Assembly (NCBI GenBank): GCA_029261835.1
Contig: JAJDAO010000061.1
Location: forward strand, 1 to 64,000
From: Deltaproteobacteria bacterium
GTDB lineage: Bacteria; Myxococcota_A; UBA9160; UBA4427
Direction of reading: 5' to 3'
Length of the DNA stretch: 64,000 bases
The notes below the pieces were generated by a model. It was not told where the DNA came from and ran no database searches. It saw only the letters and a list, made by a program, of their open reading frames with translations. Every line of letters starts with the position of its first letter. Positions within the stretch are counted from its first letter, which is position 1. The translations under genes and the position numbers were made by a program. Positions 1 through 64,000 of the stretch are shown here, piece by piece.

Positions 1-1195
<1,195 letters not shown>

Positions 1196-1317
1196 AAATC
1201 ATGGCCGAGCCGGCTCGAACTGATGCTCCAGCCGACTCGCTTCACATTGCCGCGCTCTCCGCCATTCGTGAACAGCCGAGAGTGTGGCGTCAAGGAAGTA
1301 AAACTCAAAATCCGTCT

Positions 1318-1373
1318 CGCCGAGCCTTCCTGAGTGCTCGGCGGGACTGCACGCTATTCAGTTTTCAAAGATC
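1318..1373 (-). promoter_or_regulatory. 16S leader: boxA-like antitermination element followed by a hairpin
   Basis: On the minus strand, positions 1373-1353 read GATCTTTGAAAACTGAATAGC. This is the conserved rRNA leader motif that resembles the boxA element bound by the NusB-NusE antitermination complex. Just downstream, 1343-1336 and 1325-1318 (GCTCGGCG / CGCCGAGC in plus orientation) form a perfect 8-bp stem with a 10-nt loop. Such leader hairpins commonly lie between boxA and the mature 16S 5' end. Function is inferred from motif and position only. Confidence 0.6.
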
Positions 1374-1485
1374 GGTCGAAGCTCCGAGTGGCCTGTGTGG
1401 GGCCGCCGGCAGCATTCTTACGATGTCTATCGATGATGTTCTGGTGCCACCAGGAGCACGCAGCCTCGCTCCAAGTGGGCGGCGT

Positions 1486-1514
1486 AACTTACGAGACCCG
1501 TGCGAGCCGGTCAA
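1486..1514 (-). promoter_or_regulatory. Candidate rRNA operon promoter
   Basis: On the minus strand a -35 box TTGACC (1514-1509) is followed by a 17-bp spacer and a weak -10 TAAGTT (1491-1486). A GC-rich stretch (ACGCCGCCC) follows, as expected for the discriminator of an rRNA promoter. It would give a leader of about 285 nt that carries the boxA-like element. The interval 1196-1619 contains nothing else I can support. The -10 matches the consensus at only three positions, so this is a best guess. Confidence 0.4.
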
Positions 1515-1619
1515 GTGCCTGCCGCTCGGCCCCCGGCAAGTTTTCCCCTGTTCCCGAGGGAATCCGGGCTAGATTGGTGGGGAAACTGAGACGCCGCCCG
1601 ACCGGACCAACAGCAGACT

Positions 1620-2858
1620 TCAGGGGCCCAGCTCGAGCCGCAGATAGCGCCGCTTTCCAACGCGAATGAGGTGGGAGCCTGCGGAGAGACTCATCAGCGC
1701 GTCGCGAGCGCGCTCTCCGTCGATCGAAACGGCTCCCTGATCAACCAGCCGGCGCCCCTCGCCGCGCGCACCGATCAGGCCCACACGCTGGAGCACGTCG
1801 AGCAGCACCATGCCTTCCCCGCCCTCGAGCGCCAGGCTCGTCTCCGGGATGTCGTCCGGCACCTGCTTTCGCTGCACCACCCGGCGGAAGTGCCGCTCTC
1901 CCTGCGCCGCCGCCTCGGCGCCGTGCACGCGCGCAACGACCAAGGCCGCCAGGCGCTGCTTGAGCGCCATGGGATCCCCCCCCTCGTCGGTGCGAAAGGT
2001 CTCGAATGCTGACCGCTCCGGCTCCCACTCGCCGGCGGAGAGCACATCGAAATAGTCGAGCATCAGCCTGTCGGGAATGCTCATCACCTTGCCATACATG
2101 TCCTCTGGGCAGTCGGTGATGCCAATGCTGTTGCCCAAGCTCTTTGACATCTTCTCATGCCCGTCGGTCCCGACCAGCAGCGGATGAGTGATGACCGCCT
2201 GCGGTGGCTGACCGTAGTCGCGTTGAATCTCCCTCGCCATCAGGAGATTGAAGGTCTGGTCGCTGCCGCCCAGCTCCACATCTGCTCGCAGTGCCACGGA
2301 GTCGTAGGCCTGCACGAAGGGGTAGAGAAACTCGTGGGCGAATATCGGCACTCCCGACGCGTGTCGTTTCGCAAAATCATCGCGCTCCAGCAGCCGCGCC
2401 ACCGTGTACTTAGAGCAGAGGCGCACGAAGTCGCTCGGATGCATCTCGCTCATCCACTCCGTGTTGAAGCGAACCTCCACCTGCTCGACATCGAGGATTC
2501 TCGCCACCTGCTCGACGTAGGTGGCGGCGTTCGCCCGGACCTCCTCTTCGCCGAGCGGCGGCCGGGTCTTCTTCTTGCCGGATGGGTCGCCAATACGAGC
2601 CGTGAAGTCTCCGATCAAGAAGATCGGAGTGTGACCCAGCGTCAGAAAGCGCTTGAGCTTGAGGAGCACGACGCTGTGCCCGAGGTGGAGGTCCGGCGAG
2701 GATGGGTCCATCCCGAGCTTGACGCGCAGCGGACGCCCCTCACGCAATGATACTTCGAGCCGCCCTCGCAGTTCGTCCTCTCCGAAGAAATCGACACAAC
2801 CGTCTCGCATTTCTGCGAGCTGTCGTTCCACCTCGAGACGGATGTCCTCGCCAGTCAT
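1620..2858 (-). CDS. tyrS: Tyrosine--tRNA ligase
   Basis: Cytosolic class I aminoacyl-tRNA synthetase that charges tRNA-Tyr with tyrosine. The 412-residue protein has the HIGH-type signature as HLGH (in SSPDLHLGHS), the KMSKS loop (HEKMSKSLGNS) and a C-terminal S4 RNA-binding domain (GLIGARGEGRRLVDQGAVSIDGE). Length and overall layout fit the bacterial TyrRS family, and the sequence looks closer to the TyrZ-type branch than to the E. coli TyrS branch. The ATG overlaps the stop codon of the preceding cyclo-ligase gene as ATGA at 2855-2858, so translation is probably coupled. It is the last gene of the zapB-zapA-fau-tyrS run, and the 16S rRNA unit lies downstream in the same orientation. The frame stays open upstream of this ATG, but that stretch is antisense-like and overlaps fau, so I rejected it. 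Confidence 0.95.
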   Translation of the reverse strand: MTGEDIRLEVERQLAEMRDGCVDFFGEDELRGRLEVSLREGRPLRVKLGMDPSSPDLHLGHSVVLLKLKRFLTLGHTPIFLIGDFTARIGDPSGKKKTRPPLGEEEVRANAATYVEQVARILDVEQVEVRFNTEWMSEMHPSDFVRLCSKYTVARLLERDDFAKRHASGVPIFAHEFLYPFVQAYDSVALRADVELGGSDQTFNLLMAREIQRDYGQPPQAVITHPLLVGTDGHEKMSKSLGNSIGITDCPEDMYGKVMSIPDRLMLDYFDVLSAGEWEPERSAFETFRTDEGGDPMALKQRLAALVVARVHGAEAAAQGERHFRRVVQRKQVPDDIPETSLALEGGEGMVLLDVLQRVGLIGARGEGRRLVDQGAVSIDGERARDALMSLSAGSHLIRVGKRRYLRLELGP

Positions 2859-3469
2859 CGGTCGGTTCCTCTGCCAACGCGCGATCGCGGTCGCGCCACA
2901 CGTAGCACGCCTTCTTCGGTCACGACTGCATCTACCCTTCGGTCCAGCCGGCCAGCGGGAATCCAATCGACCATCTGGAAGGCGAAGGCCATCCCGAAGA
3001 GCACCGCCCCGCCGGCGTCGCCGACAGGGAAGGTGCGATCGTAGTAGCCTCTGCCACGCCCCAGCCGGCCTCCGCACCGGTCGAACGCCACTCCGGGAAC
3101 GAGTACCAAGTCCGTCTGACCGAGCGTCGCCGGCCGAAGAGCCGGACCAGGCTCGAGCACACCGTAGCTCCCTGGACGCAGATCTTCCCAGCTCTCCACC
3201 CGGAAGAATGTGAGAGTGCCGGCGTCCGTGCAGCGGGGCAAGAGCGCTGTCTTGCCCGCTGAGAGCGCGAGATCGAAGAGCGGCGCGGTCGATGGCTCAT
3301 CGGATCGCGAGGCGAAGAGCGCAACCGCGGCAGCTCGCTCGAACTCCTCGGTGGCGGCGATCGCCGCACCCCCGGCAGCACCGACCGCCGCGGCTTGCTC
3401 AACTGTCACGCGGTTGCACAGATGCGACATCTTCCGGCGCAGCGCTTGCTTCTGTGCGTCGAGATCCAC
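2855..3469 (-). CDS. fau: 5-formyltetrahydrofolate cyclo-ligase
   Basis: ATP-dependent conversion of 5-formyl-THF to 5,10-methenyl-THF in the cytoplasm (MTHFS/YgfA family), linked to folate housekeeping. The 204-residue protein carries the family signatures: basic N terminus, the LVPGVAFD strand and the nucleotide/substrate loop GRLGRGRGYYDR near the C-terminal half. I chose the GTG at 3467-3469 because AGGAG (3477-3481) lies 7 nt upstream. An ATG ten codons earlier has no such site. It follows zapA by only 48 nt from its start. In many proteobacteria zapA and fau flank 6S RNA, but here there is no space for one. It overlaps tyrS by 4 nt. Confidence 0.92.
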   Translation of the reverse strand: MDLDAQKQALRRKMSHLCNRVTVEQAAAVGAAGGAAIAATEEFERAAAVALFASRSDEPSTAPLFDLALSAGKTALLPRCTDAGTLTFFRVESWEDLRPGSYGVLEPGPALRPATLGQTDLVLVPGVAFDRCGGRLGRGRGYYDRTFPVGDAGGAVLFGMAFAFQMVDWIPAGRLDRRVDAVVTEEGVLRVARPRSRVGRGTDR

Positions 3470-3517
3470 GCTGTGACTCCTGAAGGCACCGCGGAGCACC
3501 GCCAGGTGCTGCCACGC

Positions 3518-4054
3518 TCAGGAGCCGGCTTGCCGCGCCGCGCCCCGACGGCCGCCCCGGCTGGACCCACCAGCGCCGTTCAGCTCGCCGTCCCCACTCG
3601 CGATTCCGCCATCGACGGCGTTCCCAAGCGCCTGCTGGCTAAGTGGTCCCAGCAGACTCTGGTCGAGCGAGTCCACCTCGTCGCCGGTCGGCAGATCCAA
3701 CAACGCGGCTTCCGAAGAAGACCGCGACGTGAGCTGATCGCCATCAGCCGGCGAGCGACCCTCGACCGCCGACTCGACCAAGTCGATCAGCGCGTGCAGG
3801 CGATCGTCGTCGATCGTGGATGGTTCGCCGGAATTGGCCTCCAGCTTTGCCCTTAGGGCGAGCATTTCCCGAGCGAGATTGAGGGCCGTGAGGATTGCCA
3901 CATCGAGGGTATCGACAGTTCCGGTTCGTTCGCGGATCTGCGTCATCGCACTGTCGACACAGCCCGCGACATTCTGCAGCCACGCTTCATCCGCGTCGCT
4001 GCGAATACGGTACTCCCGCCCCAAGATGCGAACGGCAACCGACCTCTTACTCAA
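3518..4054 (-). CDS. zapA: Cell division protein ZapA with long C-terminal extension
   Basis: ZapA binds FtsZ and bundles protofilaments at the division ring. The first 100 residues fit the family: VRILGREYRIRSDADEAW at the N terminus, then LDVAILTALNLAREMLALRAKLE, the dimerising helix. The 178-residue product is much longer than the usual 90-110. Residues after about 100 form a low-complexity acidic then Gly/Arg/Ser-rich tail with no recognisable domain. The start is TTG at 4052-4054, three bases after the upstream gene's stop at 4058-4060, with only a weak ribosome site, so translation probably depends on coupling. The adjacent coiled-coil gene upstream resembles ZapB, which supports the assignment. 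Confidence 0.85.
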   Translation of the reverse strand: MSKRSVAVRILGREYRIRSDADEAWLQNVAGCVDSAMTQIRERTGTVDTLDVAILTALNLAREMLALRAKLEANSGEPSTIDDDRLHALIDLVESAVEGRSPADGDQLTSRSSSEAALLDLPTGDEVDSLDQSLLGPLSQQALGNAVDGGIASGDGELNGAGGSSRGGRRGAARQAGS

Positions 4055-4057
4055 TTC

Positions 4058-4444
4058 TCAACCGCCCGTGTGGCCCGCGGACGACTGTCTGCCGGCCGAT
4101 TCGCTGCGCCGGCTTTCAGTGCTCCGGTCGAGGCGCGCTTCCAGCTCATCCAACTCCGATATCAGCACGTCGAGGCGCGCCAGGGCACTCTGCCGGCGCT
4201 GTTTCGCATCTTGCAGATCGTCCTCCAGGCTCCGAATCCGCTCTTCGCCAACCTCGGCGTTCCTGCGCAACGCCTGATTCTCCTGGCGAAGAAGCGCGTG
4301 GCTACGCGTCAGCCCCTCCACGGCGCGCTCGAGCCGGTCGAAGTCGTACGCTGCAGCCTCCGATCGTCCAACGCGCGCTTCCCGTGAGTCCCTTGATGAT
4401 CCCTGCTCTCGGGTCAAGACGCGGCGTGAAGCTCCCAACTCCAT
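4058..4444 (-). CDS. ZapB-like coiled-coil cell division protein
   Basis: A 128-residue protein without membrane segments. From about residue 33 to 110 it is one long heptad-patterned coiled coil (DFDRLERAVEGLTRSHALL, RIRSLEDDLQDAKQRRQ, LARLDVLISELDELEARL), followed by a short polar tail. Small coiled-coil genes immediately before zapA are commonly ZapB-type Z-ring factors, and the stop lies 3 nt from the zapA start. The ATG at 4442-4444 follows a G-rich stretch (GGGGGGCC). An earlier in-frame ATG at 4483 lacks support. The ZapB identity is inferred from coiled-coil character and neighbourhood, because ZapB-like sequences are too degenerate to recognise by eye. Confidence 0.65.
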   Translation of the reverse strand: MELGASRRVLTREQGSSRDSREARVGRSEAAAYDFDRLERAVEGLTRSHALLRQENQALRRNAEVGEERIRSLEDDLQDAKQRRQSALARLDVLISELDELEARLDRSTESRRSESAGRQSSAGHTGG

Positions 4445-4611
4445 TCGGCCCCCCCAGCAGCGCTGCCACAGCAAAGCTAACACGAACCGCGCCCAGTGGT
4501 GACCAGCATCGTTTGTATTTGGAAGCTTTTTTTGGCGGAGGAATCTGACGGCTTTGAATGCCGCCGCCGAGGGCCGATCGGTACGCCGTCGCTCGCCCCC
4601 ACCAGCCGCTC

Positions 4612-5395
4612 CTAACGAGCGGCCATGCTCTCAGCACCCCGCGTCTGAAGCCGAGAGCGTCCCTTGATGTAGCTGTCGACGGCGCGTGCAGCCTCGCGCC
4701 CCTCTGAAATCGCCCACACGACCAGCGATTGACCACGCCGACAATCCCCCGCTGCGAGAACCCCGGCTTCACTGGTTGTGTAGTCGTCACTGCTGGCCTT
4801 GATATTCCCTCGAGGATCGCAGTCGACCCGAATCCTTTCAGCAGCCCTTGGCGCACCGGTCCGAGAAGGCCCATGGCGAGCAGCACGAGATCGGCGCGCA
4901 TCTCGCGCTCACTGCCGGGAATCTCCTCCATTCGGGGCGGCCGGTCTCGTTGGGCTCGCCAAACCGCACCTTGACGCCGTGGATCTTCTCTACCTTGCCG
5001 CGTCGGAGTTCTTGTGTGGATCGGCAGCAGCGAGATCCTCTCCGGTATCAACACCCGTCCGGAATGAGACTCCCTCGGTCTTCATCTGCTCGAGTCGACG
5101 GTTGCTCGAGTCAACGGTCGACGGCGGGCTTCTCGAGCTTGAACTTCGGGACGCCATAGAGGAGCCGCCCGCCGATGCGATCGCTCTTCTCCAGAACAGC
5201 TACACCGCGTTCCAATCGGCGCAGCTACTGGGCCGGCGCTCCGGCCTGATGGGCTTCACCCACTGCTCTTCCCAAGCTCGCGTGGCGATCTCGAATTCGA
5301 TCTTCCGGATCGTGACCAGGTCATCGTCGACCGCGAGACAGCGGTACGCCTGATCATCAAACCCGAGCACCCGGCCGAGATCATCCGGCCGGGCA
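4612..5395 (-). pseudogene. Decayed second glutamate synthase small subunit
   Basis: Pieces of a GltD-type protein are readable in shifting minus-strand frames. The 5' part gives VTIRKIEFEIATRAWEEQWVKP. The middle gives VLEKSDRIGGRLLYGVPKF, then KLEKPAVDR, then an in-frame TGA before LEQ. After that come [59 protein letters not shown] and [20 protein letters not shown], ending in VDSYIKG plus a short tail and TAG at 4612-4614. The glycine-rich FAD-binding loop and the central NADPH-binding half are deleted. The tail ([21 protein letters not shown]) differs from the intact neighbour ([19 protein letters not shown]), so this is a remnant of a distinct paralogue and not a recent tandem copy. Its start would have been near or above 5395, next to the stop of intact gltD at 5414. 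Confidence 0.88.
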
Positions 5396-5413
5396 GGGCT
5401 GCTCGAATCTCGG

Positions 5414-6854
5414 CTAGCGACCGGCGGAGCTCGGCAGACGCGAATGCCCCATCAGGTATGTATCGATTCTCTGGGCGGCCTCGCGCCCGGCGTCGATGGC
5501 TCTGACCACCAGCGACGCGCCTAGCATCGTGTCGCCGGCGGCGAAGACGCCCTCCTCGCTCGTCATGTACTCGTTCACGACCACGTTGCCCCGCTGATCG
5601 AGCTTCAATTCGAGACTCTCGATGAGGCCGCTATGGACTACGTGAGTGAAGCCCATCGCCAGCAGCACGAGATCCGCCCGCATTCTGAACTCGCTGCCTG
5701 GGATCTCCTTCATCTCCGAGCCCCTGGGCCCACTGGTCCACTCAACCTCGACGCCGTGCAATTCGTTTGCCCGCACGTCGGCACCCGACAAGCGCTTGGT
5801 CAGACTGCTCCAGCGTCGCTCGCACCCTTCTTCGTGCGAAGTGGACGTCCGCAGGATCTGAGGCCACATCGGCCAAGGAGTCGTCGAGTTGGCCTTCTCG
5901 GGTGGCTTCGGCAGGATCTCTAGCTGGTGGACTTCGCTGGCCCCTTGCCTCACCGACGTACCGACGCAATCACTGCCCGTGTCCCCACCCCCAATGACCA
6001 CTACGACTTTGCCCCGGGCGGAGATCCGGTCGGTCGGCGATGCGGGCGGGTCCCCTGCAACCAGACGGTTCTGCTGTGTCAGAAAGTCCATTGCGTAGCG
6101 GACGTTGTCATAAGCGGCACCCAGAACATTCAGGCCCCGGGGCTCACCTGCTCCCATCGCCAGCAGGATCGCGTCGAAGTTTCTGCGCAGGTAGCGCACC
6201 GAAAGGTCCTCGCCCACCACCACGCCGGTCTCGAACTTCACGCCTTCGGCGCGAAGCTGCTCCAAGCGGCGGTCGATCACCCCCTTCTCCAGCTTGAAGT
6301 CGGGAATCCCATAGCGCAGCAGGCCGCCGACTCGATCGTCCTTCTCGAACACCACCACGTCGTGCCCGACACGCGCCAACTGCTGCGCGGCGGCCAGACC
6401 GGCCGGACCCGATCCGACAATCGCCACCCGCTTGCTGGTCCGCATTGGCGCCGGGCAGGGCACGATCCAACCCTCGGCGAAGGCACGCTCCACAATCTGG
6501 TACTCGATGTGTTTGATCAGCACCGGGGCGTCATTGATGCTGAGCGTACAGGTCGGCTCACACGGAGCCGGACACACCCGGCCGGTGATCTCCGGAAAGT
6601 TGTTGGTCGAATGCAGGTTCTCGCTCGCCTCGCGCCACTTGCCTCGATACACCAGATCGTTGAACTCGGGAATGCGATTGCGCACCGGACATCCGGTGTG
6701 GCAGAAGGGAACCCCGCAGTCCATGCAACGCGACGCCTGCTCTACGAGCCTTCCTTCCGCGTGCGGCACATTGACTTCAGCGAAGTCCTTGATCCGCTCG
6801 GCCACCGGGCGGTGCGCAATGTCCTCGCGCCGATGCTCGAGGAATCCGGTCGGC

Positions 6855-6862
<8 letters not shown>
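5414..6862 (-). CDS. gltD: Glutamate synthase [NADPH], small subunit
   Basis: The FAD/Fe-S subunit of GOGAT, which passes NADPH electrons to the large subunit for glutamate synthesis from glutamine and 2-oxoglutarate. The 482-residue protein has the N-terminal cysteine clusters for two [4Fe-4S] centres ([16 protein letters not shown] and [12 protein letters not shown]). It also has the FAD loop [15 protein letters not shown], the second Rossmann loop [13 protein letters not shown] and the C-terminal FAD strand [16 protein letters not shown]. The ATG overlaps the gltB stop by 8 nt (6855-6862), so the two subunits are translationally coupled. It is intact at normal length, unlike the related pseudogene directly downstream. 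Confidence 0.95.
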
Positions 6863-11417
<4,555 letters not shown>

Positions 11418-11833
11418 GTTCTCCTCACTGGGTCTGTGGGCAGGCAGGCTTCCGCCTCCTCCCGACACGTCGACGATCCTGTCCGTATTCGGCACCGGCC
11501 TGGTCCGAAGACGGCAGACAATACCAGACGCCCGGACCGGACCCACTCCGGCATCCCACAGGGGCGATGAGCTGGTGGACGGTCGCCGTGGAGCGGATAT
11601 GAGAATAGCAATTCTTCCTCAGCAGACCCGTGGCTCGCGATCGGAGCCAGGCTCCGGCCCCGGTCAGCCCCGGAGGACCGGGCCGGCCGTGGCCTGCCTG
11701 GACGGGAGGCACACTGAGGCTGGGTCGCCGGGAAGATGAAGCGATTGATCGACTCCATCGAACCTAGGGCGGCACAGGAACGCTCAAGTGAGCCGGATCC
11801 GACACTGTGCGCTCGCCCGCGCTGGTCGTGCTC

Positions 11834-14434
11834 TCATATGTCCAGGTAGCAGATCACCGTTTGGTCCACGGCATTCGCGCTGAGCTTCGCCACCGCGCCC
11901 TTCGCCGTACAGCCACGCGGATCGATCACCTTCACAGCCTCGCGCCACTTCTCCGCTCCGGGGACGAAGTCCAGCAGAACGCTCGGCGATTCTTCGAAGA
12001 ACTCCGTGCGAATGTAGTTGTCACCCTGCTTCGGAAAGAGAGCGAGGTACAGCATGTCCATCTCGACGAGCTCACTCAAGAAATGCGTACCGAGTGAAAC
12101 ATCGGGAACGAGATCCTCACGCATGGCGACGATCTCGCAGAGCACCGAGACACGATCGATCTCCGCGTACGAGACGGGTATCCCCAGCTCCGGGGATCTG
12201 GTCCCCCAACGTCCGGGGCCGATCAACATGGTCGTTTCCACGCCGCGCGCCACTGTTGCGCTGTTGATCCGACCGATCAACCGCGCAACTTCGTGACGCT
12301 CCCCGACCGGCAGCTGTCCGTAGACCTCGGGCACGACGTATACGATCAAACCCACGTCGATCAGCCGACTCTGGCCAATGACCGCGCCGCGCGCCTGGAT
12401 GATCCTCGCGTCCTCGCTGAACTCCACGGCCGGGAGCACCGAGCCTTCTCTTCCCTTCACCTGAAGCGTACGACACTGAAGAAGGTTGATCCTATAGGAT
12501 TCTTCGTCGAAGAAGTTCGCGGCAAACTCGATGTCCACCGGGCAGGAGTAGGCATCCTCGAGCACGGTCAAGGCTTCCCGCATATGTGCCACGAGGGTTG
12601 TCTCTGCAAGTGCCTTCTCGAAGGTCAGCACCCAAGGAGCCTCGTCTCGACGTCCTTCCGGCGAAGCATGCTGCGAGGCAACCATTTCCAGCGGCAGTCC
12701 AGGATGTTCGACCACCAAGTCATCGAAATACCCTGAGACGAGCTGATTCGCCTCGAGATCGAGATAATCTACGCGCCGCTGCGCGTGTTCCCGAACCTCA
12801 TCGAAGTTGACTTCGGGGCGCCTGTTGGGCGCGTTCAGCGCCACGACGCGAGTGTAATCGTCATCCGACCGATCAACCGCTCGCGTCCCGAGCCCGAAGA
12901 CAAGCCGTATCACTCCGGCCTTCGGGTCGATGTACTCGCTCCATGCATAGGGGTTGAACGAGAATCCGACCCCTGCCATGTGGGGAAAGAAATCCCTTCC
13001 GTGCATCTCGCCGGAGACCCGCATCACGAGCAGTGCCATCTGCTCATCGCGGTCCAGCAACGAGCGTTGCGCCCGGTACCTGAGCGCCTTATCGCTCATG
13101 GTGCTGGCGTAGATCGTGCGCACGGCGGCCAGCAGATCGTCCATCCTCTTCTCGCGGGAACCCTGGTTGGCGCAGAAGACACTCTCGTACTTCCCGGCGA
13201 ATGCATTGCCGAAGTTGTCCTCGAGAAGCGAGCTGGATCGGACAATGATCGGCGATTGCCCGAAGTAATCGAGCATCTTCTCTATCTGCTTCACGATGTG
13301 GTCGGGGAAGCGCCCCGTCAGGATGTTCTGTCGGGCCTGATCCGCGCCCTCGAGGAAGGTCTCCGGGCTCCGCTGCCGCTGCCGCACCCACCAGACGCCG
13401 TTGGAGACCAGATAGGTGTAGAACACGTCCGATCCGATGAAGAAGGAATCGTGGCGCTCGAAGACCTCGGCAAACCCTGCGTTGTGCTTTCTGAGGATGG
13501 CTCGGGCCAGCAGCATCCCCAATGTCTTCCCGCCCACCAGCCCGGTTCCGATCATGCGCTTCCGGACTCCCACGATGTCCTCGAGCTCGAGGTACTGCTC
13601 GACGAGCTCGAGCATCCCCTCGTCGCGCGAGATCACCATGCGCAAGAGCCTGTCCAACAGCGCTTTGCCCACTTCGGGCGGGATGCGCTGATCCCGGGCC
13701 GACTCGGTCAGCTCCTCCGCCTGGATGAATGCTCGCTCCCAAGCGCCGGTGCTGATCTCGGAGTCGATCCCACCGCCCCACTTGCCGGAGGTCAGAACCT
13801 CGGACACGGCGCCACTGGAGGTGACCGGCTTGAACTGGTCCCCCACCCAAACGTGAAGCATGTCCATGGTGGGCGAATAGCGGTGTTGGACTTTCAGCGG
13901 GCGGACATAGAGCGACTCTTCATAGCGATAAACGTCCAGCAGCAGCTGCGTCGTCTCCGCAATTGCGTTCGTCGCGTGTGCGCAATGATAGCCCCTCAGC
14001 AAGCCGAAATAGGTGACGGTTTCGAGATCGTAGAGGTACGGACAGGTGAGCTTGAAGAAGTTGCCAAGCATCTCGTCGGAGTACCAGTCGACCGCAAGAT
14101 CGGACAGACAGTCGAACACATAGAGCGCTCCCCGCCCCGCTTGTTTGACGACGTCGTGAATGTCGGCGATAAAGCTCTCGAAGCCGTCTTCCGGTCGAAG
14201 TGCGTGAACTTCCGCTTCGAAGTCGGCAGGGAGAAGCGGCTCGTGCTTCGCAAACCTGAAGTAGATCAGCTTTCGCCCGGAGTGTGTCGCCGCCTCGCAG
14301 TACGGCACGGCAACAGCTCTGTAGTCTTCGATCGTGTCGACTTGCCAAACGATGTTGTCGCCGGGCAGGATGCCCTTCAGCAGCCCATCCAGCCCACTCA
14401 CGCCCGTTGTCAGCTTCCGATCGTCCGCTTCCAT
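11834..14434 (-). CDS. KaiC/RadA-like domain fused to PPDK-type ATP-grasp domain
   Basis: An 866-residue protein of the PEP/pyruvate-binding domain family. Residues 1-220 look like a RecA/KaiC fold (TTGVSGLDGLLKGILPGDN, later strands LIYFRF and ALYVFDCLSDLAVD). The Walker A position reads VDTIEDYRAVAV, so no GxxxxGK[ST] is present and ATP binding there is doubtful. Residues about 300-680 contain the PPDK/PEP-synthase ATP-grasp signature: GTGLVGGKTLGM, PIIVRSSSLLEDNFGNAFAGK and the closing RINLLQCRTLQ. There is no phosphohistidine swivelling domain and no PEP barrel, so the full PEP synthase or PPDK reaction cannot occur. The start ATG has a strong GGAGG 6 nt upstream. It lies between gdhA and gltB in the same orientation, which suggests a tie to glutamate or 2-oxoglutarate metabolism. 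Its reaction is unknown. Confidence 0.8.
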   Translation of the reverse strand: MEADDRKLTTGVSGLDGLLKGILPGDNIVWQVDTIEDYRAVAVPYCEAATHSGRKLIYFRFAKHEPLLPADFEAEVHALRPEDGFESFIADIHDVVKQAGRGALYVFDCLSDLAVDWYSDEMLGNFFKLTCPYLYDLETVTYFGLLRGYHCAHATNAIAETTQLLLDVYRYEESLYVRPLKVQHRYSPTMDMLHVWVGDQFKPVTSSGAVSEVLTSGKWGGGIDSEISTGAWERAFIQAEELTESARDQRIPPEVGKALLDRLLRMVISRDEGMLELVEQYLELEDIVGVRKRMIGTGLVGGKTLGMLLARAILRKHNAGFAEVFERHDSFFIGSDVFYTYLVSNGVWWVRQRQRSPETFLEGADQARQNILTGRFPDHIVKQIEKMLDYFGQSPIIVRSSSLLEDNFGNAFAGKYESVFCANQGSREKRMDDLLAAVRTIYASTMSDKALRYRAQRSLLDRDEQMALLVMRVSGEMHGRDFFPHMAGVGFSFNPYAWSEYIDPKAGVIRLVFGLGTRAVDRSDDDYTRVVALNAPNRRPEVNFDEVREHAQRRVDYLDLEANQLVSGYFDDLVVEHPGLPLEMVASQHASPEGRRDEAPWVLTFEKALAETTLVAHMREALTVLEDAYSCPVDIEFAANFFDEESYRINLLQCRTLQVKGREGSVLPAVEFSEDARIIQARGAVIGQSRLIDVGLIVYVVPEVYGQLPVGERHEVARLIGRINSATVARGVETTMLIGPGRWGTRSPELGIPVSYAEIDRVSVLCEIVAMREDLVPDVSLGTHFLSELVEMDMLYLALFPKQGDNYIRTEFFEESPSVLLDFVPGAEKWREAVKVIDPRGCTAKGAVAKLSANAVDQTVICYLDI

Positions 14435-14718
14435 GTTGGACCTCCGGCACGAGCCAAGTCACGCGCTGCGATCCGAGCCGCAGGCTTGATCGCGATTGAG
14501 CCGTCGACGACAGGGCTCGAGACTACCTCGCGCACTGCGCTATCCAAGCGTGGACACGATCCAACGCGCAGCCTCCGCAGAGCGGCGCGGGAGGTGCTGT
14601 CGTCCCGGCGATCGTGGCCCGGCGGCGGGGCAAGCAAGCTGGGCGCCTGCTTGCCCACCACCGACGAGGCCACTCTCGGTTCGGCCGCTTCACCCGGCCG
14701 GAGGACTCGGCTCGGAGC

Positions 14719-16071
<1,353 letters not shown>

Positions 16072-16618
16072 TCACTCCTCACATTCTGTCTGGGTCGATT
16101 CACCGCCATCATTCGGTCGGCGTCGAGGGGTTGCGGGTCTCGCACGCGTTCTGCGCCATGCCACGGATTCCGGCGCTCATCGGGCAGCGGCCTTCTCTCG
16201 TGTACTCGGCGCCGAACAGGTGGCGGTGTGTTGTCGGATTCGCCAACCGAGCCCGGTATCGAGAGTCCGACGGCTAGTATTTCAGGTTTTCCTCTGTCTT
16301 TGGGTTTCGAGTTGCTGGGGATGTGTTGGGCGCGCCGGAGTCTCGAGCATTGTCGGGCAGTTGAAGGCTCGAACGTCACCGCCGTGCGGTGGAGGAAGAT
16401 CCCGTAGAGCTTCTTCGAGTGGGCACGCACCAGCAGTTGGACCCCTGCTAGGGAGGATGAAGGCCGGCAGGGGGTGGGCGCTCGGAAGCAGGCGGGCGCG
16501 CTGGGTATCGAGCCAGCGGCGCGTCTGATCGCCCTGACATTGGGGCAGTGACGATTGCCGCAAAGTGCACGGTAAGAACGGCCCTTCGGCTATGAGGCCG
16601 ATAGGCCAATGAGGCTCG

Positions 16619-16861
16619 GCCCGCGCCGTCGCCAGTGTGTGCATCGGCCCCCGCCGGGCCGCGGCGGGTCAGGTGAACCGGGAACCATGCGCCCATCTCG
16701 ATGATGTCGCGCGAAGGCCCGCGAGGCAGGCCGGCTACGAAGCCGAGGCTGCAGGTATCGTGCTCGAGTGCGGGGTCATGCTGGCCCCGTTTCGGCAATG
16801 GTCCGAAATGAGTCATCAAAGGCATCCGGCCGTCGCAGCACTGTGAACTCGCGAGAACCAC
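16619..16861 (-). pseudogene. 5' fragment of a second glutamate synthase large subunit gene
   Basis: Minus-strand codons from about 16792 to 16619 still encode the N terminus of a GltB glutaminase domain: DPALEHDTCSLGFVAGLP, then SRDIIEMG, HLTRRGPAGADAHTGDGAG. The matching family sequence runs DPxxEHDACGVGFVA ... LxHRGAxGADPxTGDGAG. The catalytic Cys is followed by Ser in place of Gly. Similarity stops abruptly after GDGAG and nothing of the remaining 1400 residues is readable, so the copy is dead. The nominal upper end of 16861 is the first in-frame ATG. The rest of the gap 16069-17081 has no gene I can support. Confidence 0.8.
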
Positions 16862-16960
16862 TGCCGAGAGGCAGCACCAGTCAGGTCGTCGAAACAGCCG
16901 GAGTGGAGGGCACCTTGGTTCCGCTAAGTATTTGTGAACTATACGCTTTTCGGATCCAGT

Positions 16961-16989
16961 ACATTATTACACCGCCCTGAGAGTGTCAA
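16961..16989 (-). promoter_or_regulatory. Sigma70-like promoter pointing at the gltB fragment and gdhA
   Basis: The minus strand has a perfect -35 TTGACA (16989-16984). Downstream, AATAAT (16968-16963, 15-bp spacer) and TAATGT (16966-16961, 17-bp spacer) are alternative -10 boxes in an AT-rich pocket. Transcription would enter the gltB remnant after about 90 nt and reach gdhA after about 890 nt. It may be the fossil promoter of the decayed operon, or it may now serve gdhA. Confidence 0.5.
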
Positions 16990-17081
16990 CCTGAACCGTC
17001 GCCCGACCGGTTGGCACGCGAGGCCGCGGTCCGGGACCAACTCCCCGAAAAGCGAAGCTTTTTCTCGCTCGGGCGACGGCG

Positions 17082-17813
17082 TCAGCCCGCGAGCAGGGCC
17101 CTCATTCGGTCCGGCCGGTTGGTGAACAGCCCATCCGCCCCGAGGTCGAGGAATCGTCGCATCTGCTCCTCGTCGTCCACCGTATAGACGTAGACGGCCA
17201 AGTCCGCATCGTGAGCCGCCTGAATGAACTGCCCGTCCGCCAACACGAAATGCGGATTCACCGCCTCCGCCGCAAGCGCTTCGGCCCGCTCGAGCGCGCG
17301 CTCGGGCTCGCTGGGAGAGACCAGGACCGCTAGACGCGCATCCGAAGACAGGCGGCGCAAGCGCCCGAGCACCGAGTCACGGAACGAAGAAAAGAGAGTC
17401 CGGTGCAACAGACCGCGCGTCTCGACTGCGGCCAACGCAGCTTCTTCGAGTCCGGGGTAGTCACCCCGTTCGCCCCACTTGATCTCCAGGTTGAAGGGAA
17501 TGCGCGTGGCGAACTTGCCGAGCACCTCATCGAGTGTGGGCACGGGCTGGGGCTGGCCGAAGCCGTGGGCCGCGTCGAGCTCGCCCACCTCCGCGAGGGT
17601 CCGCTCGCCGATGCAGCCCGTAGCGCCGAAGTTGGTGAGATCGGCGTCATGAGAAATCACGATGGCGCGGTCCGAAGTGAAGTGCAGGTCGATCTCGATC
17701 ATGTCGGCCGCCTGCTCGACCGCGAGCTCGTAAGCCGAAAGCGTATTCTCGGGGCGATAGGCGGAGGCTCCGCGATGAGCAATCACCAGGGGTCGGTCGG
17801 AGTGAAGAGTCAA
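17082..17813 (-). CDS. Glycerophosphodiester phosphodiesterase
   Basis: Hydrolyses glycerophosphodiesters to sn-glycerol-3-phosphate and an alcohol, with a metal-dependent TIM barrel. The 243-residue protein begins with the signature IAHRGASAYRPENTLSAY (catalytic HRG and PENT), followed by the metal ligand pair in MIEIDLHFTSD and the second catalytic His in VISHDADL. There is no signal peptide, so it is probably cytosolic (UgpQ-like). The start is TTG at 17811-17813, with AGGAG 9 nt upstream. It lies 74 nt downstream of glpK in the same orientation. Both genes serve glycerol-phosphate metabolism and are likely co-transcribed. Confidence 0.92.
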   Translation of the reverse strand: MTLHSDRPLVIAHRGASAYRPENTLSAYELAVEQAADMIEIDLHFTSDRAIVISHDADLTNFGATGCIGERTLAEVGELDAAHGFGQPQPVPTLDEVLGKFATRIPFNLEIKWGERGDYPGLEEAALAAVETRGLLHRTLFSSFRDSVLGRLRRLSSDARLAVLVSPSEPERALERAEALAAEAVNPHFVLADGQFIQAAHDADLAVYVYTVDDEEQMRRFLDLGADGLFTNRPDRMRALLAG

Positions 17814-17887
17814 GGCTTGGCACTCCTTTGATCATGCTCTTCGGCCCGCGGGCCGACCCAGATACGTTGGACGACTCGGGCGCACCA

Positions 17888-19378
17888 CTAGCTCAACGAA
17901 GATCGTCCCCGCCTGACAGCCTCCTGCCAGCCAGCATAGAGGGCGGCGCGTTCGTCGGCGGGACAAGCTGCCTCGAAGCGCGTGCTCGGACCGGTCGAAC
18001 GCTCGAGCTCGCTGCGATCGCGCCAGAAGCCCGCGCCCAGCCCCGCCAGAGCGGCCGCACCCAGAGCCGTCACCTCGAGTAGCTGTGGCCGCTCGACGGT
18101 GCAGCCGATGATATCCGCCTGGAACTGCATCAGGAAATCGTTGCGACAGGCGCCGCCATCGACGCGCAGCGTCTCCAATGAGAGACCCGAGTCGCGCGCC
18201 ATGCAATCCACCAGATCACGTGTGCTGTAGGCGATCGACTCCAGCCCGGCTCTGATGAGATGCTCGCGAGTCGTGCCCCTCGTCAGTCCCACGATGATGC
18301 CACGAGCGTGTTCGTCCCAGTAGGGCGCTCCCAGGCCCGTGAAGGCTGGGACAAGATACACGCCGCCGGTGTTGGGCACCGCGCGTGCCGCGGCCTCACT
18401 GTCGCTGGCACTCTCGATCAGCCCGAGACCATCGCGAAGCCACTGTATCGTGGCGCCCGCCACGAATACGCTTCCCTCGAGCGCATACTCCACGCGGCCA
18501 TCGATACCCCAAGCGAGCGTCGTAATCAGGCCCGACTCGGACTTCGCGGGCTCTACGCCGGTATTCATCAGCAAGAAGCAGCCCGTGCCGTAGGTGTTCT
18601 TCACCATGCCGGCCGAGACGCAGCCCTGACCAAAGAGGGCAGCCTGCTGGTCGCCCGCTATCCCGGTGATCGGCACTTCAGCGCCGAGCAGCTCCTGCGC
18701 GACGCTTCCGAACACGCCGCTGCTATCGCGCACCTCTGGGAGCATGGCTCGCGGAATGCGAAGAGCGCCGAGCAGCAGGTCGTCCCAATCGCGGTCGTGG
18801 ATGTTGTAGATGAGCGTGCGCGATGCGTTCGAATACTCGGTGGCGTGGACACGCCCTGCGGTGAGCTGGTAGAGAAGCCAGGTATCGACGGTGCCGAAGC
18901 AGAGGTCGCCCGCCTCGGCGCGCTCCTGAGCTCCCTCGACGGCGTCGAGAATGAAACGCACCTTGGTACCGGAAAAGTAGGAGTCGATCAGCAGTCCCGT
19001 CCGCGCGCGCACTTCTTCCTCGAGCCCGCGCTGACGGAGGGTCTCGCAGATATCCGCCGTCTGCCGAGACTGCCACACAATCGCCGGGTAGATGGGCTTG
19101 CCACTGGCGCGCTCCCACACGATTGTGGTCTCGCGCTGGTTCGTTATTCCCACTGCCGCCAAACGATCGGCACCGACACCGGCCTTCTCGAGCACGCCGC
19201 GTGCAGCCCGTAGCTGGCTCTGCCAGATCTCGAGCGGGTCGTGCTCGACCCAGCCCGGCTGCGGGAAGTATTGGGTGAACTCGTACTGGTCCGTCGCCAC
19301 CACCTCGCCGCGTTGGTCAAAGAGCAGGGCTCTTGACGAGGTCGTCCCCTGGTCGAGGGCCATTACGTATTGGTTCAT
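17888..19378 (-). CDS. glpK: Glycerol kinase
   Basis: Phosphorylates glycerol to sn-glycerol-3-phosphate with ATP. The 496-residue FGGY-family kinase has the phosphate-1 loop at the N terminus ([17 protein letters not shown]), the glycerol-contact segment [21 protein letters not shown], the central ITNQRETT motif and the C-terminal FGGY signature region ([21 protein letters not shown], then [19 protein letters not shown]). Length is normal. No glpF transporter or glpD dehydrogenase is adjacent. gdpD follows downstream, which suggests recycling of lipid head groups. Confidence 0.96.
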
Positions 19379-19431
19379 CGCGATTCCCCCACGTCCGGTC
19401 TTGCCGCTGGCCGCTCGGTCTCGACGGGCCG

Positions 19432-20724
<1,293 letters not shown>

Positions 20725-20863
20725 AGGGCGGGGGAGTCTATCATGAAGCTCCGCCGTGAGGCGCAGCGGCACGAGAATCCCCGCGGCATTTGGGTCGAGC
20801 GCTACTCAGGTGGAGACGTAGGGTGGCCGACCGGAAATTCCAGCTCGGCCCCGGGGCAGCCGC

Positions 20864-23800
20864 CTACGTCAGCGCCACGGAAACCAGCTTGCTCACTCCC
20901 TTCTGCTCCATGGTGACGCCGTAGAGCACGTCCGCGACCTCGATGGTGCGCTTGTTGTGAGTGATGACCAGGAATTGAGAGTGACTGGCCATCTCGCTGA
21001 TGAGCTGGTTGAAGCGCCCGACATTGGCATCGTCCAGCGCGGCGTCTACCTCATCGAGCAGGAAGAAGGGCGAGGGGCGCACCTGGAAGACCGCCACCAA
21101 GAGCGCCAGTGCGGTCATGGTCTTCTCACCACCCGACAGGAGATTCACGTTCTGAAGCCGCTTGCCCGGGGGCATCGCCATGATGTCGATGCCCGCCTCG
21201 AGGATGTCTTCACACTCCGTGATCTCGAGGTTCGCTTTGCCGCCGCCGAAGAGCCGCGGAAAGTTCTCAGAAAATCGCTTGGCTACCGCTTCGAAGGTCT
21301 CTCGGAAGCGCCTTCGGCTGGTGCGGTTGATGCGTGCGATGGCTTCTCGCAATGAGTCGATCGTCTCCTTCAGGTCGTTCTGCTGTTCCGACAGAAACCG
21401 GAAACGCTCGGCCAGCTCTTCGTGCTCTTCAATCGCCCCCAGGTTCACCTCGCCCAGCGACTGCAGACCCCGGCGCAGGCCCTCGAGCTGCTGCTCTCGC
21501 TGTTCGCGCGGCAGGCGAGCCAGCTCTGCGTTCTTGCGCGCTTCACGCAGCGCACTGACGGTCTCGCTCGGGTTGAGCTCGCCTGACTCGCCATCCCCAG
21601 CGCCTTCGCCCGGCTCCTGGCTCTGCATCCGCGCGGCCACCTCAGCCTCGGCAAACGCCGCGCTACCGTTCTCGTTGGTGGGAAGCGGAACGGTGGCCGG
21701 ATCAGCCGGCTCGGCGAGGTCGTCCGGATTCGGGATCTGCCAGCTCGCCAGGTCGATCTGCCAACGCTCGCGAATCGTCTCGGCCTGGTGGCTGAGTCGC
21801 ATCTCGCTCTCGCGCAATGTGAGCTCGGCGTTCGCGGCCTCCTCTTGGCGACCGGTGAGCTCTCTGCGCACACTGCGAACCGCATCCTCGAGCTCGCGAA
21901 CCTCCGCTGCATGTGCTTCGTAGGCGTCGCGCAGCGCCTCACTGCGAACCCGCGCCTCCTCCTCGGCGACCAACCGAGTGGCGAGCTCCTGCTCAGCGGA
22001 CGCCCGCTGCTGCTGCAGCTCGGCGCGTCGACCCGCGCCCGCGCTGATTTCGCGCTCCCGACGCTCGATCCACTCGCCGGTTTCACGCACTGAAGTCTCA
22101 GCCCGCTCAGCGGTTTCCTGTAGTCGAGCACGGCTCTCGAGACGGGCGCTGTACGCAACCCGAAGCTCTGTCACTCGGCTCTCGAGGCGTGACACCTCGC
22201 GGCCACATGAGCCCAGCCTGAGAGCGAGCCCGTCGAGCTCGGTCTGACGCTGCGCTCGCTCCTCGCGAGCACTCGCGAGCCGCAGCCGGAGACGCTCGTG
22301 CTCCTCGGCGAGCCCCTCGGCCTCCGCCAGCAGATCGGCGCGCTCCACCACGCGACCATGCTGAGCGGCACCAAGGCTCTTCACCCTCTCGGCCGTGCGC
22401 TCGAGGTCCTTCTCGTGATTGGCCAGGGCTAGAGCGGTCGTGTGGTGCCGGCTGCGGGCGTTCTCGAGCTCCTGCGCCGCTGCGACCACACTCTCCTCCG
22501 CCATCACATGAGCCCGACCACTCACTGCGACCTCGGCCTCGAGCGTCTTGACCTCCTGCTCCAGCTCTCTCACCTCACGCACCCGCGACAGCATGCCGCT
22601 CGAAGCCGCCTCGCCACCCCCGCGCACGACGCCGTCCGTCGTCACGACGTCGCCCCGACGCGTGACGAAGCTAGCGGGCAGGCTTCCAGCGCCGTAGACA
22701 TCGAAGGCCTCTGTCAGGCTTTCCACGAGGTAGACATCGCCCAGCAGCGCGTGCGCGGCCCGCTCGAAGCCGGCCCGTGGCCGCACGCGAGAGAGCAGCG
22801 GCTCACCGAGTGGCACGATCCCCAGTGACGGGGATTCGACGGATGACTCGACGAGAAAGACGCCGCGCCCGGCTCTCTCTTCGCGCAGGGCCTCGATGGC
22901 CTGCACCGCACCCGCGGCCTCACCCACCACGATGGCCTCGGCCCGCTCCGCCAGCACCGCCTCCACGGCCTGCTCAACGTCGCGATCCATCTCGAGCAAC
23001 TCGCGCACCAGGCCGCGCAGACCAAAGCGCCGCTTCGCCGCCTCGCCCTTGCTGAGCAGGTGACGCGCCCCCTCACCCATGTCCTCGCGCCGCTCCAGGA
23101 CCTCGTGCAGGGACGCGAACCGTGCTTTGCGGGCTTCGTGCTTCTCGCGCTTCTCGCGCAGCGCCTCCGCGGCTCCTCGCAACGTCTCAGTCGCTCGATC
23201 GTGTTGGCGCATAGCCGCCACGAGCTGCTCTTGGAGCCGGTCGCGATCGGCCAGCAGATTGCGAAGCCCCTCCTCGAGATTGCTCTGTTCGCGTCCGGCT
23301 TCGCTCGCCTCGCTCTGGTGAAGCTCGAGGTCGCGATCAGCCGAGCGCATACGCTGGTCGATCTCAGCACGGCGGTCCGCCACGGCCGCCAAGCGGTCCT
23401 CACAACGCGCGATTGAGGTCAGTACGTCGACCAGGGTCTCGTTCGCGGTGGCGCGTTCTCGCTCGAGCTCAGCGAGACTCTCGAGTGCCTCGGCGGCCTC
23501 GAGTTCGGCCTGGTCGACGGTGGCCTGCTGACTCCCCACCGTCTTCTCGAGCTGCTCGAGCTCACGACGCGACTGCGCCGCCTCGAGCTCCGCGTGGCTG
23601 AGCTGCTCGCGTAGCTGAACCAGCTCCGAGCCACGCCCCTCAGCGCTCTCGTCGATGCTCTCGCACTCACGCCGCACCAGCTCGATCTGCCCCTCTAGGC
23701 CCTTGATTTCGCTGCGCAGAGCGTAGAGTCGCTCGGCCCCGCGACCGACCTCCTTGTCGGCCTCGGCCAAGGCGATACGCCGCTCTTCAGCGGCGAGTTC

Positions 23801-24604
23801 CCGCTCTGCGAGCCTGCTGGTGAGCGCCGTGACCGAATCCCGCAGCTCGATCAGCCGACCCTGGGCTCCCTCGACGGCCGCAAGCAGGTCGGCCCGCTCA
23901 TCCGCGGCCAGCGAAAGCTCGAGAATGCGCTGGGTCTCGCGCAGCCGCTTGTAGCGCGCGGCGCGGCGCGCCTGGCGCTCGAGGGAGCTGATCTGGCGCC
24001 GGATCTCGCCGAGCACGTCGTTCACGCGCAGCAGGTTCTGCTCCGTGGACTTGATCTTGCTCTCGGCCTCTCGACGGCGGGCCTTGTACTTCGTGATGCC
24101 CGCCGCCTCTTCGATCAGGATGCGCCGCTCTTCCGCCTTGGCGGAGACGATTTCCGCCACCTTGCCCTGCTCGACGATGGTGTAGCCCTTGGCCCCGATT
24201 CCGGTGTCCCGAAAGAAGTCCTGAACGTCCCTGAGACGGCTGGGCGTCTTGTTGATCAAGTATTCGGACTCGCCGGAGCGGTAGAGGCGGCGACAAATCT
24301 GGATCTCGCCGAAGGACGAGTACGCGGCCGGGGCCTGACCATCCTCGTTGTCGAAGCTGAGAACCACCTCGGCCATGCCAATCGGCGGGCGCGTCTCGGA
24401 GCCGGCGAAGATGACGTCGTCCATCCCCTTGCCGCGCAGCCGGCGGGCGGACTGCTCGCCCATCACCCAGCGCACGGCATCCACCACGTTCGACTTGCCG
24501 CAGCCGTTGGGGCCCACGACGGCGGTCACGCCATCCCGGAAGGTGAAGACGGTCCGGTCGACGAAGGACTTGAAGCCGTGGACCTGGAGAGTCTTGATTC
24601 GCAC
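20864..24604 (-). CDS. smc: Chromosome segregation protein SMC
   Basis: The 1246-residue SMC ATPase that organises and segregates the chromosome with ScpA/ScpB. The N-terminal head has the Walker A motif VVGPNGCGKSNVVDAVRWVMGE. Two long coiled-coil arms (about residues 165-490 and 670-1080) flank the hinge domain (around ARGRGVFLVESSVES through SFVTRRGDVVTTDGVV). The C-terminal head has the ABC signature LLSGGEKTMTALALL and the Walker B motif FFLLDEVDAALDDANV. I start at the GTG at 24602-24604 (VRIKTLQVHGFKSF), which has GAGGG 5 nt upstream. The ATG 44 codons earlier adds an implausible Arg-rich leader. In the 297-nt upstream gap, GGTAA-N7-TTACC (24777-24793) forms a possible operator. Confidence 0.96.
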   Translation of the reverse strand: MRIKTLQVHGFKSFVDRTVFTFRDGVTAVVGPNGCGKSNVVDAVRWVMGEQSARRLRGKGMDDVIFAGSETRPPIGMAEVVLSFDNEDGQAPAAYSSFGEIQICRRLYRSGESEYLINKTPSRLRDVQDFFRDTGIGAKGYTIVEQGKVAEIVSAKAEERRILIEEAAGITKYKARRREAESKIKSTEQNLLRVNDVLGEIRRQISSLERQARRAARYKRLRETQRILELSLAADERADLLAAVEGAQGRLIELRDSVTALTSRLAERELAAEERRIALAEADKEVGRGAERLYALRSEIKGLEGQIELVRRECESIDESAEGRGSELVQLREQLSHAELEAAQSRRELEQLEKTVGSQQATVDQAELEAAEALESLAELERERATANETLVDVLTSIARCEDRLAAVADRRAEIDQRMRSADRDLELHQSEASEAGREQSNLEEGLRNLLADRDRLQEQLVAAMRQHDRATETLRGAAEALREKREKHEARKARFASLHEVLERREDMGEGARHLLSKGEAAKRRFGLRGLVRELLEMDRDVEQAVEAVLAERAEAIVVGEAAGAVQAIEALREERAGRGVFLVESSVESPSLGIVPLGEPLLSRVRPRAGFERAAHALLGDVYLVESLTEAFDVYGAGSLPASFVTRRGDVVTTDGVVRGGGEAASSGMLSRVREVRELEQEVKTLEAEVAVSGRAHVMAEESVVAAAQELENARSRHHTTALALANHEKDLERTAERVKSLGAAQHGRVVERADLLAEAEGLAEEHERLRLRLASAREERAQRQTELDGLALRLGSCGREVSRLESRVTELRVAYSARLESRARLQETAERAETSVRETGEWIERREREISAGAGRRAELQQQRASAEQELATRLVAEEEARVRSEALRDAYEAHAAEVRELEDAVRSVRRELTGRQEEAANAELTLRESEMRLSHQAETIRERWQIDLASWQIPNPDDLAEPADPATVPLPTNENGSAAFAEAEVAARMQSQEPGEGAGDGESGELNPSETVSALREARKNAELARLPREQREQQLEGLRRGLQSLGEVNLGAIEEHEELAERFRFLSEQQNDLKETIDSLREAIARINRTSRRRFRETFEAVAKRFSENFPRLFGGGKANLEITECEDILEAGIDIMAMPPGKRLQNVNLLSGGEKTMTALALLVAVFQVRPSPFFLLDEVDAALDDANVGRFNQLISEMASHSQFLVITHNKRTIEVADVLYGVTMEQKGVSKLVSVALT

Positions 24605-24776
24605 CGATTCCCTCGATCTCTCGATTCGGAGGTCGAATGGAGGATGGGCCTCGCCGGAACCGCCCCGAGCCTCAGCTCGCGATGATTCCCAGGGTCCGAC
24701 GGCCTTCACCGCCGAATCCCTCGCTACGGGGACCAAGCCTCCGGTGCCTTTTCACACCTTATGACTCGGCGCAGGG

Positions 24777-24793
24777 GGTAACCTGTAATTACC
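24777..24793. promoter_or_regulatory. Inverted repeat in the smc upstream region
   Basis: GGTAA-N7-TTACC, with an internal 8-bp palindrome GTAATTAC at 24785-24792. It lies about 175 bp upstream of the smc start, in the only AT-richer pocket of this 297-nt gap between the ABC exporter stop and smc. It may be a regulator-binding site. No regulator is identified. Confidence 0.35.
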
Positions 24794-24901
24794 ATTCCGG
24801 GAGGGGCCTTGGCAACCGCTTCCAGCGGGTCCGCCCGTGCGAGCGCACGAGCAGCCCTGAGGGTGCAGAAGGGCCTGCGGGATTCCCGCCCGCTGCCCCG
24901 A

Positions 24902-26749
24902 TCAGACCTCGAGAATGCCCGCCGCCTGCCCGCCCAGCTCCGACTGCAGCCGATAGAGTCGATGGTAGGCCCCCTCGAGCGCCAACAGCTCATCGTGGCC
25001 ACCCGACTCGACCAGACGCCCCCGGTGGAGCACGTAGATTCGGTCGACATCTCGGATCGTCGAGAGTCTGTGGGCGATCGCGATGGCCGTCTTCCCCTCC
25101 ATCAGCACGTGGATGCCGTGCTGAATCAGCGCCTCGGTCTCGCTGTCGATCGAGCTCGTGGCCTCGTCGAGCACGAGGATGTCGGCGCCGTGGGCCAGTG
25201 CTCTGGCGAAGGACAATAGCTGGCGCTGGCCCGCGGAGAAGTTGCTGCCGCGCTCCCGCACTTCTGTCGCGTAACCGTGGGGCAGCCTCGAAATGAAGCC
25301 ATGGGCCGCCACCGCCGTGGCGGCCCGCTCGACCGACGCTGCGTCGACATCGCGGCGCCCGAGCGCGATGTTTTCCGCCACGCTCCCGCTGAAGAGAAAG
25401 ACGTCCTGCAGCACGGTGGCCACGCGCCGGCGCAGCTCGGCCTGGGGAATCGTGCGGATATCGAGTCCATCGACGAGAATCCGTCCGCGCGTCACCTCAT
25501 ACAGGCGGGACAGCAGATTGATCACGGTCGTCTTGCCGGCACCCGTGGCCCCGACGAAGGCCACCTTCTCACCCGGCCGGACGACGAAGGAAAGGTCCCG
25601 CACTACCCAGTCCTCGCCCTGATAGGCGAACCAAACGCCGTCGAACTCCACCGCCCCCCGCGCCTCGCGGGACTCGGCCCGCAGTGGCTCGGGCTCGGGA
25701 TCGCGGATCTGCACCTCCGCGTCGAGTAGCTGGAAGATACGCTCGCTGCTGGCCATCGAAGACTGCATCACCGAGTACTTGGCCGAGAGATCGCGAAGCG
25801 GCATAAAGAAGCGGCGCATCCAGTCAATGAAGACGTAGAGCACGCCGGGCTCGGCCAGCCCCGTGCCGTACCAGATGATGATCGCCACGGTAATGCCGCT
25901 GGCCGCTTCCACTGCGGCAAAGAGCAGCGCGTCGTAGCGGATCGACTGGAAGTTCGCGTCCCGGTGGTCGGCATTCATCGCATCGAAATCACGAAGATTC
26001 CGCGCTTCGCGCGTGAAGAGCTGCACCACCTTCATACCGCTGATGGTCTCTTGAATGTAGGCATTGATACGGGCGATCCGCACGCGGATGGCGCGGAAGG
26101 CCTCTCGCACCTTGAGGCGGAACACGACGGCGGCCACCGCCAGGAACGGCACGACCAGGAAGGTCGCCAGCGCGAGCTTGGCGTTGACCAAGAACAGCGC
26201 CACGGCAAAACCCACCATCTTGAATAGATCGGCAACCAGGGCGATCACGCCAGCTTGGAACATCTCCGCGACATTCTCGACATCGTTGGTCGTACGCGTG
26301 ACCAGTCTTCCGACGGGATAGTGATCAAAGAAGCCGAGGTGCAGTTGTTGGATCTTGTCGAAGATCGCACGTCGCAGATCACGCATCGCCGACTGCCCGG
26401 TGGTGGCCATCAGCAGCATGTGGCAGAAGTGAAGGCCCGCATTCGTGAGCGAGATCAGCAGGTAGAGCGCGGCGAGCCAGACCAACGGCGAGAGCCCGAA
26501 CGGGGCGTTGGCAACCCAATCCGGCAGGCTGCTCCCACCGCGAGCCGAGTCCTCAGCCACGAAGACACGTTCGAGGCCTGTCTTGATGATCCACGCGGGG
26601 GCGAGTTCCACCAGGAACAGTGGAACCACCATCAGCAAGGTGAGCGCGACCTGCCAACGGTACGGAGCAATGTACTTCCAGAGGCGGACGATGAGCCGGC
26701 TGTCGTAGACGCGGCCGAGCGCTTCTTCTTCGTGGATCACGTCAGCCAC
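24902..26749 (-). CDS. ABC exporter half-transporter, subunit B
   Basis: A 615-residue type IV ABC exporter half, with six transmembrane helices in the first 320 residues and a C-terminal nucleotide-binding domain. NBD motifs: Walker A FVGATGAGKTTVINLL, Q-loop LQDVFLFSG, signature NFSAGQRQLLSFARALA, Walker B ILVLDEATSSID and the H-loop AHRLST. The GTG at 26747-26749 has AGGAG 7 nt upstream and overlaps the stop of the partner gene by 8 nt. This resembles the heterodimeric MdlAB/SmdAB-type arrangement, where one NBD carries a canonical catalytic Glu and the other does not. Here the Walker B Glu is present. The substrate is unknown. The glycosyltransferase at the head of the operon hints at a lipid or glycolipid. 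Confidence 0.9.
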   Translation of the reverse strand: MADVIHEEEALGRVYDSRLIVRLWKYIAPYRWQVALTLLMVVPLFLVELAPAWIIKTGLERVFVAEDSARGGSSLPDWVANAPFGLSPLVWLAALYLLISLTNAGLHFCHMLLMATTGQSAMRDLRRAIFDKIQQLHLGFFDHYPVGRLVTRTTNDVENVAEMFQAGVIALVADLFKMVGFAVALFLVNAKLALATFLVVPFLAVAAVVFRLKVREAFRAIRVRIARINAYIQETISGMKVVQLFTREARNLRDFDAMNADHRDANFQSIRYDALLFAAVEAASGITVAIIIWYGTGLAEPGVLYVFIDWMRRFFMPLRDLSAKYSVMQSSMASSERIFQLLDAEVQIRDPEPEPLRAESREARGAVEFDGVWFAYQGEDWVVRDLSFVVRPGEKVAFVGATGAGKTTVINLLSRLYEVTRGRILVDGLDIRTIPQAELRRRVATVLQDVFLFSGSVAENIALGRRDVDAASVERAATAVAAHGFISRLPHGYATEVRERGSNFSAGQRQLLSFARALAHGADILVLDEATSSIDSETEALIQHGIHVLMEGKTAIAIAHRLSTIRDVDRIYVLHRGRLVESGGHDELLALEGAYHRLYRLQSELGGQAAGILEV

Positions 26750-28607
26750 GCCACGTCTCCTGTGCGGCTTCGCCGATCCCGAGATCTTCTTCGACAAGCT
26801 GGCCGGCCAGGCGACTGCGGCGGTCGGCCGCCGCCTGCTCGTTGGCGAGGCGGGCGTAGAGACCATCTTGGGCGATCAGCTCGTCGTGTGTGCCGAACTC
26901 GACCAGCCGCCCCTCATCGAGCACCACGATCTGATCGCAGTCGCGCACGGTGCTGACACGAGAGGCAACTACCACCACCGTGCGGCCGGCAAAGACGTCC
27001 CCGAGCTCTCGCTGAATCGCAGCTTCCGTCTCCGCATCCACCGCCGACAATGTGTCGTCGAGGATCAGGATGCTGGGCCTGAGCGCCAGGGCGCGGGCGA
27101 GAGCGGCGCGCTGGCGCTGGCCTCCGGAGAGCATCACGCCGCGCTCTCCCACCAGGGTCTCGTAGCCATCGGGCAGCTCGGCCACGTCCTTGGCGAGCTG
27201 CGCGCGCTCGGCGGCCTCGATCACCCGCTCGCGAGAGGCTCCCGGCGCCAGCCCGTAGGCGATGTTCTCCGCCAACGTGATGGAGAAGAGGAATGAGTCC
27301 TGCGGCACCATGGCGATGCCCGAGCGCAGGGTGCCGAGAGGGATGCGATTGACGTCGACCCCGTCGAGGAAGAGCTGGCCATCCGCAACCTCGAAGAGGC
27401 GCGGAATCACCGATGCCAGCGTTGTCTTGCCCGAGCCGACGGGCCCGACGAGACCGAGCGTGGACCCCGCCGGCACGCGCAGGCGAATGTCGTGCAGGGC
27501 CGGCTCATGGTCCGAAGCGTGGTACCGGAACGTAAGACCACGGAATTCGATCTCGCCCCGCAGCCCTTCGACAGCTGCCCCCTCACTGCGATCGCGGATG
27601 GAGGGCTGTGTAGAGAGAACCTCGTCGATCCGCTGCATCGCAGCGGATCCCCGCTGTACCAATGCCACCACCCAGCCCATGATGAAGGTCGGGAAGGTGA
27701 GTTCATAGATATACATGGCGAACGTGAAGAAGTCCGGCACGCTCATCTCGCCCCGGCTGATGTAGGAGCCGCCAACCAGGAGCACGATCCACATCGCCAG
27801 GGCGGGCAACATGCCGACGATGGCCGGCAAGGCACCGTTGATCCACACCAATCGAAGGGACCTGCGGAAGAGCTCGTCGTTGACCCGCTGGAAACGTTCG
27901 GCCTGAACGGTCTCCATCACGTAGGCCTTCACGACCGATATGCCCGAAACGACCTCCTGTACCTGATTCGACGCATTCGCCAGCGCAACCTGGGAGTCGA
28001 GGTTTCGCGTGTGGAGCGAGGTCCCGAAGATCCGCGCGACGAAGATGAAGAGGGGATAGGGGAGCACGACCAGCAGTGCGAGCTTGGGACTGATGGCAAC
28101 CATGGCAACCAGTACACCGAGGAAGATTACGGGCGTCTGCACCACCGAGAGCAGGCCCGGACCCAACATCAGTCGCACGGCATTCAGATCGTTGACGCAG
28201 CGGCTCATCAGATCGCCGGTGCGCCAGTCGAAGTAGAACGACTGCGGCAGACGCTGCAGGTGGGCGAATAGGTCGTTGCGCATCTCGTACTCGACTTCGC
28301 GTGCCGCATTGAACACGAGCGAACGCGAGAAGAAGCGCAAGACGCCGCGTAGCACGGCAATAGCGAGCAACACGGCACAGCGTAGACTCACCTGTTGGGA
28401 GGAGACGTCTGGATCCAAGACCCCTTCGATCGCCCAGCCCACGAGCAACGGAACAGCCACGAAGGCGGCAACATATATAAGTGTCAGAAGCGTCCAGAAA
28501 GCATAGTATCGGGCGTTGCGGCGCAGATAGACCGACAGGCGCCTCAGCGCGTGGCGGACCGGACTATCGCCGGTCTGCTCGGCCGAAAGGACGGGCGCGG
28601 CGCTCAT
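26742..28607 (-). CDS. ABC exporter half-transporter, subunit A (degenerate catalytic site)
   Basis: A 621-residue ABC exporter half with an N-terminal six-helix membrane domain and an NBD. Motifs: Walker A GLVGPVGSGKTTLASVI, Q-loop VPQDSFLFS, signature MLSGGQRQRAALARALA and Walker B ILILDDTLSAVD. The residue after the Walker B Asp is Asp where canonical exporters have Glu. The switch position reads VVASRVSTV, with Ser in place of the usual His. Both changes are typical of the non-catalytic site in heterodimeric exporters, so it should pair with the next gene, which has DEA and AHR. The ATG forms an ATGA overlap with the glycosyltransferase stop (28604-28607). Confidence 0.9.
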   Translation of the reverse strand: MSAAPVLSAEQTGDSPVRHALRRLSVYLRRNARYYAFWTLLTLIYVAAFVAVPLLVGWAIEGVLDPDVSSQQVSLRCAVLLAIAVLRGVLRFFSRSLVFNAAREVEYEMRNDLFAHLQRLPQSFYFDWRTGDLMSRCVNDLNAVRLMLGPGLLSVVQTPVIFLGVLVAMVAISPKLALLVVLPYPLFIFVARIFGTSLHTRNLDSQVALANASNQVQEVVSGISVVKAYVMETVQAERFQRVNDELFRRSLRLVWINGALPAIVGMLPALAMWIVLLVGGSYISRGEMSVPDFFTFAMYIYELTFPTFIMGWVVALVQRGSAAMQRIDEVLSTQPSIRDRSEGAAVEGLRGEIEFRGLTFRYHASDHEPALHDIRLRVPAGSTLGLVGPVGSGKTTLASVIPRLFEVADGQLFLDGVDVNRIPLGTLRSGIAMVPQDSFLFSITLAENIAYGLAPGASRERVIEAAERAQLAKDVAELPDGYETLVGERGVMLSGGQRQRAALARALALRPSILILDDTLSAVDAETEAAIQRELGDVFAGRTVVVVASRVSTVRDCDQIVVLDEGRLVEFGTHDELIAQDGLYARLANEQAAADRRSRLAGQLVEEDLGIGEAAQETWRG

Positions 28608-29278
28608 CGCCGATACCAGTGCGCCACACGCTCGCGATCGACTCCGAGCCGCCAAGCCGCAAGTGCGAGCCAGTGCCGCCCCATGGTTCGCAGCGGGCCG
28701 CCCTCCACGTAGCGCCGTGCCGACGTGGTGGCGGACAGAGGGACCTCGAGCACCCGGCCGTGTGCCTTCATTTCGCGCACGAGATCAAGATCCTCCATCA
28801 GAGCAACTTCGGGAACGCCACCGATCGCCTCCAGCACCTGACGCCGGACGAAGATCGCCTGGTCGCCGTAGGGCAGCGAGGCCAGCTTGACCCGCAGCCA
28901 GGCCCCGAACTCGATCAGGCGCAGCGCCGGAGTCCGGCGGTCGAAACGAAGACGGAACGCCCCCCCCACCACGGACGGCCGCGACATCGCATCGCGCAGG
29001 GCCGAGGCCCAGCCGGGCTCCAAGCGTGTATCCGCGTGGAGGAATAGAACGACGTCTCCCGAGCTTGCTCGCCAGCCGACCTGGAGCTGGCGGGCCCGCC
29101 CCGGCTCGCTGCGAATCACCACTGCACCCGCAGCCCTCGCTCGCGCGGCGGTTTCGTCGCGGCTGCCGCCGTCGACGACCAGGATCTGCACGTCCTCGTC
29201 CGGTAGCTGGACACTCTGGATGGCGCCCGCGATCTGGCCGGCCTCGTCGAGCGCGGGTATCACCACCGCGATCTCCAC
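28604..29278 (-). CDS. Glycosyltransferase family 2, selenodomain-associated type (TIGR04283-like)
   Basis: A 224-residue soluble GT-A enzyme. It starts with the typical VVIPALDEAGQIAGAI strand, then ILVVDGGSRDET and the metal-binding DxD-like region LFLHADTRLEPG, followed by GDQAIFVRR and MEDLDLVREMK. This layout matches the rSAM/selenodomain-associated transferase 2 family, which has been noted to co-occur with selenium-dependent or radical-SAM proteins. The start is a GTG at 29276-29278 without a clear ribosome site. It is the first gene of a coupled three-gene operon with the ABC exporter. Donor and acceptor are unknown. Confidence 0.8.
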   Translation of the reverse strand: MEIAVVIPALDEAGQIAGAIQSVQLPDEDVQILVVDGGSRDETAARARAAGAVVIRSEPGRARQLQVGWRASSGDVVLFLHADTRLEPGWASALRDAMSRPSVVGGAFRLRFDRRTPALRLIEFGAWLRVKLASLPYGDQAIFVRRQVLEAIGGVPEVALMEDLDLVREMKAHGRVLEVPLSATTSARRYVEGGPLRTMGRHWLALAAWRLGVDRERVAHWYRR

Positions 29279-29327
29279 TCGGCCACGATAGCACGGTGGT
29301 ACTCACGGCCGGCGCAACGATTCCCGA

Positions 29328-29357
29328 TTGACAGGCGCGACTCCCCTCCCCTATCCC
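29328..29357 (+). promoter_or_regulatory. purM promoter giving a leaderless transcript
   Basis: TTGACA (29328-29333) is followed by an 18-bp spacer and TATCCC (29352-29357). The expected transcription start, 7 nt after the -10, coincides with the GTG at 29364, and no Shine-Dalgarno sequence is present. A TTG start at 29328 would use the -35 box itself and is unlikely. Confidence 0.5.
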
Positions 29358-29363
29358 ATCCCA

Positions 29364-30476
29364 GTGAGCAGAAGATCCAGACCCGAGAACCGCCAGCCCC
29401 AGCAGCCGAGCGCCCCCGCCTACGCCCGAGCTGGTGTCGACCTCGATCACGACGAGTCGTTCATCGAGGACGTCAAGGACATCGTGCGCGGCACGTTTCG
29501 ACCCGAAATCCTGTCATCGATTGGCGGCTTTGCGGGCATGTTCAAGACGCCGGATCGCTATCAGAACCCCGTGCTGGTGGCCGCCACGGACGGCGTGGGG
29601 ACCAAGCTCAAGCTGGCGGCTCAGATCGGCCGTTTCGACACCGTCGGCATCGACTGCGTCGCCATGGTGGTCAACGATCTCATCGTCCAGGGCGCCGAGC
29701 CGGTGATCTTCCTCGACTACCTCGCGATGGCCAAGCTCGACAAGAACCTCGCATCCGAAGCCCTGCGGGGCTTGGCTGAGGGGTGCAAACGAGCCGGATG
29801 TGCGCTCCTCGGCGGAGAGACTGCGACCATGCCGGGCATGTACGCCGAGGGCGAGCTCGAGATGGTCGGCTTCAGCGTCGGCGTGGTGGAGCGAGAGGGG
29901 ATCATCGACGGCTCCACGATCAGCGAGGGCAACGCGATCGTGGGCATCGCGTCGAGCGGCTTCCACAGCAACGGCTACTCGCTTGTGCGACAGGTGCTCG
30001 ACGAGGGGATCCGCGCGGGCAGGCTCGATCTCTTCGGCGAGTACCCCGGACTCAAGCAGTCACTGGCGAGCGCGCTACTGGCACCGACGCGGATCTACGT
30101 GAAGCCGCTACTCAATATCATTCGCGACTTCACGGTTCACGGTCTGGTCCACGTCACCGGTGGCGGCTTCGAAGGCAACTTGCCACGCGTGCTGCCCAAG
30201 GGCGTGCGAGCCCGTATCGACCCCGGCGCCTGGCCGCGACCCGGTGTCTACGGCTGGCTTCAGCAGCAGTCCGAGCTGCCGGAGAGCGAGTTGCTGCGCG
30301 TGTTCAACTGCGGCATCGGGATGATCATCGTGGCCCCCCAAGAGCAATCCGCAGACATCATCCAGCGCCTTCAGGGACTGGGCGAGCGCGCCTATCAGAT
30401 CGGCATCATCGAGCGCATGCGGGACGAGGGCGAGTCGGTGCTGCTCTTCGATCCCGGCTCGCAACAGCGAGCCTGA
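29364..30476 (+). CDS. purM: Phosphoribosylformylglycinamidine cyclo-ligase
   Basis: AIR synthetase, the fifth step of purine synthesis: ATP-dependent closure of FGAM to aminoimidazole ribotide. The 370-residue protein shows the PurM signatures YARAGVDLD (N-terminal flexible segment), VLVAATDGVGTKLKLA, DCVAMVVNDLIVQGAEPVIFLDYLA, GCALLGGETATMPGMY and HVTGGGFEGNLPRVLP. It is slightly longer than E. coli PurM (345) because of a Pro/Arg-rich N terminus. The GTG start at 29364 is chosen because it sits where the promoter predicts transcription to begin. The TGA shares one base with the next gene's ATG (TGATG, 30474-30478). purN is not adjacent. Confidence 0.94.
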   Translation: MSRRSRPENRQPQQPSAPAYARAGVDLDHDESFIEDVKDIVRGTFRPEILSSIGGFAGMFKTPDRYQNPVLVAATDGVGTKLKLAAQIGRFDTVGIDCVAMVVNDLIVQGAEPVIFLDYLAMAKLDKNLASEALRGLAEGCKRAGCALLGGETATMPGMYAEGELEMVGFSVGVVEREGIIDGSTISEGNAIVGIASSGFHSNGYSLVRQVLDEGIRAGRLDLFGEYPGLKQSLASALLAPTRIYVKPLLNIIRDFTVHGLVHVTGGGFEGNLPRVLPKGVRARIDPGAWPRPGVYGWLQQQSELPESELLRVFNCGIGMIIVAPQEQSADIIQRLQGLGERAYQIGIIERMRDEGESVLLFDPGSQQRA

Positions 30477-31873
30477 TGGCCAGCCTGCCCTCGGTCACCG
30501 AAGCCGAGCGCCTGAAGGCAAGGCGCTGGGATGTGTTGGTTCTGGGCAGCAACATCCCGGCCCTGGTGGCGGCCGCGCGGCTCGGTGCGGCGGGGCATCG
30601 TGTTCTCGTGGTCGAAGAAGACGCCGCGCGGGCTCTGCACCCGGCCCTGCGCGAACCCTTCTTCCTCGCCGGCGCACGCGATGGCGGGGGTGTGGACGCG
30701 TGCCTGCGCGCGCTCAATATCCCGCTGATCGACCAGCGCCGCATCAGCCCCGAGCGGCTCGCCTACCAGGTAATCTCTCCCGCCTTTCGCATCGATGTCG
30801 GCAGCCCGACTGTCACCAGCGAGGAGTTGGTGAGCTGGGGCCTGTCAGCGCCGGCCCCGGCCGGGGCACTGGTGCGCGCGCTGCTCGAGGCCACCGAGGC
30901 CGAACGCAGAATCCTGCTCTCGTCACCGCTCGTCCGCATAGGGCGCCGGCTGAGCATGGCCCGGGCGGGGACGCCGGGCTCGCACCTCAGGGGGCTGCCC
31001 GCCGAGGCGGCGGCACCGGCACCAGCCCTCGCTCCGGTGCTCGACGCTCAGGCCTCGGCGCTCTCGAATCTGGCGATCGCGCAGGCCACGCCCGAGGCGC
31101 GCACACGCCTGCTGGGAAGTGCGCTGGCAGGTGGCGCCGGCTTCGGCGATGGCCCGCCCTGGCTGCTCGGCCTGCTGCGGCGGCGAGTCGAAGCCGTCTA
31201 CGGTGAATTCCGCAGCGTGGCGGGCCGATTCAACCTCGTCTCGCTAGAGGGCCAGCCCGCTGTCACGGTCGCGGGCACGGGTGAGCTGTGGGCGGGCCGC
31301 GTACTGCTGGTCTCCGCAGCACCGTCCGCCGTGTCGGCAGCACTTGACTGTGACCGCGTTCCGGGCTTTCTCGAGCTGAAGCGCCCGCTGCGGCGACGAC
31401 TGAGCATCCATCTGCGGAGCCACCGCGACGCGCTGCCGCGCGGCATGTGCCCGCGACTCATCCTGATGAGCGATGCCGGCCGCGGTGATCCGACTTCCCG
31501 ACTCATCACCGTGACCGCGTTCGCCAACCCGTCCAACGAAGACGAAGTCGACCTCGTGGCCCGCATGTCGGTGGCCGAGGACGAAGAGATCGCGACGGTC
31601 GAAAAGGAGATCGAGGAGCGCGTGCGAGCCCTGATGCCCTTCTCGGAGGAGCACATCAAGCTGCGGGCGCAAAGGCGTCCACTCTGGGACGATGACGGCT
31701 GGCTCGAGGATCCGCTGCCGGGAGCCGGCTGGCCGGCGGAGATCGACCTCAGGTGCAACAGTCGTCCCCCGGTGTACTGTCTCGACCGGGCGGCGGTGGC
31801 GGGCCTGGGCGTCGAGGGAGATCTGCTGCTCGGCTGGCGATCCGGAGATGCCATCGCGAATGAACTGGGCTGA
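30476..31873 (+). CDS. Rossmann-fold oxidoreductase-like protein of unknown function
   Basis: A 465-residue protein opening with a dinucleotide-binding beta-alpha-beta unit (DVLVLGSNIPALVAAARLGAAGHRV, acidic end VVEED). The usual GxGxxG is changed to GSNIPA. This resembles FAD-dependent amine-oxidase or desaturase-like proteins with a modified loop, so cofactor binding cannot be assumed. The C-terminal strand VYCLDRAAVAGLGVEGDLLLGW looks like the second FAD-contact segment of that superfamily. There is no signal peptide and no membrane helix. It is translationally coupled to purM and lies 42 nt before the MsbA-like exporter. I do not recognise a specific function. Confidence 0.65.
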   Translation: MASLPSVTEAERLKARRWDVLVLGSNIPALVAAARLGAAGHRVLVVEEDAARALHPALREPFFLAGARDGGGVDACLRALNIPLIDQRRISPERLAYQVISPAFRIDVGSPTVTSEELVSWGLSAPAPAGALVRALLEATEAERRILLSSPLVRIGRRLSMARAGTPGSHLRGLPAEAAAPAPALAPVLDAQASALSNLAIAQATPEARTRLLGSALAGGAGFGDGPPWLLGLLRRRVEAVYGEFRSVAGRFNLVSLEGQPAVTVAGTGELWAGRVLLVSAAPSAVSAALDCDRVPGFLELKRPLRRRLSIHLRSHRDALPRGMCPRLILMSDAGRGDPTSRLITVTAFANPSNEDEVDLVARMSVAEDEEIATVEKEIEERVRALMPFSEEHIKLRAQRRPLWDDDGWLEDPLPGAGWPAEIDLRCNSRPPVYCLDRAAVAGLGVEGDLLLGWRSGDAIANELG

Positions 31874-31915
31874 TCCTGCGGCGCGATCGGCCGCGCTGGT
31901 CGAGGAGTTGCGAGC

Positions 31916-33889
31916 TTGAACGAAGCAGCCCGCCGCCGGTCCGACAGCGAGGAGCCGACGCGGGCTTCCGCCGCCACGATGCTGGCACGGCTGCTCGGCT
32001 TCGTGAAGCCGTATGTGCTGCCGTTGATCGCGGTGACGGTCTTCACCCTGATCTTCTCCGCCGGGCGCTTCGGCCGCGCCTACCTGATGAAGCCGCTGCT
32101 CGACGGCGTGCTGCTACCGGTCGCGGCCGGGACGGAGCCGGCGCCCACTGGCTCGGCGAAGACTCGTTCCGACTGGCTCTCGACCTTCATCGCCGAGATT
32201 CTGCCGGCCGAGCAACACGAGAACGCCGCGACGAGCAACGAAGCCGCCGAGGGCGAGGCGAGAGGCAAGGCGACGCGCGACATCGACGGCGTCCGCGAGA
32301 CCTTTCGCGGGCTGCTCTTGGCGGGGCTGCTGATCGTCGTCGTCACGCCAATCGCCCTGCTCGGCCGCGTCTATCTGACCGAATATGCACTCGGGCGCGT
32401 CGACGTGGACATCAAACAGCGGATGGCCGCCAAGCTGCTGGCGCTCCCGCTTGCCAAACACCAGCGAGAGAAGAGCGGCGACATTCTCTCCCGCACCTTC
32501 AACGACGCAGGTGCGGCCCGGGCGGCACTGAGGCTCGTCTTCCAGGAACTCCTGCTGGGACTCGTGATGATCGTCATCGGCCTGTTGACCCTTGTCTACA
32601 TCTCGTGGCCCCTCACGCTGATCTCGCTCGGAGCGGCGCCGATCATCATCGGTGTCCTCACCGTGTTCGGCGAGCGCATCCGGAAGAGCGCCCGGCGACG
32701 CCAAGAACAGCTCGGCGAGGTCACTCAGCGCCTGATCAACATCCTCTCGGGCATCAAGGTCATCAAGGCCTTCGCCGGCGAGAAGATGGAGGGCGATGCA
32801 TTCGCTCGCGAGACTCGCAAGCTCTTCCGACACGACATGCGCGTGGTGCGGAATCGGGTTCTCTCCCGCGCGGTGGTCGAGGCGCTCAATAGCGGAGCGG
32901 GCATCGCACTGCTCGCCCTCGGCTCCATTCTGGTGCTGCGAGGGCACTGGGGGCTGACGACGGGGGACGTCGCCGCCTTTGCCACCGTGTTGGCCACGAC
33001 TTACAGGCCGGTCAAGAACCTCTCCAAGGGATACACCAGGATGATGGAGAACCTGGCATCTACCGAGCGCTTCTTCAAGGTACTCGACGCCGCCGAAGAG
33101 CCGTCCGACGCGCCGGGCGCCGCGAGGCTCGACGGCGTTCAAGCGAGTATCCGATTCGACAACGTGAGCCTGGGCTATCCGGATGACGCCGGCGACGAGC
33201 AGATGGTACTTCGTCATGTCTCGCTCGAGGTCTTCCCCGGCGAGGTCGTCGCCATCGTAGGGCGCACCGGTGCGGGCAAGACGACGCTGATGGACTTGCT
33301 GCTGCGGTTCTACGATCCAAGCGCTGGCTCCATTCACATCGACGGCCGTGACCTGCGAGAGATCGCGCGCAAGAGCCTGCACGAACAGGTGGCCGTGGTC
33401 ACGCAGGACCCATTCCTCTTCGATACGACGATTCGCGAGAACATCCGCTATGGACGCCCCGAGGCCACGGACGACGAAGTTCGCGAGGCAGCGTGTACAG
33501 CTCACGTGGACGAATTCGTCGACCATCTGCCGCTGGGATACGACACAAGGGTCGGGGAGTTCGGCATGCGCCTTTCGGGCGGCCAACGCCAGCGCATTAC
33601 CATCGCTCGCGCACTCCTGAAGCGCCCGGCAATTCTGATCTTCGACGAAGCGACGAGCGCACTCGACGCCAAGACGGAGCGTACCGTTCAGGATGCCATC
33701 GACGGGCTGCGTGGCGAGCGCACGATCTTCCTCGTGGCCCATCGTCTCTCGACGATTCAGCGGGCAGATCGCATCGTTGTGCTGGAAGACGGAGCGATCT
33801 CACAGAGCGGCCGCCACGAGGATCTGTTGGCTGCGGAGGGGCTCTACCGGGAGCTGGCCTCGCTGCAGCGAACGCCGGAAGCTCCGTGA
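31916..33889 (+). CDS. MsbA-like lipid exporter ABC transporter
   Basis: A 657-residue homodimer-type ABC exporter of the MsbA/lipid-flippase group. The membrane domain spans residues 20-330 and has an unusual polar insertion (about residues 55-115, rich in Glu/Ala) between the first two helices. NBD motifs: Walker A IVGRTGAGKTTLMDLL, Q-loop VTQDPFLFD, signature RLSGGQRQRITIARALL, Walker B LIFDEATSALDAKTE and H-loop AHRLSTI, so both catalytic Glu and His are present. The start is TTG at 31916-31918, with GAGGAG 8 nt upstream. It is the third gene of the purM run. Export of lipid A core or a phospholipid is inferred by family. Confidence 0.88.
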   Translation: MNEAARRRSDSEEPTRASAATMLARLLGFVKPYVLPLIAVTVFTLIFSAGRFGRAYLMKPLLDGVLLPVAAGTEPAPTGSAKTRSDWLSTFIAEILPAEQHENAATSNEAAEGEARGKATRDIDGVRETFRGLLLAGLLIVVVTPIALLGRVYLTEYALGRVDVDIKQRMAAKLLALPLAKHQREKSGDILSRTFNDAGAARAALRLVFQELLLGLVMIVIGLLTLVYISWPLTLISLGAAPIIIGVLTVFGERIRKSARRRQEQLGEVTQRLINILSGIKVIKAFAGEKMEGDAFARETRKLFRHDMRVVRNRVLSRAVVEALNSGAGIALLALGSILVLRGHWGLTTGDVAAFATVLATTYRPVKNLSKGYTRMMENLASTERFFKVLDAAEEPSDAPGAARLDGVQASIRFDNVSLGYPDDAGDEQMVLRHVSLEVFPGEVVAIVGRTGAGKTTLMDLLLRFYDPSAGSIHIDGRDLREIARKSLHEQVAVVTQDPFLFDTTIRENIRYGRPEATDDEVREAACTAHVDEFVDHLPLGYDTRVGEFGMRLSGGQRQRITIARALLKRPAILIFDEATSALDAKTERTVQDAIDGLRGERTIFLVAHRLSTIQRADRIVVLEDGAISQSGRHEDLLAAEGLYRELASLQRTPEAP

Positions 33890-33969
33890 GCAATGGGAAC
33901 CCGTCTCCACCGGCGTCCTATCACTTGACCTCGAGCGTGCTCTGCCGGCCAGGTCACACGCGACCGGCG

Positions 33970-35598
33970 TCAGCTCCTGAACACCTGTCCCGCCATCGCA
34001 TCCGCGTCGTAAGTGTGACCGTCGAGCACATGTCGACCATTGATGAACACGTGCTCGATTCCAGCCGGATAGGACGCGGGGCTCTCGAAGGTCGCCATAT
34101 CGCGTAGCTCTGCCCGGTCGAGCACAACCAGGTCGGCCGCGTATCCTTGCGCGACCCGGCCGCGCCCGGTCCAGCCAGCTCGAGAGGCCGGAGCGCCGGT
34201 CATCCTGTGCACCGCCTCCTCGAACGTGAAGAGCCCGCGCTCGACGTAGGTCGAGAGAACACGCGGAAAGGTGCCGTAGCTCGCCGGATTCTGGCTGCCG
34301 CGCGAACTCAGCAGGGTGTCGGTCTCGATGCTGCAGAGCGGATGCTCGAGCACGGCTGTCAGCGCCCGCTCGTCCCGGCTCTCACCGCTGTACTTGTGGA
34401 TGAGAACACGCGCGTTGCGATGACTGTCCACCACCATCTGTCCGTAGAAGTCCCAGATGTCCATGCCCGCCCTTCGGGCCGCTTCGCCCACGAAGAGGCC
34501 GTTGTAGCAATCGAACGACGGCGTGTTCGCATTCATGATCTGGATGTCGTCGAGATTGAATCCCACCTGATCGAAGGCGATCTCGGCGAAGCTGCGCAAC
34601 CCCGCCATTCCCTCCGGACTGCGCAGGATCTCTTCCAATCTCGGAAGCATTTGGGCGGGGAAGAGGACGCTGGCCGTCGTGTTCCCGGCCGTGTAGGGAA
34701 ACGCGTCGAAGGCGACGTCGAGTCCGTCGGCTCGCGCCTTCTCGATCCGTCCGAGCACTTCCACGTAGGTCGGCCAGGTCCTGGAGCCGACGAAGATCAG
34801 GTGGCTGAGCTGCAGCTTCACGCCGGCGTCCTCGGCCACGACGAGCACCTCGTCGAGAGCCCGAAGGTTGTGGGGCACTTCAGTCGGATCGCTCGTGTAC
34901 GCGCCGCTGACTGAGCTGTACGCCTTGAGGTGCGAGGTGAAGAGCTTGCCCGCTTCGGCCGTCCAGCCAGCAAAGGCATCCAGCTCATCGGGCTCGGCGA
35001 AGATTCCCGGCGGATACCCGAGCCCCGTGCTGACACCGATACATCCGGCGTCGAGCGAGCGCCGAGTCATCCCCTCCATGGTCGCCAGCTCGTCCTTGTC
35101 GGGGGCATCCATCGTCAGCTCTCCCGTGACCGCTGCGCGGATGCTTCCGTGGCCAACCAGCTCGGCGATGTTCAAGGCAGTTCCCTGGCGCTCCAGCAGA
35201 TCCAGGAACTCCGCCATCGTCTTCCAGCGCAGGTCGATCGCATCATCCATCATCAGCTTGCTGCTTTCGAGCACCATGCCGCGGCTCCGGTCCGTAATGG
35301 GCGCAGGACTGAATCCGCAGTTTCCGCCGACGAAGGACGTCATGCCTTGCCGAATGAACGGCTCAACGAGACGACCGTGATCGCACGAAGACACCAGCCA
35401 GTCTGCGTGGCTGTGGACGTCGATGAAGCCTGGCGTAATCGTCTTCCCCGAGCAGTCGAGAACCATCTGCGCCTCGAGCGCGGCAAGATCGCCCACGGCC
35501 GCGATCTCCCCCCCAACCAACGCGACATCGGCCCGGACTGCTCCCGCTCCCGTACCATCCACGACTTCACCACCGTCCAGCTTCAGATCGCATTCCAT
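33970..35598 (-). CDS. N-acyl-D-amino-acid deacylase (D-aminoacylase) family amidohydrolase
   Basis: Metal-dependent amidohydrolase predicted to cleave N-acyl groups from D-amino acids or related amides. The 542-residue length fits. Conserved metal and active-site residues are visible: FIDVHSHADW (HxH), the bridging-ligand Cys in VGGNCGFSPAP, His in FTSHLKAYSS, His in LQLSHLIFVG and the catalytic Asp in CSIETDTLLSSRG. The C-terminal beta-sandwich strand ADLVVLDRAELRD is typical. There is no signal peptide. The ATG at 35596-35598 has a weak ribosome site. It converges on the MsbA-like gene (80-nt gap) and diverges from the crotonase gene. Substrate specificity cannot be read from sequence. Confidence 0.87.
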   Translation of the reverse strand: MECDLKLDGGEVVDGTGAGAVRADVALVGGEIAAVGDLAALEAQMVLDCSGKTITPGFIDVHSHADWLVSSCDHGRLVEPFIRQGMTSFVGGNCGFSPAPITDRSRGMVLESSKLMMDDAIDLRWKTMAEFLDLLERQGTALNIAELVGHGSIRAAVTGELTMDAPDKDELATMEGMTRRSLDAGCIGVSTGLGYPPGIFAEPDELDAFAGWTAEAGKLFTSHLKAYSSVSGAYTSDPTEVPHNLRALDEVLVVAEDAGVKLQLSHLIFVGSRTWPTYVEVLGRIEKARADGLDVAFDAFPYTAGNTTASVLFPAQMLPRLEEILRSPEGMAGLRSFAEIAFDQVGFNLDDIQIMNANTPSFDCYNGLFVGEAARRAGMDIWDFYGQMVVDSHRNARVLIHKYSGESRDERALTAVLEHPLCSIETDTLLSSRGSQNPASYGTFPRVLSTYVERGLFTFEEAVHRMTGAPASRAGWTGRGRVAQGYAADLVVLDRAELRDMATFESPASYPAGIEHVFINGRHVLDGHTYDADAMAGQVFRS

Positions 35599-35682
35599 CG
35601 CTTCACACCCTTCGTCGTTCGAATCATGCGGTAGGCTCTGTCGCGATTGTACCAACGTGAAAGCAGAACGAGGACACGGATC

Positions 35683-36498
35683 ATGCAATACGTAGAGATC
35701 ACTCGGCCCCGCGACCACACGGTGGCACTGAGGCTGAACCGGCCCGAGCGCCTGAACGCACTTTGTTTTCAAATGACCCGGGAGATTCACCAGGCCCTCG
35801 ACACGCTGGAAGGCGATCTCGAGACGCGGGTGGTGATCCTGACCGGCGCCGGCCGAGGCTTCTGCGCCGGCTTGGATCTCAAGGCGTACACCTCGGGAGA
35901 GAACGGCGCCTGGGAGGAGGGCCTTGGAAAGCTCCAGCACGCATACCGCGTGCAGAGCGGCTACGCCGATCTCGTGAGACACCTGCGCAGGATCCCGCAG
36001 CCCGTGATCGCCGCCGTGAACGGACCCGCGGCGGGTGGGGGGTTCGCACTCGCACTGGCGTGCGACGTGCGGATCTGTACGGCGACGGCCCGCTTCAATT
36101 GCGCCTTCACTCGGCTCGGCCTCGGAGGTGCGGAGATGGGGACGAGCTACTTCCTCCACAGAATGGTCGGCACAGCACTCGCGGCCGAGCTGATGTACAC
36201 AGGAAGATTCGTCGAATCGGACGAGGCGCTTCGCTGCGGACTCGTCAGCCGGGTCGTCGCTGAAGAAGACCTCATGAATTCGGCCCTCGATCTCGCGGGC
36301 GAGATGGTGAAGCACGCGTCACCGTTGGGCCTGCGACTCACCAAGGAGGTGATCGACCTGGTACAGGGCGGGCTCTCGCTGGAAGAGGCGATCCACCTCG
36401 AGAATCGCAACCAGGTACTGGCGCTCCAGACAGAGGATTGCCGAACAGCCGCCGCCCAGTGGGCCTCTACCGCATCTCGCCGCTTCACCGATCACTGA
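35683..36498 (+). CDS. Enoyl-CoA hydratase/isomerase family protein
   Basis: A 271-residue crotonase-fold protein. The CoA/oxyanion motifs are clear: RGFCAGLDLKAY and AVNGPAAGGGFALALACDVRI. The first catalytic Glu position of classical enoyl-CoA hydratase (LPE...) reads TRLGL, whereas the later position gives GGAEMGTSYFLHRMVG with Glu retained. This pattern is closer to mycobacterial EchA and dienoyl-CoA isomerase-like members than to EchA1-type hydratases. An isomerase or a one-carboxylate hydratase is therefore as likely as a standard hydratase. The ATG at 35683-35685 follows a weak GAGG. It is divergently arranged with the D-aminoacylase gene across about 85 nt. Confidence 0.88.
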   Translation: MQYVEITRPRDHTVALRLNRPERLNALCFQMTREIHQALDTLEGDLETRVVILTGAGRGFCAGLDLKAYTSGENGAWEEGLGKLQHAYRVQSGYADLVRHLRRIPQPVIAAVNGPAAGGGFALALACDVRICTATARFNCAFTRLGLGGAEMGTSYFLHRMVGTALAAELMYTGRFVESDEALRCGLVSRVVAEEDLMNSALDLAGEMVKHASPLGLRLTKEVIDLVQGGLSLEEAIHLENRNQVLALQTEDCRTAAAQWASTASRRFTDH

Positions 36499-36619
36499 TC
36501 GGTCGAGACCGCGCCGGATTCCAGGAAACCCGGAGGATATCGCCTACGCTGTCCCGCTTGCGCGATGACGTTGCAGGCCAGCAGTCTGGCGGCCGTCACA
36601 TGGAGGGCTGGGGCTGAGT

Positions 36620-38224
36620 GTGAAGGCAGCGGAACGACACGAAGACCAGTCGAGCCATTCACTGCGAGCACTCCTGGTGGCCTTCTGCGTCTTTGCCGCT
36701 TGGTACGCCGTCCTTCACGTGTCTTCCGCAAGGTACTTCCCCCTGCCGTGGCCAGACGAATCCTCATTTCTGTGGCCTGCCATCTCGCTGGCTGAAACCG
36801 GAAGCCTGCTCACGCCGGAGCTGATGGAACGGCATCACCCGATGTGGATGCCGCCGGGCCACATGCTGGTCAACGCGCTCGTCTTTCGGCTCTTTGGCTT
36901 CTCTTTTGAGCTCGCCCGCGCGCTATGCGCGGTCGAGATTCTCGGCCTGTTTGCGGGCCTGGTGTGGTTCAATCGGCGCTCGCGGGCGCCACTCGCCTCC
37001 ACGCTGCTGTGCGGAGTCTTTCTACTGAGCACACACTTCGTCGCGGCTGGCAACATTGCCAGAATGGAGGCTCTCCTGCTGTGCCTGCTCGGCGGGGCCC
37101 TGCCCCTGTTGGGCTCCGGCCGGATCCTGGCCGGACTGGCGCTGCTCGCGATGACCCCCCTGGTCCACCCGAACGGGATCTACTTCATGCTCGCCGGCAT
37201 CACCTTCGCGCTGGCGAGCTCACAGCATCGCGCCCGGCTCTTCCAACAGAACCTTCGCAGCCACGGCAGAGAGTGGCTCGTCGTCATTCTGTGTCTCGCG
37301 TTCTGGTTGAGCTACGCCGCCTATGCGATCAGCCAATGGTCCGACTTCGTCGTGCAAATGAGCGCCCAGCTCGAGCGAAAGATGATGCGGGATTCATTGG
37401 CGTGGCTGATGACGCGCGGGACGTTGATTTTCGCGATCAGCGCGGCCACCTGCCTCATCTGCGGCTGGTGGCGCAGTCCGCGCGTCCTACTTCTCTCGTG
37501 CCTGGCGTCGGCGGCCTGGACGGCTCCGGCTCTGGGGCTCGAGACGTGGTACGCCGTCTATCGAGAGCTGGCATTCCTGCTCCTCTCCCTGGCGGCGCTG
37601 GAGCTCGCCTGCGATCTGGGCGCAAGCTACTTCCCTCCTCAGTGGGCTCGCTCCACGGCGGTGGCCGTCAGCTCGGCTCTGTTGGTGCTGCACTGGGCCG
37701 CGGGAAGCCTGCCCTTTCCCCCCGGCTCGCCGGCTCGGCTTCTCATTCACGGCATGCGACCGCGGCCCGACATCGACTACGCGCCCGAGCACGAGCTGGC
37801 GCGAGTCCTCGCAGCATTGTCTCCCTTCGAAGGTTGTCGGGAGCCAGTGACCATCCGTGTCTTTCCACGAGCTGACAGTCTGCTGCTCTACGAACGCCTC
37901 GAGAGAGGGCTGTTTCGCTTCTCCTCGCCTCCCTATCTGCTGCGCCAGCTCGACCGCGAGTATGAACCCCTGCCGTGGGACATCTACTTGTTTCACGTCA
38001 TCCGGCACCCATCCTGGCTGAAGCTGCCCAGGAAGTTCGAGCTTCGAGCAGCGGGAGTGGATCCCGATTCGCGCGAGCACCTGCTCTTTGAGACGCCCGA
38101 CGCTTCCAGGTGGTACATGCGCGTGCGCGAGGCCCGAATCCGAGAAAAATGCGGCACGACCTCCGGAGACCGCTCCGCGAGTCGCCGGGCAGCCCCAGCC
38201 GAACGAAGGCCCCCCGAGCGCTAA
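36620..38224 (+). CDS. Polytopic membrane protein, probable GT-C (PMT/ArnT-like) glycosyltransferase
   Basis: A 534-residue inner-membrane protein with about nine to ten hydrophobic helices between residues 15 and 370. A C-terminal soluble, probably periplasmic, region of about 160 residues follows. The first extracytoplasmic loop has PDESSFLWPAISLAETGSL, which fits the acidic-motif loop of GT-C enzymes that use polyprenyl-phosphate sugars. A further HHPMWMPPGH motif follows. The start is GTG at 36620-36622, with a purine-rich GGAGGG upstream but poorly spaced. Family membership is by loop motif and topology; donor and acceptor are unknown. Its TAA stop lies in the loop of the terminator shared with the convergent selenoprotein gene. 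Confidence 0.68.
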   Translation: MKAAERHEDQSSHSLRALLVAFCVFAAWYAVLHVSSARYFPLPWPDESSFLWPAISLAETGSLLTPELMERHHPMWMPPGHMLVNALVFRLFGFSFELARALCAVEILGLFAGLVWFNRRSRAPLASTLLCGVFLLSTHFVAAGNIARMEALLLCLLGGALPLLGSGRILAGLALLAMTPLVHPNGIYFMLAGITFALASSQHRARLFQQNLRSHGREWLVVILCLAFWLSYAAYAISQWSDFVVQMSAQLERKMMRDSLAWLMTRGTLIFAISAATCLICGWWRSPRVLLLSCLASAAWTAPALGLETWYAVYRELAFLLLSLAALELACDLGASYFPPQWARSTAVAVSSALLVLHWAAGSLPFPPGSPARLLIHGMRPRPDIDYAPEHELARVLAALSPFEGCREPVTIRVFPRADSLLLYERLERGLFRFSSPPYLLRQLDREYEPLPWDIYLFHVIRHPSWLKLPRKFELRAAGVDPDSREHLLFETPDASRWYMRVREARIREKCGTTSGDRSASRRAAPAERRPPER

Positions 38225-38244
38225 AGAGCGCCCGAGGGGCCTTC
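38205..38244. terminator. Bidirectional stem-loop terminator between convergent genes
   Basis: GAAGGCCCC...GGGGCCTTC forms an 18-bp stem. In minus-strand RNA two internal mismatches become G-U pairs, so the hairpin is most stable in the direction that ends the selenoprotein gene. The loop (TAAAG) contains the TAA stop of the plus-strand membrane protein gene. The tails are only moderately T-rich on either side. Confidence 0.75.
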
Positions 38245-38264
38245 TTGAACTCGTGCCCGGGCGG

Positions 38265-39005
38265 TCAGGACTTGTTCTTCAACTCATCGTCGATGACGCG
38301 CTTGAACGCCTCGAAGGGCTGCGCTCCAGAGAGGAAGCGACCATTGAGAAAGAAGGCGGGCGTGCCCGTCACACCGACCGCTCCGGCCTCCTTGGTGTCG
38401 GAATCGATTCGTCTCTTGACCTTCGCCGATTCGAGATCGCTCTTGAACCGATCGATGTCGAGCCCAATCTCGGCGGCATACGCCAGGTATTTCTCGGGGC
38501 TCATCTCACGCTGAGCGCTGAATATCCTGTCGTGCATCTCCCAGAACTTGCCCTGCAAGTACGCGGCCTCCGCCGCTTTGTGGGCGGCTGGCGCCTTGCT
38601 GTGCATAGAAAGCGGGAGGTGCTTGAACACGATCTGCACCTTCTCGCCATACTCCTGCTCGATCTTCTTGAGGGTCGGACCGACCCTCGCGCAGAAGGGT
38701 CACTGGAAGTCGGCCCAGCCGACGATCGTCACCGCCGCGTCTTGCGGTCCCCGACTGGGCGCGCCTGCCAGGGCAACCTCATAGCGGCGGTTTGGATCGG
38801 GACGGGCGGGCCGAGCCGCCCGCGCGCTGGGCTCGCCCCTCGCCGCGCTCGGCAATGCGTCGAGCGCCTCTGCCAGCTCTTGCAGCGTCTCACTGCCCCG
38901 GTCGATGGACTTCGCCAGGAAGTAGCTCGACCCCGCAATGGCGCCGGCGAGCAGAAGCGAAGCCACGATCAACGGGCCTCCCACAGAGTCTCTTGCCAAT
39001 TTCAC
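38265..39005 (-). CDS. DsbA-family thiol-disulfide oxidoreductase, selenoprotein (Sec at UGA)
   Basis: A 246-residue envelope thiol oxidoreductase. The N-terminal anchor (GPLIVASLLLAGAIAGSSYFL) is followed by a polar linker and a DsbA-type thioredoxin domain. The active site reads VTIVGWADFQ-UGA-PFC-ARVG, so the first Cys of the CPFC motif is a TGA (38702-38700, residue 102). The frame continues without interruption through KKIEQEYGEKVQIVFKHLPL, the helical insertion and the cis-Pro loop GVTGTPAFFLNGR to the stop at 38265. A bacterial SECIS-like hairpin lies right after the UGA. A dead or mis-sequenced gene is unlikely, because both flanks are fully conserved and in one frame. GTG at 39003-39005 follows GAGGAG with only 2 nt spacing; a TTG at 38999 with 8 nt spacing is an alternative. 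Confidence 0.9.
38670..38688 (-). promoter_or_regulatory. bSECIS-like hairpin for selenocysteine insertion
   Basis: Immediately downstream of the UGA, after 11 nt, the mRNA reads GAGGGUCG-GUC-CGACCCUC. This is a perfect 8-bp stem with a G as the first apical loop base. The loop starts 20 nt after the UGA, inside the 16-37 nt range known for bacterial SECIS elements recognised by SelB. Confidence 0.85.
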
Positions 39006-39412
39006 GTCTCCTCGGTCAGGCTGTGACGCGCCCGATTCGGGTGCGAGTCAGAGTCCAATGATCGGCGGACAAGCGTGAAACGCACGCGAAAAACGTAAAC
39101 CGGTCACCCAGCTCTCTCGCCGCCCGTCTGCCCACCGAATCGCCTTGCACTCACGATGCATTAGCTCTCTTCTTGCCGATTGCCCAGAGTGTCATTCTGA
39201 TACCGACAGCGATTTTTCATTCACTTCCCGAATAAATCGGGTCAAAATCAACTCATCGGAGCCAGCAGTGGCCCACGACCGGAACTCGGACAGCGAGTCG
39301 AAGCGACCGCGACAGAGCCGAACAGGGTCGGGTACTCACGATGCTCTCGGGAGTGCGACGCCTCCAATGCGGCGGAGGCGCCGTCGGATGACTCGATCGA
39401 GCAGACCCGGCC

Positions 39413-39441
39413 GGCCCCTGGAAGCCAGGCTTCCAGGGGCC
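39413..39441. repeat. Near-perfect 29-nt inverted repeat downstream of the sigma factor gene
   Basis: GGCCCCTGGAAGCC-A-GGCTTCCAGGGGCC: 14-nt arms around a single base, capable of a strong hairpin on either strand. It lies 129 nt past the sigma factor stop and about 410 nt upstream of the selenoprotein gene. It could terminate the sigma factor transcript, but no T-tract follows on the minus strand. The surrounding gap 39006-39569 shows no gene. A second small hairpin (CGCCTCC...GGAGGCG, about 39359-39380) and an AT-richer stretch around 39180-39250 may hold the selenoprotein promoter. Confidence 0.6.
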
Positions 39442-39569
39442 TCCCTCTCGGCCCCTCACCCCGAACCAGGCTCACTCACGCCCCACACGCGAAGCGTCGC
39501 GCCGCGTGTGCGATCCGCTTGGCCGATGCTCCCGGCAGCTTGGAGACGAGCGCGATGAATCCAGCCAAT

Positions 39570-40178
39570 TCAGCAGCTCTCCCGATCCAGCAGGACACGC
39601 CTCAGCTCGGGCGCGCGAACTCTCAGACACCGCGCAAGCTTTCGGAAGCGGCTCTGCATCGTGCCGAGTGCGACGCCCTGCTCCCGGGCGATCTCGGGCA
39701 GAGTCGCTCCCTCCATGTAGGCCACGATCGTGCGCCGATCGTCGGCACTCAACTGGCTCAGCGCCTGCCGGATGGCGCTGCGTTTCCATACCCGGGCGGC
39801 CAGCTCCTCTGGATCCCGCACGACGGGCCGCGTTTGCCAGGGACCCGAGAGAGGCCCGCCCGCTGAATCCGACCGTTCCATCTCGTCGGGTGACCCGATC
39901 ATCACCTCTCTCTTCAAGACTTGCGAGATGCAGGTCCTCGCGGCATCCACGACCGCGCCATGAATTCGTATGGACACATAGGCGGAGAGCTGCTGCTCAT
40001 GCACGTCCTGCCGTCGGTCACGCAGCGCCTTGAAGAGCCCCCAGTAACCCGCCGACAACAGCTCATCGCTCAAGTGGGGGCTCAGCATGAAGCTTCGCTG
40101 GACCTTGTTCGCAAAGAAGCGAACGCGATGCGCGTAACGACGCGCCAAGGCCTCAGTCTCTTGCTCGGCTGCCTCCAC
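39570..40178 (-). CDS. Sigma-70 family RNA polymerase sigma factor (FliA/SigB-like group 3)
   Basis: A 202-residue sigma factor with region 2 (LARRYAHRVRFFANKVQ, then LLSAGYWGLFKALRD, the core-binding and -10 recognition part, and LSAYVSIRIHGAVVDAART). Region 4 follows (RSAIRQALSQLSADDRRTIVAYMEGATLPEIAREQGVALGTMQSRFRKL). Region 3 is shortened. The size and the IRGAxxD-type motif (IRIHGAVVDAAR) fit the flagellar/stress group, but no flagellar genes are nearby. I start at GTG 40176-40178, which has AGAGGG 7 nt upstream. A TTG 17 codons earlier is possible. It lies 154 nt downstream of the TPR-kinase gene in the same orientation. No anti-sigma factor is visible. Confidence 0.82.
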   Translation of the reverse strand: MEAAEQETEALARRYAHRVRFFANKVQRSFMLSPHLSDELLSAGYWGLFKALRDRRQDVHEQQLSAYVSIRIHGAVVDAARTCISQVLKREVMIGSPDEMERSDSAGGPLSGPWQTRPVVRDPEELAARVWKRSAIRQALSQLSADDRRTIVAYMEGATLPEIAREQGVALGTMQSRFRKLARCLRVRAPELRRVLLDRESC

Positions 40179-40331
40179 CCGCTGGCCCTCTCCGTCACCA
40201 CAGCGACTTGCCTGGCGCAAGCAAGACAAGCGGATTCTTCAGTATTCGGGCAACAGGCGATGTGATACCAGTCACAAGGTGCCGGCCCGAGCGCGGTGAG
40301 GAGAACTACCGACGCGAGCGAATCGACAACC

Positions 40332-43300
40332 TCAACCCGTGCTGGAAGGCGAGCGCTTGATCGATTCGAGGCGGAGACAGAGTTCGCCCGCGGACGGGCA
40401 GCGCTCGCCGACATCCTTCGCCAGCAGGTCGAGCACGAGTTCCGCCAACGAGTCGGGGATATCGACGGCGAGGTCACGCGGGTCCGGGGGGGGCGTGTGA
40501 CGGTGATGGTAGGCGATATCACCCTGTGAGAAGGGGACGGAACCGGTAGCCAACTCGAAGAGCGTCACACCGAGTGAGTAGAGATCGGTCCGCTGGTCGA
40601 CCACGCCTCCGACGACCTGCTCGGGAGACATGTAGAATGGTGTGCCGCTGATGACAGTGGTCCCGCCTCGCACCTCCTCGAACATCTTGGCCAGACCGAA
40701 GTCCATGATCTTGACCAGCTTGTCCGTCGTGAGAAAGAGGTTCGCCGTCTTGATATCGCGATGAACGATGCCCTGCGCGTGAGCGTACTGCAAACCCGCA
40801 GCCACCTGTAACCCGACGTTGACCGCGCTGGCGGGCGACAGCCGTCCCTTCTCCTTGAGGATCCGGTGGAAGGGCTCCCCGTCGAGTAGCTCCATCGTGA
40901 TGAAGAAGTTCCCGTCCTCCTGGTCAGTGTCGTAGACGGTTACGATGTTCGAGTGATTGAGCCGTGCGGCAGCCTGAGCTTCACGCAAGAAGAGCTGGAC
41001 GGCCCGCGGATGGTGTCTTCGCAAGTCCTCGGGCAGACGCTTGAGCGCCACGATCCGATCGAGTCGTCGATCCCGCGCCTTGAATACGACGCCCATTCCG
41101 CCTCGCCCGATTTCCTCCAGGATCTCGTAGCGGTACTCCGCCACGAAGGCCGTGGCGGCCTCGCTCCCGGAGCCCCCGATCGAGCTGCGGGCCAGGCGAT
41201 CCGCCGCGCTGCGCTGCTTGCGCAGCAACTCGATGCGAGAGGCGACATTCGGGTAGGTGGGTTCGCGTTGCCGCAGGTCTTCGAGCACCTCCAGCGCGCG
41301 CTCGACACTCCCCGCGTGCTCCAGCAGGTCGGCGAGCCGCGCGTATTTGTCCGCGGGTGCCGTGCCAGGCCGATAGGTCGCGATGTGCTGCTCCAGCTTC
41401 TGTGCTGCGAGATCCCAGTGCCCTTCGCGCTCGAAGGCGGCCGCGAGCAACCAGCTGGCTTCGGCGTAGTCGGAATCCTCGGGTGCAATGCACTGCAGCA
41501 AGCGAATCGCGCGCGGACGTTGCTCGTGCTCGAGTGCGATCTTCGCGGCGCGGAAGGTCTCTCCACGACGCTCGAGGGCATTGATCCACTTGCCCACCGC
41601 TCGCGCCTCCCGATAGCACTCGATTGCGCGATCGAAGTCCAGCGCCTCCTCGTACGCCTGACCTGCCTGGACGAGATCATTGGCCTGCTTGTGCATTTCA
41701 GCGGCCTTGAGCGGCTCCTCGGCCTGCATGTAGAGCGTTGCCGCCCGGCCGTAGTCGCCGAGACCAGCCCGCAACTCGGCGGCCTCGAGGTGCCTGCCCG
41801 CCGACTCGAAATAATCGGCTGCGCGCTGGACCTCTCCGCGCTCCCGGTTCAACTGTGCCAGCATGAGATAGGCGCGCTCTGCCTGCCCATCGCGCTCGAG
41901 TGCCTGGGCGACGGTTTCGATATCGCCTCTCAGATACGGATCGACGGCGGGCGGACAGCCTTTGAAGACCACCTCGCCGCCGGCCAGATCGATCTCTACG
42001 CGTGTCGGCTGAAAGCTGTTGACATCGACCTCGCGCACGACCACGCGATCACCGCAACCCACGACCAGGCGATGAACGCCCTTCTTCAGGAAGAGTCTGA
42101 CCGAGCTGCCGTTTCCCCGTCTCAGCGAATCGGCCACGCCACGGGCCACTACCGACACGTCCTCCGCCGGCTTGTCGTCCCACAGGACGCGTACGTCGAC
42201 CGGACACTTGTCTGGGTTGGCATCGTACTCGAGCCGCACCGTCCGCCGATGGCGCACACGAGCCACCTTCTTGTCGCGAACGTCGGCCAGGACCTCCTCG
42301 GTGTCGGGATCCATCAACAGTCCTTCGACCGTGACGTAGTAGCGACGTGCCAACAGCCGCCGGAAGTGTGTCTCCCGATTGACGAGATGATGCTCGTGCC
42401 GCGTCGAGACGCCGCCCTTCAGGATCGCGGAACGCACATTCTGCGAGGGACGACTCCAGCGCGCCTTGCTGGTCGCGACCCGAACCCGGAAGACCCCGCG
42501 CAGCTCCTCCGGATACTGAACCGCGACAGATAGATCACCACGCTGCCGCATCAGGCGCAGCAGGACCAGGAACGCCAACAGTACCGAAGCGATCGTCGCG
42601 AGGGTTCTTCGGCGAGCGCCCGTCCCGACCCAGTCCATGCCGGCGGCGATGGCATCGCGTACCTGAGGCGGTAGGAACCCCTGCACCTCTTGGGCGACCG
42701 TCTCGACCCGAGCGAGCCAGCCGACCGAACGCGGCTCCGGCCAGATCGGCGGGGATGCATGAGCGCGCGGCGGCGCGGCGAAATCAATCGGAAAGCGACT
42801 GCGTTCCAGCCATTCGGCCACCGTGCGATCCGACGGCGCCAAGCCCTCCGCTTCCGCGAGGGCGATTTGGGCATCGCGACGCCGTCCTTCGAGCAGGTAG
42901 ATCTTGCCGAGATCCTGGTGGATCTTGGCACGCAGCTCAACGAACGCGATGGGATCTTCGGTCTTGTTCAGCAGCGTCAGAGCGGCCAGGTACGCGGCTT
43001 CTGCGGCGGACCCATCGCCGCTGAGCAGGCGAGCGCGCCCGAGTCCGCGCCAACACTCCAGCTCGTCGGTCCCCAGCGAAATGGCACGCTCGTAGGCAAA
43101 ACGGGCACCCTGCCAATCCTGCGCCGCTTCGAATAGGGCCGCCGCTCGCAACGCGGCGCGCTGCTGACGAGCGCCGGCCGCATCGAGCGAGTCCCGAGGC
43201 GCGGCGGGGGACGGCCGATAGCGCTCGATCCGCAGCAGCCGCTCGGCCTCGTGCTCGAGCGGCGCGAGTCCGAGTCGGCCCATGAACTCGCCGCCGAGCG

Positions 43301-43499
43301 GACGGCTCACCGTCCACTCACCCGGTGGCACGGTCGGCGCGTAGGGGATCCGAATGGGCTCGACGCTGTCGAGCCGCTGCGCCAGCAGCCGATCGTCACC
43401 CGCATCGATAGCGGATGCCATCGCGAGCCCTGCCAGCAGCGATGTCGCAGCCAGCACGCGAACGAATCTGCAGAGCACAGTCAACGCAGTCGAGGACAC
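40332..43499 (-). CDS. TPR-containing membrane Ser/Thr protein kinase with C-terminal kinase domain
   Basis: A 1055-residue Hanks-type kinase in a reversed layout. An N-terminal signal/anchor (RVLAATSLLAGLAMASA) comes first, then an exported region with TPR-like helices (FEAAQDWQGARFAYERAISLG, about residues 90-230). A second membrane helix follows (TLATIASVLLAFLVLLRL, about 298-318), then a beta-rich segment, another TPR array (about 540-770) and the kinase domain at about 790-1050. Kinase motifs: GRGGMGVVFKA, VALKRL, HRDIKTANLFL, MDFGLA and GTPFYMSPEQ. The GTG start (43497-43499) has GCGAGG 6 nt upstream and yields the signal sequence directly. TPRs on both sides of the membrane suggest it links envelope and cytosolic protein partners. 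Ligands and substrates are unknown. Confidence 0.85.
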   Translation of the reverse strand: MSSTALTVLCRFVRVLAATSLLAGLAMASAIDAGDDRLLAQRLDSVEPIRIPYAPTVPPGEWTVSRPLGGEFMGRLGLAPLEHEAERLLRIERYRPSPAAPRDSLDAAGARQQRAALRAAALFEAAQDWQGARFAYERAISLGTDELECWRGLGRARLLSGDGSAAEAAYLAALTLLNKTEDPIAFVELRAKIHQDLGKIYLLEGRRRDAQIALAEAEGLAPSDRTVAEWLERSRFPIDFAAPPRAHASPPIWPEPRSVGWLARVETVAQEVQGFLPPQVRDAIAAGMDWVGTGARRRTLATIASVLLAFLVLLRLMRQRGDLSVAVQYPEELRGVFRVRVATSKARWSRPSQNVRSAILKGGVSTRHEHHLVNRETHFRRLLARRYYVTVEGLLMDPDTEEVLADVRDKKVARVRHRRTVRLEYDANPDKCPVDVRVLWDDKPAEDVSVVARGVADSLRRGNGSSVRLFLKKGVHRLVVGCGDRVVVREVDVNSFQPTRVEIDLAGGEVVFKGCPPAVDPYLRGDIETVAQALERDGQAERAYLMLAQLNRERGEVQRAADYFESAGRHLEAAELRAGLGDYGRAATLYMQAEEPLKAAEMHKQANDLVQAGQAYEEALDFDRAIECYREARAVGKWINALERRGETFRAAKIALEHEQRPRAIRLLQCIAPEDSDYAEASWLLAAAFEREGHWDLAAQKLEQHIATYRPGTAPADKYARLADLLEHAGSVERALEVLEDLRQREPTYPNVASRIELLRKQRSAADRLARSSIGGSGSEAATAFVAEYRYEILEEIGRGGMGVVFKARDRRLDRIVALKRLPEDLRRHHPRAVQLFLREAQAAARLNHSNIVTVYDTDQEDGNFFITMELLDGEPFHRILKEKGRLSPASAVNVGLQVAAGLQYAHAQGIVHRDIKTANLFLTTDKLVKIMDFGLAKMFEEVRGGTTVISGTPFYMSPEQVVGGVVDQRTDLYSLGVTLFELATGSVPFSQGDIAYHHRHTPPPDPRDLAVDIPDSLAELVLDLLAKDVGERCPSAGELCLRLESIKRSPSSTG

Positions 43500-43735
43500 G
43501 ATCGACCTCGCCTCCAGCACGAGTCCGCGCCGGCTCACCGCCGACTGGCAGGCCCCTCTTGGCCTCCCGAGCGTCAAGCGGTACCGGGGCTGCTCGGGAA
43601 CCCCGCCCGGCGCCAAGCATAGCGCCCCGCCCCCGGCCTCGAACGCCGCGCGCCGGTTCACGTCAGACTGAAGCGGGGCCTGGATCTGATGCCCCTCGGG
43701 GGCGGAAAGCCTCTTGGCTGTGGCTGCCCGCCTGC

Positions 43736-44479
43736 TCAGAACTCGAGGTGCTCGAACGAGAGCGAGAGGCGCCAGGTCTTGAAATCGATCGAGTCCGAGA
43801 CGGCGGCGGCGGCGTAGCCGATCTCTTTGTCCATCCTCTCGAGCACGAGGATGCCGCGAACACTCTGCTCGTTCTTGAGCAGGTGCTTCCGCACCCAGCC
43901 GAGGCGCTGCAACATGGCCGAGATCATCGCCTGTGCGGACTCGCTGCCAGCCACCATCACGACGACGACAGCCCCGCTCTGGTCGCGCGCCAGCAAATCG
44001 ATCTCGCCGACCTCCGTGGCGTAGCGTGCGCCAACCTCGGCTCCGCTCTCGTCGACGTAGATGCCAAGGCCCGGCTCGAGCAGCTCCGGCTGCTCGACCA
44101 GGAGCTGAGCCAGCTGAGGCGATTCCAGAGCAAGGGGGAACGTCGGCTGCGACGGAGCGGACGGCGGCGGGCAAGCGGCGCTGTCGGCACGATGAGGCGC
44201 TCGACTCTCGCCATCCGAAGCACTTTCGGGGCGCAACATCGCTGCCTCGAGCGATAGCTCCACCTCATCACGCAGCTCGATGCCGGCGTCGTCTTCCCCG
44301 ACGCGCTCGACCCGCGGAGTGCAGCTTGATGGAGATAGGGGCGAAATCGCCTCGGACTCCGTCTCAGGCGCAGCTCCGCCCGTGCCGTCGATCAATCCCT
44401 CCGCCCGCTCGGAGTGCCCGCAGTTCGGGCAGACCTTCGCGCCGTGGGGAAGGCGCGTATTACACGATCGACAATTCAT
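43736..44479 (-). CDS. Zinc-ribbon protein with a NucS/DUF91-like domain lacking nuclease residues
   Basis: A 247-residue protein. An N-terminal zinc ribbon (Cys3, Cys6, Cys17, Cys20 in MNCRSCN...KVCPNCGH) is followed by a low-complexity linker (residues 25-125). The C-terminal domain runs YATEVGEIDLLARDQSGAVVVV, AMISAMLQRLGWVRKHL, VRGILVLERMDKEIGYAAAAVS, which matches the layout of the NucS/DUF91 restriction-like fold. In active members the strand after the Asp reads VVVELK. Here it is VVVMVAG, so the catalytic Glu and Lys are gone and DNA cleavage is unlikely. A binding or scaffold role is more plausible. It sits 237 nt upstream of the TPR-kinase in the same orientation. The interval 44480-44705 downstream of murA has no gene. 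Confidence 0.7.
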   Translation of the reverse strand: MNCRSCNTRLPHGAKVCPNCGHSERAEGLIDGTGGAAPETESEAISPLSPSSCTPRVERVGEDDAGIELRDEVELSLEAAMLRPESASDGESRAPHRADSAACPPPSAPSQPTFPLALESPQLAQLLVEQPELLEPGLGIYVDESGAEVGARYATEVGEIDLLARDQSGAVVVVMVAGSESAQAMISAMLQRLGWVRKHLLKNEQSVRGILVLERMDKEIGYAAAAVSDSIDFKTWRLSLSFEHLEF

Positions 44480-44705
44480 GATGCCCCCTCCGGCTCAACC
44501 GCTGGGGGAGGCCGTGCCTCTCCCCGGCTGTCTCATCGCCCGAAGGCACGAGCTCCTTGAGCTGCGAATGCGAACGAGATTCCGACACGGCCCGAGTCGT
44601 GGCTTCACCCGGCACCAGCGAGCGAAAGCCCCGAGCCGGGCGACGTCGGCCGGAGCAAGTAGCTCCGACACCGGAGCGGGCAGGACGGCCGCAGGTCGCT
44701 TCGTA

Positions 44706-45986
44706 TCAGCTCTCTTCGCGCACGACGTCGGCGCCAAGGGCGCGAAGCTTGTACTCGAGCTTCTCGTAGCCACGGTCCAAGATCTCGACATTCTGGACCA
44801 CGCTCGGACGACGCTCGGCGCACAGCGCCGCGATGATGAGGGCCATTCCCGCACGGATGTCGGGACTGCGAAGCGACTGGCCTCGTAGGACAGTCCTGCC
44901 GGTCACGAGCACCCGATGGGGATCGCAGACGATGATGTTGGCCCCCATCTGCACGAGTGGATCCACGAAGTACATGCGACTCTCGAACATCTTCTCAAAG
45001 AAGAGGACTGCGCCCTCGCTCTGAGTCGCCAGCACGAGCATCGGGCTCATCATGTCGCTGGGAAACTGCGGCCAGGGTCCGTCGTCCACCTGCGGCATCG
45101 CACCGCCTGCGTCGGGCCGGATGCTCGGCCGTTGGCCGGGGGCGAGAACGATGCGATCATTCTCGATGTCCAAGCTGATGTTGAAGCGCTCGAAGACGCG
45201 GTTCATCATCCAATAGTGTCCGCGCACCGTGTCACGAATCGTAATCCCGCCTCCGGTCGCGGCGGCGAGCGCGAGAAAGCTCCCCACCTCGACGTGGTCC
45301 GAAACCACACGGTGTTGGACTCCGTGCAGACGATCTACTCCGGTGATCGTCAGCGTATTGGTCGCCAGGCCCTCGATCTTGGCGCCCATGCCGCTCAACA
45401 TTCTGGCCAGATCCTGAACGTGGGGCTCACTGGCCGCATTGAGCAGCGTCGTCGTGCCCTCGGCCATCACGGCGGCCATCAGAATGTGCTCCGTGGCCGT
45501 GACGCTGGCCTGATCGAAGAAGAGCATTGCCCCACTGAGCCGCCGCGGGGCGCGAAAGACCAGCTCGTCCTCGTCGACGTCGACGCCCAGCCCTCTCAGG
45601 CCGTAGAAGTGCGAGTCGAGCCGACGTCTGCCGATCTGATCGCCCCCAGGCCGGTGGAGCTTCACCCGCCCGAGACGATGAAGCAGCGGCGCAACCATCA
45701 GAATCGACGTGCGCGTCCTCTCGCATAGCTCGTACGGGATCTCGCTCTCGCAAAGGTTCTTTGCGCAGATCGACACCTCGCCCTCAGAACGCGTCACATC
45801 CGCCCCGAGGTACTCGAGGATTTCGAGCATACTCGCCACGTCCCGGATGTCCGGCACGTTCTGCAGCAGCACGACCTCGTCGGTGAGCAGCGCGGCCGCG
45901 ATCATGGGGAGGATCGCGTTCTTGTTGCCGCTGGCGGCGACTTCGCCGTGGAGCGGCTTACCCCCATGGACGATGAACTTGCTCAT
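44706..45986 (-). CDS. murA: UDP-N-acetylglucosamine 1-carboxyvinyltransferase with Asp in place of catalytic Cys
   Basis: First committed step of peptidoglycan synthesis: transfer of enolpyruvate from PEP to UDP-GlcNAc. The 426-residue protein has ASGNKNAILPMIAAALL (catalytic Lys22/Asn23), the C-terminal WPQFPSDMMSPM (catalytic Asp) and LRSPDIRAGMALIIAAL (Arg binding PEP). The mobile-loop Cys of E. coli MurA (Cys115) is Asp116 here (HRPGGDQIGRRRLDSH). Known Asp-type MurA enzymes are active and resistant to fosfomycin, which needs Cys for covalent attack, so natural resistance is inferred. The ATG at 45984-45986 lacks a strong ribosome site. The region 45987-46289 is a divergent promoter region shared with the lipoprotein gene and contains TTGACA at 46105-46110 on the plus strand without a good -10. 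Confidence 0.92.
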   Translation of the reverse strand: MSKFIVHGGKPLHGEVAASGNKNAILPMIAAALLTDEVVLLQNVPDIRDVASMLEILEYLGADVTRSEGEVSICAKNLCESEIPYELCERTRTSILMVAPLLHRLGRVKLHRPGGDQIGRRRLDSHFYGLRGLGVDVDEDELVFRAPRRLSGAMLFFDQASVTATEHILMAAVMAEGTTTLLNAASEPHVQDLARMLSGMGAKIEGLATNTLTITGVDRLHGVQHRVVSDHVEVGSFLALAAATGGGITIRDTVRGHYWMMNRVFERFNISLDIENDRIVLAPGQRPSIRPDAGGAMPQVDDGPWPQFPSDMMSPMLVLATQSEGAVLFFEKMFESRMYFVDPLVQMGANIIVCDPHRVLVTGRTVLRGQSLRSPDIRAGMALIIAALCAERRPSVVQNVEILDRGYEKLEYKLRALGADVVREES

Positions 45987-46289
45987 GCCTGGCGTCGCCC
46001 CCCCCCCTGCAGCGGTCTGAGCGTAGAACACTTCCGGGTGGTCCGACCAACTGTGCGAGCGCCGCCGCCACTCGCTGCGAGACAGCGGACGAGCTGACCC
46101 GCAGTTGACAAACCATTCGGAATTGCTTTGTTTCCGTGGCTTTCCACGATGCGAACCACAGGCCTTCACCGCGCCCTCCTCGGATCTGCTCATCGACCCG
46201 GCTATGGTCGCGGCCGAGTTTCCCACCCTCTCAGCGAGCCTCCCGAGCCCGTGAGGCGACGCCCTGCTCGATGACTGGAGCGACGAACC

Positions 46290-48299
46290 ATGCGCCTTCC
46301 TCGAATCTCGAGACCGACCTGCTCGCTGCTTCTGGTGCTATTGCTGGTGGCCTGTGCGGGCGGCAGCAAGGGACCGGCTCCGATCACAGCGGTCGATGTC
46401 ACTACGGCAGAACAGGCGGGCAACCTGGAGGATCTCTACCAGGACGTGAGCGCGCGCCTCGCTGGCGGAGAACTCTCGGAGAAGCAGGCCGGAGAGCTGC
46501 GAGTCATCCAGCAGCAGGTGGGGGACAAGCTGGCGACGGGTCTAGCTGCACGGATTCGCCAGGTGCTCGACGAAACCCCTCGCTTCGACGGTCACCTGCC
46601 CGCCCGTACGGTCGAGGAACAGCACAAGCGGCTGGTGCCGATGGGCGGCTGGTCGCAGTCGCGTTATCAGGCGATGAGCGAGGAGCTCAGCTCCGAGCTG
46701 CAGAAGACTCGAGCCGCCGTCGCCGAGCGTCAGGCCCAGCTCGACGGGCTGCCTGAAGCAGACATCCCCGGACGTCTGCGACTTCTCGAGGAGATGAGCG
46801 CGCTGGCGGGTGCGGGATCGCCGGCCCAAGCGGGCTACACGGCTCGCAGAACAGAGCTGGTCGCGACGCTGAGCCGCGACGCCGCGCAGGCCATTGAAGA
46901 CGAGAACTACGAGGCGGCGCAGCAGATGCTCGCGATCGTCCAAGAGGTCGATCCCAGCGATGAGAACACGGCCGAGAAGCTGGCCACGGTCAATACGAAG
47001 GTCTTCGAGAAGAACTTCTGGCAGGTACTGGAGCGGGGTGACGCGGACGAGGGGTACGCGCTGCTGACGGCCATCTCCGAGACCGGCAGCTTCGATCGCG
47101 TCCGCGTCAATCTCGCGAGCTCTCGAGACGTGATGGCTGACTACTACGCGAGCCTTGGCGACGAGGCGACGAAGGCGGGGAATGTTCCCGCGGCCTATCG
47201 GCGCTTCAACGAGGCCCGCAACATTCGCAAGCTGCTGGGCGACGGCACGACCCGAGCGCCCGCCGAGGAAGCCGCCTTCATCAAGCTCGTCGACAAGCGG
47301 TACGAGGCGGCGAAAGGCCGCGACCAGATGGGGCTGGCCTGGGGCTACCTCAACGTGATCAAATCCATGCAGTCCGTTACGCCCGCGCTGCGCCGGAAGC
47401 TACGGGAAACCCGCGAGAAGGTACTGCAGCGCGCCATCAAGCGGCTCAGTGCCTCTCCGTTCGAGAATCCGCGTGACAGCAAGACGGAGTTCGGCAACGC
47501 GGTGGAGTCGAAGGTGATCCAGCACCTCTTCGAGGCCATCCCGAATGACATTCGCATCATCGAGCGTGAGCAGCTCGGCGACATCATGCGGGAGAAGCAG
47601 ATCAAGGACAGCGACAGAGCAGGCCAGCGTTCCGGAGAAGCGACCGGCCTGGCCGCCGCCGACTATCTGGTGCAGGGAACGATTCTCGAAGCAAAGGTCG
47701 ACAGCATCGAGAAGAGCGGAAAGAAGACGATGCGGGTCGCCACGGAGCAGGTGTCGCAACCGAATCCCGACTACAACCGCTGGGTCAACCTCAGCTCCAA
47801 GGAGCGCGACGATACACCCGAGCCGCCCAAGACCGTGATGGGCCCCAGAAAGGAGGATGTCACCATCGGCGTGACGCTCCACCGCAAGGTCGGAATCTTC
47901 TCGGTCTCGTATCGCGTGATCGACGCCAGGTCGGCCAAGGTGATCTTCGCCGATTCTGTGGACGCCAAGGCCCAATACGAGGACACCAGCAGCGAGGGCG
48001 TCGAGCTCGGTGATTTCAAGCTCGAATTCAAGCTGGCGAGCCTCCCCTCGGACATCGAGATCCTCGACGGGCTCGCCGACCAGGTTTCCGAGGAGGTCGG
48101 CACCGAGCTGGCCAAGGTTCTGGCCGCGCCCGAAGAGACGTACCGAGCCGATGCGGACCGCTATGCCGACGAGGGCAACTACGAAGCCGCCGCACAGCAG
48201 TACGCCTTCGCGATCGTCCTGTCCCAACGCAAGGACAAGAACGTGGAGGATCTGACGCAGAAGCTGCGGGATACCTCGATCGCGAGCGACGCCGAGTAA
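46290..48299 (+). CDS. CsgG-like lipoprotein with long coiled and TPR-like regions
   Basis: A 669-residue predicted lipoprotein: a basic N terminus, a hydrophobic stretch and the lipobox LLVACAG (Cys22). Residues 30-350 are mainly helical, with coiled-coil and TPR-like character. From about residue 385 the sequence resembles the CsgG/FlgT-like outer-membrane assembly fold (PNDIRIIEREQLGDIMREKQ, AADYLVQGTILEAKVDSI, FSVSYRVIDARSAKVIFADSVDAKA). The C-terminal end has another helical repeat. CsgG forms a secretion pore for curli; this protein is much longer, and no curlin genes are in view. The ATG follows GGAG at 9 nt. It converges on the second kinase gene. Confidence 0.7.
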   Translation: MRLPRISRPTCSLLLVLLLVACAGGSKGPAPITAVDVTTAEQAGNLEDLYQDVSARLAGGELSEKQAGELRVIQQQVGDKLATGLAARIRQVLDETPRFDGHLPARTVEEQHKRLVPMGGWSQSRYQAMSEELSSELQKTRAAVAERQAQLDGLPEADIPGRLRLLEEMSALAGAGSPAQAGYTARRTELVATLSRDAAQAIEDENYEAAQQMLAIVQEVDPSDENTAEKLATVNTKVFEKNFWQVLERGDADEGYALLTAISETGSFDRVRVNLASSRDVMADYYASLGDEATKAGNVPAAYRRFNEARNIRKLLGDGTTRAPAEEAAFIKLVDKRYEAAKGRDQMGLAWGYLNVIKSMQSVTPALRRKLRETREKVLQRAIKRLSASPFENPRDSKTEFGNAVESKVIQHLFEAIPNDIRIIEREQLGDIMREKQIKDSDRAGQRSGEATGLAAADYLVQGTILEAKVDSIEKSGKKTMRVATEQVSQPNPDYNRWVNLSSKERDDTPEPPKTVMGPRKEDVTIGVTLHRKVGIFSVSYRVIDARSAKVIFADSVDAKAQYEDTSSEGVELGDFKLEFKLASLPSDIEILDGLADQVSEEVGTELAKVLAAPEETYRADADRYADEGNYEAAAQQYAFAIVLSQRKDKNVEDLTQKLRDTSIASDAE

Positions 48300-48305
48300 G
48301 TATCC

Positions 48306-48321
48306 ATCCGGCGACCCGGAT
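48306..48321. terminator. Small hairpin between the lipoprotein and kinase stops
   Basis: ATCCGG-CGAC-CCGGAT, a 6-bp stem in the 29-nt gap between two convergent stops (48299 and 48329). No T-tract is present. It might end transcription from both sides, but this is only a structural guess. Confidence 0.35.
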
Positions 48322-48328
48322 CGCGGTT

Positions 48329-50062
48329 CTACTGGGGCGCGGCCGCCGCTCGGGAGGCGCGACTCAGCGCGTCGCGCGCTTCGGCCAGGCGGGGGTGACC
48401 TGGCGAGATGTCCGCGGCACTAGAGAGATAGCGCTTCGCCTGATCGAGCCGGGACGACGCTAGCGAGCGCTCGGCCAGGCTGAGATAGCGGGAGGCGACA
48501 TCCTCGAGCCCGCTCTTGGCGGCGCGGTTCTCCGGGTCGAGTTCGAGTACCGCCGTGTATTTCTCATAAGCATTGTCGCCTCTCGGGCTCTGAAGGCGAT
48601 TCTCAGTCAGCGCGACCTCGGCGCCCCGCAGCAGGCCGACGATGCGGACCTTCTCGAGCGCACTGACGGTGCGCCGGGTTGGTTGCGGCCGCGGCTGCGC
48701 AACCGGCGCGCTCTTCGAGTCCGATTGACCCGCATTCGTGTCGGTGCTCGACACACGCTCACCCCGCGCCGTGGGACTCGCCTGCTCGGAGGGCTGCGCC
48801 GCCGACCGCGCGATCGGAGCCTCGGGCCGAAGCCCAGTGGCGGGGGCAGCCGGGCGCGCTGCGAGCTCGGTCTGCCTCAGGCCGTCGCCCGTCAGCAGAT
48901 AGCCCGCCAACGCGAGCCCCGACGCCAGTACCAGCGCGGCAGCAGCCCACTTGCGGGCGGGGGAAAGGAACGACTCGGTCGCGCCCTGGCCTCGTGGCGT
49001 GCTGACGCCGGTCGGCGCGGTGCCAGGCGCAAGGAAGAGACGCTCCACCATCCTCGGCCGATCGGCCGGGTCCAGCGCCAGAAGCGGCTCGATGGCCGAA
49101 CGCAGACCGACCGGGATTTCGTCTGGAACGCGGTGCAGATGCCGCCTGGCGTCGACCGCCTCCATCATGGTCGCACCCATGCCGAGCGAACGGCCGAGCG
49201 CCGCCGCGCAGAGCACGAGCCCGAGACTGTAGAAGTCGGATCGCCCGTCGATCCTCCCGCCGAAGAAGCCGAGCTGCTCGGGCGAGGCGTAGCTCAGCTT
49301 GCCCTTGAATCCGTCGACAATCGTGCCCTGTCCCTCTTGCAGGATCTTCGCGATCCCGAAGTCGATGAGCTTCGCCTCGGAAACGTCACCGCCCGGCAAC
49401 ACGACATTGTCCGGAGACACGTCACGGTGAACGACACCACAGCTGTGGGCGGCGGTCAGTCCAGCGGCGAGGCGAGCTCCGAGCTCCACGACTTCGTCGG
49501 GCCTGAGAGGGCCGTGCTCCATCTTCTCGGAGAGTGAAACGCCCTCAATCATCTCCATGATGAGATAGACACGGCCGTGCTCGTCACTCAATAGATCGTG
49601 GCAATGAACTACAGCGGGATGCCTCACGGCGAGGAGCGCCTTGGCCTCGCGCAAGAAGAACTCGTTGGCGCCCTTCTTGCCGCTGAGCTCCGCATGCATC
49701 ATCTTGATCGCGCGCGGCTCCTCCAGGCGACGATGTTGCGCGCGGTATACCTCGCCCATTCCGCCGGCGCCGAGCACCTCGATGATCTCGTACTCACCAA
49801 AGAGAATGGATCCCGGCACGATGCCCGGGTGAGGGTCGCCAGAATCCGGTGGCTGGGCGGCTCGGCGTTCGCGGGTGGATGCTACGCGGGTCGCCGCATT
49901 GACGTCGACGCCCTCGACCGCTGTTTCCTCGGACGCTTGTTCGGGCGGGTGCTCGGTGGGTGAATCCGACGCGATACGGGTCACCGCGTTCGCGTCGACC
50001 TCCGGGTCGGGAGAATCGACTCCGCCTCCCCCCCGCTCGCTCTGCCGATCGTCACCCTTCAT
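48329..50062 (-). CDS. Membrane Ser/Thr protein kinase with repeated N-terminal motif
   Basis: A 577-residue Hanks-type kinase. The first 85 residues are disordered and carry a duplicated motif, VDANAVTRIAS (22-32) and VDVNAATRVAS (52-62). The kinase domain (about 90-345) has VLGAGGMGEVYRA, AIKMM, HRDVSPDNVVL, IDFGIAKI and SYASPEQ. A membrane helix follows (WAAAALVLASGLALAGYLL, about 370-390), then a Pro/Ala-rich linker and a TPR-like C-terminal domain (YEKYTAVLELDPENRAAKSGL, about 495-577) that would be exported. The catalytic-loop Asp and the DFG motif are present, so it should be active. The ATG has GGGAG 5 nt upstream. It lies next to a CsgG-like lipoprotein, possibly a partner. Confidence 0.9.
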   Translation of the reverse strand: MKGDDRQSERGGGGVDSPDPEVDANAVTRIASDSPTEHPPEQASEETAVEGVDVNAATRVASTRERRAAQPPDSGDPHPGIVPGSILFGEYEIIEVLGAGGMGEVYRAQHRRLEEPRAIKMMHAELSGKKGANEFFLREAKALLAVRHPAVVHCHDLLSDEHGRVYLIMEMIEGVSLSEKMEHGPLRPDEVVELGARLAAGLTAAHSCGVVHRDVSPDNVVLPGGDVSEAKLIDFGIAKILQEGQGTIVDGFKGKLSYASPEQLGFFGGRIDGRSDFYSLGLVLCAAALGRSLGMGATMMEAVDARRHLHRVPDEIPVGLRSAIEPLLALDPADRPRMVERLFLAPGTAPTGVSTPRGQGATESFLSPARKWAAAALVLASGLALAGYLLTGDGLRQTELAARPAAPATGLRPEAPIARSAAQPSEQASPTARGERVSSTDTNAGQSDSKSAPVAQPRPQPTRRTVSALEKVRIVGLLRGAEVALTENRLQSPRGDNAYEKYTAVLELDPENRAAKSGLEDVASRYLSLAERSLASSRLDQAKRYLSSAADISPGHPRLAEARDALSRASRAAAAPQ

Positions 50063-50333
50063 CGCGTCTCCCAGATGGAAGCGAATCGCCCCACTCGTAG
50101 CTACCCGACCGCGGCCAGCCGCAACTGGACCGGTGGCCGAGCCTCGGGTTGCTCTGCTGATCGGCCCATCACCGAGAAGGCTGAACTTGCGAATGGTGAT
50201 TCCACCCCGCAGCAGAAGCGAATGGCCTATCCTCGGCGCCGCCTGTCACAGAGCACGAGTCGGGCTCAACACAGAAGAAGCATGGACGGCGCCCTTGACG
50301 AGAACGATCCCCGGCCCCTACGACCCGGCTGAA

Positions 50334-50807
50334 ATGAACCACTTCCTCGAAACCTTCCTCTACCGTGAGGAGGCCTTCCTGATCGACGAGATATCGTGTC
50401 TCGACGCGGAGCAGGGTCTTATCGAAGCCCGCCTCGACACGACTCGAACACTTCCCTTCGCCAGCCAGCAGCGTATCAGCGCCCATCACCCCGGCCATGT
50501 CTCGGGCGCAGAGCTGCTGATGGTGACCGGCTGTCTCGGCTGCATGCATGCTTGGTTCTTCCACGGCTGCCGTTGGGACGAGGGCTGGTTCGGCTTCGGC
50601 AATCGCGTCCATCGGGCCGACTTCAAGAACCTAGCGCTGATCGGACCACCGCTTCGGTTGGAATCGCGCGAGGTGCGCACGCGGGTCGGACCGCGCCGAG
50701 TCGTCCTCCGCTACGAGTTTCACTTCTGGCAGGATGACAGGCTGGTCTACTTCGGTGATCAGACGGCCATGTTCTTCAATCAGACGGCACTCTCCACATC
50801 GCTCTGA
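50334..50807 (+). CDS. Hotdog-fold (FabZ/FcoT-like) protein of unknown function
   Basis: A 157-residue protein with the layout of a hotdog fold. The N-terminal strand AFLIDEISCLDAEQGLIEARLDT is followed by RISAHHPGHVSGAELLMVTGCLGCMHAWFFHG, where HHPGHVSG lies on the central helix position used by FabZ-type dehydratases and thioesterases. Then come FKNLALIGPPLRLESREVRTRVGPRRVVLRYEFHFWQDDRLVYFGDQT, alternating strands typical of this fold. Substrate is probably an acyl-CoA or acyl-ACP. The ATG start is uncertain: an in-frame TTG at 50295 would add 13 residues (GPYDPAE...). The 271 nt before it (50063-50333) are shared with the divergent kinase and have no gene. Confidence 0.62.
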   Translation: MNHFLETFLYREEAFLIDEISCLDAEQGLIEARLDTTRTLPFASQQRISAHHPGHVSGAELLMVTGCLGCMHAWFFHGCRWDEGWFGFGNRVHRADFKNLALIGPPLRLESREVRTRVGPRRVVLRYEFHFWQDDRLVYFGDQTAMFFNQTALSTSL

Positions 50808-51037
50808 CGTGCTGGCGGGGCTCGGCCCACCGCGGTGCCAGGACGAATCTGAGAGCCCACGAACCGGGCTCCGGGCGCCGAGCAGCCCCTGATCCACCCG
50901 TCAGAACGGCAAAGAACCTCTGCAACCGGCGGAAGTGCTCAAGCCGGGGCTCCCCGACTGCCGATTGAAGGGTGACTCGAAACGGGCCCGGACCCGCGCC
51001 ATGGCGGGCCGGCGCCCGGCTATCGGGGAGAGCCCGG

Positions 51038-52777
51038 ATGCCGGCCTACCTGAAGTTCTATCAGCTCGACAAGACACCTTTCGAGAGCGGAGTTCGCGGC
51101 AATCTGGTGCTCGGCACCGAAGCCCTGCGCAGCGCTTTTGCAGAGATCGAGCGCGGGCTCGGCGAAGGCGCACCCCGCATCTGCCTGGACGGCAACGCGG
51201 GCATGGGCAAGACCAGCCTGGCTCGGGCGCTGCCGAAACTCCTGGGGGACGACACGCGTGTCGTGCTGCTCCTCAATCCTGCGCTGCCCTGGTCGACGCT
51301 TCGCTCGGCCATTGTCAGACAGTTCGACCTCGAGAACGGAGTCCTGTCGCGCAAGACGCTGATGCGAACAGCCGCGGCGGGCTGCCGGCTGGTGCTGGTG
51401 GTCGATCAGGCAGAGCTGATCTCGCAGGAATCTCTCGAGCACCTGGACATCCTGCTGAACTATCGCAGCGATGAAGACAAGCAGCTGGTCCACTGTGTTC
51501 TACTCGCCGACCTCGAGAGTCCCACCCGGCAGGGAGAGCACCCCCTGCTGTGGTGGCTGGACTCGCTCACGACGCTGCAGGTCGAGTTCGCCCCGATTCC
51601 CGCATCCGGCATCGGGTCCTATATCAACAAGCACCTGAAGCGCGCCGGCTGGAGTGGGAATCAGCTCTTTACGCCCGACGCAATGCTGGCCGTTCACCGA
51701 CTGACCGGTGGCGTACCGCGCGCGGTGAGCGAGCTATGTGAGAGGATTCTCGCCGAGGCGGCGACACGCGGGCTTCGGCAAATCGGCTTCGACCTCGTAG
51801 AGGACTTCTGCGAGACGCAGGCGAGCGGCGGAGACGGCGGGGAGGCCGACACCGGCAGTGCCCCGCAGCCGACTACCGCGGCCGCAGAGCCCACACACGA
51901 AACGGGGAAGAGCGAGGAGACCGACGACCCGGCGCCTGACGCCGCATCACACGATGTGTCTGACGCGAATCACGCTGAACCAGAAGAGACCCACTCTGAG
52001 TGTTCGACGAGCGCTGCGACGCCACTCGGGCTGGACGCCTACTTTGCCAGCGGGCCGCGACACACGAGCGTGAGCCCCGAGGAGCACTTGGGCGAGGACG
52101 CGAAAGACTCACCGGACGAAGCCGAAGAGCACTGGGACTACGAGGCGAGAACCGGCAGGCGGCGAACCGGTCGCTGGCTGACCGCCGCAGCGCTGGTCGC
52201 CGCGCTCGCCGCGGGCGGTTACTCCATGCTCGAAGGCGACTCGCGGGAAACGCCAGCGAGTGCGACCAGTCGTAGGCAAAGCACGGACGCGAAGCTCGCC
52301 CGGGACGTGACGAAGCAACGCAAGAAGGAGTCGAACAACGTCCTGGCACCGGTCCCTACAACCGCGGCGAAGGGGGACGAGCCTCTTTCGGTCGCCGGAC
52401 CGGGCACCGGCGCCCGCGAGACCAATGCGTCTCCTGCAAGCCAGGTCAATCCGCCCGAGCGCGAGTCCGCCAGCAAGCAGGCGGCTGTCGCGACCGCGGC
52501 CGGGCCAGCGACCCCAACCGGGCAGGCGGGTCTCACCACGGCCAGCGACTCGGTAGGACCCGCGCCTCCAGCGACGACGAAGACGCCAGCGAAAGCCGTG
52601 CAGCTCAGCGCTGCCAAGAAGGCGACGACTCCCCAGTCCAAGCTCGAGGCCGAGGCGCCTGGCAACGCTGCACCGGCTACCGGCAGTCAGGACCAGGAGC
52701 GTGCTCCTGCGGCGCCTGCCGATCTCGGCACGGGATTCCGCGACCCTGTCAAAGCTGCCGCGGGTCGGCGCTACTGA
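51038..52777 (+). CDS. ExeA/GspA-like AAA ATPase with membrane segment and long linker
   Basis: A 579-residue protein. The N-terminal AAA domain (residues 1-270) starts with YLKFYQLDKTPFES, a hallmark of the ExeA/GspA group (YxxFGLxxxPF), followed by Walker A GNAGMGKTS (52-60), Walker B LVLVVDQAELIS and the helical lid TGGVPRAVSELCERIL. A disordered acidic linker leads to one membrane helix (WLTAAALVAALAAGGYSML, about 380-398). A Ala/Thr/Pro-rich exported tail follows. In type II secretion GspA pairs with GspB to insert the secretin, but no gspB or secretin gene is adjacent. The ATG at 51038 follows GGGAG. The tail shows no peptidoglycan-binding domain that I can recognise. Confidence 0.75.
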   Translation: MPAYLKFYQLDKTPFESGVRGNLVLGTEALRSAFAEIERGLGEGAPRICLDGNAGMGKTSLARALPKLLGDDTRVVLLLNPALPWSTLRSAIVRQFDLENGVLSRKTLMRTAAAGCRLVLVVDQAELISQESLEHLDILLNYRSDEDKQLVHCVLLADLESPTRQGEHPLLWWLDSLTTLQVEFAPIPASGIGSYINKHLKRAGWSGNQLFTPDAMLAVHRLTGGVPRAVSELCERILAEAATRGLRQIGFDLVEDFCETQASGGDGGEADTGSAPQPTTAAAEPTHETGKSEETDDPAPDAASHDVSDANHAEPEETHSECSTSAATPLGLDAYFASGPRHTSVSPEEHLGEDAKDSPDEAEEHWDYEARTGRRRTGRWLTAAALVAALAAGGYSMLEGDSRETPASATSRRQSTDAKLARDVTKQRKKESNNVLAPVPTTAAKGDEPLSVAGPGTGARETNASPASQVNPPERESASKQAAVATAAGPATPTGQAGLTTASDSVGPAPPATTKTPAKAVQLSAAKKATTPQSKLEAEAPGNAAPATGSQDQERAPAAPADLGTGFRDPVKAAAGRRY

Positions 52778-52941
52778 GGTACCGGGCGCGTCCGGAGTGC
52801 TGATCGCGAGACAGCTGAGACCGTCCGTGCCGCGGGTCGGCGGCGCCGATTCCGGAGCAGGCGGATCGCCCTTCTTGCCCCTCGGGAAACAGTCGTCATC
52901 TCTTCGCACTGATTCTGCCCTCTTGATGGTAAATTGGGGGG

Positions 52942-54930
52942 ATGTCAACCCACCAGTATCGGGTGTCGGCCGGCGCCGCTTTGTTGTTCCTGGCTCTGCT
53001 GCTGATCGCGACCCCGGCCAGCGCCCGTCACCCCCACCAGCGGGCGGACAGTGGCCGTCGGGGGCTCATCAAGGCGCTCGAGAGCGCACGGCGCTGTCAT
53101 TTCCGCGCGCTCCTGCTCGGTCCCGACTCCCGCTGCAGCGTGAAGCCACCTCCGCGGCGCTACGCGGAACTCTACGAGGACGTGCTGGCCCTGGCCTTCG
53201 GCGCGAACGCCCCACCCGCCGCGCCGCTGTCGGAGTGGCGCATGTATCGCCAGTGGCGTTGTCAGATCGCGATCGACCGCGCCGTCACGAGGCGCGTGAT
53301 CGATGAGCTGCGACCTCGACGAAGGCATTCGCGTTCTCGCAAGCGCGCTCGCCGCGCGAAACTGCGACGGATGGCGGGTATCGAGCGGCACTGTGATGTG
53401 GAGGTCCTCGCCAGTCGGCGAGGTGTCGTGCTGCCCTCGGTCGGCGAGCAGTGCCACGCAGCGGTGGGCGCGCCGGGCAGCCATATCGACGTGCCATCAC
53501 TCACCCGCTGCCTGGACACACTCGTTGCGACATGGATCGAGCGCACGATGCCATCGCGCCCGGCACGTCGCCCGAACATCGTCGTCATTCTCGCCGACGA
53601 TCAGCGTTACGACGCCATCGACGCAACCCACTCACCACAGGCGGGGAGTGAAGTGCCCGCCATGCCGGCCGTCATGGACCGCCTGGCCAATGAGGGAATC
53701 AGCTTCAGCAACGCCTTCGTCAACACCCCGATCTGTGGTCCCAGCCGGGCCAGCTTCTTCACGGGGCTCTACGCCGTCAACCACGAGGTTCTGCGCAATG
53801 TGGGCACCGGTTCATGGGCGCCCTTTGGCGGCAATAACTTCGACGATTCCACGACGATCGCCACCTGGCTTCAGGAAGCCGGCTACTACACGGGCTTCTT
53901 CGGCAAGTACATCAATGGCTACTCGATGCGGTGGGATCCCGCCGTCGAGGCCCCGTACGTGCCTCCTGGCTGGGACGTCTTCAGCGCATTCAACGCCAGC
54001 TTCAGCGTCGACCACGAGATCTTCTCGATGGTGGAGAACGGAGACATCGTCGAGTACGGACGCGGCGAGGCCGCCTACTCGACGGATGTCCTGGCCGATC
54101 AGGCGTTCGAGTTCATCGCGCAGGCCGCCCGCTCCGATCGCCCCTTTCTCGCCTACGTCAGCACCGCCGCACCACACTTTCCCTGGACGCCCGCTCCCAG
54201 ACACGTCGGCTCCTTCGCAGCAGCGGCGAACTGGCAACCTGCGAACTTCTTCGAGTCGGATGTCTCCGACAAGCCGCGCTGGGTACAGAATCTCGCGCCG
54301 CTGACCTGGCTGAAGGGCCTCGCCGCACGATCACTGCGCCAGGAGCAGCTCGCGATGGGGCTCTCGATCGACGAGCTCGTCGGGAGACTGCTCGACCAAC
54401 TCGACGAGCTCGGCATCGGGGACGATACGGTCGTCATCTACACATCGGACAATGGACAGGGCTGGGGAGAGCACCGCTGGCTCTCCAAGGGCTGCGCCTG
54501 GGAGGAATGCAGCCGTGTGCCCCTGATCGTGCGTTACCCCAAGCTGGCCCCCATGCCGCGCGTCGAGCAGAGCATGGTCGTGAATGTCGACCTCGCCACC
54601 ACGCTGGCCGAGTTCGCAGGCATCCCACAGCCGCCCGGGCTCGACGGCCGCAGCTTCGTTCGCAACCTCGACGCGACCGCACGTGACGCGCGCTCGGATT
54701 TCCTTCTCGAGTCCCATCCGGCGAGCGCGTTGGCTCACGTCGGCGTCCGCAGCTCGGACTGGAAGTACGTCTTCTACTACCGAACCTTTGAAGAGGAGCT
54801 CTACGACCTCGCGAACGATCCCGCCGAGCTCCACAACCTGGCGGACGACCCGGCCCATGCGGCGCGTCTCAGCGAGATGTCGACGCTCCTCAACGAGCGA
54901 TGGCCGGGGGGTGCCAACTGGCCGTTCTGA
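52942..54930 (+). CDS. Secreted formylglycine-dependent sulfatase with Cys-rich N-terminal region
   Basis: A 662-residue sulfatase predicted to be exported by its signal peptide (LLFLALLLIATPASA). Residues 30-200 form an extra basic domain with about six spaced cysteines and no resemblance to known modules. The sulfatase domain starts at RPNIVVILADDQRYDAID (metal Asp pair). The catalytic CxPSR motif is CGPSRASFFTGLY with Cys265, which needs conversion to formylglycine. Downstream are FFGKYING, VSTAAPHFPW and VIYTSDNGQGWGEHR (metal Asp/Asn). The C-terminal strand WKYVFYYRTFEEELYDLANDP matches the family. The ATG follows a G-rich tract. No formylglycine-generating enzyme is adjacent. Confidence 0.9.
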   Translation: MSTHQYRVSAGAALLFLALLLIATPASARHPHQRADSGRRGLIKALESARRCHFRALLLGPDSRCSVKPPPRRYAELYEDVLALAFGANAPPAAPLSEWRMYRQWRCQIAIDRAVTRRVIDELRPRRRHSRSRKRARRAKLRRMAGIERHCDVEVLASRRGVVLPSVGEQCHAAVGAPGSHIDVPSLTRCLDTLVATWIERTMPSRPARRPNIVVILADDQRYDAIDATHSPQAGSEVPAMPAVMDRLANEGISFSNAFVNTPICGPSRASFFTGLYAVNHEVLRNVGTGSWAPFGGNNFDDSTTIATWLQEAGYYTGFFGKYINGYSMRWDPAVEAPYVPPGWDVFSAFNASFSVDHEIFSMVENGDIVEYGRGEAAYSTDVLADQAFEFIAQAARSDRPFLAYVSTAAPHFPWTPAPRHVGSFAAAANWQPANFFESDVSDKPRWVQNLAPLTWLKGLAARSLRQEQLAMGLSIDELVGRLLDQLDELGIGDDTVVIYTSDNGQGWGEHRWLSKGCAWEECSRVPLIVRYPKLAPMPRVEQSMVVNVDLATTLAEFAGIPQPPGLDGRSFVRNLDATARDARSDFLLESHPASALAHVGVRSSDWKYVFYYRTFEEELYDLANDPAELHNLADDPAHAARLSEMSTLLNERWPGGANWPF

Positions 54931-55018
54931 GAGGGCCGAGCACGCCGGACCTCGCGATGGCGCCGTGGTACCGTGTGTGTCGGGTGGCGCATCTCGCAAC
55001 AAACCGCATGGAGCCCAC

Positions 55019-55405
55019 GTGAGCGAGCGTTTCTCGGCCCGGGAGCGAGTCCTCAGCTTCGGATACGCGATGCGGGGAGTCGGCGTGCTGCTCCGCACAC
55101 AGCACAACGCATGGATTCACGGCCTCGCAACGATCTGCGTCGTCCTGGCCGGCTTCTGGCTCGAGGTCTCTGCGAGCGATTGGTGCTGGCTCGTGCTCGC
55201 GATGGTCCTGGTCTGGACTTGCGAGGGGATGAACACCGCCCTCGAACGGCTGGCCGACGCGGCCCTCCCCGAGTTCCACCCGTTGGTACAGGAAGCGAAG
55301 GACTCGGCCGCGGGCGCCGTACTGCTCGCGGCCATCGGCGCCATCGTGATCGGGCTCCTGGTGCTGGGCCCGCCTTTTCTGCACTGGCTCGAAGGCGCGG
55401 GCTGA
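55019..55405 (+). CDS. dgkA: Diacylglycerol kinase / undecaprenol kinase family protein
   Basis: A 128-residue integral membrane lipid kinase with three helices. The family signature is complete: the N-terminal amphipathic surface helix (RERVLSFGYAMRGVGVLLRTQHNAWIHG), then CEGMNTALERLADA with the catalytic Glu, then HPLVQEAKDSAAGAVLL. In Gram-negatives the enzyme recycles diacylglycerol made during envelope glucan synthesis; Gram-positive relatives act on undecaprenol. The sequence does not settle which lipid is used. The GTG at 55019-55021 has GGAG 5 nt upstream. A GC hairpin with a T-rich tail follows at 55517. Confidence 0.88.
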   Translation: MSERFSARERVLSFGYAMRGVGVLLRTQHNAWIHGLATICVVLAGFWLEVSASDWCWLVLAMVLVWTCEGMNTALERLADAALPEFHPLVQEAKDSAAGAVLLAAIGAIVIGLLVLGPPFLHWLEGAG

Positions 55406-55481
55406 TCGGACATCGCGCGCGACCATCAGTGGACAGTGCCAGACGATTGATCGCACCCGGCGATACGATCGAGCATCCATC

Positions 55482-55550
55482 GACATTCGGGACGCGAGAG
55501 CACACGGCCTGACATTCGGGACGACACGTCCCGCGCTTCTATTCTCTCTT
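55482..55550 (+). terminator. Direct repeats and hairpin with T-rich tail between dgkA and the receiver-Fis gene
   Basis: GACATTCGGGACG occurs at 55482-55494 and again at 55511-55523, 29 bp apart. The second copy runs into CGGGACG-ACA-CGTCCCG (55517-55533), a perfect 7-bp stem. T-rich sequence follows (CTTCTATTCTCTCTTCTT). It may be the dgkA terminator, or a binding site for the regulator encoded just downstream. Confidence 0.5.
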
Positions 55551-55606
55551 CTTGATTGCTCCATGGCGAGTGCGATGAGATACTTCCGTGGGGCGAGCGA
55601 TGGGTG

Positions 55607-56140
55607 ATGAAGAGAAACAGAGCACTGCTATTCGACGCTGACCCCGGCACTCTGCTGGCGATGAGATGCGAACTCGAGGGTGCCGACTTCAGCGTGACGA
55701 CGACCGGAGATGCGGAAGAAGCTTGGAGCATCTTCATCGTGCATCAACCCGATGTCGTCGTCGTCAAGCTCTCTCCGTCACAGCCGCTCGCCATCAAGCT
55801 GATCCGTCGGATTCGGGGCGAGGCAGCCTCGTGGGTTCCCGTAATCGTCACCGCTGCTGAGCGGGGGAGCGAAGTGCTCGACGCTGCCTTTGCAGCCGGT
55901 CAAGAGGCGGCGACTCAGCTACTCCATCTGCCGCGAGATCTCGGGCGCATCGCCCTCGCCGCAACGGACGCGACACAGCTCGATGTCCACAACCTGCGCG
56001 AAAGGCGACGCAGGCGCCTCTACCACGATCTGCGCCGTGCACTCCTGGAGTGCAACGGTGTGATCTCACACGTCGCGGAGCAAATGGGAGAGGATCGAGC
56101 CACGATCTACTACCACCTGAAGAAGTTCGGTCTCTACTAG
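55607..56140 (+). CDS. Receiver-Fis (PrrA/ActR-like) regulator with a degenerate receiver
   Basis: A 177-residue protein. The N-terminal receiver-like domain keeps the acidic start (LLFDADPGTL) and the overall beta-alpha pattern, but the phospho-acceptor position reads PDVVVVKLSPS, with Lys54 where the Asp should be. The alpha5 end lacks the usual Lys-Pro pair (PRDLGR in its place). The C-terminal helix-turn-helix is Fis/PrrA-like: RRALLECNGVISHVAEQMGEDRATIYYHLKKFGLY. It is therefore unlikely to be switched by phosphorylation and may respond by other means or act constitutively. No histidine kinase is adjacent. A repeat-rich site lies about 75-125 bp upstream. Confidence 0.8.
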   Translation: MKRNRALLFDADPGTLLAMRCELEGADFSVTTTGDAEEAWSIFIVHQPDVVVVKLSPSQPLAIKLIRRIRGEAASWVPVIVTAAERGSEVLDAAFAAGQEAATQLLHLPRDLGRIALAATDATQLDVHNLRERRRRRLYHDLRRALLECNGVISHVAEQMGEDRATIYYHLKKFGLY

Positions 56141-56439
56141 ACACCGCTGAGTAGCGCTGTTCACCACGCGTGTGGACACGTCGAGAACACCTGCGCACGC
56201 TTCGGATAGCTACAACTCTCGCGCAACTTTCACGTTCTTTCGCATTGTAGCTCGATGGCGCCCAATGCATGGTAGGCGCTCAGTGATCTGATCTTCCCGC
56301 CTGCGCGCGCGTCACCTCGAGCGTTCGATTCCAGAGGGTCGAGTGCTCGAGGCGGGCGAAGATGGTCAGAAAGGACACGAGAACAGAAACGCAGAGAAGT
56401 GCAAAGATTCAAAGGCAGCAGGGCAGAAAGGAGAGCACC

Positions 56440-58365
56440 GTGAGATACGCCTTCGCAGACTTCGAGCTGGACGATCGCATTGGCAACCTCAGCAGACGGG
56501 GCGAGCGACTGCACGTACGGCCGAAGGTGATCGCCCTGCTCGCCCATCTCATCGGTCACCGCGTGCGCGTCGTCTACCGACAGGAGCTATTGGATCTGCT
56601 CTGGCCGGACGTGTCCGTCGGAGAGAGTTCTCTCTCGACGCTCCTCAACGAGGCCCGGGCGGCCGTAGGCGATTCCGGCTGCCGCCAGCAGATCATCAGA
56701 ACATTTCCCAGGCGGGGCTATCGCTTCATCGCACCGGTCGAGCTGCGCGCGATGGGTGAACCTCGCGGCGGCGCCGGCATTGGCGACCGAAAGCTGCACC
56801 TGCAGCCGCTCGACGAGATTCTTGTGGGGCGCGGCGACATCCTCGCGCGGGCCGACGCCGCCATTTGCACGCTCGCTGAAAGTGCGCCGAGGCACCTTCT
56901 ACTGTGCGGCGAAATAGGAAGCGGCAAGAGCCGCACGGCGCGGGAGATCGCCTCGATCGCCCGTGGACGCGGGATGGGGGTACACTTCGCGCGCTGCGAG
57001 GCATCGACCGACGCTCCGCGACTCTGGCCCTGGTCCCAGGTCTTGAAATCGCTCGCCGACTCCTGTCCACCCGACGACCTGGCGCGAGAGTTCGGAAGAG
57101 AAGCGCCAGTGATCGCTGGGCTCACCTCCGGAGCAGGTGCGCAGATGACCGGCCCGTGGGCTCGAGGAGGCCTGGAGGCCAGCCAAGCGCGCTTTCATCT
57201 CTTCGACTGCGTCAGCCGACTCCTGCGCCGCTTCGCCGCGAACCACCCGCTGATGCTCGTGATGGAGGATCTCCACTGGGCGGATCGAACATCGCTGCTG
57301 CTCCTCCATCACTTGATCCGAAGCTCTCGCAACGGCCGACTGATGGTCCTCGCCACTCTGCGAGATCGCCCACACCCGCGAGACGCCGAGCGGCGTCGAC
57401 TACTCGCGGAGCTGGATGGCGATGCGCCACTGCGCCGCCTGTGTTTGACGCCTCTGTCACACCACGAGGTCAGCGAGTTCCTGGCGCTGGCGGGGCTGCC
57501 GGAGCAGTCACAGGCCGCCGTCGAACGGCTCCACGAGTACTCGGGCGGGAATCCGCTCTTCCTGGCCGACACGCTCCTCTCATCGGCGCGACTGGGCAGC
57601 ACGCATGCTTCTGGAGACATCTCGAAGCATCTGCCGCCCCCTTCGCCACATCTGCGGACGAGGCTGGAAGGAGTGCTCACGGAGCTGCCGGAGGGCTGCC
57701 ATCATCTGATGCAGCTCGCAGCCGTCATCGGTGACGCCTTCTCGCGTCCACTGCTGGAGGCGGCGAGCCCGGCGGAGGGAGAGCGTTTTCTCGAACTTAT
57801 CGAAGCCATCGAGGCCGCGGATCTGATACGTCCGCACACACGTCGAAGCCACTGCTACGAATTCAGACATGGCGTGATCCGCAGCGCGCTGCAAGCCAAC
57901 TCCGGTGCTGTTCAGAAGGCCCGGCTCCACTTGCAGATCGGAGAGGCGATGGAATCGCTCTACCGAGCGGAGCTGGATCGGCACCTGCCGGCACTCGCCC
58001 GGCACTTCGCCTCGGCCGTCAGCGGTGGCGGTGGCGCCAAGGCGATCGACTACGCCACACGGGCCGCGACACAGGCAAGTGAACGTCACGACCACGCCGA
58101 GGGGTCGCGGCACTATCGCCTGGCTCTCGAAACGATCGAGATCTGTCCGCCGATCGAGACCGAGCGCAAATGTCACCTGCTGGCCGGTTTGGCGCGAGAG
58201 AATGCCCTCTGCGCCGTCCCCGACGAGGCGCCCGGAGCCCAGCGCCAGCCCGCGCCTCTGGCCCAGAGGCCGGCCGGCCAGAACGAGACGGCGAGTGCCC
58301 AAGCCGAGCCCGAGCCACGCCGCGGCCCTGACCAGCGGTCAGCGCTGTGCCTTCCAAGCCAGTAG
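56440..58365 (+). CDS. Winged-helix transcriptional regulator fused to a STAND-type AAA ATPase
   Basis: A 641-residue protein. An OmpR/CadC-type winged helix at residues 1-105 (YAFADFELDDRIGNLSRRG, LLDLLWPDVSVGESSLSTLLNEARAAVGD, IRTFPRRGYRFIA) is followed by an AAA/NACHT-like ATPase. This has Walker A LLCGEIGSGKSRTA, Walker B LMLVMEDLHWAD and the arginine-sensor segment VLATLRDRPHPRD. Such proteins usually continue into a long TPR array of 300 or more residues, while here the sequence breaks off in Pro/Ala/Gln-rich residues after IEICPPIETERKCHLLAGLARENAL. The 3' end may be truncated or frameshifted. The GTG at 56440-56442 has a strong AAGGAG 6 nt upstream. The gap before it (56141-56439) has no gene. 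Confidence 0.8.
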   Translation: MRYAFADFELDDRIGNLSRRGERLHVRPKVIALLAHLIGHRVRVVYRQELLDLLWPDVSVGESSLSTLLNEARAAVGDSGCRQQIIRTFPRRGYRFIAPVELRAMGEPRGGAGIGDRKLHLQPLDEILVGRGDILARADAAICTLAESAPRHLLLCGEIGSGKSRTAREIASIARGRGMGVHFARCEASTDAPRLWPWSQVLKSLADSCPPDDLAREFGREAPVIAGLTSGAGAQMTGPWARGGLEASQARFHLFDCVSRLLRRFAANHPLMLVMEDLHWADRTSLLLLHHLIRSSRNGRLMVLATLRDRPHPRDAERRRLLAELDGDAPLRRLCLTPLSHHEVSEFLALAGLPEQSQAAVERLHEYSGGNPLFLADTLLSSARLGSTHASGDISKHLPPPSPHLRTRLEGVLTELPEGCHHLMQLAAVIGDAFSRPLLEAASPAEGERFLELIEAIEAADLIRPHTRRSHCYEFRHGVIRSALQANSGAVQKARLHLQIGEAMESLYRAELDRHLPALARHFASAVSGGGGAKAIDYATRAATQASERHDHAEGSRHYRLALETIEICPPIETERKCHLLAGLARENALCAVPDEAPGAQRQPAPLAQRPAGQNETASAQAEPEPRRGPDQRSALCLPSQ

Positions 58366-58422
58366 CCATGGAACACCCGAGTGCCACGTCGTGGCGGCAG
58401 CAAGGGCGCGCGCGAGCCTGAC

Positions 58423-58450
58423 TTGCGTTCGGAGAACTTCGCAATACGAT
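58423..58450 (+). promoter_or_regulatory. Candidate promoter of the acyl-CoA dehydrogenase gene
   Basis: TTGCGT (58423-58428), 16-bp spacer, TACGAT (58445-58450), about 130 nt upstream of the ATG. A nearby inverted repeat GCCAC-GTC-GTGGC (58383-58395) could be a regulator site, perhaps for the TetR protein encoded beyond the gene. Both are speculative. Confidence 0.3.
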
Positions 58451-58580
58451 AGGGCCATCCATCGGTGTGGAGAGGGAGACGCCTGCTCTGGCACGCGTCT
58501 CAGACAAGCCACGACGCGCGACCGCTATAGCGACCCGCGCCGCCTCTCGCCCGGATGCACCGCAAGCCAGGAGAGAGACC

Positions 58581-60320
58581 ATGAGTGGCTATCTGAACGA
58601 TGTCGTCCGGCTATATCTGCGCGAACTCGTCGACTGGGAATCCTACTTCGGCTGGCGAAAGGGTCCGGAGGCCGACATCGAGGCCGACCGGAACGCCATG
58701 GGCGACATTCTCGAGACCGCCGCCCAGATCTGCTCCGAGCTGGAGCAGGAGACCCGCGCGGGCTGGGAGCAGGAAGCCAAGCTCGAGGACGGACACGTCG
58801 TCTATCCGCCTCACATCACCAAGGCGTACGACAAGCTGCGCGAGGCGGGCTTGATCAGCTTCGGCGTCCAGGAGAAGTACGACGGCTTCGAACTCCCGTC
58901 TCTCGTCGCCAATGTAATCCTGCAGATGGTGTCACGCGCCGACGCCGGCCTCATGACCATGGTCGGCCTGCAAGCGGGTGTGGCGGACGACATCCAGGAA
59001 TACGCCTCCGAGGATCTCAAGCGACAGTACCTGCCCCGTTTCGCCTCGGGCGAGGTCATGGGGGCGATGGATCTGACGGAGGCCGAGGCCGGCTCCGACC
59101 TCGGCGGCATCGTGACCCGCGCCAGCGAGAAGGACGGCCGCTTCTTCATCGACGGCAGCAAGATCTTCATCACCAACGGTGGCTGCGAGGTGCATCTCGT
59201 TCTCGCTCGGGACGACGACTCGTTCGAGGAGTCCAAGGGAACGACCCGAGGACTCTCGCTGTACATCGTTCCCCGCACGCTGCCCGACGGCAGCCGCAAC
59301 GGAGTACACATCCCGCGTCTGGAACAGAAGCTGGGGATCCACGGCTCGCCCACCGCGACGGTAGACTTCGAGCGGGCGGAGGGGTTTCGCATCGGCGTGA
59401 AGGGTGAGGGCTTCAAGGCCATGCTCTCGCTGATGAACAACGCCCGGCTCGGCGTGGCGGCCCAGGGCATCGGCATCGGGGAGGCGGCACTCTCCAGCGC
59501 ACTCGAGTACGCGCGCCAGCGCATCCAGTTCGGTGCTCCGATCGCCGAGCAACCGCTCATGAAGGACAAGCTCGCGCGCATGACCCTGGAGCTCGAGGGA
59601 AGCCGCGCCCTGCTCTACCGAGCCTGCTCGTTGATGGATCGAAACCGCGCCATCCGCAGCGCACTGGCTCGGAGTGAAGGAGGCCAGGGCGAGCTGTCGG
59701 AAGCAGAGCGCGTCGAGCTGGAAGAGGAGCGCCAGCGCAACGACACGCGCGTCCGCTTGCTGACGCCGCTGGCCAAGTACATGGGTACCGAAGCGGCCGA
59801 TTCGATCACGCGGAACGCGATCCAGATCTACGGCGGGCTCGGTTTCATGGCCGAGTCGGAGGTCGGCAAGCTGCACAGCGACGCCATCATTACGACGATC
59901 TATGAGGGCACCTCTGAAATCCAGGTTTCCTTTGCACTCAAGGAGATCGGCAAGGGCGCGCTATCCGTTGTCTTCGAAAGCCTGAGGCAGGAACTCGAGG
60001 CGTTCGAATCCCCCGAGCTCAAGACCTTTGCGGACAAGGTGCTACGGGGCATGAGCTTGATCCTGGATGCCTCGAGTGCACTGCTGGCAGATTTCTCCTA
60101 TGCGCTCATGTCAGCCCAATCTCTGGCCGAGGTGGTGAGCAGCGTGATCGCTGGCGCCGAGCTACTCAAGCAAGCCAAGGCGGATCCGAATCGCTTCGAC
60201 CTGGCCGCCTCTTGGATCAACCGCCGCATGGTCGATCTCGAGGGTCGCTGTCAGCGGATCAAGGAGGGTTCGGCGGATCGGCTCGCACGCTGTGACAAGA
60301 TCATCGCGCTGATCGAATAG
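58581..60320 (+). CDS. Acyl-CoA dehydrogenase
   Basis: FAD enzyme for alpha,beta-dehydrogenation of acyl-CoA. The 579-residue protein is longer than classical short-chain ACADs (about 380) and matches the FadE5/DmdC-like long form. It has an N-terminal helical extension and an extra C-terminal domain. Motifs: MDLTEAEAGSDLGGI and KIFITNGG (FAD/substrate strand), the segment NNARLGVAAQGIGIGEAALSSALEYARQRIQFG, and YGGLGFMAESEVGKLHSDAIITTIYEGTSEIQ, which includes the catalytic Glu region. The ATG at 58581-58583 has AGGAG 7 nt upstream. A TetR gene follows on the opposite strand and may repress it. Substrate chain length is not readable. Confidence 0.93.
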   Translation: MSGYLNDVVRLYLRELVDWESYFGWRKGPEADIEADRNAMGDILETAAQICSELEQETRAGWEQEAKLEDGHVVYPPHITKAYDKLREAGLISFGVQEKYDGFELPSLVANVILQMVSRADAGLMTMVGLQAGVADDIQEYASEDLKRQYLPRFASGEVMGAMDLTEAEAGSDLGGIVTRASEKDGRFFIDGSKIFITNGGCEVHLVLARDDDSFEESKGTTRGLSLYIVPRTLPDGSRNGVHIPRLEQKLGIHGSPTATVDFERAEGFRIGVKGEGFKAMLSLMNNARLGVAAQGIGIGEAALSSALEYARQRIQFGAPIAEQPLMKDKLARMTLELEGSRALLYRACSLMDRNRAIRSALARSEGGQGELSEAERVELEEERQRNDTRVRLLTPLAKYMGTEAADSITRNAIQIYGGLGFMAESEVGKLHSDAIITTIYEGTSEIQVSFALKEIGKGALSVVFESLRQELEAFESPELKTFADKVLRGMSLILDASSALLADFSYALMSAQSLAEVVSSVIAGAELLKQAKADPNRFDLAASWINRRMVDLEGRCQRIKEGSADRLARCDKIIALIE

Positions 60321-60342
60321 CGAGTGCCTGGCGTACGCACAT

Positions 60343-60930
60343 CTATCGCCTGGGTATCAGGGCGACGATCGCGTCGATAGCGGCCCTTCTCTCGGCGGCC
60401 CGATTCTCCGAGTCGTCGAAGAAAGACAAGAAGAAGTCACCGTCGAGAAGCACGATGATTGCCAACGCCAGAGCCTTTGGATCGCAGTCGGGCGGGGCCA
60501 GCACGGCGATGACCTCTGTCAGTGCACCCGTGTAGCGCTGATGCATGTCCAGCAGAGTCGCGATCATCGACTCGCGGAAGCTCTTCGCGTCGATCGCCCA
60601 GCGCACGAAGCCCTCGAGGGCCGGCCGCTGATTCACAGCAAAGGATTGATAGAGCGCGATCTGCTGAACGAGCCGCTTTTCTGGGTCGACTTCTTCGAAG
60701 CGGTGCTCGAGCGCGGCGCGAAAGGGCTCGATCAGGCGGTGGAAGGCTTCGCGGAAGAGTCCCGCCTTGTCGCTGAAGTGCCAGAAGACGGTCGCTCGGC
60801 TCACGCCCGCGCCCTGAGCCACCTGCGCCACGGTCGTCTGCTCGAAGCCCTGCTCCAGGAAGAGCTTCGTCGCCGCTACCAGAATCCGCTCCTGGGTCGC
60901 GGCCTTTCCGCTGAGTTGCTCGCCCGCCAT
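60343..60930 (-). CDS. TetR/AcrR family transcriptional regulator
   Basis: A 195-residue dimeric repressor. The helix-turn-helix occupies residues 12-60: RILVAATKLFLEQGFEQTTVAQVAQGAGVSRATVFWHFSDKAGLFREAF. The C-terminal ligand domain is TetR_C-like helical (VRWAIDAKSFRESMIATLL, then ALAIIVLLDGDFFLSFF). It converges with the acyl-CoA dehydrogenase gene, with 23 nt between the stops. FadR-type TetR repressors often control such genes through acyl-CoA ligands, so regulation of fatty-acid breakdown is likely by context. The ligand is unknown. The 144 nt upstream of its start (60931-61074) contain an inverted repeat CCGCGGG...CCCGCGG. Confidence 0.9.
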   Translation of the reverse strand: MAGEQLSGKAATQERILVAATKLFLEQGFEQTTVAQVAQGAGVSRATVFWHFSDKAGLFREAFHRLIEPFRAALEHRFEEVDPEKRLVQQIALYQSFAVNQRPALEGFVRWAIDAKSFRESMIATLLDMHQRYTGALTEVIAVLAPPDCDPKALALAIIVLLDGDFFLSFFDDSENRAAERRAAIDAIVALIPRR

Positions 60931-61074
60931 ATCGCTGGAACGTCCTCACCGGTTGGGCCCGAGTGGGCGCCCGACACCCGAAGAGCATCAGGAAGATCAT
61001 CCGCGGGGGCAAGGCGCGAACGGCCACCTCCCGCGGGCATGGTTCTGAGAATGCCGAGCCGCGACGAACGAGCT

Positions 61075-61824
61075 TCATTCTGACGCGAGCTGTCGTAGGC
61101 GCTCTGCCATCACCGCCGCCATGGCGGCTTGAAGATTGTACGACGGGATGAAGCCCGCCATCGGGATGCGCAGCACATCGTCGGCTCGCTCTAGCAGAGC
61201 GGCGGGAACGCCGCGCTCCTCTCCTCCCACGATGAAGAGCGTGCGCCCGGCCAAATCCGCCTGCCAGGGCGCGCGATCGCCAACATCCTCGATGGCAATG
61301 ACGCGGAGGCCGGCGCACCGGGCTCGCTCCACCGTCTCGATCGCTGGCTCGAAGAGGACCGGCAGGAAGCGATCTGCCCGCATGGCGGCACGATAGGCGT
61401 CGCGACGTGCGGTGCGATCGAAGGGCGCATCGATCACGACGCCATCGGCACCGGACACCTCGGCCGTGCGAATCACAAAGCCCGCGTTGCCCGGATAGGC
61501 AGTGCCGGCGAGCAACCAGACCGCCCCGGCGTGCGACAACAGCAGCTCGAGATCGACCGTTGGATTCGGCCCCAGCAGGGCGAGCACCTCCACGGAACCG
61601 CTGCGCGGTGCCAACCGCCGAAGCTCGCGTGCACCAACGGCTCGAATCGCGATTCCGGCCCGCTCGGCGTCGGCGAGAAGTCGGGAAACGGCTGGCGAAG
61701 CCTCGGCGCGCGAGTGGAGGATCAGCCTCACTGGCTCGCCCCCCTCGATGGCACGACCGATCGCCGCGGCGCCGCTCAGCTGGCGGCGTTGCGGCGCGTC
61801 GTCACTTCGCTCTTGGCCCGACAT
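61075..61824 (-). CDS. SPOUT-family RNA 2'-O-methyltransferase (TrmH/SpoU type)
   Basis: A 249-residue methyltransferase for rRNA or tRNA ribose 2'-O positions. An N-terminal substrate-binding part (residues 15-95, GAAAIGRAIEGGEPVRLILHSRA) precedes the trefoil-knot catalytic domain. Motif 1 is NAGFVIRTAEVSGADGVVI (Asn/Arg), motif 2 is IVGGEERGVPAALL and motif 3 is IPMAGFIPSYNLQAAMA. Motif 3 has SYN where SLN is the norm, a small change in the SAM-binding knot. The start ATG follows TGGAGG at short spacing. The specific target base is unknown. It diverges from the alpha/beta hydrolase gene across 66 nt. Confidence 0.85.
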   Translation of the reverse strand: MSGQERSDDAPQRRQLSGAAAIGRAIEGGEPVRLILHSRAEASPAVSRLLADAERAGIAIRAVGARELRRLAPRSGSVEVLALLGPNPTVDLELLLSHAGAVWLLAGTAYPGNAGFVIRTAEVSGADGVVIDAPFDRTARRDAYRAAMRADRFLPVLFEPAIETVERARCAGLRVIAIEDVGDRAPWQADLAGRTLFIVGGEERGVPAALLERADDVLRIPMAGFIPSYNLQAAMAAVMAERLRQLASE

Positions 61825-61890
61825 GACCTCCAGAGTAGCGACGCAGGCGGGGTGCGGCCTTGGAACCGGTCAGCATGTTATGCTGCCGCG

Positions 61891-62823
61891 GTGAGCACGA
61901 ACCCGGAGATCCAGACCGCATTCGTCACTGCGGGAGAGATGCGATTCGAGGTGCACCAGTGCGGCGACGCGGCGAGCCCCCGACTGGCGCTCTGCCTGCA
62001 CGGTTTCCCCGAGCACGCCTATTCGTGGCGCCACCAGCTTCCGCTACTCGCCCGGTTGGGATACAAGGCCTGGGCTCCGAACCAGCGGGGCTACGGCGCC
62101 TCGAGCCGTCCCAAAGGAGCCCGCAGCTACGCGCTGGATCTCCTGGTCGAGGATGCGGCTCGGCTGATCGACGCGGCCGACTGTGAGAGCGTGACGCTGA
62201 TCGGGCACGACTGGGGCGGCATGGTGGCCTGGATGTCGGCCCTCAAAGCGGTGCGACCGATCGACAAGCTGGTCGTGATGAACCTGCCCCACCCCACACG
62301 CTTTGTGGAGCACGCGCGCGGGCTGCGGCAACTCAAACGATCCTGGTACATCTTCTTCTTTCAGCTCCCGTGGCTGCCCGAATTCGCCATGACCCGAAAC
62401 GACGCACAATTGGTCGGCCAAGCATTTCGCGGCATGGCGATCGACAAGAGCCGCTTCCCCGACGAGGTGCTCGAGGTCTATCGCCGCAACGCGCTTCAGC
62501 CCGGCGCCGCTACGGCGATGATCAACTGGTACCGCGCTGTGCGATATTCCAGCATGGGCCCGGGCGAATTCGCCGAACTCCCGCCGCTCGAGATCCCGAC
62601 CCTCATGATCTGGGGCGAGCACGACACCGCGCTGGGTGTCGAGCTCACCTATCGAACCGACGAACTGGTGAAGGACTTCACCATTCGCTACCTGCCCGAC
62701 GTCTCTCACTGGGTGCAGCAGGAGGCACCCGAGGAGGTGAACGCCATGCTCGAGGCCTGGCTGAGAGGCGAATCCGTACCGGGCAACGCGTTCAGCAGTG
62801 AGCAGCGCGGATCCGCCGCGTGA
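61891..62823 (+). CDS. Alpha/beta hydrolase, epoxide hydrolase-like
   Basis: A 310-residue alpha/beta hydrolase. Motifs: oxyanion HGFPEHAYSWRHQ, the early strand APNQRGYGASSRP, the nucleophile elbow IGHDWGGMVAW (Asp nucleophile), the acid strand MIWGEHDTALG and the His in DVSHWVQQEAP. The Asp nucleophile and HGFPE pattern are those of epoxide hydrolases and haloalkane dehalogenases. The cap domain contains Tyr residues, but I cannot assign the pair that an epoxide hydrolase needs. The GTG start at 61891-61893 has no ribosome site. A TATGCT element ends 6 nt before it, so the message may be leaderless, though no good -35 is present. The SDR gene follows. Confidence 0.83.
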   Translation: MSTNPEIQTAFVTAGEMRFEVHQCGDAASPRLALCLHGFPEHAYSWRHQLPLLARLGYKAWAPNQRGYGASSRPKGARSYALDLLVEDAARLIDAADCESVTLIGHDWGGMVAWMSALKAVRPIDKLVVMNLPHPTRFVEHARGLRQLKRSWYIFFFQLPWLPEFAMTRNDAQLVGQAFRGMAIDKSRFPDEVLEVYRRNALQPGAATAMINWYRAVRYSSMGPGEFAELPPLEIPTLMIWGEHDTALGVELTYRTDELVKDFTIRYLPDVSHWVQQEAPEEVNAMLEAWLRGESVPGNAFSSEQRGSAA

Positions 62824-62937
62824 AGAACACCGATCGTCCCCTTGGCGCAATCCACTGCGCGTGGCTGGCCTGGCGAGAACCGGGCCGAGCTTCGGACGAT
62901 GAACTCAACCAGGAACAACGAGCTGGAGAATGAAGAC

Positions 62938-63747
62938 ATGAATCCCGTACTACGCACAGACGCCTTCCTCGGGGAGACCCACATCGTGACGGGTGCCGCA
63001 CAGGGCATCGGTCACGCCGTCGCTACCGCGCTGGCGACACACGGAGCCCAGGTCGCGCTGATCGACCTCGACGAGGGGCGCCTCGGCGAGGCGCGGGACG
63101 AAATCAAGAAGTCCGGCGCGCCCGAGCCGCTCGTCGTCGCCACCGATGTCACGCGAGAAGAGGATGTACAGCACGCGGTCGCACGCGTGCTCGAGGCCAG
63201 CGGCTGCATCAATGGCGTGGTCAACGTGGCCGGCATCACGCGAGATGCCCGAATTCCGAAGAAGTCGTTCGATGACTTCAAGCTGGTAGTGGCGGTGCAC
63301 GTCCATGGAACCTTCCTCTTCATGCGTGAGGTAGCGGCCCAGCACTGGCACCCGCTCTTCAAAGGGAACGGAAACAAACCGCTGGACGATGGTGCGAACC
63401 GCTTCATTGTGAACTTCTCGTCCGTCAGTGCGCGCACCGGCAATGTGGGGCAGATCGATTACACCGCCGCCAAGGGTGCCATCGAGGCGATGACCAGAAC
63501 CGCGGCGCTCGAGTTCACCGGCTACCGCGTGCGCGTGAACGCCGTTGCGCCAGGCCCGGTCAAGACACCAATGCTCGCCGCCGTCCCGCCCGAGGGCATC
63601 GAGGCCATGAAGGGCAGAACGCTGCTTGGCAGGTTGTGTGAGCCCGAGCAGATGGCTGCGACCGTAATCGGCATCGCCGACCCCGCGCTATCGGGCTACA
63701 CGACCGGCCAGGTCTTCCAGGCAAACGGGGGGATGTACCTGGCCTAG
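62938..63747 (+). CDS. Short-chain dehydrogenase/reductase, FabG/acetoacetyl-CoA reductase-like
   Basis: A 269-residue classical SDR. Cofactor loop TGAAQGIGHAVATAL (TGxxxGxG), acidic second strand LIDLDE (NAD preference), NVAGITRD (NNAG-type motif) and the catalytic triad in NFSSVSARTGNVGQIDYTAAKGAI (Ser, Tyr, Lys). The C terminus ends in PALSGYTTGQVFQANGGMYLA, as in 3-oxoacyl or hydroxyacyl dehydrogenases. It is probably involved in acyl-CoA metabolism alongside the neighbours. ATG 62938-62940 is chosen; an ATG 13 codons earlier is possible. A GGAG lies 9 nt upstream. It ends 40 nt before the convergent msrA stop. Confidence 0.9.
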   Translation: MNPVLRTDAFLGETHIVTGAAQGIGHAVATALATHGAQVALIDLDEGRLGEARDEIKKSGAPEPLVVATDVTREEDVQHAVARVLEASGCINGVVNVAGITRDARIPKKSFDDFKLVVAVHVHGTFLFMREVAAQHWHPLFKGNGNKPLDDGANRFIVNFSSVSARTGNVGQIDYTAAKGAIEAMTRTAALEFTGYRVRVNAVAPGPVKTPMLAAVPPEGIEAMKGRTLLGRLCEPEQMAATVIGIADPALSGYTTGQVFQANGGMYLA

Positions 63748-63787
63748 GGCCCGACATCCTCGATCGTTCGAGCACCCCCGGTCCTGC

Positions 63788-64000
63788 CTACTCGCCCGAT
63801 GGAACTGGATCCGATCCGCACTCGGCACGCCACGTGCCCGACGGGCAGCTCACGCCGGTGCCACCCAGGCCGCAATAGCCGCCGGGGTTCTTGGCGAGGT
63901 ACTGCTGGTGGGAGTCCTCCGCGAAGTAGAACTGAGGAGCCTCGACGATCTCGCTGGTGATTGGACCGTAGCCGTGGCGAGTGAGCAGAGTGTCGTAGAC
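63788..64000 (-). CDS. msrA: Peptide methionine-S-oxide reductase MsrA, C-terminal part
   Basis: Only the last 70 codons are in the window; the gene continues beyond 64000. The minus strand translates as [42 protein letters not shown] and a short tail ending in TAG. This is the conserved MsrA C terminus ([30 protein letters not shown]), including the resolving Cys region. The catalytic GCFW motif, which may be Cys or selenocysteine, is outside. MsrA reduces methionine-S-sulfoxide with thioredoxin. Confidence 0.92.

Follow-up and report, generated by a model that had tools for sequence, protein, structure and literature searches.

The locus and its gene

The window, by which we mean the whole 64,000-nucleotide stretch of DNA analyzed, carries on its minus strand, at 39005-38265, a DsbA-like gene that yields a protein of 246 residues when its single internal UGA, codon 102, is read as selenocysteine (Sec) (Table 1). 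The initial annotation had placed the gene correctly without giving its strand. With TGA read as Sec, the translation runs VKLARDSVGGPLIVASLLLAGAIAGSSYFLA...VTIVGWADFQ-U-PFCARVGPTLKKIEQEYG...GVTGTPAFFLNGRFLSGAQPFEAFKRVIDDELKNKS and ends at an ordinary TGA stop. The frame shows no damage other than the UGA, and homologues match across residues 1-246, in agreement with the earlier description of a UGA-PFC active site lying in one frame that is intact on both sides. Under the standard code (table 11) the same DNA is read as two ORFs, 38700-39005 (101 aa) and 38265-38639 (124 aa), which is the split foreseen for a conventional gene caller. Judged by eye, the GAGGAG upstream of the gene lies 2 nt from the GTG at 39005 and 8 nt from a TTG at 38999-38997, and the true start may be this TTG rather than the GTG; a search for a sigma-70 promoter gave no match.

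The protein matches the Pfam families Thioredoxin_4 (7e-27) and DSBA (1.5e-26), and some of its relatives with solved structures were deposited under the name DsbA (4pwo, E 4e-21). Besides the Sec gene, its own genome has three DsbA-like paralogues. One of them, a Cys-type protein at C48:6726-7436, is 54% identical over residues 9-243 and shares the DsbA/Thioredoxin_4 assignment, but has a CPFC active site and lacks the hairpin apex described below. The flanking genes give no hint of the function of the DsbA-like gene. At the window's end, a 16S rRNA gene occupies positions 1-1195 on the minus strand and is cut by the boundary.

Table 1. Coordinates of the DsbA-like gene, its elements, and its neighbors in the window.
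Feature	Position	Strand	Basis or remark
Membrane-protein-like ORF	36620-38224		Convergent with the Sec gene; no Pfam match
Predicted DsbA-like selenoprotein gene	38265-39005	minus	Translation; Pfam; homologues aligned across residues 1-246
GVTGTPAFFLNG segment with cis-proline typical of DsbA folds	approx. 38325-38390	minus	Translation; alignment to solved DsbA proteins
bSECIS-type hairpin, GAGGGTCG-GTC-CGACCCTC	38670-38688	minus	Folding; alignment of Sec copies; published model
TGC, resolving Cys105 of UPFC	38691-38693	minus	Translation
UGA, predicted Sec102, opening the U-P-F-C active site	38700-38702	minus	TGA shared by 19 distinct homologous sequences; most others have Cys
N-terminal hydrophobic segment GGPLIVASLLLAGAIAGSSYFLA, a probable membrane anchor	approx. 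38900-38990	minus	Inferred from sequence
GAGGAG, ribosome-binding-like site	39008-39013	minus	Inferred from sequence
Sigma-70 region 4 protein	39570-40229		Flanks the Sec gene
Large protein, TPR repeats and C-terminal Ser/Thr kinase domain	40332-43733	minus	Adjoins the sigma-70 region 4 protein

Evidence for UGA-102 as a probable selenocysteine codon

Of 379 genomes from the phylum, 376 contain relatives of the protein. Named genomes contributed 78 loci, the majority from Myxococcota or Deltaproteobacteria MAGs, and these matches are our ground for placing the window in or near Myxococcota. Cysteine had been expected at the U102 column in DsbA homologues, and it is indeed the usual residue: among all matches, duplicates included, the column holds C in 216, U in 24, S in three, and A in one. 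Removal of duplicates leaves 210 distinct Cys sequences and 19 distinct Sec sequences, the latter (the window gene and 18 others) coming from 14 genomes and sharing the active-site consensus DFQ-U-(P/G)-(F/Y)-C. A TGC or TGT codon becomes TGA by a single-base change and the draft genome consists of 104 contigs, both of which would suit a nonsense mutation or a sequencing error in a Cys-type dsbA; against this, the same TGA and hairpin recur in 18 other distinct sequences, including some from other assemblies, and the reading frame is otherwise undamaged. On these sequence comparisons, mutation or error is effectively excluded.

Beginning 11 nt past the UGA is a 19-nt hairpin, the perfect one named in the initial annotation, in which all eight pairs (8/8) form beneath a GUC triloop. 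The published bSECIS model describes an apical loop of 3-9 nt with G in its first two positions, a stem of 4-16 bp, a distance of 16-37 nt from the UGA, and a minimum free energy of at most -7.5 (PMC13188914); the hairpin agrees with it in its GUC triloop, 8 bp, 19 nt, and -12.7 kcal/mol for the hairpin alone. The folding energy itself is unremarkable (z = -1.43, 51 nt), and we set aside the energy of a single hairpin as proof. All 19 Sec copies have the 9-nt apex TCGGTCCGA, whereas none of the 210 Cys copies has it (p 3.8e-28); set against only the 70 closest Cys copies, again with none, the contrast gives p 8.8e-20. Both p-values overstate independence because the sequences are related. The arginine at the stem base is encoded by an AGR codon in 18/19 Sec and 8/193 Cys copies. 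In a gap-free alignment of 18 Sec copies, one stem pair varies between G-C (14), A-U (3), and G-U (1), remaining paired in every case through changes that are synonymous on both sides (AGG/AGA and ACC/ACT); the other seven of the eight pairs are invariant, so covariation rests on this one pair, and a shuffle control showed nothing unusual in how many pairs covary (280/500), although the cell counts were unusual (3/500). The nineteenth Sec copy, L133 (with L082), is divergent, with a UGYC motif and a different stem below the TCGGTCCGA apex.

The full 33-nt pattern of TGA, 11 nt, and hairpin occurs 11 times in 80 genomes of the order, in 10 of the 80, against none for the reversed control. It is the conservation of the TGA column, the apex, and this 33-nt pattern, rather than folding energy, that places the claim beyond chance, and we consider it very probable that UGA-102 encodes selenocysteine in a genuine DsbA-like gene. 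Could the UGA instead be a true stop followed by reinitiation, the two halves being made as separate proteins? Both halves are open as ORFs of 101 and 124 aa, but the split would fall within the active site and cut it off from Cys105, the next listed start, at 38639, lies past the motif, and a hairpin found only in TGA copies would be left unexplained; we regard such a pair of proteins as extremely improbable.

A search for selA, selB, selC, and selD had been proposed beforehand, with absence of selB/selC as the outcome that would speak against selenocysteine, and all four are present in the genome, which favors it: selB on contig C26, selA on C78, the selC tRNA-Sec with its UCA anticodon on C21, and selD at C98:20944-21870. 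This selD (L011, G000) has one in-frame TGA, in VPAGG-U-ARKLG, and would thus itself be a selenoprotein; a GUC triloop caps its hairpin too, which lies 27 nt past its UGA as counted from the printed structure. selB was found in 12/12 other TGA-bearing genomes tested, but hardly any of the Cys-type relatives tested lacked it either; having selB is therefore permissive rather than discriminating, and the gene fails as a marker separating Sec from Cys genomes. In the mechanism we favor, SelB and the Sec-tRNA(UCA) would recognize the hairpin just past UGA-102 and insert selenocysteine as the attacking residue of the UPFC active site.

When the same genome was searched for a TGA followed by the TCGGTCCGA apex, 21 partly overlapping matches were returned, of which the window gene alone has both a redox motif and a recognizable homologous frame. 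One of the remaining matches, L164/L165 (G000 C103, ~33023-33057), has a TGA in a long frame, with 249 codons upstream and 460 downstream, followed by the apex; it reads SSGSSD-U-TTGASMLG with no visible redox motif, and may be a coincidence or two genes.

Sec and Cys copies in the family tree

Close relatives differ in carrying the Sec or the Cys version, and both versions can occur in a single genome. A tree of 90 domains, in which the Sec letter was masked and the motif columns were kept, implies 11 changes between Sec and Cys, at least four of them forced by supported branches. A tree of 54 rows, 11 of them Sec, in which the active-site and hairpin columns were masked, implies five changes (bootstrap range 5-6), at least two of them forced, and on it a single clade for the 11 Sec rows is rejected (p-AU 0.006). 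The hairpins are nearly identical although the Sec genes are not a single clade, a combination that points to repeated exchange of Sec and Cys or to transfer of the UGA-hairpin segment.

Some Cys copies retain what may be traces of a Sec past. RVGPTL, the peptide encoded by the hairpin, is kept in six of the 70 close Cys copies, two of which, L135 and L137, are sister to a Sec gene (97/91 in the masked tree), and the Cys copy L026 still forms a GGGTCGGCCCGACCC hairpin. Such remnants are compatible with loss of Sec to Cys, without being proof of it. Our tentative reading, to which we give somewhat less than an even chance, is that the UGA-hairpin segment moved between separate DsbA-like lineages through gene conversion or short recombination, or else that Cys repeatedly took the place of an ancestral Sec, with the RVGPTL peptide as an occasional scar. 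If either were true it would be notable, since changes from Sec to Cys in bacteria are reported to be rare and found mainly in FdhA and SelD (PMC13188914). The scattered distribution makes the family suitable for studying how bacteria gain and lose selenocysteine.

Tandem DsbA domains also occur in related Myxococcota: the MAG Baikal-deep-G131 encodes such proteins, L061 and L069, each with two predicted Sec residues. L061 (frame from 2538) has two UPFC domains and L069 (frame 0) has four domains with U, C, C, and U; the same hairpin follows each TGA.

Probable redox role and relation to known selenoproteins

The protein is likely a thiol-disulfide oxidoreductase acting outside the cytoplasmic membrane, probably anchored through its N-terminal hydrophobic segment. 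We picture a DsbA/Thioredoxin_4 oxidoreductase whose active site would face outward and whose Sec/Cys pair would swap disulfides with substrate proteins by way of a selenenylsulfide; a redox role altered by the putative Sec at the attacking position is plausible. No match to DsbB was found in the genome, and for this reason we propose a VKOR-DsbA/Thioredoxin_4 fusion encoded there (L144 1297-2766) as the probable oxidizing partner, though another protein might serve.

The direction of the redox reaction, which we judge from genome content, is much less certain than the coding of Sec. Selenol chemistry at the attacking position would favor fast reductive reactions, and the genome encodes a DsbD_TM (DsbD/CcdA-like) protein; both would suit a Sec protein whose main role, fed by this DsbD_TM protein, is reduction or isomerization instead of oxidation. 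The DsbA/Thioredoxin_4 fold and sequence, with nearest solved relatives named DsbA, the lack of a visible dimerization domain, and the presence of the VKOR-DsbA fusion argue the other way, and we think a mainly reductive or isomerizing role possible but rather doubtful.

Among curated protein families, the best NCBIfam match is NF041057 (residues 50-240, E 1.6e-30), the model of the Rcas_1661 family of thioredoxin-like (seleno)lipoproteins, which a 2026 review classes as DsbG-like. The score of 106.4 bits is below the curated cut-off of 190, so we do not assign the protein to this family, and no lipobox was seen in it.

That UxxC selenoproteins with a thioredoxin fold were already known, as the initial annotation had pointed out, is borne out by the literature, in which DsbA-like UxxC proteins are a named family. 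Nine such sequences were described from the Sargasso Sea (PMC1088965), one is listed for Anaeromyxobacter dehalogenans among complete genomes (PMC1794560), and others come from GOS samples (PMC2398784); in the open-access literature, we found no paper naming both Myxococcota and selenoproteins. DsbA-like UxxC selenoproteins have been known since 2005-2006, and what is new here is a further member, a well-supported predicted selenoprotein that standard annotation would cut in two. The family is called DsbA-like protein form 1 and is defined by PF01323 and UxxC (PMC1088965, PMC13188914); the window protein scores 93.8 bits against PF01323, above the cut-off of 25.6, and its UPFC supplies the UxxC motif. 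Compared by description rather than by sequence alignment, the window gene differs from form 1 in coming from an uncultured lineage, and has in common with it the DsbA fold, the predicted Sec where the first active-site Cys would stand, and the bSECIS hairpin directly following the UGA.
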